IMG/VR virus record: IMGVR_UViG_3300003885_000020
Location: 1 to 37,695 of that record
DNA from: a virus
Direction: 5' to 3' (one strand)
Length of the DNA stretch: 37,695 bases
The stretch's first letter is position 1, and every line of letters begins with the position of its first letter. A model generated the notes under the pieces. The model was not told the origin of the DNA. It did not search any database and saw nothing but the letters and a program-made list of their open reading frames with translations. Of the stretch, positions 1 through 37,695 are shown in pieces. The translations under genes and the position numbers were made by a program.

Positions 1-2
1 AA

Positions 3-152
3 AAGAAGATACAACTAACAAAGCAAGAATTTATTACACTTATAAATCTTCTCTATACTGGTAAGTGGAATCTTTCATTGAAAGAAAATGAGGATATTAT
101 AAAACCCTTGATAAATAAATTGTCAGAAATTATTGATGGTAAAGTAACGTGA
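3..152 (+). CDS. C-terminal end of a hypothetical protein (partial)
   Basis: An open frame enters from the left edge and runs 49 codons to a TGA. It is Lys/Ile/Leu-rich and looks helical, with no recognisable motif. The start lies outside the window. The next gene begins 12 bases after the stop, and the TGA itself forms part of the extended -10 of the following promoter. The codon use (AAA, ATA, AGA) matches its neighbours. Function unknown. Confidence 0.6.
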   Translation, partial: KKIQLTKQEFITLINLLYTGKWNLSLKENEDIIKPLINKLSEIIDGKVT

Positions 153-158
153 TACAAT
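150..158 (+). promoter_or_regulatory. Extended -10 promoter, leaderless
   Basis: TGA-TACAAT (TGn plus a -10 hexamer) is followed by exactly 6 bases and then the ATG at 165. Transcription would begin at or next to the A of that ATG. No convincing -35 is visible. It belongs to a series of promoters in this window with the same geometry. Confidence 0.5.
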
Positions 159-164
159 GAAATT

Positions 165-1121
165 ATGCGCCACACACTTTCCAGCTTAGTAACCCTTTGT
201 GAAAACGCCTCTGGTGGTGATAATGAGACTGCCTCTCAAACTTTCTACAAAGAACGACTCAATCAGAAGAATGAGTTTGTGATGTCTAGGTTGCCCACTT
301 TCAAGGCAGAGACGACACGAACTTTCAACACCGTTGCAGACCAACAGTACTATCACTACCCACCTTCGATAAAAGAGATAGAGAGTTTACAGATAACAAT
401 AGGGTCTGTTAAATACATTCTAACGCCTGTTCACTCAAACGCTGAATGGGTACGACTAAATGCACTAACTTTCCAGGGTGGAGCAATACCCGTTTACTAC
501 TTCAAGAGACAACGAGACTTTGGGATATTCCCTATACCTGCAGATGTTTACTCAGGAACGATAGAATACTCTCTAAGAGCAAGAGGTATGGTTAGAACGG
601 ACTACACAACAGGAACGGTTACCACAGTTGAGAACGATGCAACAGTTGAGGGTGCAGGTGGCACAGCGTGGAGTACGACTACAAACATACTAGCAGATGA
701 TTGGTTCAGCCTTACGGATAGTAATGGTAAAAGTAGAGGCGACTGGTACAGGGTGGGGTCAATTACAGATGCGGACACACTAGAGCTAGATACGGTGTTT
801 GAAGAGACAGGAGAGGCAGGGGCAACTTATCTAATAGGTCAATCACCAGACTTGCCCGAGGATATGCACGATCTATTAGCTTATGGAACTATGGCAGACT
901 ATTACGGAATGTTTAGACAGTCACAGAGTAAGGCTCAGGGTTGGTCTAATATGTTTTGGACAGGTGAATGGTCTAACACATCTAGAGCACCAGAGAGAGC
1001 CTCGGGCGGGCTACTAGACGCTATTAGACGATATACGGATAGAGACAGCTCTCAGTTAGTTCTCAGGAAGAAAACATCAGGAAATCCCCGATTAAAAGTA
1101 TTCTCGACAGATATTAGTTAA
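165..1121 (+). CDS. Putative head-tail adaptor / head-completion protein
   Basis: This 318-residue protein has a helical N-terminus (residues 1-45), a beta-rich middle, and a late helical part with DLPEDMHDLLAYGTMADYY. That layout is typical of podovirus adaptor or gp4-like proteins, in which a PxxxHxLLxYGAxA-type helix follows an inserted beta domain. Such proteins form a ring under the portal and connect it to the tail. The gene is followed 2 bases later by the next large structural gene. The start is set by the promoter-ATG spacing; an ATG 8 bases upstream is in another frame and closes quickly. The family assignment is by pattern only. Confidence 0.5.
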   Translation: MRHTLSSLVTLCENASGGDNETASQTFYKERLNQKNEFVMSRLPTFKAETTRTFNTVADQQYYHYPPSIKEIESLQITIGSVKYILTPVHSNAEWVRLNALTFQGGAIPVYYFKRQRDFGIFPIPADVYSGTIEYSLRARGMVRTDYTTGTVTTVENDATVEGAGGTAWSTTTNILADDWFSLTDSNGKSRGDWYRVGSITDADTLELDTVFEETGEAGATYLIGQSPDLPEDMHDLLAYGTMADYYGMFRQSQSKAQGWSNMFWTGEWSNTSRAPERASGGLLDAIRRYTDRDSSQLVLRKKTSGNPRLKVFSTDIS

Positions 1122-1123
1122 AC

Positions 1124-2953
1124 ATGGAACAAAAAATAGTAATAACTGACTTCTCAGGTGGGATTGGCGTTGTTTCAGAGAAAAAAGACATCCCAAATGC
1201 TTCTCGTTTTATAAAAGGGATGAATGTACACGAAGATCCTGCATATATGACGCTTAGTAGGACTGCTACTAAAATATCAGGAACTACAGTTACAGGATTG
1301 CCCTACTGGATAGTTGATGGATCACCATTTGACACTAATAGATATGCTTATGACTCAGCAGGTAAACTGTACACAGTAGATTCTAACGATGTTGTTTCAT
1401 TTGCACGGACAGTATCAAATTCAACAGGTGAAGGGTTATTAGTGTTTAATGATTATCTATATTATGCGGGAGATGTAACTTTGGGTAGACACGGAGTATT
1501 ATCTGGAACACCAGCTGCTGCTGATAATTTCCTAGCAGACGGAACTACAGACTTAGATCAGTCTGGTGGCGGGACAGGAGCAACAGACTATGTACCACCA
1601 ACATCTATTTCAGAAACAGCAACAAACAGACAGACATTTACACCAGAAGTTGATCCTGTTAAGGCGATAATTATAACAGTGGGTACCGTTGGGACTGGAG
1701 ATTACACGGTTACACTCCACGATAATGAGAATAATTCATTGGGAAGTTCGACAATTGTAAATGGTAGCATGTCTACGGGATCGGTAACTTTCACTCTAAG
1801 TTCTCCTGTTCAAGTCGTTACAGGAAATGACTATCATTTCCACGTAACGTCTACTGTTGCAGATGGAGCACTATCAACTAACGTAAATACAGACTTAGAA
1901 GGGGTCGAGTTCTCGACATTGTTTGGAATTTTAATAAGTGCAACCTTTCATCCTATGGTTGAACACCTCAATCTATTGGTAATAGGTAATCAGAGATACC
2001 TTGCAACTTGGGATGAGGCAACGTATACACCCAATAAGATTGTGTTGCCACCTGGATTTGAGGTTAGGGCGTTAGCTAAGACTGACGAGTTTGTAGTAGC
2101 AGAGGCATATAAGGGATCGACAATCAGGGATGCAGAGGCAGCCAAGAGATTTTACTGGGATGGTATATCGCCAACTTTTAACTATTCAACCGATATAACA
2201 ATGGGGGCCTGTAACGCTCTAGTCACATCTAAAAATCAGCTAGTTGGTGTTTATGGACACAGGGGTGCAATATATCAAGGTGATGAGTTAGAACAGGTTG
2301 TGTCAGAGATACCCAAACTTGCACGAGGTAAGTATGTTGAGGTCTTACCCGGTGCAATAGACGAGTTTGAGGGAAGGACATTAATAGGCTATGCGGATAG
2401 TACAGATGACACAACTGGATTCGAAATGGGTGTATATGAATATGGAAGTAAAGATAACAAACTTCCTAAGGTTTTAAATATGAGCTATTTAGTTTCAACA
2501 GGAACTACTCAAGATTCAAATTTAAAAGTATCAATGGTTAAAGCATTTGGTCAAGATATATATATTGGTTGGCAAGATGGGGCTACAACTTATGGAATAG
2601 ACAAAATAGCACTAGGTGATGGAGCGTTAGCGACGGGTGCAGTTTGGGAGAGTCTGATATTTGATAATGGTGATCCAGCGAAAGACATGCAGGCGGTGAA
2701 AGTTGAGATTGAGTTTGAGGCACTTACTGCGGGTCAATCTGTTACACCTAAATATAAATTAAACAGAGCGTCATCTTTCACAACAGGAACAGTATCAAAC
2801 ACGGTAGGTGACAAAAGTGCAGGCGTGTATATTAACAAGTTATGCAAAGAGATTGAGTTTGGTATAAATGTAGCATCTAGTAGTAATACATTTCCTAAGA
2901 TCACATCGATCAAGTTTGTTTATGATTCTCTTGACGAAGAGTCTGAAGATTGA
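1124..2953 (+). CDS. Large virion protein, probably tail nozzle / DNA-stabilisation type
   Basis: This 609-residue protein is beta-rich, with many G/T/S turns and no signal peptide or membrane segment. The N-terminus (ITDFSGGIGV, then a section describing values along a chain) and its place directly after the adaptor gene resemble the long beta-propeller-like tail or packaged-DNA stabilisation proteins of podoviruses. Residues about 160-260 form a separate beta-sandwich-like insert that may bind carbohydrate or cement the structure. The start ATG follows the previous stop by 2 bases in the context TAAACATG, with no Shine-Dalgarno. A structural role is likely; the exact identity is uncertain. 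Confidence 0.5.
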   Translation: MEQKIVITDFSGGIGVVSEKKDIPNASRFIKGMNVHEDPAYMTLSRTATKISGTTVTGLPYWIVDGSPFDTNRYAYDSAGKLYTVDSNDVVSFARTVSNSTGEGLLVFNDYLYYAGDVTLGRHGVLSGTPAAADNFLADGTTDLDQSGGGTGATDYVPPTSISETATNRQTFTPEVDPVKAIIITVGTVGTGDYTVTLHDNENNSLGSSTIVNGSMSTGSVTFTLSSPVQVVTGNDYHFHVTSTVADGALSTNVNTDLEGVEFSTLFGILISATFHPMVEHLNLLVIGNQRYLATWDEATYTPNKIVLPPGFEVRALAKTDEFVVAEAYKGSTIRDAEAAKRFYWDGISPTFNYSTDITMGACNALVTSKNQLVGVYGHRGAIYQGDELEQVVSEIPKLARGKYVEVLPGAIDEFEGRTLIGYADSTDDTTGFEMGVYEYGSKDNKLPKVLNMSYLVSTGTTQDSNLKVSMVKAFGQDIYIGWQDGATTYGIDKIALGDGALATGAVWESLIFDNGDPAKDMQAVKVEIEFEALTAGQSVTPKYKLNRASSFTTGTVSNTVGDKSAGVYINKLCKEIEFGINVASSSNTFPKITSIKFVYDSLDEESED

Positions 2954-2959
2954 TAAAAT
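2931..2959 (+). promoter_or_regulatory. Promoter for the HNH gene, embedded in the upstream gene, leaderless
   Basis: TTGACG, a 17-base spacer and TAAAAT are followed by 5 bases and then the GTG at 2965. A TGA just before the -10 also gives an extended -10. The -35 lies inside the end of the previous structural gene. This gives the endonuclease its own transcription independent of the virion operon. Confidence 0.6.
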
Positions 2960-2964
2960 AACTT

Positions 2965-3540
2965 GTGTATAGTTTGTATGTATCAAAATATTCTCGATGG
3001 ACTAAAGAAGAAGATTTATTACTAAAAAAGATTCACAATTTATATTCAGACAAAAGACTTGCTGAAGTCTTTTCACGAAAAAGAATAGCAATTGTTCACC
3101 GAAGGCAAAGGCTTGGTTTAAAAAAGGATAGACCAGCAAGAAATAAGTTTCAATCAATAGCAACCAAAGGAAAGATCAACAAAGGTAGAGGGAAAGACAG
3201 CAACCATTGGGGGGGTGGAAAGTGGACAACCCCCATTGGTTATGTGTATATATATTGTCCTGCACATCCAAACGCGGTATACGGGAAAAGATACGTTTTG
3301 GAGCATCGTCTAGCAATGGAGCAAAAGGTTGGGCGACTCTTAAAAAAAGATGAGCATGTTCATCATAAAAATGGGAAAAAGGGCGATAATAGAATTGAAA
3401 ATTTAGAACTACTAACCATTAGCGAACACCGTAGTCTGCATACCAAAGGTAAAAATAATCCACTCTACAACGTAAGACGGTATGGAAAAGGTAACCCTAA
3501 CTATAAGCATGGAAAGTATTGTATACAATCTATCAAGTGA
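2965..3540 (+). CDS. HNH homing-type endonuclease with N-terminal DNA-binding helices
   Basis: The protein has 191 residues. Residues about 8-50 (SRWTKEEDLLLKKI, then RKRIAIVHRRQRLGLKK) form a Myb/SANT-like helical DNA-binding unit. Residues about 90-160 form an HNH_3-type nuclease with EHRLAMEQK, the HHKNGKKGDNRIENLELL core and SEHRSLH. Free-standing HNH proteins of this kind cut related phage DNA and spread themselves between genomes. A GTG start is chosen because it sits 5 bases after a good -10; TTG at 2974 is an alternative. The gene interrupts a run of structural genes, which suggests later insertion. Confidence 0.85.
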   Translation: MYSLYVSKYSRWTKEEDLLLKKIHNLYSDKRLAEVFSRKRIAIVHRRQRLGLKKDRPARNKFQSIATKGKINKGRGKDSNHWGGGKWTTPIGYVYIYCPAHPNAVYGKRYVLEHRLAMEQKVGRLLKKDEHVHHKNGKKGDNRIENLELLTISEHRSLHTKGKNNPLYNVRRYGKGNPNYKHGKYCIQSIK

Positions 3541-3555
3541 AAGAGAGGACTGAGT

Positions 3556-4017
3556 ATGTCGCATTTCAATACCCTAACAACCATTCAAAAAATTAGAAGA
3601 AATGCAAGAATTGGTCAGCGTGCAGTAAAACCTGCAGCTATTAAAAATATCTCCTTAGGTGAAGTTATATTAGAAAGAGATACTGATTCAGCAAGTGCAA
3701 CTATTGGAAACAATGTTCAGATTCTTTTGACACATACAATTTCTCAAGCGAATAATGCAAAGATGTTTGCAATACCCGACATATCTATATATATCGGATC
3801 AGTTTCAGCTAACAATCAGCTACCAGGTGGCTCGGCTATAGATGAAAGTGAGTGGCAGGTTATTGGACCATGGAACGACTGGGGAACAACAGATAATAAA
3901 AACTCTAAAACTAAAATTTATGTGAGAAATATATCGGCAGGATCAAGCACTGTTCTTTTCAGAGTAAAATCAAGATTTATTACAAATAGACAAGATTCAA
4001 CTAGTTCAACAGGATGA
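3556..4017 (+). CDS. Hypothetical beta-rich virion protein
   Basis: This 153-residue protein has a short basic N-terminal stretch (residues 10-30), then alternating hydrophobic and polar strands rich in S, T, N and I, and a Ser/Thr tail. The composition resembles small phage decoration or fibre-base proteins. The start ATG has a possible Shine-Dalgarno (GAGAGGA, 6 bases upstream), one of few in the window. It overlaps the next gene by 4 bases (ATGA). No family is recognised; the structural role is inferred from neighbours and composition. Confidence 0.6.
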   Translation: MSHFNTLTTIQKIRRNARIGQRAVKPAAIKNISLGEVILERDTDSASATIGNNVQILLTHTISQANNAKMFAIPDISIYIGSVSANNQLPGGSAIDESEWQVIGPWNDWGTTDNKNSKTKIYVRNISAGSSTVLFRVKSRFITNRQDSTSSTG

Positions 4018-4256
4018 AAATAAAAGTTTACAAATATAAAGATGGAAGTATTGCGACATCTACAACTGGGCGTACATATAGTGGAAAAGCAAATCTGGAT
4101 TCTAGTGTTGGAATGGAGATAAACAAACAAAAGCCTGATTATGAAACAGTTGTAAATGCTCCTGATGATTTATATGTCAACTACAATAAGTATCTGTTAA
4201 GGTTAAAAAACAAAAGACTAATTGTTAAACGTAGAAAAAGAAAAAGGCGCAAGTAG
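4014..4256 (+). CDS. Small basic hypothetical protein
   Basis: This 80-residue protein starts inside the stop of the previous gene (ATGA). It ends in a strongly basic tail rich in KRRKRK, with a Tyr-rich section before it. Such tails often bind nucleic acid or the packaged genome, but no family is recognised. Translational coupling to the previous gene is likely from the overlap. It is the last gene before a promoter with a structured leader. Confidence 0.55.
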   Translation: MKIKVYKYKDGSIATSTTGRTYSGKANLDSSVGMEINKQKPDYETVVNAPDDLYVNYNKYLLRLKNKRLIVKRRKRKRRK

Positions 4257-4261
4257 TATTG

Positions 4262-4270
4262 TGCTATAAT
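4262..4270 (+). promoter_or_regulatory. Extended -10 promoter of the hairpin-leader class
   Basis: TGC-TATAAT is an ideal extended -10. The same TGCTATAAT occurs at 36870. No -35 is evident. It is followed by a transcribed hairpin leader and the ATG at 4318, so this promoter drives the internal virion protein operon. Confidence 0.7.
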
Positions 4271-4275
4271 CAAAC

Positions 4276-4310
4276 CAGAGACTAATCTCATCCATGCGAT
4301 GGGATTTTTT
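4276..4310 (+). promoter_or_regulatory. 5' leader hairpin with U tract (attenuator-like)
   Basis: AATCTCATC (4284-4292) pairs with GATGGGATT (4298-4306) around the loop CATGC, and Ts continue to 4310. Just upstream, CAGAGA can pair its GAGA with TCTC (4286-4289), which would compete with the terminator-like stem. The same arrangement lies after two other promoters. Compared with those, the fifth stem pair changes from C-G to T-A on both sides, which supports a selected RNA structure. Confidence 0.6.
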
Positions 4311-4317
4311 GTTTAAT

Positions 4318-5394
4318 ATGGCATTAGGAAGATTCGTAGTACCAGATAAATTTGCAGGAAAATCCTTATTTGATATCCAAAAAGAAGGTGGTAACGTCGG
4401 TAGAGCTGATATCTTAGCTGGCTTCTTGGGAATAGATCCCAACACAAAATTCCGTTCAGGACAATCCTTCAACATAGGTGACATTCCAGGTGTAAATCCT
4501 TCTGGAAGTTCAGAGTTGCAGTTTATAAATAAGTCTTTTACTCCAGGAGGTGTATTTGACCAACAACAAAGACAGTCATTTCAAGATGAACAAAGAGCGA
4601 GAACTGATGAGTTCACAGGCAGACTTCAAGGTATACCGGACTCTCTAAGGGCTGTAGAACAAGAACTGGGTATTCCACAAGCTAGAGAGGGTTTTCAGGC
4701 TGCGGGGGAACAGTCTAGGTTTGTAGCAAATCAACTTAGAGATTTACCTGGTGTTCAGGCACAAGCCACTAGAGGTTTTGATGTAAATGCCAACCAGCTA
4801 GCAAGAATAGTTGCACAAAAGACACAAGACCTACAACCATCAGCTGAGTCAGCTACTAGGGGACTAGAGGAGTCGGGGGCGAGTCTAAGGGGCTTACTAG
4901 ATGCTTTTCAAACTAGGTCATCAGGTGTTATTAAACCATTTGAAATAGAGGCAGGAGTCTTAGGTGAAAGCGTTGCACAAGAGTTTGGATTATTTAAACA
5001 ACAAATGTCAGACGATCTTAACCGTGAACTTGAACAGGTAAGACAACAAGGCGCTATGGATATAGCACAACTACAAAGACTAACAGCACTTGCAAATATA
5101 GAGGCAGACAGGGGAGAATTAAAAAACCTAGGTGACAGAGTGGGTTATTTTGTAGATGGTAAGGAAGTGTCTAGTTCTCTAATTGGATTAGCACCCAAGA
5201 GAGCAGGTGTAGGCGATGGTGTAGGCGATGGAGATCCGTTCAAATTCTTAAACAAAAGAAGTGTAGCTCTTACTCCACAGTCAGGCGCTGGCTTAGCTCC
5301 ATTGTCTAGTTTTCCTAGTTTCCAGGGAGCAGGTGGGTTTTCTAGTGGACAAGGCAGAATTGAAGCATTGAGAGCTGCTGGACTTGTAGAATAA
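4318..5394 (+). CDS. Putative internal virion protein, coiled-coil rich
   Basis: From the ATG at 4318 the protein has 358 residues. A longer frame opens at 4294, but that ATG lies in the loop of the leader hairpin. The two sister leaders also end at an ATG encoding Met-Ala, so 4318 is preferred. Residues 75-250 are Gln-, Glu- and Arg-rich helices that should form coiled coils. The C-terminus is Gly/Ser/Pro-rich and flexible. Place and composition fit podovirus internal (ejection) proteins. The gene is followed after 8 bases by another large protein of the same style. The function is inferred from context only. Confidence 0.55.
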   Translation: MALGRFVVPDKFAGKSLFDIQKEGGNVGRADILAGFLGIDPNTKFRSGQSFNIGDIPGVNPSGSSELQFINKSFTPGGVFDQQQRQSFQDEQRARTDEFTGRLQGIPDSLRAVEQELGIPQAREGFQAAGEQSRFVANQLRDLPGVQAQATRGFDVNANQLARIVAQKTQDLQPSAESATRGLEESGASLRGLLDAFQTRSSGVIKPFEIEAGVLGESVAQEFGLFKQQMSDDLNRELEQVRQQGAMDIAQLQRLTALANIEADRGELKNLGDRVGYFVDGKEVSSSLIGLAPKRAGVGDGVGDGDPFKFLNKRSVALTPQSGAGLAPLSSFPSFQGAGGFSSGQGRIEALRAAGLVE

Positions 5395-5402
5395 ACAACA
5401 AC

Positions 5403-7466
5403 ATGGCTAAACTAACTGTAATTTACAAACCAACAGGGCAAATGGGCACAATAGATGATTTTGAATTTGATGAGTCGGTTTTTGAATTAGTAAAAGATCA
5501 ATCTATTGGTCAAGACTTACCTCAGGGAGGTACTAAGGGTTTGGGTGAGAAAATTGGTGGCGGATTACTAAACTTAGTTAAGAGTATTGGATCTCCTTTT
5601 GTAAGAACAGGAGAAAACATAGCTGATGCAGCAACTACAATCCCTCAAGCAGCTACAGCTGCAGCCGTTGGTCGCTTCAACCCCCAAGCTGGTGCAAGAA
5701 TAGCAAGTGTAAATGTAGATGCACAAAATAGAGTTGGTAAGATAGCTGGAGAGGGTGAAACATTTCGAGAAAGGATTCTGGATAACGAGGCAGTCAAACA
5801 ACAGGTTGCAGACTCTCTTGAAATTGGGTCCTTTGCTGTTCCTTTTGGAAAAGCTAGGGTCGGTGCTGGTTTGCTAGAAAGAGCAGTTACAAAGGCTGTA
5901 TTACCTGGTGCAGTAGTTGGTGCCCTAAGTTCTCCTGAGGCTTCTAAGTTCGCACTAGGAGATGAAGATGCAAATGTCGAAAAGCTGGTGGGTAGTGCAG
6001 CAATAGGTGCAGTCATACCTGTTGCGTTGAATCTTGGAGGAAAGATACTGAGCAAAACTGGAGGTGGTCTAATTAGTAAGGGCGGTAGTTCAAGAGAAAG
6101 TGTCCTTGGTTTTGTTGACAACAACCTAAAACAAATGTCAAAGAGGAAGAAGATGGATTTGGTTAATAAGCTAGAGAAAATGAAGGTACCTTCTGGATCT
6201 GCAGACAAAAAAGCAAAATGGGCTGTTAGCACATATGACAATTTATATGTCAAATACAAGAAAACACTAAGCAAAATTACAAAGAGCTTTGACAATACAG
6301 AAAGTGCACTAAGAGCAATAGAAAAATCAGGTGATTTGGTGGATATTTCAACTGGATTGGGTAAAACGAGCGTTGATAAGTGGTCTGATAAATTTGTAAA
6401 AGCAACAACAGCAGAGGAGTTGAGTAGGCTAAAGTTTGAACTTCAAGATATCGTATCTTCTGGTGGTAGGAATAGCGATACAACAAAAATAGCGAAGGCA
6501 TTTAGTAGAGAGGTTGATAAGGCATTAGTTGCAGGAAATGATCCAGTCACAAAAAAGCTATCTAAAATACTAGATGATATGTCAACACTTCACCAGGCAA
6601 CTGGTAGTAGGAGCCCAGCAAAAGGTGGAGGAATTATAAGAGCTTCACAACAGAAAAACTTGAGTGTACCCCTTGCACAAAGCGTTAAGATACCAGGGTC
6701 AAGGAGAACACTACAATCACTACAAGATAAGGCAGGAAAACTAGGTGTAAATGTTGGTGGTGCATTATCGGCTGTACAACAAGTAACAGGACAAGCACCC
6801 AACATAGTTAAGCAATTTGCACAACAAGAGGCAGTTAGACAGGGAGTACCTGCACTATCAGGAAAGGAAGAAATAGGTACACTTGATCCTCAGTCTGGGC
6901 TAGTAGCGAATGCAGTTGCACAACAGGCAGTAGAACCCGTACAACCCCAAACGCTTACAGGTTTTACGGCAACAGAATATGCCGAGGCTTATGGACAGGC
7001 GCTACTTGCAGGAGACTCTAAGGCTGCATCTAAACTAAAGGCTCTGTATGAACTAGAGAATGATAATGCGAATATAGGTGACGAGGGCGACCTGGGATCA
7101 GCACTGAAAGTTATTAACGCACTAGAGCAACTGTTTAATCAAGCCCAAGCTGAGGGACTTACGGCACAATCGGGAGGATTAAGTAGAATATCAGGTTTTG
7201 CAAAAGGTAAAACTGCTGCAATAACTCAATCATCCCCTGTTGCAGCAACATACGACTCACAGAGGTTAGCTTTTGTGTCTTTGATAGTTAGAGGTTTGGG
7301 TGAAAAGGGAGTGTTAACAAGCGACGACGTTAATAGAGTAGTGAAAGCATTACCAGGATTTTCTACATCACCAGAAACAGCGGCTCTAAATTGGCAGACG
7401 ATTAGAGATATACTACAAAGAGGTGGAGCTACAAGTCAAACAGCAACGTCACAATTCCCCCAATAA
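5403..7466 (+). CDS. Large internal virion / DNA-ejection protein candidate
   Basis: This 687-residue protein has Gly/Ala-rich amphipathic helices (about 55-75, 145-175 and 190-215) that could insert into a membrane. A long Lys-rich helical core follows (residues 230-400), then a Gln/Ala-rich segment and a helical C-terminus. This pattern is common in podovirus ejection proteins, which form a trans-envelope channel during infection. The start context is TAAACAACAACATG, without Shine-Dalgarno. Its last 38 bases overlap the end of a convergent small membrane-protein gene on the other strand. No enzyme motif is visible. Confidence 0.55.
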   Translation: MAKLTVIYKPTGQMGTIDDFEFDESVFELVKDQSIGQDLPQGGTKGLGEKIGGGLLNLVKSIGSPFVRTGENIADAATTIPQAATAAAVGRFNPQAGARIASVNVDAQNRVGKIAGEGETFRERILDNEAVKQQVADSLEIGSFAVPFGKARVGAGLLERAVTKAVLPGAVVGALSSPEASKFALGDEDANVEKLVGSAAIGAVIPVALNLGGKILSKTGGGLISKGGSSRESVLGFVDNNLKQMSKRKKMDLVNKLEKMKVPSGSADKKAKWAVSTYDNLYVKYKKTLSKITKSFDNTESALRAIEKSGDLVDISTGLGKTSVDKWSDKFVKATTAEELSRLKFELQDIVSSGGRNSDTTKIAKAFSREVDKALVAGNDPVTKKLSKILDDMSTLHQATGSRSPAKGGGIIRASQQKNLSVPLAQSVKIPGSRRTLQSLQDKAGKLGVNVGGALSAVQQVTGQAPNIVKQFAQQEAVRQGVPALSGKEEIGTLDPQSGLVANAVAQQAVEPVQPQTLTGFTATEYAEAYGQALLAGDSKAASKLKALYELENDNANIGDEGDLGSALKVINALEQLFNQAQAEGLTAQSGGLSRISGFAKGKTAAITQSSPVAATYDSQRLAFVSLIVRGLGEKGVLTSDDVNRVVKALPGFSTSPETAALNWQTIRDILQRGGATSQTATSQFPQ

Positions 7467-7527
7467 CCAACAAAGCTGTTATTATAGCTAGGAAAGTTAA
7501 ATATCCAAGAACTATTGTTATTATCAT
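7429..7527 (-). CDS. Small single-span membrane peptide
   Basis: On the minus strand an ATG at 7527 opens 32 codons, 1 base after the stop of the preceding minus gene. The product is almost wholly hydrophobic (ILGYLTFLAIITALLVIGG) and would cross the membrane once. It is the third gene of the minus-strand cassette and ends inside the convergent gene on the + strand. The tight spacing supports expression with the two genes before it. The role could be a small superinfection or membrane effector, but that is inference. Confidence 0.5.
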   Translation of the reverse strand: MIITIVLGYLTFLAIITALLVIGGIVTLLFDL

Positions 7528-7528
7528 T

Positions 7529-7816
7529 TTATCTTTTACGTTTTTTTGTATAAATCTTTAATTGTTCCCCTTCATCAATTGCTTTCATTTTGTCTATCAT
7601 CATCTTTTGTAACTTGTCTGGACTCATATTCATTGCATCTGCACATAATTCAAATGTGCCACTTTTGTTCTTAACCCATTTTTTAACTGAAATTTTAAGG
7701 AACTTTGACAATTCCAAATCTCTTTTGGGCCCGTGAGCATAATCTTTTATTGCCTGTAAAAGAATAGATTGTGCAAGTCGTTTATAACTTGAGTATTCGT
7801 AGTTTGTTGTAATCAT
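7529..7816 (-). CDS. Conserved small phage protein, possibly regulatory
   Basis: From the ATG at 7816, which overlaps the stop of the upstream HTH gene as ATGA, this is a 95-residue protein. A longer frame opens at 7855 but would overlap the HTH gene by 43 bases. The middle reads LLQAIKDY, then WVKNKSGTFELCADAMNMSPDKLQK. That resembles small phage proteins with an AIxDLR helix, a W-[VF] segment and an F-[ES]-x-[IL]-C-x-x-[AL]-x-[ML]-[DS]-P ending, often found near phage regulators. The C-terminus is basic. The exact function is unknown; regulation of phage transcription is possible from its company. Confidence 0.65.
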   Translation of the reverse strand: MITTNYEYSSYKRLAQSILLQAIKDYAHGPKRDLELSKFLKISVKKWVKNKSGTFELCADAMNMSPDKLQKMMIDKMKAIDEGEQLKIYTKKRKR

Positions 7817-7989
7817 TTTAGTATTCTTTTTAATTCCTTTTCTTCTATTCTCCAATCACCTCTTTTGCCGACTCTGATAGCACTTACCTTTTTATTTTTT
7901 ATCCATCTTTTAACTGTACTGGGTGTTACTCTAAGATATTCAGCAAATTCTCTAACTGTAAGATACTTTTCTATGTTTTGATTTGTCAC
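7813..7989 (-). CDS. Excisionase/MerR-like helix-turn-helix protein
   Basis: This 58-residue protein starts at a GTG. It reads YLTVREFAEYLRVTPSTVKRW followed by IKNKKVSAIRVGKRGDWRI, the classic HTH_17 (excisionase or helix-turn-helix domain 17) pattern of a LTxxEAAxxLxVSxxTVxRWxxxGxLxAxRxGxxxR type. Such proteins bind DNA as phage repressors, excisionases or replication regulators. A consensus promoter ends 8 bases before the GTG. It is first in a three-gene minus-strand operon, divergent from the + strand gene at 8060, so it may control both promoters. No integrase is present in the window, which favours a repressor role over excision. Confidence 0.8.
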   Translation of the reverse strand: MTNQNIEKYLTVREFAEYLRVTPSTVKRWIKNKKVSAIRVGKRGDWRIEEKELKRILK

Positions 7990-7997
7990 TACTTTGT

Positions 7998-8026
7998 ATA
8001 CTATATCATAGCAAATAGGTTGTCAA
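7998..8026 (-). promoter_or_regulatory. Promoter of the minus-strand cassette
   Basis: Reading the minus strand, TTGACA (8026-8021), a 17-base spacer and TAGTAT (8003-7998) are followed by 8 bases and the GTG at 7989. The expected start of transcription lies 1-2 bases before the GTG, so the message is essentially leaderless. The -35 occupies the same bases as the -35 of the divergent + promoter. Confidence 0.7.
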
Positions 8027-8053
8027 GTCTTATTTTTTATAATATGATATACT
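8020..8053 (+). promoter_or_regulatory. Divergent + strand promoter, leaderless
   Basis: TTGTCA (8020-8025) is 17 bases from TATGAT (8043-8048). An overlapping extended -10, TGA-TATACT (8045-8053), lies exactly 6 bases before the ATG at 8060. The second reading matches the leaderless geometry seen elsewhere. The bases TTGTCAA serve as -35 in both directions, so a protein bound there would affect both promoters. Confidence 0.55.
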
Positions 8054-8059
8054 AATTTT

Positions 8060-8392
8060 ATGGATCCTAATGCACAACTTAACGTAGGCGGTGGGCAATT
8101 TGCTCAGGCTACGGGTGGTGGTGATGCGTTAAGACAGGCTTTTGAAAAACGAGGAATTGATACGTCTATATTAGATAATGTATCCGAGTCAGCTCCAGGT
8201 GGACAAAATATTCCAGGTGCTCCTGCAACTAACAACATAGATACACAGTCACCTGTAGGACAATCTCAAGCTCAAGCTGTTGATAAACAACCCACTAGAA
8301 GTGGAGAAATGGAAATAGCACTCAAATCTCTTGCGAGCGTAGTTTCTACTGAGAATGCTATTGCAAAACAGACATTAAAGTTTGGTATATAA
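8060..8392 (+). CDS. Hypothetical Gln/Gly-rich protein, possible fibre-associated
   Basis: This 110-residue protein is rich in Gly, Gln, Ala, Asn and Pro in residues 1-80, followed by a short helix near the end (ALKSLASVVSTENAIAKQTL). There are no catalytic motifs. It opens the + strand operon that holds fibre-like and lysis genes, and it is the first gene after the divergent promoter. The flexible composition is common in phage assembly or spacer proteins. Function unknown. Confidence 0.6.
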   Translation: MDPNAQLNVGGGQFAQATGGGDALRQAFEKRGIDTSILDNVSESAPGGQNIPGAPATNNIDTQSPVGQSQAQAVDKQPTRSGEMEIALKSLASVVSTENAIAKQTLKFGI

Positions 8393-8403
8393 CATGAACT
8401 ATC

Positions 8404-8610
8404 ATGGTAAACACAGTAGACTACACAAAGGTTGCAACGAACCCTACTAACTACGGTTATTCATCTGCAGGAGTATCTGTACTTCTTTTAACAAACGGCG
8501 GGAAACTTCTTTTAACAGATTCTAGATTTTTGAACATTTCAGGTAGAATATTGCGTAGTGTGGACTATACAAAGGTTGCAACTAACTCTACAGATTATAC
8601 AAAACCATAA
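8404..8610 (+). CDS. Small protein with duplicated ends, fibre-region
   Basis: This 68-residue protein has two copies of the same sequence, near the N-terminus (TVDYTKVATNPTNY) and at the C-terminus (SVDYTKVATNSTDY). Between them is a short beta-type section with LLLTNGGKLLLTDSRFL. The duplication is also visible in the DNA (8410-8449 and 8558-8600). Such short repeats are frequent in phage fibre-tip or bead proteins. The start follows the previous stop by 11 bases and has no Shine-Dalgarno. The next gene starts directly after its stop. Confidence 0.6.
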   Translation: MVNTVDYTKVATNPTNYGYSSAGVSVLLLTNGGKLLLTDSRFLNISGRILRSVDYTKVATNSTDYTKP

Positions 8611-9507
8611 ATGACAGACGTAGATACAAAATTAGAAGATTTAACAGCAATATCATCCCTAGCTTCGGGTGATGTTTTCTATGTATTAGATGTAAGTGAC
8701 ACCACAGAAGGCGCAGGAGGAACTAATAAAAAGGTAACAAAAACTAACCTAGGGTTTGCCTCATCTGGGGCTAATAGTGATATAACCTCTCTTACAGGGC
8801 TTACAACGGCTCTAACAGTGGCACAAGGTGGGACTGGGGCTACATCACTAACAGACGGTGGGTTATTACTGGGTTCTGGTACAGGTGCTATTACAGCTCT
8901 TGGAGTTGCTACAAATGGACAGTTACCAATAGGAGATGGAACTACCGATCCACAGCTGGCTACTCTCACATCAGGAAATGCTATTACGATAACTAATGCT
9001 GCAGCTAGTATTACAATAGCTGCAGATGCTGCCAGCCTTACTGCAGATGGAGTGGTAGAGCTAGCTACTTCAGCTGAGATAAACACAGGCACGGATACAG
9101 GGCGTGCTATCCCAGTAGACCAATTTGTGGCCTCTAACAGAAACGTAAGATATGTGATTGTTAGAGTATTGGGAAGTGCAACTAGCGCAACGGCCGCAAC
9201 CACCGTAAGTGGTGATTTTGAGTTTCCCTTTACAGGAACAATAACAGCAGTCGGAGCATACAACGATACAGCAGGAACAACAGGGACAGCTACCTATGAC
9301 ATCAACCTAGGGGGAAGCACGATAATGACTACTAATAAGATTAGTATAGAAACAGGCGAGAAGTCATCTCGGGATGCAGGAACAGCCCCAGCATTAACTA
9401 CCACAGCAATTACAGCAGGAAATATCATAACTTTCGATATTGATACTGCTCAGTCAGGGACAGAGGCCCTTGGGCTTAGTTTTAGATTGGAAGTTAGACT
9501 AACCTGA
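8611..9507 (+). CDS. Tail fibre / receptor-binding protein candidate
   Basis: This 298-residue protein contains features common in phage tail fibres. An N-terminal DTKLEDLTAIS...VSDTTEGAGGTNKKVT section is typical of fibre shafts. It is followed by VAQGGTGATSLTDGGLLLGSG and LTADGVVELATSAEINTGTDTGRAIPV motifs, then a beta-rich head (residues 175-298). The fibre would recognise the cell surface. The start ATG follows the previous stop immediately. The fibre assignment rests on these repeats; the receptor is unknown. Confidence 0.75.
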   Translation: MTDVDTKLEDLTAISSLASGDVFYVLDVSDTTEGAGGTNKKVTKTNLGFASSGANSDITSLTGLTTALTVAQGGTGATSLTDGGLLLGSGTGAITALGVATNGQLPIGDGTTDPQLATLTSGNAITITNAAASITIAADAASLTADGVVELATSAEINTGTDTGRAIPVDQFVASNRNVRYVIVRVLGSATSATAATTVSGDFEFPFTGTITAVGAYNDTAGTTGTATYDINLGGSTIMTTNKISIETGEKSSRDAGTAPALTTTAITAGNIITFDIDTAQSGTEALGLSFRLEVRLT

Positions 9508-9508
9508 T

Positions 9509-10093
9509 ATGGCACAATTAATATCAACAACAAGTTCTGGCTCAAACGGAGTTAGGAGTGATGTCTCAGGTAGCTGGAGTGCGGCAAGGACGGATAACCC
9601 CGCGAACGGAGTAACCAACTTCGTAACTCAAGCCGCTACAAACTTCCAATGTGGTAGATGGTTTGGTTTCTTTGATCTTAGTTCTATCCCAGCAGGTTCA
9701 ACCATTGATAGTGTAACTTTTACGTTTCCAGCAGTGGGAAACGTGACTGATTCTGACAGTGGATCAGTAGATGTTGTTGAGCATATTGCGTCTGATCCAG
9801 TTGCAGTGGGAGATTTTCTTAACTACAAGAGTCTTAATTCAGATGTTAGTTTTGGAAATGTAGATGTAACAAACTTAAACACTGGATCAACAACAGATGT
9901 GACTATTAATGCAACAGGTATAACTTACATTGAAGCACAGGTTGGTGGCACTGCAAAAATAGGGTTGAGAAGTAGTGAGGACTTTGGCAATTCAGCACCA
10001 AGTGGAAATTCTCAGTATACAATGTCTGTAACAGGGGTTACTTTGACTATAAATTATACTCTATCTTTCACACCAACTGTTACAATATTCTAA
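9509..10093 (+). CDS. Beta-sandwich virion protein, possible carbohydrate-binding
   Basis: The protein has 194 residues. It has the order NxxxGRWFGFFDLSSIPAGSTIDSVTF, then alternating strands and a closing VTGVTLTINYT. This is reminiscent of DNRLRE-like or carbohydrate-binding beta sandwiches, in which a Phe/Leu-Asp-Leu-Ser-Ser-Ile-Pro motif follows the first strand. It starts 1 base after the fibre gene and probably works with it at the tail tip. No enzyme residues are apparent. Confidence in the exact fold is moderate. Confidence 0.6.
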   Translation: MAQLISTTSSGSNGVRSDVSGSWSAARTDNPANGVTNFVTQAATNFQCGRWFGFFDLSSIPAGSTIDSVTFTFPAVGNVTDSDSGSVDVVEHIASDPVAVGDFLNYKSLNSDVSFGNVDVTNLNTGSTTDVTINATGITYIEAQVGGTAKIGLRSSEDFGNSAPSGNSQYTMSVTGVTLTINYTLSFTPTVTIF

Positions 10094-10095
10094 CC

Positions 10096-10299
10096 ATGAC
10101 AAACGGAAAAGTGACATTAAGAGATATTTATGAAGTAGTAAATCGCTTGGAAGAAAAACAAGATGAGAGATTGGAAAAACTTGAGAACAGAGTTGACACC
10201 CTTGAGAACTTCCGTGATAGACTACTCGGAATAGCAACCGTTGTAGGATTATTTACAGGAGTAGTGGCAACTTGGATCTGGAAGAAAATATCTCAATAA
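10096..10299 (+). CDS. Coiled-coil membrane protein, XhlA-like lysis accessory
   Basis: This 67-residue protein has an N-terminal coiled coil (residues 10-40, heptads around LEEKQDERLEKLENRVDTLEN). One transmembrane segment follows (about 44-60, IATVVGLFTGVVATWIW), ending in a short basic tail. That layout matches small phage haemolysin XhlA-like proteins, which assist holins. It lies upstream of the endolysin, separated by a minus-strand HNH gene. The start context is TAACCATG. A role in lysis is inferred from topology and neighbours. Confidence 0.65.
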   Translation: MTNGKVTLRDIYEVVNRLEEKQDERLEKLENRVDTLENFRDRLLGIATVVGLFTGVVATWIWKKISQ

Positions 10300-10329
10300 A
10301 TGCTAAAGGTACTCAAACCTAATCGTAAT

Positions 10330-10827
10330 CTAGCCGTGTCCAAAGCTGTGGATTCTGGAATGCTCAGCTTTGCTCAAAACTTGAAGATTTTCAGGCCTAT
10401 TGTCCAGTTTGTTCCCATTTTTGTGGTGAACATCTTCCCCTTGCTTAATGGGTCTACCAATGCTTTGAGAGGCAACAAGTCTGTGTTCAGTAATATAAAG
10501 ACCTTTAGCATTAGGGTGATCTTTTGGGGCATGAATCCACCGATATCCCTCTTTATCAATATATCCTCTAAACTCAGACTTCCTACCTTCATAAAAACAT
10601 TTCTTATTACAATATTTAGCTTTTTTTCTAACGCTAGGCCAATACTCAAATCTTTTTTGACAAGATTTACATTTCTTGATTTTTATCTTTACTCTTGGTC
10701 TTCCAGAACCATGAAATTTATTTCTACAAGCACGAGAACAAAAACTAGACTTAGTTACTTTTTCCGAATGCCATGGCTTGTATTTTTTGTTACACTGATC
10801 ACAAAGACGACTCTGTATAGCAACCAT
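10330..10827 (-). CDS. HNH endonuclease with zinc-finger N-terminus
   Basis: On the minus strand this is a 165-residue protein. The N-terminal half has two Cys pairs of treble-clef or FCS-like type (CDQCNKKY...FCSRACRNK and CKSCQKRF...YCNKKCFY). The C-terminal half is an HNH_3 nuclease: EHRLVASQSIGRPIK, HHKNGNKLDNRPENLQVL, AEHSRIH. The start is taken as the ATG at 10827, 5 bases after a TATAAT, rather than the TTG at 10833. It sits opposite to the surrounding lysis genes and separates them, as expected for a mobile free-standing endonuclease. A + strand frame over the same bases is its shadow. Confidence 0.85.
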   Translation of the reverse strand: MVAIQSRLCDQCNKKYKPWHSEKVTKSSFCSRACRNKFHGSGRPRVKIKIKKCKSCQKRFEYWPSVRKKAKYCNKKCFYEGRKSEFRGYIDKEGYRWIHAPKDHPNAKGLYITEHRLVASQSIGRPIKQGEDVHHKNGNKLDNRPENLQVLSKAEHSRIHSFGHG

Positions 10828-10832
10828 AATCA

Positions 10833-10841
10833 ATTATAGCA
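10833..10841 (-). promoter_or_regulatory. Extended -10 promoter for the minus HNH gene
   Basis: On the minus strand TGC-TATAAT lies 5 bases before the ATG of the HNH gene, giving a leaderless message. The TG of the extended element overlaps the ATG of the endolysin gene on the other strand (10841), so the insertion brought or reused a promoter at the very start of that gene. Confidence 0.6.
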
Positions 10842-11722
10842 TGGTCATCAAACTATTACGTCCGACAAAAAATAGACAAACGCAAGGATACTCTAGTAAG
10901 CATCGTGGTTATGATTTCTCTGGTAAAGGAGATACTAATATTTATGCACCTCTATCTGGTAAAATAGTATTGAGTAAGGATGGAGAAACTAAAAACTGGC
11001 AGAAACCAAAATATACAAGCAAGGGAAAACTATCATCTACCAACTATGGAAATTATTGCAAAATTGAGAGCCAACTTAACAAGGATAAGGTTTTTACGTT
11101 TTTTGCGCATCTCGAACCTGGATCAGTATTATCGAAAGGAACAGAAATATCTCAAGGACAAGTCATCGCAAAGATGGGCCATGTTGGATGGAGCACGGGA
11201 CGCCACCTTCATTTTGAGGCACGTGATGAAAACCAAAAGAACTTCCCCGTTGTATTTGTTGACAAGATGGAAGAAGAGAATGAAGATATGGTTAAAACTA
11301 CGAAGAAACAACAGATAATAGATGCTTATTTGGGAGCTAGACCTGCCCTGCCCCCAAGTGATGATGAGATAAATGCAAGGCTTCAAGAAAATAAAAACCC
11401 AGTAGAGATTACAAGAGATATTTTAACAGGTGATGGCAATTCAAGAGAATACTGGCTAGACAAGTGGGAAATAGATACTTCCCCTGTTAATTGGGAAGAA
11501 ACAGCTAAGGCCTACCAAGATAACTTTAACAGGCTAAAAGAGATTTATGGCTTAGTTCCATCTGCTGATACAGAAGAGGTGTTAGGTAGGGCCTCACGGG
11601 CTCAGGATCGCATTAAAGAGCTAGAGAAGCTACAAGAACCTAAGACTATATATAAGATAGATGGGAAGAATTTTGATAGTATATTGAAAATAGGAAAGTA
11701 TAGAATTATACTTGAGAAATGA
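10841..11722 (+). CDS. Endolysin, M23 metallopeptidase domain
   Basis: The protein has 293 residues. The N-terminal half is a lysostaphin-type M23 zinc endopeptidase: H21 and D25 (HRGYDF), H90 (FFAHLEPG) and H122/H124 (TGRHLHFE) match the metal and catalytic residues. It should cut peptide cross-links in peptidoglycan for lysis or entry. Residues about 150-293 are helical, Glu/Lys-rich and of unknown role, perhaps cell-wall targeting. There is no signal peptide, so a holin would be needed for export. It overlaps the next gene by 4 bases. The domain call is firm; lysis rather than virion use is inferred. Confidence 0.88.
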   Translation: MVIKLLRPTKNRQTQGYSSKHRGYDFSGKGDTNIYAPLSGKIVLSKDGETKNWQKPKYTSKGKLSSTNYGNYCKIESQLNKDKVFTFFAHLEPGSVLSKGTEISQGQVIAKMGHVGWSTGRHLHFEARDENQKNFPVVFVDKMEEENEDMVKTTKKQQIIDAYLGARPALPPSDDEINARLQENKNPVEITRDILTGDGNSREYWLDKWEIDTSPVNWEETAKAYQDNFNRLKEIYGLVPSADTEEVLGRASRAQDRIKELEKLQEPKTIYKIDGKNFDSILKIGKYRIILEK

Positions 11723-12030
11723 GAAAGATAATTATCACAGTTCCCCAAAAAAAAGAGAGATGGGCTGTCACTTTTGGTGGAGGATCCTTTAGAAGGAATA
11801 ATGCCTCACAAGTCTTCAACTATGTAGAGCGGAAATTGTCGAAGTTGAGTCATTCTCTAGGCACACAGCTCGAGGATAAAACTGCTGTTCGTGTGAACTA
11901 TGACAGTGTATACCGAAACGAGAGTTTGAACAGTAAAGACCCCAAGTATCTACTTCAATGTCTTACGGCGTTTTTAGGAGATTATTTGAGTCACGATTTA
12001 CTTTTAAGCAAAACTAAAAAATATACTTAA
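11719..12030 (+). CDS. Hypothetical protein in lysis region
   Basis: This 103-residue protein is coupled to the endolysin by an ATGA overlap. It begins with a beta strand (RKIIITVP), then KKERWAVTFGGGSFRRNN and a helical stretch. It is basic in the middle and has no membrane segment. No family is recognised. The location suggests a role late in infection, but nothing in the sequence proves it. Confidence 0.55.
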   Translation: MRKIIITVPQKKERWAVTFGGGSFRRNNASQVFNYVERKLSKLSHSLGTQLEDKTAVRVNYDSVYRNESLNSKDPKYLLQCLTAFLGDYLSHDLLLSKTKKYT

Positions 12031-12033
12031 GAA

Positions 12034-12186
12034 ATGAGATTCCTACTACAAACAGATAACAATACAGGATTTAAGTTATCTGTATCTTCTGAAAATACAG
12101 AAGAGCTTAAGGTTGCTGAGGAGTTGACGAAGTTGCTAATCGCCAAAATTGAGAAAATTACTGTTACAATAGGACACGAAGAATAA
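12034..12186 (+). CDS. Small hypothetical protein
   Basis: An ATG 3 bases after the previous stop opens a 50-codon frame ending in TAA. The product alternates short strands and a helix (TEELKVAEELTKLLIAKIEK). Codon use matches the neighbours and it fills the gap before the holin-like gene exactly. No family recognised. Confidence 0.5.
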   Translation: MRFLLQTDNNTGFKLSVSSENTEELKVAEELTKLLIAKIEKITVTIGHEE

Positions 12187-12199
12187 GGTGGTGATATTT

Positions 12200-12394
12200 A
12201 TGGCAGATATTGAAGTAAAGTCATTTCTAAAATCAAAAACTATTTGGCTAAACATAATTGGATTAGCTGTAATAATTTTGCAGTCGTCACTATCACTTAA
12301 CTTATTGGGTGATCCAGAGTATCAAGCATTGGCATTAGCCTTGCTTAATATACTTTTAAGATTTTCTACGGATAGTCCTATTAAATTAAAATAG
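12200..12394 (+). CDS. Holin-like small membrane protein
   Basis: From the ATG at 12200 this is a 64-residue protein. It has a short polar N-terminus, a hydrophobic span at residues 13-31 (KTIWLNIIGLAVIILQSS) and a second at about 42-55, then a polar tail ending near TDSPIKLK. The pattern KSxTIWLN-hydrophobic-LLRFxTxxPI is common in small phage holin-like proteins. An upstream GGTGGTGAT is a rare possible Shine-Dalgarno and favours this ATG over the earlier GTG. It probably releases the endolysin to the cell wall. Confidence 0.65.
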   Translation: MADIEVKSFLKSKTIWLNIIGLAVIILQSSLSLNLLGDPEYQALALALLNILLRFSTDSPIKLK

Positions 12395-12398
12395 ATTG

Positions 12399-12683
12399 AT
12401 GTTTGAAAGAGCTAGAAGAGCATTAACAAAACTAAGGCGTAATGCTATCGTGGATAGAGATGGTGGTGATATAGGTGTTCAGCACTACTCAGAAGAAAAG
12501 GGCTGGCACAGAAGAAGATATTGCAGAGTACCCGATGAGCCTTGCCCACACCCCCATGTTCACCACATCAAACCACACGGGGTTGGTGGAAGTGATGAGC
12601 CAGATAATTTAATAACAATACCCTCATGCGAACATATCGGAGTTTGTCCTAGTCAAAACATCAAACCAGGATATTACAAATGA
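12399..12683 (+). CDS. Small HNH nuclease-like protein
   Basis: The protein has 94 residues. The core HVHHIKPHGVGGSDEPDNLITI, with HPH before it and CEH after it, is an HNH signature; the histidines and the DNL asparagine are in place. Cys residues at the two ends may bind structural zinc. Small HNH proteins near terminases often take part in DNA packaging. This one lies far from the terminase here, so its job is open. The ATG at 12399 is preferred to the TTG 3 bases before. It overlaps the next gene by 4 bases. Confidence 0.75.
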   Translation: MFERARRALTKLRRNAIVDRDGGDIGVQHYSEEKGWHRRRYCRVPDEPCPHPHVHHIKPHGVGGSDEPDNLITIPSCEHIGVCPSQNIKPGYYK

Positions 12684-13003
12684 GTGAAAGATACCCGAAA
12701 AATCTAAAACATGGTAAGTACATAGACATCAATAGACAACCTGTGATTCATAAAGATATGCAAAAGGCATATACAGATTACGATGGTACGGGGGATTCTT
12801 TTAAGAAGGTGTTTGAAGAAAGAAGGAAAAAAACTGCAAAGGGTGAGAAATATTGGAATGATGAGTTTGATGAGCAGATGATAGAAGAAGCTAGAGAAAG
12901 AAACAAGAAGCCAGATTTTAAATGGCCTTTGAAGCGAGGCGAACCAGATTTGAATAAACAAATGGAAACATTTAGACAGAAGTTGAGAAAGATATGGAAG
13001 TAA
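12680..13003 (+). CDS. Hypothetical charged protein
   Basis: This 107-residue protein is very rich in Lys, Glu, Asp and Arg, mostly helical, with no hydrophobic core or Cys motif. It starts inside the stop of the HNH gene (ATGA) and is followed after 1 base by a tiny zinc-ribbon gene. No family is recognised. The coupling to the HNH gene hints at a shared process. Confidence 0.55.
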   Translation: MSERYPKNLKHGKYIDINRQPVIHKDMQKAYTDYDGTGDSFKKVFEERRKKTAKGEKYWNDEFDEQMIEEARERNKKPDFKWPLKRGEPDLNKQMETFRQKLRKIWK

Positions 13004-13004
13004 A

Positions 13005-13082
13005 ATGAACCAGATTACATGCCCTAATTGTGGTAAAAAAACAAATCCTAAAAAGAAGAAATGTGAGTGGTGTGGAAGATGA
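13005..13082 (+). CDS. Tiny zinc-ribbon protein
   Basis: This 25-codon frame starts 1 base after the previous stop. It contains two knuckles, CPNCG (C6, C9) and CEWCG (C20, C23), spaced as in a zinc ribbon. It is too short for an enzyme and may bind nucleic acid or a protein partner. The stop overlaps a following ATG. Confidence 0.6.
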   Translation: MNQITCPNCGKKTNPKKKKCEWCGR

Positions 13083-13156
13083 AACATATAGAAGGAAATA
13101 GAAGTTTGTTACAAAAGAAAAGAGGGGTAATCACCCCTCTTTCCAAGTCTAGCTGA
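13079..13156 (+). CDS. Possible tiny peptide overlapping a terminator
   Basis: An ATG overlapping the previous stop opens 25 codons, but the frame runs through the perfect hairpin at 13119-13142. It may be an accident of the terminator sequence. The coupled start is the only support. Confidence 0.25.
   Translation: MKHIEGNRSLLQKKRGVITPLSKSS
13119..13142. terminator. Strong palindromic hairpin, probable terminator
   Basis: AAAGAGGGGT and ACCCCTCTTT are perfect complements around the loop AATC, giving a 10-bp stem. On the minus strand the stem is followed by TTTTCTTTT, a good U tract. On the + strand it has only three Ts. It separates the lysis block from the replication block and may work in both directions. 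Confidence 0.7.
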
Positions 13157-13158
13157 GT

Positions 13159-13170
13159 CTTGCATGCAAG
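13159..13170. repeat. 12-bp perfect palindrome
   Basis: CTTGCATGCAAG is its own reverse complement and lies between the terminator and the replication promoter. It is a candidate operator or protein-binding site. No second exact copy was noticed. Confidence 0.4.
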
Positions 13171-13215
13171 CATGTTCAACAGATTTAGATTACTTCAGCT
13201 TATCACACTAAATAG

Positions 13216-13247
13216 GTGTTGACAACACAGACCTAATATTTCATAGT
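13216..13247 (+). promoter_or_regulatory. Promoter with operator-like inverted repeat at the -35
   Basis: TTGACA (13219-13224), a 17-base spacer and CATAGT (13242-13247) are followed by 5 bases and the ATG at 13253, so the message is leaderless. The -35 lies in the inverted repeat GTGTTG-A-CAACAC, inside a longer imperfect AGGT...ACCT symmetry. A repressor bound there would block the replication operon. Confidence 0.6.
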
Positions 13248-13252
13248 GAAGT

Positions 13253-13483
13253 ATGGCAACTTGGCATATATCTTCTTTTGATTCCGATGGAAATCTTCAT
13301 ATTAACAATATTTTCTTTGATAAACATTGTCATGAACTAGGTAGAATGGCAATGTATTATTTGGTACTTAAAGCTAGGAATACTCCCTATAAAAATAGAA
13401 AACAAATTAGGGAAGTTCTAGGGATTAATGTTACAACCGAATGGAGATGGAGAAACGAGTTAAAAAGAGTAGGTCTTTTATGA
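13253..13483 (+). CDS. Small HTH-like protein at head of replication operon
   Basis: This 76-residue protein has a C-terminal part (residues 35-76: MAMYYLVLKARNT, then KNRKQIREVLGINVTTEWRWRNELKRVG) that looks like a winged or simple helix-turn-helix. The recognition helix would be near TTEWRWRNEL. It is the first gene after the operator-like promoter and overlaps the replication initiator gene by 4 bases. It may regulate replication or its own promoter. The domain call is by pattern only. Confidence 0.55.
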   Translation: MATWHISSFDSDGNLHINNIFFDKHCHELGRMAMYYLVLKARNTPYKNRKQIREVLGINVTTEWRWRNELKRVGLL

Positions 13484-14223
13484 AAAATATGGCAAATAGA
13501 AGGATGTTTTCAAACAGAATAGCAGGGTCAGCAAGATTCTTGCAAATGCCATTGGAGGCACAAGCACTCTATTTTCATCTTATACTAAATGCAGATGATG
13601 ATGGTATTGTTGAGGCATATCCAATAACAAAGTTATTAGGAACTTCACCAGATGTTTTGAAAGTTTTACTAGCAAAATCTTTTATTCAACAACTGAACGA
13701 AGATCAGGTAATGATCTTAAATGACTGGAGTGAACACAACTCGATAAGAGCAGATAGAAAAATCGACAGTATCTATAAAAAACTAATCCCTGAAAACGTC
13801 GAACTAGTTGCACCCAAGCCTCGTTCTGATGTCAAAGACAACAGTAAAAGACTAGGTGGACCGTCCATGGACGGCATAGGTAAGGTTAGGTTAGGTAAGG
13901 TTAGTAGAGTTATTGCTCAAAAAGAGCAATTACACGAAAAACCCTTCAAAAGATTAAAAAAAGACAAACAGAGAGCAGTACACCGACTCGGATATTATCT
14001 GGAAGATGTACTCAAAACAAATATCGTGAATTGGGGTAAGCAAGCAAAGGCTGTCAAGGCAATGGAAAAAGCAGGGTACACTGAAAATCAGATCAAAAAA
14101 GTCATTTACTACATGGCAACTTCTGATAATTTCTTCTCTGACAAGGGTTTTGACCTGACAACCGTCTCGAATCAAATAGGTCGATACAAAGCTCAATCAA
14201 ACAAAAATGGCATATCAAAGTAA
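13480..14223 (+). CDS. Replication initiator / replisome organiser (DnaD-like phage protein)
   Basis: From the ATG at 13480 (ATGA overlap; a longer frame opens at 13441) this is a 247-residue protein. It begins MANRRMFSNRIAGSARFLQM, then LEAQALYFHLILNADDDGIV. That closely follows the start of replication proteins of Firmicutes phages, which read MANRRMFS...FL.MP..AQ.LYFHL...ADDDG. A winged-helix N-terminal domain covers residues 1-95, including an NDWSEHNSIRADRK motif. A linker (about 115-150) and a helical C-terminal DnaD-like domain follow. It should bind the origin and load the helicase. The DNA of its linker carries the candidate origin. Confidence 0.8.
   Translation: MKNMANRRMFSNRIAGSARFLQMPLEAQALYFHLILNADDDGIVEAYPITKLLGTSPDVLKVLLAKSFIQQLNEDQVMILNDWSEHNSIRADRKIDSIYKKLIPENVELVAPKPRSDVKDNSKRLGGPSMDGIGKVRLGKVSRVIAQKEQLHEKPFKRLKKDKQRAVHRLGYYLEDVLKTNIVNWGKQAKAVKAMEKAGYTENQIKKVIYYMATSDNFFSDKGFDLTTVSNQIGRYKAQSNKNGISK
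13859..13905. other. Candidate replication origin inside the initiator gene
   Basis: A perfect 14-bp palindrome, CCGTCCATGGACGG (13861-13874), is followed by repeated GGTAAGGTTA / GGTTA units (about 13879-13903) within the linker of the replication initiator gene. Phage initiator genes often hold their own origin as iterons in this position. The repeats are encoded as GKVRLGKV. Origin function is inferred. Confidence 0.5.
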
Positions 14224-14647
14224 ACAAAACAAAAAAGAAACCTACGCAAAACTCAAAGTAGCTAAGTCTAGTTTTGAAGATAATGAATGGGTTAGATTAT
14301 ATCTAAAATGGGAATCTCTACCCCAATCGGAGAAAAGAATATCCAGAATGGCATGGGACAAATACTACAATGATGTTAAAAATACTCGTGCATATTCCAT
14401 GTTCAAAGAAATGAGTGTTGCTCTTCAGAAGAGTGATAAAAAGAATGTTGACTTTTTAATGAAGGAGTCATCTTCGATGCTCATAGATCAACTTGATGGC
14501 AGATATGAACTTCCTGAACCCACAAGTATCAACCCTTATGACATCAACTCACACAATGGGATAATATCTGCATACCTTAGTACTAAGTCAAGAATTAAAT
14601 CTATGCAGAAGGAAAGTTTAGACTTAGATTTGCGTAATATTTTTTGA
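14207..14647 (+). CDS. Hypothetical replication-region protein
   Basis: This 146-residue protein overlaps the initiator gene by 17 bases. It is helical and rich in Lys, Ser and Tyr, with a WESLPQSEKRISRMAWDKYY section. No motif of a helicase loader (Walker A) is present. Its place after a DnaD-like initiator suggests an accessory replication factor, but no family is recognised. Its final bases hold the -35 of the next promoter. Confidence 0.55.
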   Translation: MAYQSKQNKKETYAKLKVAKSSFEDNEWVRLYLKWESLPQSEKRISRMAWDKYYNDVKNTRAYSMFKEMSVALQKSDKKNVDFLMKESSSMLIDQLDGRYELPEPTSINPYDINSHNGIISAYLSTKSRIKSMQKESLDLDLRNIF

Positions 14648-14672
14648 CATTTCCATTTTCGACCGTTAGTAT
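14644..14672 (+). promoter_or_regulatory. Leaderless promoter (TTGACA-17-TAGTAT)
   Basis: A perfect -35, a 17-base spacer and a -10 are followed by 6 bases and the ATG at 14679. The -35 overlaps the stop codon of the preceding gene. The expected +1 is the A of the ATG. Confidence 0.75.
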
Positions 14673-14678
14673 TGGGCT

Positions 14679-14819
14679 ATGACCAAAAACAAGGCGGCTC
14701 AAGAACTTGGCAAAATGGGTGGTAAGGCCACACTTAAAAAACACGGCAAGGGGTACTTCAAAAAACTAATTGAAAAAAGATGGGCTAAAGAGAAAGAGAA
14801 AGAAGCTCTTGACAACTAA
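14679..14819 (+). CDS. Small KGG-motif protein
   Basis: This 46-residue basic protein has AAQELGKMGGKATLKKHG followed by KGYFKKLIEKRW. It matches the small Gly-Gly-Lys family related to stress protein GsiB/KGG repeats (LGxxGGxxTxxKxGxxxFxxIxxxG), found widely in bacteria and in phages of uncertain role. A probable broken relative lies at 25010-25130. Its end contains the -35 of the next promoter. It is expressed from its own leaderless promoter. Confidence 0.7.
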   Translation: MTKNKAAQELGKMGGKATLKKHGKGYFKKLIEKRWAKEKEKEALDN

Positions 14820-14837
14820 TACAATCAGTTGTATATT
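14809..14837 (+). promoter_or_regulatory. Leaderless promoter (TTGACA-17-TATATT)
   Basis: TTGACA, a 17-base spacer and TATATT are followed by 6 bases and the ATG at 14844. The geometry is the same as the promoter 165 bases upstream. An inverted repeat (ACAATCAGTTGT) lies in the spacer. Confidence 0.75.
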
Positions 14838-14843
14838 GATAAT

Positions 14844-15431
14844 ATGACAATTGAGAAAAACGTTTACCAAAAAATACAGTTTGTACGATCCGAACTTGTA
14901 AGACTAAACCTCAAAAAGACAGGTCGAAATGATTACTCTAAATTCACCTACTACGAGTTAAGTGATTTTCTTCCTGCACTAAATGAACTAATGAACTCCA
15001 ATGGCTTAATGACTCGCTTTGTAATTCAATCCAAAAAAGAAAACAACCCAGAAAAAGCAGTCCTGGATATATTCAATAGCGACAATCCAACTGAAAGAGT
15101 GACTTTCTACTCAGAAACAGCAGACGTTGAAATAGGGAAAACTAAAGATGGAACTGGTGGTGCTCAGCTAATACAAAATCTTGGGGGTAAAATTACATAC
15201 ATGAGGAGATATTTACTTATGACCGCTTTTGAGATAGTTGAAGGCGATTCAGTAGACTCACAAAACGTAATAGCACTAGAAAAGTCAGAGTTAGACAAGA
15301 TTATGAAAATGAAGGACCTAGAGAAACTAAAGGAATACTGTGGGGAACTCAAAAAAGACAAGGGAGTGTCATACCAAAAAGTAATACTCAAATTCTATAA
15401 TCAGAGAAAGGAACAGTTAAATGAAAAATAA
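14844..15431 (+). CDS. erf: ERF-family single-strand annealing protein
   Basis: From the ATG at 14844 this is a 195-residue protein. A TTG 15 bases earlier lies within the -10 and is not used. It has the ERF superfamily layout: NVYQKIQFVRSEL, then NDYSKFTYYELSDFLPALNELM, and the signature GGAQLIQNLGGKITYMRRYLLM. ERF proteins form rings on single-stranded DNA and anneal homologous strands during phage recombination. It overlaps a coiled-coil gene that is followed by an exonuclease, the usual two-component recombination set. The C-terminus (DKIMKMKDLEKLKEYC) is a helical tail. Confidence 0.88.
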   Translation: MTIEKNVYQKIQFVRSELVRLNLKKTGRNDYSKFTYYELSDFLPALNELMNSNGLMTRFVIQSKKENNPEKAVLDIFNSDNPTERVTFYSETADVEIGKTKDGTGGAQLIQNLGGKITYMRRYLLMTAFEIVEGDSVDSQNVIALEKSELDKIMKMKDLEKLKEYCGELKKDKGVSYQKVILKFYNQRKEQLNEK

Positions 15432-16365
15432 CAAACTGATCTTAGTGGCACAAGAAAGCGGATTGCAAGAAGACAAAATACAAAATCTAATGAGTAGCTT
15501 TGGTGATGCGTATAGAGAAGCTCGTGATCTGGTTAAGGGTGCAAAAGAAATTGTAGTGGAAGATGAAAATCAAACCGAGGAAATGGATCAAGCTAGAGAG
15601 CTAAGACTTGAACTGAAACACATCAGGACAAAAAAGGTTGAGGAAGTCAGGAAGAAATTGAAAGAGCAATCCCTAAGGGAGGGGAAAGCCATCGACGGAA
15701 TGGCAAATATAATCAAAGCGTTAATTGTTCCCGCAGAAGAATATTTGTTAAATCAGGAGAAGTTTGCTGAGAGAATGCAAGCAGAAAAAGATAATAGGGT
15801 GGAAGCTGAACGTAACGCAAAACTGACTAAATACACAGAAGATGCAGACTTGCAATCACTACACCCAAACAACTTAAGCACTGAAAGTTTTGACAAACTA
15901 CTAGAAACTTATAAGTTTGCTTTTGAGACAAAAAAGAAAGCTGAGGAAGATGCCGAGAAAGAACGCCTTGCCAAAGAAAAGGCCGATAGTGAAGAACGGG
16001 ATAGAATCAAGAAGGAAAATGCCAAACTTAAAGCAGAAGCAGAAATCCAGGAGAAACAACTGGCAAAAGAAAGAAAAGAGCAACAAGAAAAGATCGACAC
16101 TGAGATAGAAAAAAGAGAAGCGATTGAAGAAAAAGTAAGAATAGAAAAGTTAGCAGAGGATGCCAAACTAAAAGCAGAAGCAGATTTAAAACAAAAAGCA
16201 CTGCTAGCTCCTGACAAAGAGAAGTTGATGAAACTGGCACAAACGATTGCACTCATACAGTATCCAGCACTTGCCAGTAAACAAGCACAAGATATATGTG
16301 AAGATACGATGAACAAGATAGTTGAAATTGCAAAAGAACTAGAAGAAAAATCTAAAACACTATGA
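15421..16365 (+). CDS. Long coiled-coil recombination-associated protein
   Basis: This 314-residue protein has a helical head (residues 1-55). A long, highly charged coiled coil rich in Lys, Glu and Ala (about 60-270) and a short globular end follow. It sits between ERF and the exonuclease and overlaps both genes, so it is translated with them. Phages with ERF or RecT often carry such a coiled-coil protein (DUF1351-like), thought to assist recombination. The start has a weak Shine-Dalgarno (AAGGA). The A-rich start resembles the start-cassette genes. Confidence 0.65.
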   Translation: MKNNKLILVAQESGLQEDKIQNLMSSFGDAYREARDLVKGAKEIVVEDENQTEEMDQARELRLELKHIRTKKVEEVRKKLKEQSLREGKAIDGMANIIKALIVPAEEYLLNQEKFAERMQAEKDNRVEAERNAKLTKYTEDADLQSLHPNNLSTESFDKLLETYKFAFETKKKAEEDAEKERLAKEKADSEERDRIKKENAKLKAEAEIQEKQLAKERKEQQEKIDTEIEKREAIEEKVRIEKLAEDAKLKAEADLKQKALLAPDKEKLMKLAQTIALIQYPALASKQAQDICEDTMNKIVEIAKELEEKSKTL

Positions 16366-16955
16366 AAATCCACAAAATACCACAACAGACTGATGAGTGG
16401 TTCGAGTTAAAACTCGGTAAGCTCTCATCCTCAGATGGCCAAGCAATAGCAGCCAACGGTGCAGGACTCCAAACCCTCATATATAAAAAGGTTGCTGAAA
16501 TACTCTCAGGTACAAGAGAGGACTCATACACCAACCCTGATATGGAGAGAGGCAACGAACAAGAGGAGTTAGCCGTAGCAAGCTATGAACTACAAACTGG
16601 CTCTACTGTACAGAAAGTCGGCTTCTGTGAGCTTAGCGACTACGTGGGGGCTTCTCCTGATGGCCTAGTAGGTGATGATGGACTAGTTGAAATAAAGTGT
16701 CCCAGAAATTCAAATTATGTAAAACTTCTATATACGAAAAAGATAGACACAAAGTATGAATGGCAGATGCAAGCTCAGATGTATGTAACAGATAGGAAGT
16801 GGGTGGACTTTGTAGTCTTCAACGAAAACTTTGATGATCTAATTATAATCCGAGTTGAGAGGGACGAAAAGAAAATTGAGAAAATCCGCATAGGACTTGA
16901 ATCAGGAGTTAAGCAAATAAAAGAAATTGTGGAAAAAGTAAACCATGGAAAGTAA
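16362..16955 (+). CDS. YqaJ-type phage recombination exonuclease
   Basis: This 197-residue protein matches the YqaJ / lambda exonuclease fold. It has QQTDEWFELKLGKLSSSD near the start, MERGNEQEELAV, and the PD-(D/E)XK catalytic core at D100 (GASPDGLVG), E110 and K112 (LVEIKCP). YEWQMQAQMYVT supplies the conserved Gln. It resects double-stranded DNA ends to give the single strand annealed by the ERF protein. It is coupled to its neighbours by overlap on both sides. Confidence 0.9.
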   Translation: MKIHKIPQQTDEWFELKLGKLSSSDGQAIAANGAGLQTLIYKKVAEILSGTREDSYTNPDMERGNEQEELAVASYELQTGSTVQKVGFCELSDYVGASPDGLVGDDGLVEIKCPRNSNYVKLLYTKKIDTKYEWQMQAQMYVTDRKWVDFVVFNENFDDLIIIRVERDEKKIEKIRIGLESGVKQIKEIVEKVNHGK

Positions 16956-17283
16956 AGAGGAGAAACAAAGGACCTTGACTCAAAACAGAGCACTCCATCT
17001 CTACTTTACACACTTGGCAGATGAATTAAATGGTGCAGGCTATGATATTAGAAAAACCTTGAAACCATCCATAGACATACCCTGGAGTGGAAAGACAATA
17101 AAGGAATATTTATGGAGACCTGTAATGGAAGCGCAACTGGGAAAGAAAAGCACAACAGAAATGACAACAAAGGATATAGACAAAGTATTCGACGTAATAA
17201 ACAGACACCTTGGAGAAAAGTTCGGATTATCTGTCTCTTTCCCTAGTATTGAGTCAATGATAACAACCCTCACGAAAGATTAA
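16945..17283 (+). CDS. NinB-like recombination protein
   Basis: The protein has 112 residues. It contains RTLTQNRALHLYFTHLADELN, GYDIRKTLKP, IPWSGKTIKEYLWRPVMEA and the ending FDVINRHLGEKFGLSV with FPS. These agree with the NinB-like or YdaS-neighbour proteins that follow ERF/exonuclease genes in many phages and bind single-stranded DNA. It overlaps the exonuclease gene by 11 bases. The first codons (ATGGAAAGTAAAGAGGAG) are a variant of the start cassette seen downstream. Confidence 0.75.
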   Translation: MESKEEKQRTLTQNRALHLYFTHLADELNGAGYDIRKTLKPSIDIPWSGKTIKEYLWRPVMEAQLGKKSTTEMTTKDIDKVFDVINRHLGEKFGLSVSFPSIESMITTLTKD

Positions 17284-17288
17284 AAACA

Positions 17289-17654
17289 ATGAGTAGAAAA
17301 ATATCACGTAAAGGACTAATCAAAAAAATGGATTCTCTTGTAAGTAAATACGTAATATCAAGAGACAAGCGATGTGTACTCTGTGCTTCAACGAGACAAC
17401 TAGGGAACGGACATTTATTTAGCAGAAGACATTTCTCTACAAGGTGGGACACCCAAGAAGACGGCAATTGTCAAACTCAGTGCTGGCCATGCAATTTCAA
17501 ACACGTAAGAAATACTTATCCATATCAGAATTGGTATATAAATAAATTTGGTAAAAGTAAATACGATGCCCTTTATAGAAGATGGAATAGTGTGTCAAGA
17601 ATGACTATGCCTCAGCTCAGGGAGAAGTTAGAAAAACTGCCCCTTGCAAAATAG
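17289..17654 (+). CDS. NinG/Rap-like recombination endonuclease
   Basis: The 121-residue protein has CVLCAS, GNGHLFSRRHFSTRWD, NCQTQCWPCNFKHVRNTYPYQNWYI and KFGKSKYDAL. This is the NinG / Rap (HNH-like) order, with four cysteines for zinc and the GHxxSR-type His. Such proteins cut branched recombination intermediates. It closes the recombination cluster and ends just before a leaderless promoter whose -35 overlaps its last codons. Confidence 0.82.
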   Translation: MSRKISRKGLIKKMDSLVSKYVISRDKRCVLCASTRQLGNGHLFSRRHFSTRWDTQEDGNCQTQCWPCNFKHVRNTYPYQNWYINKFGKSKYDALYRRWNSVSRMTMPQLREKLEKLPLAK

Positions 17655-17672
17655 TACAAACGGTTGTAATAT
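17644..17672 (+). promoter_or_regulatory. Leaderless promoter (TTGCAA-17-TAATAT)
   Basis: TTGCAA, a 17-base spacer and TAATAT are followed by exactly 6 bases and the ATG at 17679. The -35 lies in the end of the NinG-like gene. It starts the accessory small-gene region. Confidence 0.7.
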
Positions 17673-17678
17673 CATATT

Positions 17679-17861
17679 ATGATAACAAAAAACATAGAAT
17701 ACTGTTCTTCATGTAGAAACCCCTTTAGAAGTAAAATGGACAAAGAGTTCATACAACATACAACAATGTGCTTTGCTTGTGATCATGTTTTTGGTGAGTC
17801 ATCAAATGACACAGAAGATGGTGAGATGCTGGAAGTAGGTGGGTCAAATGAGAGAACTTAA
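17679..17861 (+). CDS. Small zinc-finger protein
   Basis: This 60-residue protein has two CxxC knuckles, C9/C12 (YCSSCRNPF) and C31/C34 (MCFACDHVF), like a treble clef or zinc ribbon, and an acidic tail. It may bind DNA or RNA polymerase. It is first in the accessory operon, read from its own leaderless promoter. The following gene starts within its end. Confidence 0.6.
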   Translation: MITKNIEYCSSCRNPFRSKMDKEFIQHTTMCFACDHVFGESSNDTEDGEMLEVGGSNERT

Positions 17862-18066
17862 AAAAAGAAGAAGAAAAATAATTAATGCCCGTAAGCGGAA
17901 GGTTTGGTGGAGAAGAAACAGGATGTCGGCTCTAGCTCTAACCCTAAGCCTTATTATGTTTGGAATATTTATTAATGGAGTTTACATTTACACAAAATCG
18001 GTAGATAAAATGATGGAAAAGGCTAATAAGCCTTGGCAGGTTGAGTATATAAACAAACTAAAATAG
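17848..18066 (+). CDS. Small membrane protein with basic N-terminus
   Basis: From the ATG at 17848 this is a 72-residue protein. Residues 1-27 are strongly basic (LKKRRRKIINARKRKVWWRRNR), then one transmembrane span (about 30-49, ALALTLSLIMFGIFINGVYI) and a polar outside tail. The basic cytoplasmic end and single span are like an anchor or a host-takeover peptide. Function unknown. A GTG 9 bases upstream is the alternative start. Confidence 0.55.
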   Translation: MRELKKRRRKIINARKRKVWWRRNRMSALALTLSLIMFGIFINGVYIYTKSVDKMMEKANKPWQVEYINKLK

Positions 18067-18076
18067 AGAGAATAAT

Positions 18077-18319
18077 ATGAGTATAAAATACAATATATGT
18101 AAAAAATGTCTTTCTAACTATGGAGATTTTACTGAGTGCGATGTTAAGGGATGTAAGGGTTTCTATACACAACCTGGTGTAACAAAAGTTATTACACATA
18201 TTAAAAAAGCTGCTTCATGGGAACTGCTTAGAAAAGAATTGTTGGGTAGTAAAGAGTCTATTCATATAGATTTCTTGAAAGAAGGACTGTCAATAGATAC
18301 TAGTGTAGAAATAATATGA
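18077..18319 (+). CDS. Small Cys-rich hypothetical protein (MSIKY start)
   Basis: This 80-residue protein has cysteines at 8, 11, 21 and 26, a likely zinc ribbon, followed by a helical domain. The first five residues, MSIKY, are identical to those of the next gene, and the preceding bases (AATAATATG) are also alike, suggesting a shared start unit. It overlaps the next gene by 4 bases. No family recognised. Confidence 0.55.
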   Translation: MSIKYNICKKCLSNYGDFTECDVKGCKGFYTQPGVTKVITHIKKAASWELLRKELLGSKESIHIDFLKEGLSIDTSVEII

Positions 18320-18735
18320 GTATAAAATACTGTGAAAATTGTGATAACAATATAGATTTAGATAAGGACGTGGAACACGAGGAAATGTGTTGTGAGTTGA
18401 ATGGAAAAACTAAAAAGATAAGTATGAAAAACATAAAACAAATACTAGATAAGGCTGAGAAGGGAATCGACAAAAGATTTGAGGGCTTGAGAAAGCTGGA
18501 CAAGCAAGGCAAAAGAAACACTTACGAAATAGTGGATTTATTAAAAATACACACTCAAGAAAAACAACACCTCACCAAAGCCATAAAAGAAGCCATACGG
18601 GAATATGAGAAGGCGATGAGTATACAAAGGAAACCAGAAATGTTTGGCGATCCTGCGCCAAGTGAACCGAGGAAGTATGGGTTCAACTCAGCCATACAAA
18701 AAAGAAAAGAATTAGAGAAGGAGTTTTGGGAATGA
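18316..18735 (+). CDS. Zinc-knuckle and coiled-coil hypothetical protein
   Basis: This 139-residue protein has C6/C9 and C25/C26 near the start, then a coiled coil (residues 35-105). An internal stretch SMKNIKQILDKAEKG repeats the style of the downstream start-cassette genes (MKNK...LDQAEQ), as if a shorter copy were fused after a zinc knuckle. Function unknown. It is coupled by ATGA to the genes on both sides. Confidence 0.55.
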   Translation: MSIKYCENCDNNIDLDKDVEHEEMCCELNGKTKKISMKNIKQILDKAEKGIDKRFEGLRKLDKQGKRNTYEIVDLLKIHTQEKQHLTKAIKEAIREYEKAMSIQRKPEMFGDPAPSEPRKYGFNSAIQKRKELEKEFWE

Positions 18736-18953
18736 AAGTGAAATACGAAAACGGCAGGCTATATCTTTTACCAGAAAACAGAGACGAAGAAAGGTTTGCA
18801 AAAACTTTGAGAAGAAGAATGATAGATAGCAACGAATTGATGGGTTGGTATGGAGATGCAAAGTTTGAGGGCAAAGAAACAAGTGCTTATGTAATTACAT
18901 GGCTACCCAACAGAAATCCTAAGAATGTTGGCATTAACCAAACTAAAAAATGA
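18732..18953 (+). CDS. Small hypothetical protein
   Basis: The ATG at 18732 overlaps the preceding stop and gives a 73-residue protein; a TTG 6 bases upstream is a less likely start. It reads MKVKYENGRLYLLPENRDEERF, with a beta-hairpin-like start and a charged helix. Short phage proteins with this YENGxLxLxPENxxE pattern are common and lack a known function. Its stop overlaps the ATG of a minigene. Confidence 0.6.
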   Translation: MKVKYENGRLYLLPENRDEERFAKTLRRRMIDSNELMGWYGDAKFEGKETSAYVITWLPNRNPKNVGINQTKK

Positions 18954-18973
18954 AAAATAAAAAGGAGATATGA
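18950..18973 (+). CDS. Minigene: start cassette followed by a stop (7 aa)
   Basis: ATGAAAAATAAAAAGGAGATATGA encodes MKNKKEI and then stops. Its stop overlaps the next ATG. It is one of several truncated copies of the A-rich start cassette and may serve only to feed ribosomes to the next gene. Confidence 0.4.
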   Translation: MKNKKEI

Positions 18974-19053
18974 GAAAACAAACAATAAGAGAAAAAATTA
19001 AAGAGAAAATAGCCAGTATTGCGTGGAAACTTTTTTGTGGGGAAACGATTTGA
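18970..19053 (+). CDS. Tiny basic peptide
   Basis: A 27-codon frame starts in the stop of the preceding minigene. It is basic and amphipathic (REKIKEKIASIAWKLF). Just upstream, AAGGAG 3 bases before the ATG is too close for normal Shine-Dalgarno spacing. Its reality is uncertain. Confidence 0.35.
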   Translation: MRKQTIREKIKEKIASIAWKLFCGETI

Positions 19054-19112
19054 CGAAGGAGGATTATTGGAAACAAGTTTGCGAACAAGAAAAACACCAT
19101 GACAAAAAGTAA
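19050..19112 (+). CDS. Tiny peptide with TTG start, ending HDKK
   Basis: TTG overlaps the previous stop and opens 20 codons. The end (HHDKK) and the overlap with the next ATGACAAAAAGTAAAG are copied at 19921, where another gene ends NHDKK. The junction was therefore duplicated as a block. An AAGGAGG lies inside the frame. Confidence 0.35.
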   Translation: MTKEDYWKQVCEQEKHHDKK

Positions 19113-19218
19113 AGAGAAGAAATGTAAAATATGTAACAAAAGGAAAGTTTACGACTCTGTTGGAAAATGTGCTCTTTGTAATTATGTAGGAATGTTTAAA
19201 GTAAACACTGAATCATGA
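19099..19218 (+). CDS. Tiny zinc-ribbon protein with MTKSKE start
   Basis: This 39-residue protein is the start cassette MTKSKE fused to a zinc ribbon: C9/C12 (CKICNK) and C24/C27 (KCALCNYVG). The CALCNY knuckle is also the C-terminus of the gene at 19921, which has the same start. The two look like long and short versions of one gene with the middle removed or added. Confidence 0.55.
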   Translation: MTKSKEKKCKICNKRKVYDSVGKCALCNYVGMFKVNTES

Positions 19219-19265
19219 CAAATAAAAAGGAAATACTAAATCGCCTGGGCAAAAAGAGAAATTAA
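19215..19265 (+). CDS. Minigene with start cassette (16 aa)
   Basis: MTNKKEILNRLGKKRN and stop. It begins in the preceding stop codon. It keeps the conserved first eight residues of the family but little else, so it is probably a truncated copy. Confidence 0.35.
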   Translation: MTNKKEILNRLGKKRN

Positions 19266-19270
19266 AGAGT

Positions 19271-19342
19271 ATGAGAATTAGCAAAAGGCAACTAAAAAAT
19301 CATTATTTTTGTATAAATTCTGCAAATTTGGAAGTATTTTAG
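19271..19342 (+). CDS. Possible tiny peptide (23 aa)
   Basis: ATG opens a 23-codon frame, MRISKRQLKNHYF and onward. The first residues resemble the MRISKRQLK start of many small phage proteins, but the frame stops early. It could be a truncated remnant. Nothing else supports it. Confidence 0.3.
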   Translation: MRISKRQLKNHYFCINSANLEVF

Positions 19343-19351
19343 ATAAAGACC

Positions 19352-19654
19352 ATGAAAAATAAAACACTAGGAGAAAAGATTAGTCCAGTATTAAAAGAGA
19401 TACACGACACCCTATGGGAGCATGAAGCCCGCTCTGGTATAAATAATATAAAACCAAACTATACAGAAGATGGATTTCGTTCAGCAGTTAAGATATTTAC
19501 GTCTGCAATGATGGACAAGATGTATGATTACCAGGAAGAAAAACAAATAAAGATGGAGGACAGGATGATATTGGTAGAACAATTGGGAAAGCATATTCAT
19601 GAACTTGTAAAGGAATCAACTGGGATAGATATGCATGAGTATTATGAAAAGTAA
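19352..19654 (+). CDS. Hypothetical helical protein with MKNK start
   Basis: This 100-residue, mainly helical protein (LKEIHDTLWEHEAR, then KIFTSAMMDKMYDYQEEKQIKMEDRMILVEQLGKHIHEL) begins with the cassette ATGAAAAATAAA. A weak TAGATA lies 6 bases before the ATG. No family recognised. It overlaps the next gene by 11 bases. Confidence 0.55.
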   Translation: MKNKTLGEKISPVLKEIHDTLWEHEARSGINNIKPNYTEDGFRSAVKIFTSAMMDKMYDYQEEKQIKMEDRMILVEQLGKHIHELVKESTGIDMHEYYEK

Positions 19655-19934
19655 ATACAAAGAGGAGATAATAGAAACATTCAAGATTGAAAATATTGAC
19701 ATTAAAGTATTTTTTGAAATACAAACTGGGAGCAAGAAAAGATTTGAGTCTCTGGTTAAGTCAGTATCCAAATCCCTGGACCAAGCAGAACAGAGAACAA
19801 TAGACAAAGTTGTTAAGCTAATAAAAAAAGAAATTAAATCAGAAAATGCAACTGGTGCTTATAATAGAAATTTTCACAGAGTGAAGATGTGTGAAGAAAT
19901 TATTGAGAAACTAAAAAACCATGACAAAAAGTAA
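19644..19934 (+). CDS. Start-cassette family protein with LDQAEQ
   Basis: The ATG at 19644 gives a 96-residue protein, MKSKYKEEIIETF and onward. A longer frame from 19635 is possible, but the family start is clear. It has SLDQAEQRTIDKVVKLIKKEI in the middle, the second conserved block of this gene family, and ends NHDKK. It looks helical. Its last bases carry the next start ATGACAAAAAGTAAAGAGGAG. Function unknown. Confidence 0.6.
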   Translation: MKSKYKEEIIETFKIENIDIKVFFEIQTGSKKRFESLVKSVSKSLDQAEQRTIDKVVKLIKKEIKSENATGAYNRNFHRVKMCEEIIEKLKNHDKK

Positions 19935-20313
19935 AGAGGAGATAGAATACAAAGGACAATTCCCTAGTAAAAACTGTGAATGCCATTTCCAAAAACCTTA
20001 TGGGTTTGTACCAGAAGCAGGTTGTCTGGAACATGACACAAAACAGTTTCTTGATTTTGTAGACCAAGCAGAACAAAAAGGAAGACAAAAAGCTATTAAA
20101 GAGATAGTAGAATTAGGAAATAATATAGGTAACTCAGGGGGGAGAATAAGATGGGCAGATTTATCTTTCAAGATTAAATTACTAAAACATTATAAAAAAG
20201 AGGCGAAAATACATTATGAATGTAACCATATTGGAAAATGCAAACATTGTGACAAAAGAAGAACTGACACACATATTCCAGAAAAATGTGCGCTTTGTAA
20301 TTATGAAAACTAA
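19921..20313 (+). CDS. Start-cassette family protein with VDQAEQ and zinc ribbon
   Basis: This 130-residue protein begins MTKSKEEIEYKG. A Cys/His-containing section (NCECHFQKPYGF, CLEHD) follows, then FVDQAEQKGRQKAIKEIVEL and a C-terminal ribbon with CKHC and KCALCNYEN. It combines three blocks found separately in neighbours: start, DQAEQ helix and CALCNY ribbon. The role is unknown; a DNA- or protein-binding accessory is plausible. Confidence 0.6.
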   Translation: MTKSKEEIEYKGQFPSKNCECHFQKPYGFVPEAGCLEHDTKQFLDFVDQAEQKGRQKAIKEIVELGNNIGNSGGRIRWADLSFKIKLLKHYKKEAKIHYECNHIGKCKHCDKRRTDTHIPEKCALCNYEN

Positions 20314-20439
20314 AGAAGAGATATTGAAAATACTAAGAGTATACACAACAAACACGGAATAATTGATAGTCAGGGCATGAATGTTCGGAAGGGGATACTG
20401 GAATTAGAAAAACTATTGGAAGATTTAGATAAAAAATGA
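20303..20439 (+). pseudogene. Frameshifted start-cassette gene
   Basis: MKTKEEILKILR reads into TAA after 19 codons. The +1 frame continues without break from about 20336 as HGIIDSQG...RKGILELEKLLEDLDKK to a TGA overlapping the next ATG. One missing or added base near 20333-20337 would restore a protein of about 45 residues. Either a decayed copy or, less likely, programmed frameshifting. Confidence 0.5.
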
Positions 20440-20885
20440 AAAGTAAAAAGAAAATATTAAAAGAATTTGAGGAAATTGGTTTTGGGAATCAATCCAGAAT
20501 TGTTGGAACTAAGAGAGTGGATTTGAAGGACTGGTTAGAAAAAGCTTTAGACCAAGCAGAACAGGGGGGGGATGAATATAGCGCTTTAACTGAATTGTGT
20601 TCAAAGGCGTTTAATTCTTACAAGATAGCCAAGGGATATAGTCAAATAATGAAAGACAAACAAGATAAAGACTTTTTCAATGATTTTAAGAACTTGATGT
20701 CTTATCTAAGTGTGTTTTCAAAACAAACAAAAATGAAAAGTAAAAAGGATATATCACAAAAAATACACGGACTATCATACAAACATGATAATGAAATAAT
20801 GCTGGCACATGATGATTTGATGGAGTTAATAGACCAAGCAGAAAGAATGAGGGAAGATGCTGAAACTTTATTAACTAAAAAATGA
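20436..20885 (+). CDS. Two fused start-cassette modules
   Basis: This 149-residue protein is a head-to-tail fusion. Residues 1-50 are MKSKKKILKEFEEIG...ALDQAEQGG. From residue 100 the cassette recurs in frame (MKSKKDISQKIHG, DNA at 20733) and ends MELIDQAERMRED. The internal ATG keeps the usual AAAATGAAAAGTAAAAAGGA context and could also start a short product. It shows that the family spreads by tandem duplication. Function unknown. Confidence 0.6.
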   Translation: MKSKKKILKEFEEIGFGNQSRIVGTKRVDLKDWLEKALDQAEQGGDEYSALTELCSKAFNSYKIAKGYSQIMKDKQDKDFFNDFKNLMSYLSVFSKQTKMKSKKDISQKIHGLSYKHDNEIMLAHDDLMELIDQAERMREDAETLLTKK

Positions 20886-21016
20886 AAAATAAAGAAGAAA
20901 TATTAAGATTAATTGTTGAATTAATTTTCAAACACACAGTTCCAAAAGATCAATTTGGATTTTATACAGAAGCGATGCTAATTGAGGATATAAGAAAAAT
21001 TATAAATGAAAAGTAA
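20882..21016 (+). CDS. Small start-cassette protein (44 aa)
   Basis: MKNKEEILRLIVELIFKHTV followed by a short helical tail, with ATGA overlap at the start and overlap of 11 bases with the next gene. The first eight residues are those of the family and the body is different. No function recognised. Confidence 0.5.
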   Translation: MKNKEEILRLIVELIFKHTVPKDQFGFYTEAMLIEDIRKIINEK

Positions 21017-21179
21017 AGAGGAGATAAGGTTCTGGTTACCACTAATGGTTTATTTAGCCTTGGTGATTATTTCTGTCCTGTGGGCAACAACTGTACTTGA
21101 TAGTCAAATACAAGGATGTGGAGGATTAGCTAAATGTATGGGAAACTTTGTAAAAGAATTTAACCAAGCTAAAAAATGA
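21006..21179 (+). CDS. Start cassette fused to a membrane protein
   Basis: This 57-residue protein begins MKSKEEIRFW. One transmembrane span (residues 10-29, LPLMVYLALVIISVLWATTV) and a small domain with two Cys (CGGLAKC) that would lie outside and could form a disulfide follow. It ends FNQAKK. The cassette is thus joined to a membrane protein unlike its neighbours, so the conserved part is the start and not a shared fold. It may be a superinfection or lysis-control peptide (inference). Confidence 0.55.
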   Translation: MKSKEEIRFWLPLMVYLALVIISVLWATTVLDSQIQGCGGLAKCMGNFVKEFNQAKK

Positions 21180-22015
21180 AAAATAAAAAGATATACCTAA
21201 AATTTGATGGAGAGTGGAAAGCTGTAATCTATGGTAGAAAAGGGTTTGAAAAGCTTTTAGAAGAAAGACGTATCAAGATTGGATACGAGGCAGAGATTGG
21301 ATACGAGGCAAAGATTGGAGATGGGGCAAAGATTGGATACGAGGCAGAGATTGGAGACTGGGCAAAGATTGGATACAGGGCAGAGATTGGATACAAGGCA
21401 GAGATTGGATACAAGGCAGAGATTGGAGACTGGGCAAAGATTGGATACGAGGCAGAGATTGGATACAAGGCAGAGATTGGAGACGAGGCAGAGATTGGAT
21501 ACGGGGCAGAGATTGGAGACTGGGCAAAGATTGGAGACGAGGCAGAGATTGGATACGGGGCAGAGATTGGAGACTGGGCAAAGATTGGATACGGGGCAGA
21601 GATTGGAGACTGGGCAAAGATTGGATACGGGGCAGAGATTGGAGACTGGGCAGAGATAACAAATGAAATAAACAAAACTCCCTTTTCACCACTCTATGTA
21701 AAAACCACGGTAGGAGTAATTATGCAGAATAAAAAAGGTATTTTTTATAAATCCGTAAAGCCTGATTTGACAGATTTTCATACAGGAGAATACCAATACA
21801 CAATGGGGAAGGGTGATAGAATAAAACTTAAAAGAAACCAAGAAATTGACTGTGGTGAAGGTTGGCATTGGACATCTTATGACAGAGCTGTTGTTTTTGC
21901 AGAAAAAAAACCTCACAAAATAATTTCCGCTGAGATTGAAATGAAAGATATTTTGTCAGTTTACAACAAGGTGAGGGTTAAAAGGTTTAAGAATGTTCAG
22001 ATAATAGAACTATGA
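21176..22015 (+). CDS. Hexapeptide-repeat beta-helix protein with phage C-terminal domain
   Basis: The 279-residue protein starts with MKNKKIYLKFDGEWKAV. Residues about 35-160 are 21 repeats of IG[YD]xA[EK], the pattern of a left-handed beta helix as in hexapeptide transferases and carbonic anhydrases. No catalytic loop or His cluster is seen. The C-terminal domain (170-279) reads KKGIFYKSVKPDLTDFHTG, CGEGWHWTSYDRAVVFAE, KIISAEIEMKDILSV and KVRVKRFKNVQIIEL. This is a small beta domain often found after repeat regions in phage proteins. The repeat acts as a rigid rod; the role is unknown. Confidence 0.7.
   Translation: MKNKKIYLKFDGEWKAVIYGRKGFEKLLEERRIKIGYEAEIGYEAKIGDGAKIGYEAEIGDWAKIGYRAEIGYKAEIGYKAEIGDWAKIGYEAEIGYKAEIGDEAEIGYGAEIGDWAKIGDEAEIGYGAEIGDWAKIGYGAEIGDWAKIGYGAEIGDWAEITNEINKTPFSPLYVKTTVGVIMQNKKGIFYKSVKPDLTDFHTGEYQYTMGKGDRIKLKRNQEIDCGEGWHWTSYDRAVVFAEKKPHKIISAEIEMKDILSVYNKVRVKRFKNVQIIEL
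21278..21655 (+). repeat. 18-bp tandem array, 21 units
   Basis: Units of 18 bases, ATTGGA[TG]AC followed by a variable [GA]AGG-type triplet and GCA[GA]AG, run without interruption and match the hexapeptide codons. Several longer 36- and 54-base combinations recur, showing recent duplications. All six frames are open through most of it, which produces false reverse-strand frames. Confidence 0.9.
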
Positions 22016-22176
22016 ATTTCAAATACAAATACATACCAACAATAAAAGAAGTGAGAAAACATATTAAAGAGTGTGAGGGAAAGCACTCGCAACAAGTAGT
22101 ATTTTCAACATTTCATCATGCTTTAACTCAAGTATGTTTTGGGTGTAAGAAGGTGCGAAGTTCACTAAAGATATAA
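22012..22176 (+). CDS. Small protein with Cys/His (54 aa)
   Basis: An ATG overlapping the previous stop opens 54 codons: MNFKYKYIPTIKEVRKHI, then CEGKHS, HHALTQVCFGCKK. The Cys and His residues (C21, H25, C42, C45) could hold one zinc. The body is short and basic. No family recognised. Confidence 0.5.
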   Translation: MNFKYKYIPTIKEVRKHIKECEGKHSQQVVFSTFHHALTQVCFGCKKVRSSLKI

Positions 22177-22179
22177 AAA

Positions 22180-22320
22180 ATGAAAAATAAATGTAAAAAC
22201 TGCAAAGGTAAATCCCTACTAGGATTCAGAGGTCTATGTAGTAACTGTTATCTTAAACAACTAAAGGAAAAGAATATTGTAATTACAAAACCTAGGCCTA
22301 GATATTGGAGGAATTTGTGA
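22180..22320 (+). CDS. Tiny zinc-ribbon protein with MKNK start
   Basis: MKNKCKNCKGKSLLGFRGLC and onward, 46 residues. C5/C8 and C20/C23 form two knuckles, and the tail is basic (KPRPRYWRNL). The ATGAAAAATAAA start is the cassette again. It ends where the -35 of the GroES promoter lies. Confidence 0.55.
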   Translation: MKNKCKNCKGKSLLGFRGLCSNCYLKQLKEKNIVITKPRPRYWRNL

Positions 22321-22343
22321 ATATCATTAATTTATATTATAGT
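22315..22343 (+). promoter_or_regulatory. Promoter upstream of groES
   Basis: TTGTGA, a 17-base spacer and TATAGT end 19 bases before the ATG at 22363. Other -10-like runs (TATATT, TATAAG) overlap it. This leader would be about 12 bases, so it is not leaderless. Confidence 0.5.
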
Positions 22344-22362
22344 ATAAGCATTGGGGATTTCC

Positions 22363-22659
22363 ATGGATAAAAAAATCCAATACAGACCAGTTAGAGGCTT
22401 CATTCTAGCTATTCCCAGTGGTGATGAAACATCTTCTTCTTTTACAATAAGCGACTCCAATAAGACTCTCAACAAGGCTCAATGTATATCTGTGGGTGAG
22501 GATACATTCTTCGACCATATAGATAAAGTATTCCCTTGTCCCGTTAAGGTAGGAGATATTTTTTTGCACAGTACGATAGGACATGAGAATATCCGGATAG
22601 ACGGTAAGAGTTATATCTTAATACCGTTTGATAGGGTGTTAGCGGTGAAGGTGAAATAG
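22363..22659 (+). CDS. groES: Phage GroES (Cpn10) co-chaperonin
   Basis: From the ATG at 22363 this is a 98-residue protein; the TTG at 22351 is in frame but less likely. It has the Cpn10 fold signature: YRPVRGFILAIPSGDETSS, a flexible mobile loop with the hydrophobic FTI, then CISVGEDTF, CPVKVGDIFLHSTIGHENIRI, and YILIPFDRVLAV at the end. GroES caps the GroEL ring during folding. It directly precedes a full-length GroEL, so phage capsid or other proteins are probably folded by a phage-encoded complete system. Confidence 0.85.
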   Translation: MDKKIQYRPVRGFILAIPSGDETSSSFTISDSNKTLNKAQCISVGEDTFFDHIDKVFPCPVKVGDIFLHSTIGHENIRIDGKSYILIPFDRVLAVKVK

Positions 22660-22663
22660 TGAT

Positions 22664-22696
22664 ATGAAAAATAAAATAACCATAATAAGAATATGA
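22664..22696 (+). CDS. Minigene with start cassette before groEL (10 aa)
   Basis: ATGAAAAATAAA opens MKNKITIIRI and its TGA overlaps the ATG of groEL. This places the cassette as a translational lead for the chaperonin. A 10-residue product is unlikely to act itself. Confidence 0.4.
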   Translation: MKNKITIIRI

Positions 22697-24264
22697 AATA
22701 CTCACAAGAAATATACAAAGATGAGGCACAGGATAAACTACTAAAGGGTGCTAAACGTGTTTATGACGGAGTATCTACTACTCTCGGAATACAGGGCAGA
22801 AACGTAATTATCCACAAGAACCACAAGACTAAGACTATCCATGACGGAGTTAAAACTGCTATGGAGATACTACCTAAAGACCCATTTGAGGCAGCAGGCG
22901 CAAATATACTAAAACAAGCAGGAGAGAGAACGGCTGATACAGTGGGTGACGGTACTACAGTTTCTACTGTACTAGGTTATTGGATAGCTAAAAGTGCATT
23001 AAAGATTGTAAGAGCTGGTGTAAATCCTATGAAATTGAGGTTCTCACTGGAGAAGGGTAGAGATCTACTTGTGGATAAAATCCAAGAGTTATCATCACCC
23101 ATTACAAGCAAGAGTCAGAAGATTGATATAGCTACAATATCCGCTCAAGAGGAGAACATGGGGAGGTTGATAGGAGAGACTTATCACAAGGCTGGTACCG
23201 GTGCTGTAATTGTAGCTGAACAGATAAACTCACCTGATACTTATGTTGAACATCAAGAGGGAATGCAAATAGACTCAGGATACAAAGTAGAACACTTTGT
23301 AACCAACAAAGAGAAGCAGGTAGCTACAGTAGTAAACGCTGTAGTGTTTGTTACAAACTACACGCTCAATAATATCTATGATATCCAACCATTATTCAAG
23401 AATGTGATAGAGGATAACAAGAAACTAAATATAGTTGTATTTGCTCAAGACATACAGGGAAATGTACTAGCAACTCTCGTTAATAATAAGATGAAAGGGA
23501 CACTTGCAACACTTGCAGTTAAGGCTCCTACTTTTCAGTCAGACAAATATCTACAAGACATTGCGATAGTTGTGGGTGCTACGTTTGTAAGCAAGGATAC
23601 AGGTATGGACTTGAAAGAGTTGACGCTCGAAGATATGGGATTTGCTGAAAGGATAACATCAAGTAAGCATGTAACAACTATTGTTGGTGGTGCAGGTAAG
23701 AAAAAAGACATAGAAGACAGGGTTACAGCACTTCGGAAGATGAAGGAGCAAGAGTCGAACGCATTTGATAGAGTGAAACTGGACGAGAGAATAGCAAAGT
23801 TAACAGGTGGTGTATTTACGATAAAGGCAGGAGGTTATACCGACGCTGAGGCAGAGGATAGATATGAAAAAGCAGATGATTCTATAAAAGCTACTAGAGC
23901 TGCAATAGAGGGTGGAGTTGTCCCCGGTGGTGAGGTTGTTTACCTAGAGGCAAGGAAAGTATTGGTAGGAGAAACTGAGATGGAAGAATACGCATATAGG
24001 ATACTGTATGAGGCACTAGAGCAACCGTTTAATAAGTTGGTAACAAACGCAGGGCTAAATCCAGGTAGATTACATGAAAAACTAGAGAATAAGAAGTTTG
24101 GTACAGGAGTGGATTTGACAGATGAGAAGATAAAAGACCTAACAAAGGCAGGGATAATAGATCCTGCCATGGTAGCAACAGAGTCTATCAAGAACGCTGT
24201 ATCAGTTGCAGTTGCACTAATAACAGCAGGTGGAGTGGTTGTTGAGAAGGAGGATGAGAAATGA
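22693..24264 (+). CDS. groEL: Phage GroEL (Cpn60) chaperonin
   Basis: At 523 residues it is slightly shorter than the usual 540-548. Nucleotide site residues are kept: VSTTLGIQGRNV near 28-38 (the usual GPKGRNV has changed), DGV at 51, GDGTT at 85-89, KADDSIKATRAAIEGG with the hydrolysis Asp, and GIIDPAMV near the end. The apical domain is present and recognisable. The C-terminal Gly-Gly-Met tail is missing; it ends VVEKEDEK. It is coupled to a minigene at its start and to a small gene at its end. It should work with the GroES encoded just upstream. Confidence 0.93.
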   Translation: MKYSQEIYKDEAQDKLLKGAKRVYDGVSTTLGIQGRNVIIHKNHKTKTIHDGVKTAMEILPKDPFEAAGANILKQAGERTADTVGDGTTVSTVLGYWIAKSALKIVRAGVNPMKLRFSLEKGRDLLVDKIQELSSPITSKSQKIDIATISAQEENMGRLIGETYHKAGTGAVIVAEQINSPDTYVEHQEGMQIDSGYKVEHFVTNKEKQVATVVNAVVFVTNYTLNNIYDIQPLFKNVIEDNKKLNIVVFAQDIQGNVLATLVNNKMKGTLATLAVKAPTFQSDKYLQDIAIVVGATFVSKDTGMDLKELTLEDMGFAERITSSKHVTTIVGGAGKKKDIEDRVTALRKMKEQESNAFDRVKLDERIAKLTGGVFTIKAGGYTDAEAEDRYEKADDSIKATRAAIEGGVVPGGEVVYLEARKVLVGETEMEEYAYRILYEALEQPFNKLVTNAGLNPGRLHEKLENKKFGTGVDLTDEKIKDLTKAGIIDPAMVATESIKNAVSVAVALITAGGVVVEKEDEK

Positions 24265-24425
24265 GTCGTGATCGGGTGATTGAAAAGACAAAAGAACTTA
24301 TGATTGCAGAAGATCCAAGACTACAAAGCAAGGAGTATAGAGTGGAAATAAGTACCGTTGCTAAAACAATTCTCGTTAGTAAGATGATAAATATCGCAAA
24401 CAAAATATCAATGTTTCAAGAATGA
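24261..24425 (+). CDS. Small hypothetical protein after groEL
   Basis: An ATG in the stop of groEL opens 54 codons: MSRDRVIEKTKELMIAEDPR, then a helix (ISTVAKTILVSKMINIANKI). The close coupling suggests it is made with the chaperonin. No family is recognised. Confidence 0.5.
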   Translation: MSRDRVIEKTKELMIAEDPRLQSKEYRVEISTVAKTILVSKMINIANKISMFQE

Positions 24426-24426
24426 C

Positions 24427-24780
24427 ATGTTATGCAAGACCTGTAAGAAAAACAAGGCAGTAAAACATGACATGTATGGGTATTTGGAGTGTGAGAGTTG
24501 TCAGAAGAAACTAAACGAGTCACCACGCAAAGATGTTGAGTTTACGACAGATAGCATAAGAGAAGGAAGATCAGAGTACTCTAAGGACATACTACAGCCT
24601 TACCAAGATGGGGTTTTGTCTAAGGAATATCTAGATGAGTATGGAGTATCAGGGATAAATGTTACAAAGCAGGAAATAAAGGATGCTAAATACACAAACA
24701 AAGGACTCAAGAACTGGTGGGGAAGAAATAGAAGTAAGGGGGGTAGAAGTTTTAAGGTAGAACAAGAGGAGGGAAAATAA
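24427..24780 (+). CDS. Conserved phage protein with zinc knuckle
   Basis: The protein has 117 residues. C3/C6 and C22/C25 make an N-terminal zinc ribbon. The body TTDSIREGRSEYSKDILQPYQDGVLSKEYLDEYGVSG followed by INVTKQEIKDAKY matches a small protein found in many unrelated phages (SIRxxRxEYxxxIxQPxRxGxLSKEYxxxYG). Its function is not established. The end is basic (KGGRSFK). Confidence 0.65.
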   Translation: MLCKTCKKNKAVKHDMYGYLECESCQKKLNESPRKDVEFTTDSIREGRSEYSKDILQPYQDGVLSKEYLDEYGVSGINVTKQEIKDAKYTNKGLKNWWGRNRSKGGRSFKVEQEEGK

Positions 24781-24782
24781 AC

Positions 24783-24980
24783 ATGAAAACAGCATTTACG
24801 GCAAAAATAATATTTGAATCAGATAAGTGTAAACACTGGGCAAAAACCAGTGGGAATGTTGTTACTGTTGAGAAGATTTTCAAATCAATACTAAGTGGAG
24901 ATTCACAGGTAGTTGAGATAATAGACGATGGTCTCACCAGCAAAGTAGAACCAGTGATAGTTTTTAGAGATACAAAATGA
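24783..24980 (+). CDS. Small hypothetical protein
   Basis: This 65-residue protein alternates strands and a helix (AFTAKIIFESDKCKHW, VVTVEKIFKSIL). The start is 2 bases after the previous stop, in the context TAAACATG. No family recognised. It is the last gene before a short region holding a broken gene. Confidence 0.5.
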   Translation: MKTAFTAKIIFESDKCKHWAKTSGNVVTVEKIFKSILSGDSQVVEIIDDGLTSKVEPVIVFRDTK

Positions 24981-24997
24981 ATTAATAAAACTGACAT

Positions 24998-25003
24998 TAT
25001 AAT
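24998..25003 (+). promoter_or_regulatory. TATAAT box 6 bases before a TTG
   Basis: A consensus TATAAT lies exactly 6 bases before TTG at 25010, the spacing of the leaderless promoters here. No good -35 is seen. It probably belonged to the broken KGG-motif gene that follows. Confidence 0.4.
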
Positions 25004-25009
25004 TACCTC

Positions 25010-25130
25010 TTGACAGTTAGGGAGACTAGGTGGTCAAACCACCGCCAAGCGTGGCAGAGATTACTATAAACGCATTAGCAAGCTAGGAGTAAAGGCAAGA
25101 AAGAGTAGAAAAATACAAAATGAAAAATAA
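25010..25130 (+). pseudogene. Broken KGG-motif small gene
   Basis: From 25014 the frame reads QLGRLGGQTTAKRGRDYYKR and onward to a TAA at 25128-25130. This is clearly related to the KGG-motif protein at 14679. It has no start codon in frame: a TTG at 25010 is off by one base, as if a single base had been inserted. It is either a frameshifted copy or has an unrecognised start. Confidence 0.5.
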
Positions 25131-25143
25131 AAATGAACGATAA
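25120..25143 (+). CDS. Minigene with start cassette (7 aa)
   Basis: ATGAAAAATAAAAATGAACGATAA encodes MKNKNER and overlaps the start of the next gene at 25133. It resembles the minigenes at 18950 and 22664 and may only aid initiation. Confidence 0.3.
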   Translation: MKNKNER

Positions 25144-25405
25144 AACATACAACTTAATTATGAAGGTGTTGTCATCTGATATCACCAGAGAGGCTAGAAC
25201 TGAGATAGTTAAATTCTTCCTGTTGCCCAGAAACACTATCGTGAAACCTAGTATCGAGAGTATAATAAAGGAAGATGACGAGGTTAGAGAGTCGCTGGGT
25301 CCCGTTAGTAGACCAGACAAACACGATCTAGATAGAAAGGCAGATCCAGAGATGGCAGATGAGGAGGATGAAATGCGGAAGGTGTTGAATAGAGTAGATG
25401 AATAA
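25133..25405 (+). CDS. Hypothetical acidic protein
   Basis: This 90-residue protein has a helical, moderately hydrophobic first half (YNLIMKVLSSDI, EIVKFFLLPRNT) and a strongly charged second half (EEDEMRKVLNRVDE). Similar short proteins lie near terminases in other phages, but no family can be named. It overlaps the next small gene by 8 bases. Confidence 0.55.
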   Translation: MNDKTYNLIMKVLSSDITREARTEIVKFFLLPRNTIVKPSIESIIKEDDEVRESLGPVSRPDKHDLDRKADPEMADEEDEMRKVLNRVDE

Positions 25406-25562
25406 TAACATAGAAGAAACACTATTGATGGCAGACCATGATAATGGATTGGTGTCTATGTTTTTTGTTTACTGGTTAAAAACGGCAATAGAAAGAATTG
25501 AACCAATTACTACAAACGACATACCAAAAGAGTTACCGTTAAAGTTTTATAAGGAAGGATAA
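25398..25562 (+). CDS. Small hypothetical protein (54 aa)
   Basis: An ATG within the end of the previous gene opens 54 codons: MNNNIEETLLMADHDNGLVS, then MFFVYWLKTAIERIEP. One Phe/Tyr-rich helix is present but too short for a sure membrane span. No family recognised. A purine-rich AAGGAAGGA at its end may serve as Shine-Dalgarno for the ParB-like gene. Confidence 0.5.
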   Translation: MNNNIEETLLMADHDNGLVSMFFVYWLKTAIERIEPITTNDIPKELPLKFYKEG

Positions 25563-25569
25563 AATAGAG

Positions 25570-26010
25570 ATGGCAAAAGACTACAAGAAACTAACAGAAC
25601 TTCACGGATGGGATAAAAACCCTCGTAGTATAAAGGGTAAGGACTTCGACAGGCTAAAGAAACAAATACAAAAACTAGGTCAGTACAAACCACTACTGAT
25701 TACAAAGGATAATGAGGTTATTGGTGGCAACATGAGACTAAAGGCATATAAAGAACTTGGTATAAATGAAGTCTGGGTAAGCGTTGTAGATCCCAAAGAC
25801 GATAATGAAAAGCTAGAGTATGCACTAAGCGATAACGATAGAGCAGGTTTTTATGATAGCGACTTACTAGCTAACCTTGTATCTGGGACAAGGGAGATGG
25901 TGGTGTGGGGGCAATGTACCAACAGTGTTATGAGATGGTATGGTTTCATGCCAATTCACCAATCGCAACAAAAACAATGGGAAAGACAAAATCAGGAGAA
26001 AGAATTATAA
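25570..26010 (+). CDS. ParB-like domain, remnant of a ParB-methyltransferase
   Basis: The frame has 146 codons. Residues 1-103 form a ParB/sulfiredoxin-like domain: WDKNPRSIKGKDFDRLKKQI, KPLLITKDNEVIGGNMRLKAYKELG, and YALSDNDRAGFYDSDLLANL. In intact homologues this domain leads into a DNA N6-adenine/N4-cytosine methyltransferase. Here residues 104-146 are an out-of-frame reading of the methyltransferase, so the protein probably lost its enzyme part. A purine-rich AAGGAAGGA lies 11 bases upstream. It may still bind DNA near the packaging genes. Confidence 0.7.
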   Translation: MAKDYKKLTELHGWDKNPRSIKGKDFDRLKKQIQKLGQYKPLLITKDNEVIGGNMRLKAYKELGINEVWVSVVDPKDDNEKLEYALSDNDRAGFYDSDLLANLVSGTREMVVWGQCTNSVMRWYGFMPIHQSQQKQWERQNQEKEL

Positions 26011-26276
26011 GTGGGAAACCTAATATATGGAGGCATCTCAGGGTGTCAGGAGATAGAAAGCACAACGCACAAAAGCCAACACAAATGATAGTGGACGCTA
26101 TTGGCAACTCAAGTGACACAGGTGATATTGTCCTAGACCTATTCGGTGGCTCAGGCTCTACACTAATAGCTTGTGAGCAAACAGACCGTACTTGTTATAT
26201 GATGGAGATTGACCCCAAATACTGTGACGTTATACGCAAAAGATATGAAAACTATAAAAAAGAAACAGTAAAATAA
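25875..26276 (+). pseudogene. C-terminal half of a DNA methyltransferase, DPPY part deleted
   Basis: In the frame beginning after the TAA at 25872-25874 the sequence reads CIWDKGDGGVGAMYQQCYEM, then KPTQMIVDAIGNSSDTGDIVLDLFGGSGSTLIAC, and EIDPKYCDVIRKR. This is the SAM-binding C-terminal half of the N6_N4 methyltransferase family. The catalytic DPP[YW] half is absent and the join to the ParB domain is out of frame. An in-frame GTG at 25905 could start a 123-residue product. It is not expected to methylate DNA. Confidence 0.7.
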
Positions 26277-26281
26277 CAGCA

Positions 26282-26575
26282 ATGAGAAAAGCAACACCAG
26301 GATCATACAAACCAGGTCAATCAGGTAACCTTAAAGGACGACCCAAAAAGGGACACTCTATCACGGAAACTATTCGTGAGATGATGGATGAACAGCCTGA
26401 GATAAAGAAGGCCCTAGGCCAGAAGATATTAAAAATGGCGATGGATGGTGATATTACAGCCATGAAAACTATCTGGAACTACCTAGATGGTATGCCACAA
26501 CAGAATACAGACATAACAACTTTAGGTGAAAAGATAGGCATGATATTACACTCACCAGAAAAAAATGAAAAGTGA
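26282..26575 (+). CDS. DUF5681-like protein, candidate small terminase
   Basis: The protein has 97 residues. SYKPGQSGNLKGRPKKG is the GQSGNPxGRPKG motif of the DUF5681 family, a small basic domain often placed just before large terminase genes. A helical part (TETIREMMDEQPEIKKALGQKILKMAMDGDITAMKTIWNYLDG) follows. It overlaps the terminase gene by 4 bases (GTGA). It probably recognises phage DNA in packaging, by position. Confidence 0.75.
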   Translation: MRKATPGSYKPGQSGNLKGRPKKGHSITETIREMMDEQPEIKKALGQKILKMAMDGDITAMKTIWNYLDGMPQQNTDITTLGEKIGMILHSPEKNEK

Positions 26576-27981
26576 ATACACACTGGATACCACACAAGAA
26601 ACAAGAGGAAGCTCTAAAGCGGAGAGAGTTTGAGATACTTTTCGGTGGGGCTCGTGGAGGAGGAAAAACAGATGCGGGATTAGTCTTTCTTGTAGGTGAG
26701 AAACTTCAAGGTGGTAAATGGATATGGGAACATCCAGACTACAGAGCTCTAGTTATCAGACGAAATGCAGATGACTTATCAGATTGGATTGACAGAGCTG
26801 GTAAGATGTATGGGTTACTAGGCGTGTCTATCGCCTATAGACCAGCAATCATTCGGTTCAACTCGGGTGCAGTTATTAGAACAGGTCACTTGAAAGATGC
26901 ACAGGCTTATACTAAATATCAAGGTCATGAATATCATAGACTACTAATAGAGGAGTTGACACAGATACCAGAGGAGAAGCGATACCTTCAGTTAATATCC
27001 TCCTGCAGGTCAACAATTCCAGAGATACGACCACAGGTGTTCTCAACCACTAATCCAGGCAATCTAGGTCACGCCTGGGTAAAGGATAGATTTGTAACCC
27101 CGTCAACTCCTGGCAAACCCTTCATGGACAAAACAAGTAAGCGCAAAAGGATATTCATAAAGTCACTGATAGATGATAATCCTACACTTATGAAGAATGA
27201 CCCAGAGTATGTTGGTTTTCTAGACTCACTAAAAGATACCGATAAAGAACTATGGAAAGCGTGGAGGATGGGAGACTGGGAAACATTTGCAGGTCAGTTT
27301 TTCAGAGAGATATCAGATTTACATTTCACACCACCATTTATACCTAGGGATGACATGACTAAAATGTCAGGTTCAGATTGGGGATATAGTCCTAGACCGT
27401 TTGTGTTTGTTTGCGCAGCTATGGAGAAGGTGACCTATATAGAACCCAGTACGCTAGAGGAGAAAACATTTAACAGAATATGGGTGTATAAGGAGATAGC
27501 GGGTACAAAAAAGAACCCTCAAGAATGGGCTAGGATAATTAGAGAGTCAGTTGATCTAGATCAATTCGAGTGGCACAGGGGTGATCCGTCTATGAACATC
27601 AAACAGTCAGACGGTGCAAGAAGTATATTAGATCAATTTAGAGAAGAGGGAATCACAATACTACCTGCTAATAACGACAGGGTGAACGGTTGGCAGGCAG
27701 TAAGAAACTGGCTAACAATTGCACCTGATGGTTTACCATATCTGATAATTAGTGATACATGTGTAGGGTTAAAGAAGAACTTGCCACTACTGATATATGA
27801 CGAGAAGAACAAGAACGATTTAGACACGCTCGGTCCTGACGATGAAGCTGATGGGTTGAGATATATGCTTATTCACACACCGTGGATAGATGCCAAAGCA
27901 GGGTCTGTACACAGACCCAAAAGGAAAACAAACGATATTAAAAAACCTATTGCATATGTCTCTCTTGATAAGTGGAAATAG
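26572..27981 (+). CDS. terL: Terminase large subunit
   Basis: The protein has 469 residues. The packaging ATPase domain has a Walker A, GGARGGGKT (25-33), a Walker B LLIEE (124-128), and STTNPG (158-163). The C-terminal nuclease has an Asp in GSDWGY (D269), a second acid in HRGDPSM and a third in DEADGLRYML. It cuts concatemers and pumps DNA into the prohead through the portal encoded 330 bases downstream. The GTG start overlaps the stop of the small protein before it; an ATG 7 bases earlier is in another frame. Confidence 0.93.
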   Translation: MNTHWIPHKKQEEALKRREFEILFGGARGGGKTDAGLVFLVGEKLQGGKWIWEHPDYRALVIRRNADDLSDWIDRAGKMYGLLGVSIAYRPAIIRFNSGAVIRTGHLKDAQAYTKYQGHEYHRLLIEELTQIPEEKRYLQLISSCRSTIPEIRPQVFSTTNPGNLGHAWVKDRFVTPSTPGKPFMDKTSKRKRIFIKSLIDDNPTLMKNDPEYVGFLDSLKDTDKELWKAWRMGDWETFAGQFFREISDLHFTPPFIPRDDMTKMSGSDWGYSPRPFVFVCAAMEKVTYIEPSTLEEKTFNRIWVYKEIAGTKKNPQEWARIIRESVDLDQFEWHRGDPSMNIKQSDGARSILDQFREEGITILPANNDRVNGWQAVRNWLTIAPDGLPYLIISDTCVGLKKNLPLLIYDEKNKNDLDTLGPDDEADGLRYMLIHTPWIDAKAGSVHRPKRKTNDIKKPIAYVSLDKWK

Positions 27982-27990
27982 TTTATGGTG

Positions 27991-27996
27991 TATAAT
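27991..27996 (+). promoter_or_regulatory. TATAAT promoter upstream of the portal operon
   Basis: A consensus -10 lies 14 bases before the ATG at 28011, between the terminase and a small zinc-ribbon gene. TTGATA at 27965 is 20 bases away, longer than normal. It may give a message with a leader of about 8 bases. Confidence 0.45.
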
Positions 27997-28010
27997 CAGT
28001 CAAATCATCC

Positions 28011-28301
28011 ATGTCCAAGGCTAGAAAAGGTCAAAAGAAACCAACAGCTATATTTTTAGAGGCAGAAGTTGACGGGACAGGGGACAAAACAAAACTATTC
28101 TTTTGCTTCAACTGTAGAATACCCTTGATAGAATATAGAGGTAGAGTTGCGTCTATCGTCCCCGGTGACACACCATTCAAAGTTGGTACAATGCTAAAAT
28201 GTAAAGGTAATGTACAATTAAGAGATGGAGGATGGGAAGAGTGTGGTATGTATTATTCGTTTCATGGAATTATTTACACTCAAGACCCACAAGTAAGTTA
28301 A
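28011..28301 (+). CDS. Small zinc-ribbon protein in packaging operon
   Basis: The protein has 96 residues. A basic N-terminus (KARKGQKK), C32/C35 (FFCFNCRIPL) and two later Cys (LKCKG and EECGMYY) make a zinc ribbon with beta strands. It lies between terminase and portal. Its function is unknown; a packaging or head factor is plausible. Confidence 0.6.
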   Translation: MSKARKGQKKPTAIFLEAEVDGTGDKTKLFFCFNCRIPLIEYRGRVASIVPGDTPFKVGTMLKCKGNVQLRDGGWEECGMYYSFHGIIYTQDPQVS

Positions 28302-28308
28302 CAATAAG

Positions 28309-30315
28309 ATGACAGATAAAACAACAGATGAAGAAAGATTTTCAGCAGAAGAGACTGCGTTTGAGTCAGCCCCACCGTTGGACTTAGTGATAGATGATGA
28401 GCGACTTGTGGAGTTTATAGACACTTATGTTAAAAATGCAACATCATTTTATAACGGAGATAAACAGATAGATCAGAGACGAAAGAGAAACAAAAAATAC
28501 TACTTCGGTAAACAGCTAAACGACACACAATTAAAAAGCTACGAGAAGGCATTTTTAGACAACACTATAAAAGAGGGAGAAGATGTGTTGCGTCCACTAG
28601 TTCTTTCTAGAATGCCCGATATCATACTAGAAAAAGGTGCAACTAACGCATCAGACGATATTGTTGAGCTACTGAGTACCTCAATAGATAAAACTATCAA
28701 GTCGGGAGAGTTAAAGAAACTATTAACACGGTCATTTAGAGATCATCCTATATATCTAACTTCTGTAACAAAGCCTAGATGGGATCCAAATAAAGGTAGG
28801 TTTGGTGGTGCAGTTTATGAGAATATTCACCCCGACAACATAATTGCAGACCACACAGCTACATCTAACAACCAGAAACATATGCGTATTATTGTTCACT
28901 ATGTAGAGAAACCACTCAAGGACTGGATAATGATGTTTCCCAAACACGAGGATATATTAGTAGACTTTGCAGTAAAGGAGAAAAGTATCAAGGGACATTT
29001 AGACAGCAATGGATTGATAACCGAGTCTGCTATGGCAGTTAGTATCAAGGTCGCAGAGGTGTGGTTTGACTGGAAGGATAAAGCGGAAGACTTCGATGCA
29101 GACAATCCTGTATTTGATATGAAAACAGGTGTTGCATGGAAAATAGACAAGACTATATTAGACAAGAAACTAGATCCTAACTGGGACTGGGAAGGTGAGG
29201 AGAAGATATTTTTCAACGGTCAACCTGTACCAGAAGAAATGTTACAACAAATTGCACAACTAGGATTTGACGTACCAGGACTAGAAAGAAAGAAAGTATT
29301 CAGAAACTTCTTCACCAATCCACGAAAACCATTTATCTTCTCAGGCTTAGAACAGTATGGAGAAATGCCATACGACGAAACCTCAAGGATAGAAGGAAAC
29401 ATACTACTTCAAGACAACTACGATATGCGTGGAATGCAGATAACTAAGATGATAGACGACTCAAGGGGTAAGCACGTATTTAGTTCTCTAAGTGGACTCA
29501 AGAAAGAGACAGTGGACGCAATGGATATGAACGACCCAGATGAGGATGTCTTTTTAACAGGTGAGTTAGGCAAAGTTCACGCATTTATCCAGAAAGAACA
29601 ACCGTCTCAGGCTATGTTTGCAGACTTAAACAGAACACACGAGAGGATGATGGAGAGATTAAATCTATCGGGTGCGGTCAGGGGACAGATAGAGTCTGAC
29701 GTAGCTACAACAAATCAGATAGCAAGAGAGTCTAGTATCACATCAGCAAATGAAATATCAGACTTGATGGTGAACGACATCACAACCCAGATAGCAGAGT
29801 GGCATATGCAGTTCATGAAACTCAGATGGACACCAGAGCATTTTCAAGAGCTTGTGGGGTCAGCGGGTGACACAGTTCAGGAAACACTAGCCTACGACAT
29901 GATAGAAGATGGCTTAGTAGTCACAGTAAAAGCTAGTGGTACAGACAAACTACAGGCAGAGAGACAGGCCAAAGAAGAGGCACAAATTGGTATTATAGAT
30001 CCAGTTTCATATTTTAAGGATACAGGAAGGGATGACCCAGAAGGACGGGCTGAAAAAGTTTTCCTGTGGAATAATGCACCAGAATTATATTTCAAAAAGA
30101 TAATACAAGGTCAAGACTTATCTGATATTGCATCAGAGATACAGGCTACTAATCAACAAAACCTACAACAAGCAGGAGGACAGCAACCTCAATTGGGTGG
30201 TCCACAACTACCTAGTCCTCAGGATACTCAGAATATACCCACTCAACCTCAGGGATCAGTTAGAAATCTAATAGGTAAGGCAGGAAATGCCATAGGAGGT
30301 ATATTCGGGAGGTAG
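28309..30315 (+). CDS. Portal protein
   Basis: At 668 residues this is a large portal of podovirus or related type. Its order, length and position between terminase and scaffold fit. YFGKQLND, the crown-like helical part with NLSGAVRGQIESDVATTNQIARESSITSANEISDLMV and a Gln/Pro-rich C-terminus (QQNLQQAGGQQPQL and onward) are typical of portal family members. It forms the dodecameric ring through which DNA passes. A possible start alternative is not evident; the ATG follows the previous gene after 7 bases without Shine-Dalgarno. Confidence 0.8.
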   Translation: MTDKTTDEERFSAEETAFESAPPLDLVIDDERLVEFIDTYVKNATSFYNGDKQIDQRRKRNKKYYFGKQLNDTQLKSYEKAFLDNTIKEGEDVLRPLVLSRMPDIILEKGATNASDDIVELLSTSIDKTIKSGELKKLLTRSFRDHPIYLTSVTKPRWDPNKGRFGGAVYENIHPDNIIADHTATSNNQKHMRIIVHYVEKPLKDWIMMFPKHEDILVDFAVKEKSIKGHLDSNGLITESAMAVSIKVAEVWFDWKDKAEDFDADNPVFDMKTGVAWKIDKTILDKKLDPNWDWEGEEKIFFNGQPVPEEMLQQIAQLGFDVPGLERKKVFRNFFTNPRKPFIFSGLEQYGEMPYDETSRIEGNILLQDNYDMRGMQITKMIDDSRGKHVFSSLSGLKKETVDAMDMNDPDEDVFLTGELGKVHAFIQKEQPSQAMFADLNRTHERMMERLNLSGAVRGQIESDVATTNQIARESSITSANEISDLMVNDITTQIAEWHMQFMKLRWTPEHFQELVGSAGDTVQETLAYDMIEDGLVVTVKASGTDKLQAERQAKEEAQIGIIDPVSYFKDTGRDDPEGRAEKVFLWNNAPELYFKKIIQGQDLSDIASEIQATNQQNLQQAGGQQPQLGGPQLPSPQDTQNIPTQPQGSVRNLIGKAGNAIGGIFGR

Positions 30316-30316
30316 T

Positions 30317-30529
30317 ATGGACAACCTGCAAAGAGCAATTCACCATATACAGGGGTGTACCTCAAAATCAAAAAAAATAAATCCTGGTGATTTTATATCT
30401 ACTAGTTATGAGTCAGCTAAGTCGTGGGCTGGTACAGGTAATGTTATTAGTAAAGAAGTAAAAATGAGAGATATACTTGATGATATAACAGAACCACTGG
30501 GCGGAGATTATATATATAGACCCCAGTAG
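30317..30529 (+). CDS. Small ADP-ribosyltransferase-fold-like fragment
   Basis: The protein has 70 residues. PGDFISTSYESAKSWAGTGNVISKEVKMRDILDDITEPLGGDYIYRP resembles the end of the ART-like domain fused to phage MuF or portal-linked proteins (GDFVSxSxxYA...G-x-V-x-x-x-V-x-x-x-D-I). An N-terminal catalytic Arg is missing, so it is either a truncated piece or a small relative. It lies directly after the portal, as in those phages. No ADP-ribosylation activity can be claimed. Confidence 0.5.
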   Translation: MDNLQRAIHHIQGCTSKSKKINPGDFISTSYESAKSWAGTGNVISKEVKMRDILDDITEPLGGDYIYRPQ

Positions 30530-30548
30530 GTCGCAAATCAGAAAGCGG

Positions 30549-30577
30549 TTGCAAAAGCTATAAGAAGATAATACAAT
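30549..30577 (+). promoter_or_regulatory. Leaderless promoter for the scaffold gene
   Basis: TTGCAA, a 17-base spacer and TACAAT are followed by exactly 6 bases and the ATG at 30584. The same pattern occurs at 17644. It gives the scaffold gene its own supply. Confidence 0.65.
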
Positions 30578-30583
30578 AACAAC

Positions 30584-31273
30584 ATGACAGAGGAGAAAAA
30601 ATCTCAAGAAGTCGAAGAAACTAAACCTACAACTACAGAAGAAGTAGAAGCTCCTACTATAAAAGAAACTTCAACTGATACAACCCCATCTATATCAGAC
30701 GATCAACTATCCTCAGTCAGTGATACTGTTAGCAAGTCTGTAATTCAAAGATTATCTGAGTCACTTGGGTTGAACAAGAAAGAAGCTGAGGAACTACCAA
30801 CAGATCCAGAGTCTCTACAGAAAATAGTAGACGAAAGAGTACAATCTCAACTACAAGATAGAGACGCAAAGAATGAGGAGATAAGAAAACTAGAGGAAAC
30901 CCAACAGTCTAATAATATAAATAGTATTATAAAAGGGTGGGACTCTCAGTACACTCAACTTGCACAGTCAGGTAAAGTACCTGCTATTAAAAAGTTAAGT
31001 GATCCTAACGATCCTGGAGTTGTCGCAAAAAGAAAGATGATAATGGCAATCGGTAAAGTTATAGAACAAAACAAAGCTAAGGGAATAGAATACACACCAA
31101 CAGTTGCAGAGATTTTAGTTAACTATCCAACTGTACTAGACGGCCCACCTGGGGCAGACTTACCCATTAGTGGAAGCACAGCAGGCGTGTCTAATAGTCC
31201 TCAAGTTAATTATCAAAAGGATATTGCAGGTAAATCTTTTCAACAGATAATAGACGCAGAAAAAAGAGACTAA
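30584..31273 (+). CDS. Capsid scaffold protein
   Basis: The 229-residue protein is acidic and Ser/Thr/Glu/Gln-rich. A disordered N-terminus (1-45) is followed by helices (VSDTVSKSVIQRLSESLGL, EERVQSQLQDRD-like coiled section) and a folded C-terminal end. This layout, and its place between portal and capsid gene, identify it as the scaffold that templates prohead assembly. The last helix (SFQQIIDAEKRD) is the likely capsid contact. Confidence 0.75.
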   Translation: MTEEKKSQEVEETKPTTTEEVEAPTIKETSTDTTPSISDDQLSSVSDTVSKSVIQRLSESLGLNKKEAEELPTDPESLQKIVDERVQSQLQDRDAKNEEIRKLEETQQSNNINSIIKGWDSQYTQLAQSGKVPAIKKLSDPNDPGVVAKRKMIMAIGKVIEQNKAKGIEYTPTVAEILVNYPTVLDGPPGADLPISGSTAGVSNSPQVNYQKDIAGKSFQQIIDAEKRD

Positions 31274-31281
31274 AGTACTGT

Positions 31282-31311
31282 TTGACAATCATTACAGTTT
31301 AGTTTTATAAT
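31282..31311 (+). promoter_or_regulatory. Capsid gene promoter (TTGACA-18-TATAAT)
   Basis: Near-consensus -35 and -10 with an 18-base spacer. It is the strongest promoter in the window and lies before the capsid gene, followed by the structured leader at 31318-31352. Confidence 0.85.
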
Positions 31312-31317
31312 ACAACC

Positions 31318-31352
31318 AGAGATAAATCTCACCCAAGCGGTGAGTTTTTTTT
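31318..31352 (+). promoter_or_regulatory. Capsid mRNA leader hairpin with U tract
   Basis: CTCACC (31328-31333), loop CAAGC, GGTGAG (31339-31344), then eight Ts. Upstream GAGA (31319-31322) can pair with TCTC (31327-31330), overlapping the first stem. The element starts at or just after the expected transcription start. It has the shape of an intrinsic terminator but stands before the most expressed gene, so it is more likely a 5' stabiliser or an attenuator. Confidence 0.65.
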
Positions 31353-31367
31353 GTTTAACAACACAAC

Positions 31368-32483
31368 ATGGCAGGACAAGCAATAACACCAGACGGAATA
31401 GCTATTACCAACAGGGTTGATGGTAAAACGTTAAGAGACCTTAACAACAAGGTTATTGACACAGTTCTTAATGGACCTACTTACATATCCCGCCAGATGA
31501 GGAAAGCACGAAAGTTCTCAGGCTCTATCAAAGATTTCACTATTAAATATCAAGCAAGTTCACAATTTGAATGGTTTGTAGGGATTGAAACGTTTAACGC
31601 TTCAGCAGAAGATAATGAAATCACACTATCTTATGCCCATACAGGTGGAACACAGCCTAAAGTATCTATAATGTTAGAGTCTTTTGCTAATGCAGGAGAG
31701 AAAGGTGTTATCCCACTAGATGCTTATAAGTTCCAAGAAGCTGGAGTTGAGGTAACTCAGAATGTAGCCTCAGCAATCTACGGAGATGGATCAGCAAATA
31801 AACCTAACGGACTTCAGTCTATAGTAGATGACTCTACTAATGCAGCAACAATCGGTGGTCAATCAAGAGCAACATACTCTACACTCAACGCAACCTACAC
31901 AGACTCAAGTGGAGTAATCTCACTTGCTAAACTAGGTGTAGGAGATGATGCAGCAGCAAGAGGTGGAGAATTAGCAGCAGTACCTAATATCAACGTAACA
32001 GACTTCCCAACATGGAGCTTTTACGAACAGTTGATTGATCCACAAATGAGAGCTAACTACAACTCAGATGGTTTCCCAATGCTCGGAGTTGGAACTGAAG
32101 GAACTGTATCTCGAGCTAAACTAGGTGGCGGAGCAGGTTTCCAAGCACTGCACCACAGAGGGATGCCAGCTATTAAAGATAAACAGGCAACATCTGGGGT
32201 ATGGTACAAACTAAATGAAAGTTCATTTGCATGGTACGGAAGGACAGTCGTACCTACAGAATATGCAACACTAGGACTTAGAAAAGCTGATCTTGGTGAC
32301 ATGTCTACCTACGAGTCAGTAGCAGGAGAAGAAGCACCAAGCTCATTCAACGGATGGTTCTATCAACCACCTATGATGATGCCTGATCAGGCTGGAACTA
32401 TCGCACGATTTTATGTAATCGGACAGATGATGACATGGAACCCAAACATGAATATGCAATTACACAGTATTACAGGAATTTAA
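31368..32483 (+). CDS. Major capsid protein, HK97-fold type
   Basis: This 371-residue protein follows the scaffold. The first part, AITNRVDGKTLRDLNNKVIDTVLNGPTYISRQM, is an N-terminal arm. GDGSANKPNGLQSIVDD is the common loop seen in HK97-like capsid proteins, followed by PTWSFYEQLIDPQMRANYN and a core A-domain beta/alpha pattern. It ends QMMTWNPNMNMQLHSI. It builds the icosahedral shell. The strongest promoter and a structured leader precede it. The next gene, a probable decoration protein, follows at once. Confidence 0.82.
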   Translation: MAGQAITPDGIAITNRVDGKTLRDLNNKVIDTVLNGPTYISRQMRKARKFSGSIKDFTIKYQASSQFEWFVGIETFNASAEDNEITLSYAHTGGTQPKVSIMLESFANAGEKGVIPLDAYKFQEAGVEVTQNVASAIYGDGSANKPNGLQSIVDDSTNAATIGGQSRATYSTLNATYTDSSGVISLAKLGVGDDAAARGGELAAVPNINVTDFPTWSFYEQLIDPQMRANYNSDGFPMLGVGTEGTVSRAKLGGGAGFQALHHRGMPAIKDKQATSGVWYKLNESSFAWYGRTVVPTEYATLGLRKADLGDMSTYESVAGEEAPSSFNGWFYQPPMMMPDQAGTIARFYVIGQMMTWNPNMNMQLHSITGI

Positions 32484-32484
32484 T

Positions 32485-33213
32485 ATGAGCATTTCAAACA
32501 TATCACAAGAAAGATACACATCAAGCGCAGCACCGTTGCACGCTCTAGGACAACTTGATATTGATAAATGGGGTAGAAAGTTCAGGTATGCACAAGCAGG
32601 CGCAAGTGCTTTGGTAACAGGACATTTAGTACAAGAGCCTGCAGAGGTCACTAACTACTACTCTATGGTAGTACAGGCTGCATCTGCTATCGGAAGCAAA
32701 ACAATCTCTGTAACACTAGGTGGAACAGCAGTAACAGCAGAACAGTTTAACGATGGAGATCTAACAGTCGAGTCCTCAACTGGGCTAGGACAAAGTTTCA
32801 AGATCATAAGTCACACAATACAAACATCTACTACAGGCACATGTACTTTCACAGTAGACAGGCCAGTAGCAATCGCACTTACAACTAGCTCTCAGGTAAC
32901 TGTTAGAAAGAATCACTACGATGGAGTTGTAGACTTTCCTACCACCCCAACAGGTGGACCAGCAGGATTTGCACTATTCGCAGTACCAGCATCAGAACAT
33001 GCTTGGATTCAAACAGGTGGTGACACAGCAGTATTGTTTGATACGGGTGTGAATGCAGCTGCAGACCAATCTGGAATAATGCCATCAGCAGATGTAGCAG
33101 GTTCAGTAAGCCCAGCAGCAGCAGCAGATGTATCACCAACTTTCATAGGTTTCTCAAGAGCAATCGGATCTGTAGACTCTACATTCGGAATGGCTAGGAT
33201 TACACTAGACTAA
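32485..33213 (+). CDS. Capsid decoration / head protein
   Basis: This 242-residue, beta-rich, Ala/Thr/Ser-rich protein lies next to the capsid gene. RKFRYAQAGASALVTGHLV is the start of a small beta domain seen in phage head decoration proteins, followed by an Ig-like middle (TISVTLGGTAVTAEQFNDGDL) and a closing VRKNHYDGVVD. It probably binds the outside of the capsid. A terminator hairpin follows it. Confidence 0.65.
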   Translation: MSISNISQERYTSSAAPLHALGQLDIDKWGRKFRYAQAGASALVTGHLVQEPAEVTNYYSMVVQAASAIGSKTISVTLGGTAVTAEQFNDGDLTVESSTGLGQSFKIISHTIQTSTTGTCTFTVDRPVAIALTTSSQVTVRKNHYDGVVDFPTTPTGGPAGFALFAVPASEHAWIQTGGDTAVLFDTGVNAAADQSGIMPSADVAGSVSPAAAADVSPTFIGFSRAIGSVDSTFGMARITLD

Positions 33214-33239
33214 CGGACAGGACATTTCATGGAGGGATT

Positions 33240-33275
33240 ACCTCACCTCACGATTAAAAGAGGTTGAGGTTTTTT
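33240..33275 (+). terminator. Intrinsic terminator after the decoration gene
   Basis: ACCTCACCTC (33240-33249) and GAGGTTGAGGT (33260-33270) pair with one bulged T, followed by six Ts. It ends the capsid transcript or attenuates it. The following gene starts 12 bases later with no own promoter seen, so read-through must occur. The stem carries the same CTCACC run as the three leader hairpins. Confidence 0.75.
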
Positions 33276-33286
33276 AATTTACAAAC

Positions 33287-33817
33287 ATGTCAGGAACACA
33301 AATAGAACAAAATTTATACGGAGTCAATCAACACGGATTTAACAGTGCAAAAGATGGTACGTTGTCTGGTGTGCTTACCTTTTCAGGTGCAAATACTCAT
33401 TCAGGAGTAGAAACCCACTCGGGAGCCGAGGTTTTTAGTGGTGCATTAACCCTAACCTCACCAACTGCAGGCTTGGGATATGCAGCAGGAGCAGGTGGAG
33501 CTGTGACTCAGATTACAAATAGATCAACAGGGGTAACTCTTAATACGGTAACTGGAACGATAACCACAGACAACTCATCCCTAGCAGCAGAAGCATCTGC
33601 TGACTTTATTGTTACAAACAGTGCAGTAGCTATCGGTGATGTTATCATCCTCTCAATTCAGTCAGGAGAAAATAGTGGTGGTACAGTTCTATCAGTTCAA
33701 GATGTAGCAGCAGGATCATTTGCCATTAGAGTACACAACGGAAACGTAGCAGCAGGTACAGCAGAGACCGGTGCTATTAAGATCAACTTCGCAGTCATCA
33801 AGGCAGTAAGCGCCTAA
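33287..33817 (+). CDS. Beta-rich virion protein with short repeats
   Basis: This 176-residue protein has repeats SGVLTFSGANTHSG, VETHSGAEVFSGALT near residues 26-55, like a small beta-solenoid. A beta sandwich follows, with DFIVTNSAVAIGDVIILSIQSG and FAIRVHNGNVAAGTAETGAIKINFAVIKA. The latter is typical of phage head-fibre or spike-like proteins. It is transcribed by read-through of the hairpin before it. The structural role is inferred. Confidence 0.6.
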   Translation: MSGTQIEQNLYGVNQHGFNSAKDGTLSGVLTFSGANTHSGVETHSGAEVFSGALTLTSPTAGLGYAAGAGGAVTQITNRSTGVTLNTVTGTITTDNSSLAAEASADFIVTNSAVAIGDVIILSIQSGENSGGTVLSVQDVAAGSFAIRVHNGNVAAGTAETGAIKINFAVIKAVSA

Positions 33818-33840
33818 ACACTACACTTCTATAATTCTTG

Positions 33841-33849
33841 TGATATAAT
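33841..33849 (+). promoter_or_regulatory. Extended -10 promoter, leaderless
   Basis: TGA-TATAAT is followed by 5 bases and the ATG at 33855. A second TATAAT lies 14 bases upstream (33830-33835). The expected message begins at the ATG. Confidence 0.6.
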
Positions 33850-33854
33850 TGGAT

Positions 33855-34196
33855 ATGGCAATAATTTCTTTACCCAAAGATGGAAACGCAAAATCTATAC
33901 AAATAGTTCCCTCGGTTGTTGCGCTTGCACAGACTTATGATGTGACGGTATCAGCATCAACTGAGATTACACTAAATACAAATACTTCATTTATTGAAGT
34001 AACGGCGGGTGATGAAGGTATTATGTTGAAATGGGGCACAAGTGATGTTACAACTTCAAATAATGATGAGTACATAGCAAAAGATACAACTAGACAATAT
34101 GTTGTACCGACAGACTCTAGTACAGGATCACTTTTTACCGCAGTTAATTTTATAGAAAGAGTTGCAAGCGCTTTCTTGGTGGTTGTAGAAAAATAA
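33855..34196 (+). CDS. Small beta-rich virion protein
   Basis: From the ATG at 33855 this is a 113-residue protein. It has QTYDVTVSASTEITLNTNTSFIEVTAGDEGIMLKWGTS, a compact beta-sandwich-like domain, and LFTAVNFIERVASAFLVVVEK at the end. Small proteins of this type (similar to the gene at 36928) sit on or in phage particles. It is made from its own leaderless promoter, just before the glycosidase gene. Confidence 0.55.
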   Translation: MAIISLPKDGNAKSIQIVPSVVALAQTYDVTVSASTEITLNTNTSFIEVTAGDEGIMLKWGTSDVTTSNNDEYIAKDTTRQYVVPTDSSTGSLFTAVNFIERVASAFLVVVEK

Positions 34197-34197
34197 C

Positions 34198-35199
34198 ATG
34201 GCAAAGTGGTTATCGAAATCAATGTCTTGGATTTATCCAGGATCTCCCTCTTGTAACTCCAATACAGAATATTCTGATGGTAGGGTAACTCACTTTCTAA
34301 AACCTGAATATTACAGAGTTGATTCAAATGGTGATTTGGAGCAAGTAACTGTTGCAGCAGATGGATGTAACGCATACTCTGTTGCAAATGCAGCTGATAT
34401 TAGAAAGAACTGTGACAAGGCATATTTTACAATTTCAGGGTCTTATTCGAGTATTTTTACGTTAGTTGGTGATTCAGGAAAAGAAACTACAGCAATTAAT
34501 ACTATTAAAACTTTTCTTACTACAACAGGCTTTGATGGGATTGAATTGGATTGGGAGGGTTTTGGATCATGGACTGCCCAAGAATATTCAGACTACAAGT
34601 CATTTGTTGATACCCTGGGCACTTCCTTAGCTCTGGTTGGAAAGAAACTAATGATTGACGGTCCCCCTATTGGGGACGCAACAGAGCAAGGGTATTATGA
34701 ATGGAAGTATGAAGATTTTGAGTCTCTAGCAGTGGATTATATTGTTGCCTTGGCTTACGACTGGCAATATGATTTTGGAGCAGGTACTTCAATTTCTCCA
34801 ACATCAAGAGTAAATAATGTGTGTGATTGGATGAAGGGAAAGATTACAAATATAGATAGAATTGTTATTGGCCTACCTTCATATGGATATCATGGTGTAA
34901 CAGCTGGATACACAATAATAATTGACACAAAGACTGAATCAGAAGCTTTTACGGGGTATGGTACAGCTACAAGAAATTCAGACCATGAGATGAATTGGAC
35001 TAATGGAGGAAGTTCATATTTTTACAATGATGCAACGGGAATTAGCTCAAAAAGAGATATTGTTGAAGCTAAGGGTATAAAGTTTGTGTCTGTTTGGCAC
35101 CTGGGTGGTAATGACGGTTTTACAGGAAAAGATGAACAGTCGATCACAAAAGGTTTTATAAATAATACATCGAAGTCTCTTGGTGTAAACATTATTTAA
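34198..35199 (+). CDS. GH18-type glycoside hydrolase, virion-region
   Basis: The protein has 333 residues. The glycosidase family 18 signature is DGIELDWE (113-120), with E120 as the acid and D118 beside it; the second Asp of DGxDxDxE is Glu. AYFTISG, DYIVALAYDWQYD, VIGLPSYGY and FVSVWHLGGND are further family marks of a TIM barrel. GH18 enzymes cut beta-1,4-linked N-acetylglucosamine polymers or related wall glycans. No signal peptide. Placed among virion genes it may be a particle enzyme that opens capsule or wall at entry, or a late lysis enzyme. It starts 1 base after the preceding gene. Confidence 0.75.
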   Translation: MAKWLSKSMSWIYPGSPSCNSNTEYSDGRVTHFLKPEYYRVDSNGDLEQVTVAADGCNAYSVANAADIRKNCDKAYFTISGSYSSIFTLVGDSGKETTAINTIKTFLTTTGFDGIELDWEGFGSWTAQEYSDYKSFVDTLGTSLALVGKKLMIDGPPIGDATEQGYYEWKYEDFESLAVDYIVALAYDWQYDFGAGTSISPTSRVNNVCDWMKGKITNIDRIVIGLPSYGYHGVTAGYTIIIDTKTESEAFTGYGTATRNSDHEMNWTNGGSSYFYNDATGISSKRDIVEAKGIKFVSVWHLGGNDGFTGKDEQSITKGFINNTSKSLGVNII

Positions 35200-35206
35200 T
35201 TTGTTA

Positions 35207-35215
35207 TGATACAAT
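35207..35215 (+). promoter_or_regulatory. Extended -10 promoter, near-leaderless
   Basis: TGA-TACAAT is followed by 7 bases and the ATG at 35223. It has the same TGATACAAT as the promoter at 150. Confidence 0.55.
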
Positions 35216-35222
35216 AAAAAAG

Positions 35223-35462
35223 ATGGCAAAAGATAAGACCAAAAAAGGTCGAAAAACACCAGCCGAACAACTTATCTCAGAATTTCTTAAACTTCATAAT
35301 ATCTCCATTATCCTAGACAACATAAACACTACAGTAGAGAATATCCCTGGGGTATTCTATACAGTAGATCAAAGACCCCGAATACGTTTCTTTTTTAAGG
35401 AAGATTTAATGAAACCAACAGAAAAAACGAACGGTGCAACCCCCAAGATGGAGATAAACTAA
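35223..35462 (+). CDS. Small hypothetical protein of head region
   Basis: This 79-residue protein has a basic start (KDKTKKGRKTPAEQL), a helix (ISEFLKLHNISIILD) and a short strand region (FYTVDQRPRIRFFF). No family is recognised. It is first in an operon of small proteins between the glycosidase and the next structured-leader promoter. Confidence 0.55.
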   Translation: MAKDKTKKGRKTPAEQLISEFLKLHNISIILDNINTTVENIPGVFYTVDQRPRIRFFFKEDLMKPTEKTNGATPKMEIN

Positions 35463-35463
35463 T

Positions 35464-36144
35464 ATGCAACCAGACAAAGCTAAGTCAGCTAAACAACAGG
35501 AAATGGAGAGAAGAGCTAATGATCTTATCCGTATCTATAATCCACTAGATAAACGGTATGTTGTAAAGTACGATAAACGAGGTGGCACAAAACTATTTCC
35601 AATAGAGGCAAAGAGTGAGTCTGTAGTTGTGAGGTATATTGCAGATAAGTACACAAAGGAAATGTACAATCTTATTATCTCAAAAGAAGCTAGTGATGCC
35701 ATTACTGCAGAGAATGAAAGACGGGTTGAAAAGGGTATGGCCGTAATGGACAAGACACAAAAGACGGGAGAACAAATGCAGTTTGAGACACCGTACTACA
35801 TGCCCAACAACGAAAAGGCAATGAAGATACTATCTGTTCTTTGGGTTGGTACAGAGAGTGAGTTTGGGGTTGATCAGGTACTAGAGGACGAGTCAGATCC
35901 AACAGACACAAGAACTACATTTGAGAAATCGTTAGAGGAAATACAAACTAGAAAAGTTGGAGAGACAGCAAAAGTAGAGAAAAAGGAAAGTGTTAAGGTT
36001 GAAGGAGATAACAGTCTAGTATGTGATCATCCGGAGTGTGGGTTTGAGGCAAAGTCATCTCTTGGGTTGATAAGTCATAAAAGAAAACACAGGAATGAGA
36101 TGGAAAACAAGAAAAAAGAAGCGGTCAAAAACATATCTAAGTAA
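35464..36144 (+). CDS. Protein with C2H2 zinc finger at the C-terminus
   Basis: The protein has 226 residues. Residues about 20-65 (LIRIYNPLDKRYVVKYDKRG...VVVRYIADKYTKEMYNLI) form a small domain shared with the gene at 36319. A long helical middle follows. The end is a classical C2H2 zinc finger: C187-X4-C192-X12-H205-X3-H209 (CDHPECGFEAKSSLGLISHK), followed by a basic tail. C2H2 fingers are uncommon in bacterial and phage proteins. It may bind the genome or a host DNA site. Otherwise the function is unknown. Confidence 0.65.
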   Translation: MQPDKAKSAKQQEMERRANDLIRIYNPLDKRYVVKYDKRGGTKLFPIEAKSESVVVRYIADKYTKEMYNLIISKEASDAITAENERRVEKGMAVMDKTQKTGEQMQFETPYYMPNNEKAMKILSVLWVGTESEFGVDQVLEDESDPTDTRTTFEKSLEEIQTRKVGETAKVEKKESVKVEGDNSLVCDHPECGFEAKSSLGLISHKRKHRNEMENKKKEAVKNISK

Positions 36145-36145
36145 C

Positions 36146-36319
36146 ATGCAAACAGATACAACAAAGGAACTATCCCGAATACTTGGGATAATGATAACAG
36201 ACACCAATATGCGTAAGAAGTGGAAAGAACTTGATCAAACAGGTGGTGTCACTATGCGACACGTTCAGGAGATACTTCAAGTTCTACTAGAAAAGCAGAT
36301 AGAGCTAGAAAAGGAATAG
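36146..36319 (+). CDS. Small helical hypothetical protein
   Basis: The ATG at 36146, in the context TAACATG, gives 57 residues: MQTDTTKELSRILGIMITD, then MRKKWKELDQTGGVTMRHVQEILQVLLEKQ. A longer frame from 36095 would overlap the zinc-finger gene. It is helical and unnamed. The stop overlaps the GTG of the next gene by one base. Confidence 0.55.
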   Translation: MQTDTTKELSRILGIMITDTNMRKKWKELDQTGGVTMRHVQEILQVLLEKQIELEKE

Positions 36320-36546
36320 TGTCTAAAATACTTTTATACAATCCACTAAACGAGGACTTCAAGGTAAAATATGATGGAAAGTATTATTCTATAAGATCCA
36401 AGGAGACAAAGAGATTCAAGAAAAGTATAGCAGATCATGTTATTAAGCACTTATCCAAGAAGATGTTCGATACTGTAGGAAGTTACTCAGAAAGAATAGA
36501 CGATCAGATGGTAGAGTTCAAAAAGAAAATAGAGACAGGATTATAA
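36319..36546 (+). CDS. Small protein sharing a domain with the zinc-finger gene
   Basis: GTG starts a 75-residue protein: MSKILLYNPLNEDFKVKYDGKYYSI. The YNPLxxxxxVKYD block and the ADHVIKHLSKKM part match residues 24-65 of the protein at 35464, so the two are paralogous. Here the domain stands alone. It probably serves as a virion or assembly adaptor; nothing more is visible. Confidence 0.6.
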   Translation: MSKILLYNPLNEDFKVKYDGKYYSIRSKETKRFKKSIADHVIKHLSKKMFDTVGSYSERIDDQMVEFKKKIETGL

Positions 36547-36547
36547 A

Positions 36548-36868
36548 ATGATAAGTCAAAACTCACTACAACTAACAAAGGAATTTAGACAAAAGGTCTT
36601 AGAGATAACTAAGCTGGCCGATGAGCTAATTACCTTTGTTGACAAGAGTATTGTAGATAGAGAAAACGAATTAGATGAGAAGATAAAGAAATTACATATA
36701 CTAGTAGAGAAGGAGAAGTTGTTAAAAATAGAGGCTCAGAAGATAGTAGATGGAAACAAAGAGTTAAAACTCAAGATAAACGTTAATAGGGAAAAACAGC
36801 TTTCACTAGAAAAACAAGAAGAGGAAATAGAAAAGAAACTTCATAGAGTACAAACGATTCTGAACTAA
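36548..36868 (+). CDS. Coiled-coil hypothetical protein
   Basis: This 106-residue protein is almost wholly helical with heptads (LADELITFVDKSIVDRENELDEKIKKL and KEKLLKIEAQKIVDGNKELKLK). It would form a long coiled coil. It lies between the small paralogue and a hairpin-leader promoter. Function unknown; an assembly chaperone or spacer is possible. Confidence 0.55.
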   Translation: MISQNSLQLTKEFRQKVLEITKLADELITFVDKSIVDRENELDEKIKKLHILVEKEKLLKIEAQKIVDGNKELKLKINVNREKQLSLEKQEEEIEKKLHRVQTILN

Positions 36869-36869
36869 G

Positions 36870-36878
36870 TGCTATAAT
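36870..36878 (+). promoter_or_regulatory. Extended -10 promoter of the hairpin-leader class
   Basis: TGC-TATAAT, identical to that at 4262, begins right after the stop of the coiled-coil gene. A structured leader follows and the ATG lies at 36928. Confidence 0.7.
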
Positions 36879-36884
36879 TAACTC

Positions 36885-36919
36885 AGAGATAAATCTCACC
36901 CACTGGTGAGGTTTTTTTT
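36885..36919 (+). promoter_or_regulatory. 5' leader hairpin with U tract (third copy)
   Basis: CTCACC (36895-36900), loop CACT, GGTGAG (36905-36910), then G and eight Ts. The upstream CAGAGATAAATCTC gives the competing GAGA/TCTC pairing. It matches the capsid leader almost base for base before the stem. Confidence 0.65.
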
Positions 36920-36927
36920 GGTTTAAC

Positions 36928-37341
36928 ATGGCAAGAGCAAGAAGAGAAGACAACACAGTACCAGGCTTAGTAGCTGAAAATGATGTAACAAGCAAAGCCG
37001 AGGGTATTAAAAAAGACAACACTTCAGAAGGATTATATGTACACATTAAGGGTTCAGATACAGAAGCTACAGATTTCAACGGTGGACCAGTTACAATAGG
37101 AACTACAGCAGTAGAGATCACCTTCACGGGCAAAACACAATCCATATCTATAAAGTCAGCATCTACCAATACGGGGATTATCTTCATAGGAGCGTCTGAT
37201 GTAACAAGTGCAGGATTAAACGCTATGGGAGAGCTGACAGCAGACAGTCCATTAACCTTAGATCTAAATGATGCATCTGCTCCTGTTTATGCAGTATCAG
37301 ATACAGCCTCACAAACTATTTATAAACTTGCATTAACGTAA
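36928..37341 (+). CDS. Beta-rich structural protein
   Basis: This 137-residue protein has a basic, polar start (ARARREDNTVPGL) and a beta sandwich (GGPVTIGTTAVEITFTGKTQSISIKSASTNTGIIFIGASDV). An end follows with LTADSPLTLDLNDASAPVYAVSDT. It belongs to a common phage virion type that often sits near head fibres or the baseplate. It is the first gene after the third hairpin leader. Confidence 0.6.
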   Translation: MARARREDNTVPGLVAENDVTSKAEGIKKDNTSEGLYVHIKGSDTEATDFNGGPVTIGTTAVEITFTGKTQSISIKSASTNTGIIFIGASDVTSAGLNAMGELTADSPLTLDLNDASAPVYAVSDTASQTIYKLALT

Positions 37342-37342
37342 T

Positions 37343-37561
37343 ATGAAAATAAGATATGGTAGTCCAGGTATAGGATTTCTAGACACCCGCTACGTCAATA
37401 TAACAGGCGATCAGATAGTACCCACCTCAAACTCCACCACAACCTTTGGTGTGCAACAAGCAGACGGTACACAAGTGTTTAATGTAGATACTACGAATAA
37501 AAAGGTAACTGTAACGGGTCGTGATATACTAATTTATAGTTTTATGATGGGAGATTTTTAA
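37343..37561 (+). CDS. Short fibre-like protein
   Basis: This 72-residue protein has beta strands rich in T, N, V and G (YVNITGDQIVPTSNSTTTFGVQQADGTQVFNVDTTNKKVTVTG). The pattern FxVxxxxGTxVFNVDTTNxxVxVxG is familiar from phage and prophage fibre shafts. It is short, so it is a fibre segment or a truncated copy. The ATG follows the previous stop by 1 base. Confidence 0.6.
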   Translation: MKIRYGSPGIGFLDTRYVNITGDQIVPTSNSTTTFGVQQADGTQVFNVDTTNKKVTVTGRDILIYSFMMGDF

Positions 37562-37562
37562 T

Positions 37563-37695
37563 ATGGCATTTTTAGAAGCAAATTTGGGACAATTACAGGT
37601 AGCTTCTGCTTCTGCGACTACACTTTATACTACACCAGCTAGCACTACAGCTATTGTAAGAGAGTTCTTGATAACTAACACTACCTCTAGTGCGG
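37563..37695 (+). CDS. Virion protein (partial, runs off the window)
   Basis: The first 44 codons read MAFLEANLGQLQVASASATT and then LYTTPASTTAIVREFLITNT. The pattern LYTxPAxTTAIVxxxxxxNT is a common start of small phage virion proteins. The right edge cuts it. It is in the same operon as the gene before it. Confidence 0.6.
   Translation, partial: MAFLEANLGQLQVASASATTLYTTPASTTAIVREFLITNTTSSA

Follow-up and report, generated by a model that had tools for sequence, protein, structure and literature searches.

The gene at 25570–26276 of the window, by which we mean the whole stretch of DNA analysed (a 37,695-base record, the record of a single virus), most likely represents an orphan methyltransferase that was disrupted recently. 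It is probably the decayed copy of a phage orphan N6/N4 DNA methyltransferase fused to a ParB-like domain, derived from an intact mosaic gene by loss of about 450 bp. The case resembles the usual decay of a gene more than a new system. The C-terminal half of the gene would now be untranslated or inert, and no methylation would be expected from it.

Architecture of the gene

The features of the gene and of its downstream neighbours are given below, where L numbers denote loci of the survey of relatives described in the next section.

25570–25878, plus strand: ParB/Srx-like N-terminal domain, residues 1–103, frame 1 (phrog_620, phrog_498; AlphaFold2 model)
25873–25883, plus strand: junction region, AACCTTGTATC in the window, with the two halves out of register
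25879–26010, plus strand: 43-residue out-of-frame tail and stop of the ParB reading frame, overlapping the methyltransferase remnant
25878–26132, plus strand: methyltransferase remnant, variable middle region of the CIWDKG type, frame 0 (amino acid identity to L002/L003)
26133–26276, plus strand: methyltransferase remnant with DLFGGSGS motif, C-terminus and stop, frame 0 (PF01555)
26282–26575, plus strand: small-terminase-like gene, named from its position and relatives (same order in L020, L022, L025, L028, and L054)
26572–27981, plus strand: terminase large subunit (phrog_979, E 4.6e-33)

The ParB reading frame (25570–26010, plus strand) encodes 146 aa, of which residues 1–103 form the ParB domain and the last 43 are out of frame. 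Among the PHROG profiles phrog_620 was matched best by the ParB half (E 2.5e-24) and phrog_498 was also matched (E 8.1e-22), while the match to PF02195 (19.2 bits, E 0.0013) lies under the Pfam cut-off of 26.3 bits. Most PHROG matches to this reading frame stop at residue 88–114, with phrog_940 stretched to residue 127. In frame 0 a stop codon at 25872–25874 is followed by an open stretch (25875–26273) encoding CIWDKG and the residues after it, and the piece from 25878 to 26273 is the C-terminal part of an N6/N4 DNA methyltransferase, matching columns 132–220 of the 221 columns of N6_N4_Mtase (PF01555, E 1.8e-18). Two profiles are matched by both pieces, i.e., phrog_498 at columns 36–144 (ParB) and 301–426 (C-half), and PADLOC PDLC03229 (436 columns) at columns 18–117 (E 1.9e-9) and 285–403 (E 9.2e-27). 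Columns 118–284 of PDLC03229, which include the catalytic motif, are absent from the window gene, and intact relatives span the profile unbroken (columns 16–405 in L021 and 8–410 in L003). The ParB-like N-terminal domain and the C-terminal part with DLFGGSGS, which we take to be the SAM-binding motif, are thus both present, but in frames 1 and 0 and not in a single uninterrupted reading frame. These matches confirm the original prediction that a ParB domain runs directly into the C-half of a methyltransferase in another frame. As the halves are out of register no fused protein can result.

In PF01555 methyltransferases of the ParB-fused kind the catalytic motif comes first and the SAM motif last, and the DPP[YFW] segment is required for methylation in methyltransferases of the PF01555 type. 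The catalytic [DNS]PP[YFW] motif IV is absent from both halves of the window gene. In a tblastn search of the window with the middle parts of L021, L002, and L028 the sole significant match was the retained C-half. The DPP[YW] catalytic half, which had been predicted to be cut out, is accordingly missing at the gene and was not found by this search elsewhere in the window. Since the DPP[YFW] segment is absent, methylation by any product of the window gene is impossible. No other methyltransferase was detected by Pfam among 20 further proteins scanned, a subset of those of the window. In 10 aligned relatives of the CIWDKG type (L002, L003, L005, L006, L007, L008, L009, L010, L013, and L014) the two points that meet at the junction are 146–156 residues apart, so the expectation of several hundred bases between them was right.

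Full-length genes in related loci

Scans of viral collections yielded 204 loci (L002–L205), and profiles of the ParB, middle and C-terminal parts were built from 27 sequences of those loci, so that the matches are partly self-matches. One of the contributing scans supplied the best 80 of at least 598 matches and remoter relatives lie beyond its scope. At least one of the three profiles matched 143 of the 204 loci. All three parts were found in one reading frame in 61 loci (60 and L150), each of them with [DNS]PP[YFWCH] between the ParB and C-terminal parts. The gene is split by an HNH gene in L016 and L025 and within the linker in L027, with the motif kept in all three. A further 69 loci had a ParB match alone, a count that takes in other fusions (e.g., L026) and possibly cut genes. 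The 10 remaining loci have partial or doubled matches, among them three with ParB twice in separate reading frames, L031 with ParB twice in one, L008 and L015 without ParB, L052 and L168 without the C-terminal part, and L205 with a C-terminal match alone; L041 has a separate methyltransferase gene upstream. A ParB part adjoining a C-terminal part without the middle was seen in none of the 143 profile-matched loci, and the short form is for this reason probably derived.

A search of the phage collection with the joined query returned 512 records, and among the 60 matches listed all 13 with a coverage of at least 80% span 1098–1443 bases. This is the length of an intact gene, compared to about 700 for the short form. 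Apparent unbroken junction matches in the phage records H39, H66, and H50 turned out to be full-length genes with DPPY, where the alignment had run into the middle segment. In the genome collection the CIWDKG-type half gave one weak match over 43 residues, and the portal protein, used as an extra marker, revealed no close relatives. Among the literature matches listed, no paper deals with decay of this gene type as judged by titles and the first part of abstracts.

The stop codon of the remnant lies 5 bases upstream of the small-terminase-like gene. A full-length gene is located directly before a TerS match (52–64%) in L020, L022, L028, and L054, the HNH-split gene precedes a TerS match of 73% in L025, and in L055 and L116 a full gene is followed by a TerL match. 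Because relatives carry the full gene at this pre-terminase place, it is likely the ancestral state where the gene is present there, many phages being without it at that place or unjudgeable. Of 65 loci found by their terminase only L054, L055, and L116 show similarity to either half of the gene or to the L021 enzyme, and many of the others start close to the terminase or represent more distant phages. The comparison with relatives that had been proposed as a check thus found the full-length gene at the same position in several of them, and the short form was not seen in the other loci and records compared. The best near-full-length terminase matches are 56–57%, and very near records may be missing from the collection.

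Compared to named phages the terminase (26572–27981) is less than 60% identical to all (636 records), with a best value of 40% among the 15 listed, and a TM7 (Saccharibacteria) phage (35%) is found among the terminase relatives listed. Further upstream a GroES-like (Cpn10) gene lies beside a GroEL-like (Cpn60) gene (22351–24264), and GroEL relatives are also located upstream of the terminase genes in L055, L073, and L115. A 279-aa protein rich in hexapeptide repeats (PF00132) is encoded at 21176–22015, with long overlapping open frames over the repeat in other reading frames.

Probable mosaic ancestry of the two halves

The ParB half is nearest to L021 (84%) and L022 (82%), the values for these two ranging from 60 to 91% by segment. 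For the 80 codons after the junction, amino acid identity by segment is 64–96% to L002/L003 and 8–32% to L021, and 42–96% when ten CIWDKG-type relatives are considered. As the two halves have different nearest relatives, a feature absent from the original prediction, an intact mosaic parent gene is probable. The last part of the remnant (26133–26276) is conserved in all relatives; its nearest DNA is found in L021 (85% over 129 bases) and L016 (83% over 115 bases). At the protein level residues 80–106 of the C-half are nearest to L018 and L022 (88%) and residues 106–132 to L021 (77%), and the C-terminal end differs from L021 at 4, 2, and 13 first, second and third codon positions, respectively, over 41 codons. 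The likeness of the last codons to L021 is not very distinctive, with L016 almost as close and this part conserved in all relatives, and this slightly lowers the odds of the proposed decay. The simplest history would be that an L021-like gene acquired a different recognition region before about 450 bp were deleted, an order of events that we infer from the sequences.

It is also conceivable that two genes were joined directly, i.e., that an L021-like ParB gene recombined at unequal positions with a methyltransferase gene of the CIWDKG type. The change of nearest relative from L021/L022 to L002/L003 at the junction agrees with such an event, but the last approximately 43 codons are nearer to L021/L016 DNA than to L002/L003, and a second exchange would be needed. 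This argument is weakened by the conservation of the last part in all relatives; even so we consider direct joining unlikely.

In L026 (2959–4080) a comparable ParB domain (71%) is joined to a segment carrying SSPPCPT, a motif typical of cytosine-5 methyltransferases, and the ParB part may here have been combined with another methyltransferase class.

The junction and a possible deletion mechanism

Nucleotide similarity to the ParB-half relatives L021, L022, L024, and L028 stops at 25874–25878 (25870 for L023 and 25887 for L025), and similarity to CIWDKG-type relatives in most cases begins at 25878, with an earlier start at 25873 in L005–L007. The switch in similarity at 25873–25883 agrees well with the junction that had been placed at about 25872–25880, between DLLANL and CIWDKG. 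At the ParB-side endpoint Asn-Leu is encoded in the five ParB-half relatives compared, with Glu-Leu in L054 and Asn-Met in L026, and in all 19 reading frames with CIWDKG, several of which are near-identical copies, the motif follows directly on Asn-Leu (15) or Asn-Met (4). The window retains one such codon pair. The presence of Asn-Leu at both endpoints in the closest relatives suggests a short-homology deletion, in which about 450 bp between short similar stretches (Asn-Leu codons on either side) would have been lost from an intact mosaic gene. As no close intact parent was found, the precise deletion with its length, and likewise the parental repeat, are reconstructed from the relatives. Genes for an ERF-type annealing protein and a YqaJ-type recombinase are found in the same genome. 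ERF acts like Red-beta or RecT, and it is tempting to speculate that the phage's own ERF-type protein aided the deletion. For annealing systems of phages, recombination between diverged genes has been reported, with RecET cited for very short stretches of 5–13 bp (PMC2327257).

The junction could instead be an artefact, such as a chimeric read, an amplification or library product or a minority variant in the consensus, in which case the phage has the full gene. The short form is represented by a single virus record, and neither the exact junction sequence nor a degenerate form of it gave a match in the viral collection, from which records close to the window may be absent. On the other hand the endpoints, judged from the relatives, share just a few bases. 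This is too short for the usual assembly-graph misjoin. No exact repeat of more than 12 bases was found between the junction region and the rest of the window, a test that covers the sequence present and not the lost parental endpoints. Nor was any other frame break seen in the window: frame-changing collinear matches of reading frames from the relatives' loci (plus strand, within 1500 bases) amounted to 49 pairs at the methyltransferase gene and 0 elsewhere, with homologues present in just 15 one-kb bins of the window. Taken together, we find an artefact rather improbable. A mixed population with and without the full gene, or selection against the enzyme, both suggested originally, is conceivable.

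Age of the probable loss and the possible ParB product

There is no stop in the 132 codons of the C-half. Under random substitution such a stretch would stay free of stops with a probability of about 0.55 at 0.03 substitutions per site and 0.07 at 0.15, which is hence a weak bound. The differences in the C-half are mostly at third codon positions (20/19/63 by position relative to L002 and 21/20/62 relative to L003), which suggests a gene under constraint for most of its history and would fit a recent loss, as would the stop-free C-half. For the claim that methylation was lost recently, the loss itself is supported by the full-length relatives and the short form being unseen in them, and the recency follows indirectly from the stop-free C-half and the third-position differences.

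An AlphaFold2 model of the ParB half (mean pLDDT 81.3, 12 sequences in the alignment) has CTP-bound ParB N-domains as its best PDB matches (Foldseek E 2.2e-6, TM 0.76 on the query). By this prediction the core fold of the ParB domain is complete, which makes a ParB-only product possible, and a 146-residue ParB-only protein may still be made. The claim that the ParB domain was kept in frame therefore holds for the core, according to the model, but not for the product, which ends in 43 out-of-frame residues and has lost approximately 15–24 still-similar residues. The undamaged core counts against decay, which in its pure form has no need of it.

The short gene might thus work as a solo ParB-type protein, nucleotide-binding and perhaps DNA-nicking, the methyltransferase having been discarded under selection. 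ParB relatives in which no methyltransferase part was detected are common (the 69 loci with ParB alone, other fusions and possibly cut genes included), and the model points in the same direction. The ParB domain of a Bacillus cereus ParB-methylase is reported to nick DNA (PMC5512222), and by analogy a nicking-type role could in principle be kept by the 146-residue product. However, the 43-residue tail has replaced residues similar to L021 up to its residue 118–127, and these are kept in five relatives that are themselves without a methyltransferase (L029, L030, L031, L033, and L039). No second phage with the short form was seen, and with the C-half still open little time may have passed. A selected solo protein is in our view improbable.

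HNH insertions

HNH endonuclease reading frames are located inside the ParB-methyltransferase gene at 1604–2095 in L016 and 3537–4139 in L025 (PF01844/PF14279). The insertion place is identical in the two, just before SH[YF]LMCGDST and within the segment missing from the window, and the flanking gene pieces carry CPKC- and C-x-C-G-like cysteines. It is possibly a homing site or an intron; an Rfam search up to E 0.5 was negative for L016, L025, and L027, as was one at the gathering score for the window. The deletion in the window could then be the scar of a homing endonuclease cut inside the methyltransferase gene, where repair of a cut at the HNH site by short-homology annealing would have removed the catalytic part together with the cut site. 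If true, the endonuclease could no longer cut the gene, and what is left would be a ParB-only protein that is possibly still active, but we regard this origin of the deletion as very doubtful.

A working two-part enzyme, made by programmed frameshifting or by translating the C-half separately, would be compatible with both frames being open and overlapping, but can practically be dismissed, as the search of the window did not find the catalytic DPP[YFW] segment and no such product could methylate.

The window also has two free-standing HNH_3 endonuclease genes, at 2965–3540 (plus strand) and 10330–10833 (minus strand), the latter between plus-strand genes.

Comparison with known systems

As a probable case of decay the gene is a clear example of the loss of an orphan methyltransferase in a phage, with exchanged recognition regions among its relatives. 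An automatic annotation could report a ParB gene and a methyltransferase at this locus, and either name would be misleading. With the ParB-fused phage N6/N4 DNA methyltransferases (phrog_498; PDLC03229, "Type II methyltransferase") it shares both halves, their order and the position near the terminase, but differs from them in that columns 118–284 of PDLC03229 with the catalytic motif are gone and the halves are out of frame. The ParB half resembles the solo phage ParB-like proteins (phrog_620, its best match, and others). Relatives without the methyltransferase keep similar residues beyond the core, whereas the window product ends in an out-of-frame tail. Phage mosaicism generated by annealing recombinases, as described in PMC2327257, is similar with respect to the ERF-type protein present and the short stretches at the joint, and may provide the mechanism here. 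Finally, Bce_0392 of Bacillus cereus likewise combines a ParB domain with an adenine methylase. Nicking of DNA is reported for the ParB domain of that protein (PMC5512222), while in the window gene the methylase part is broken.
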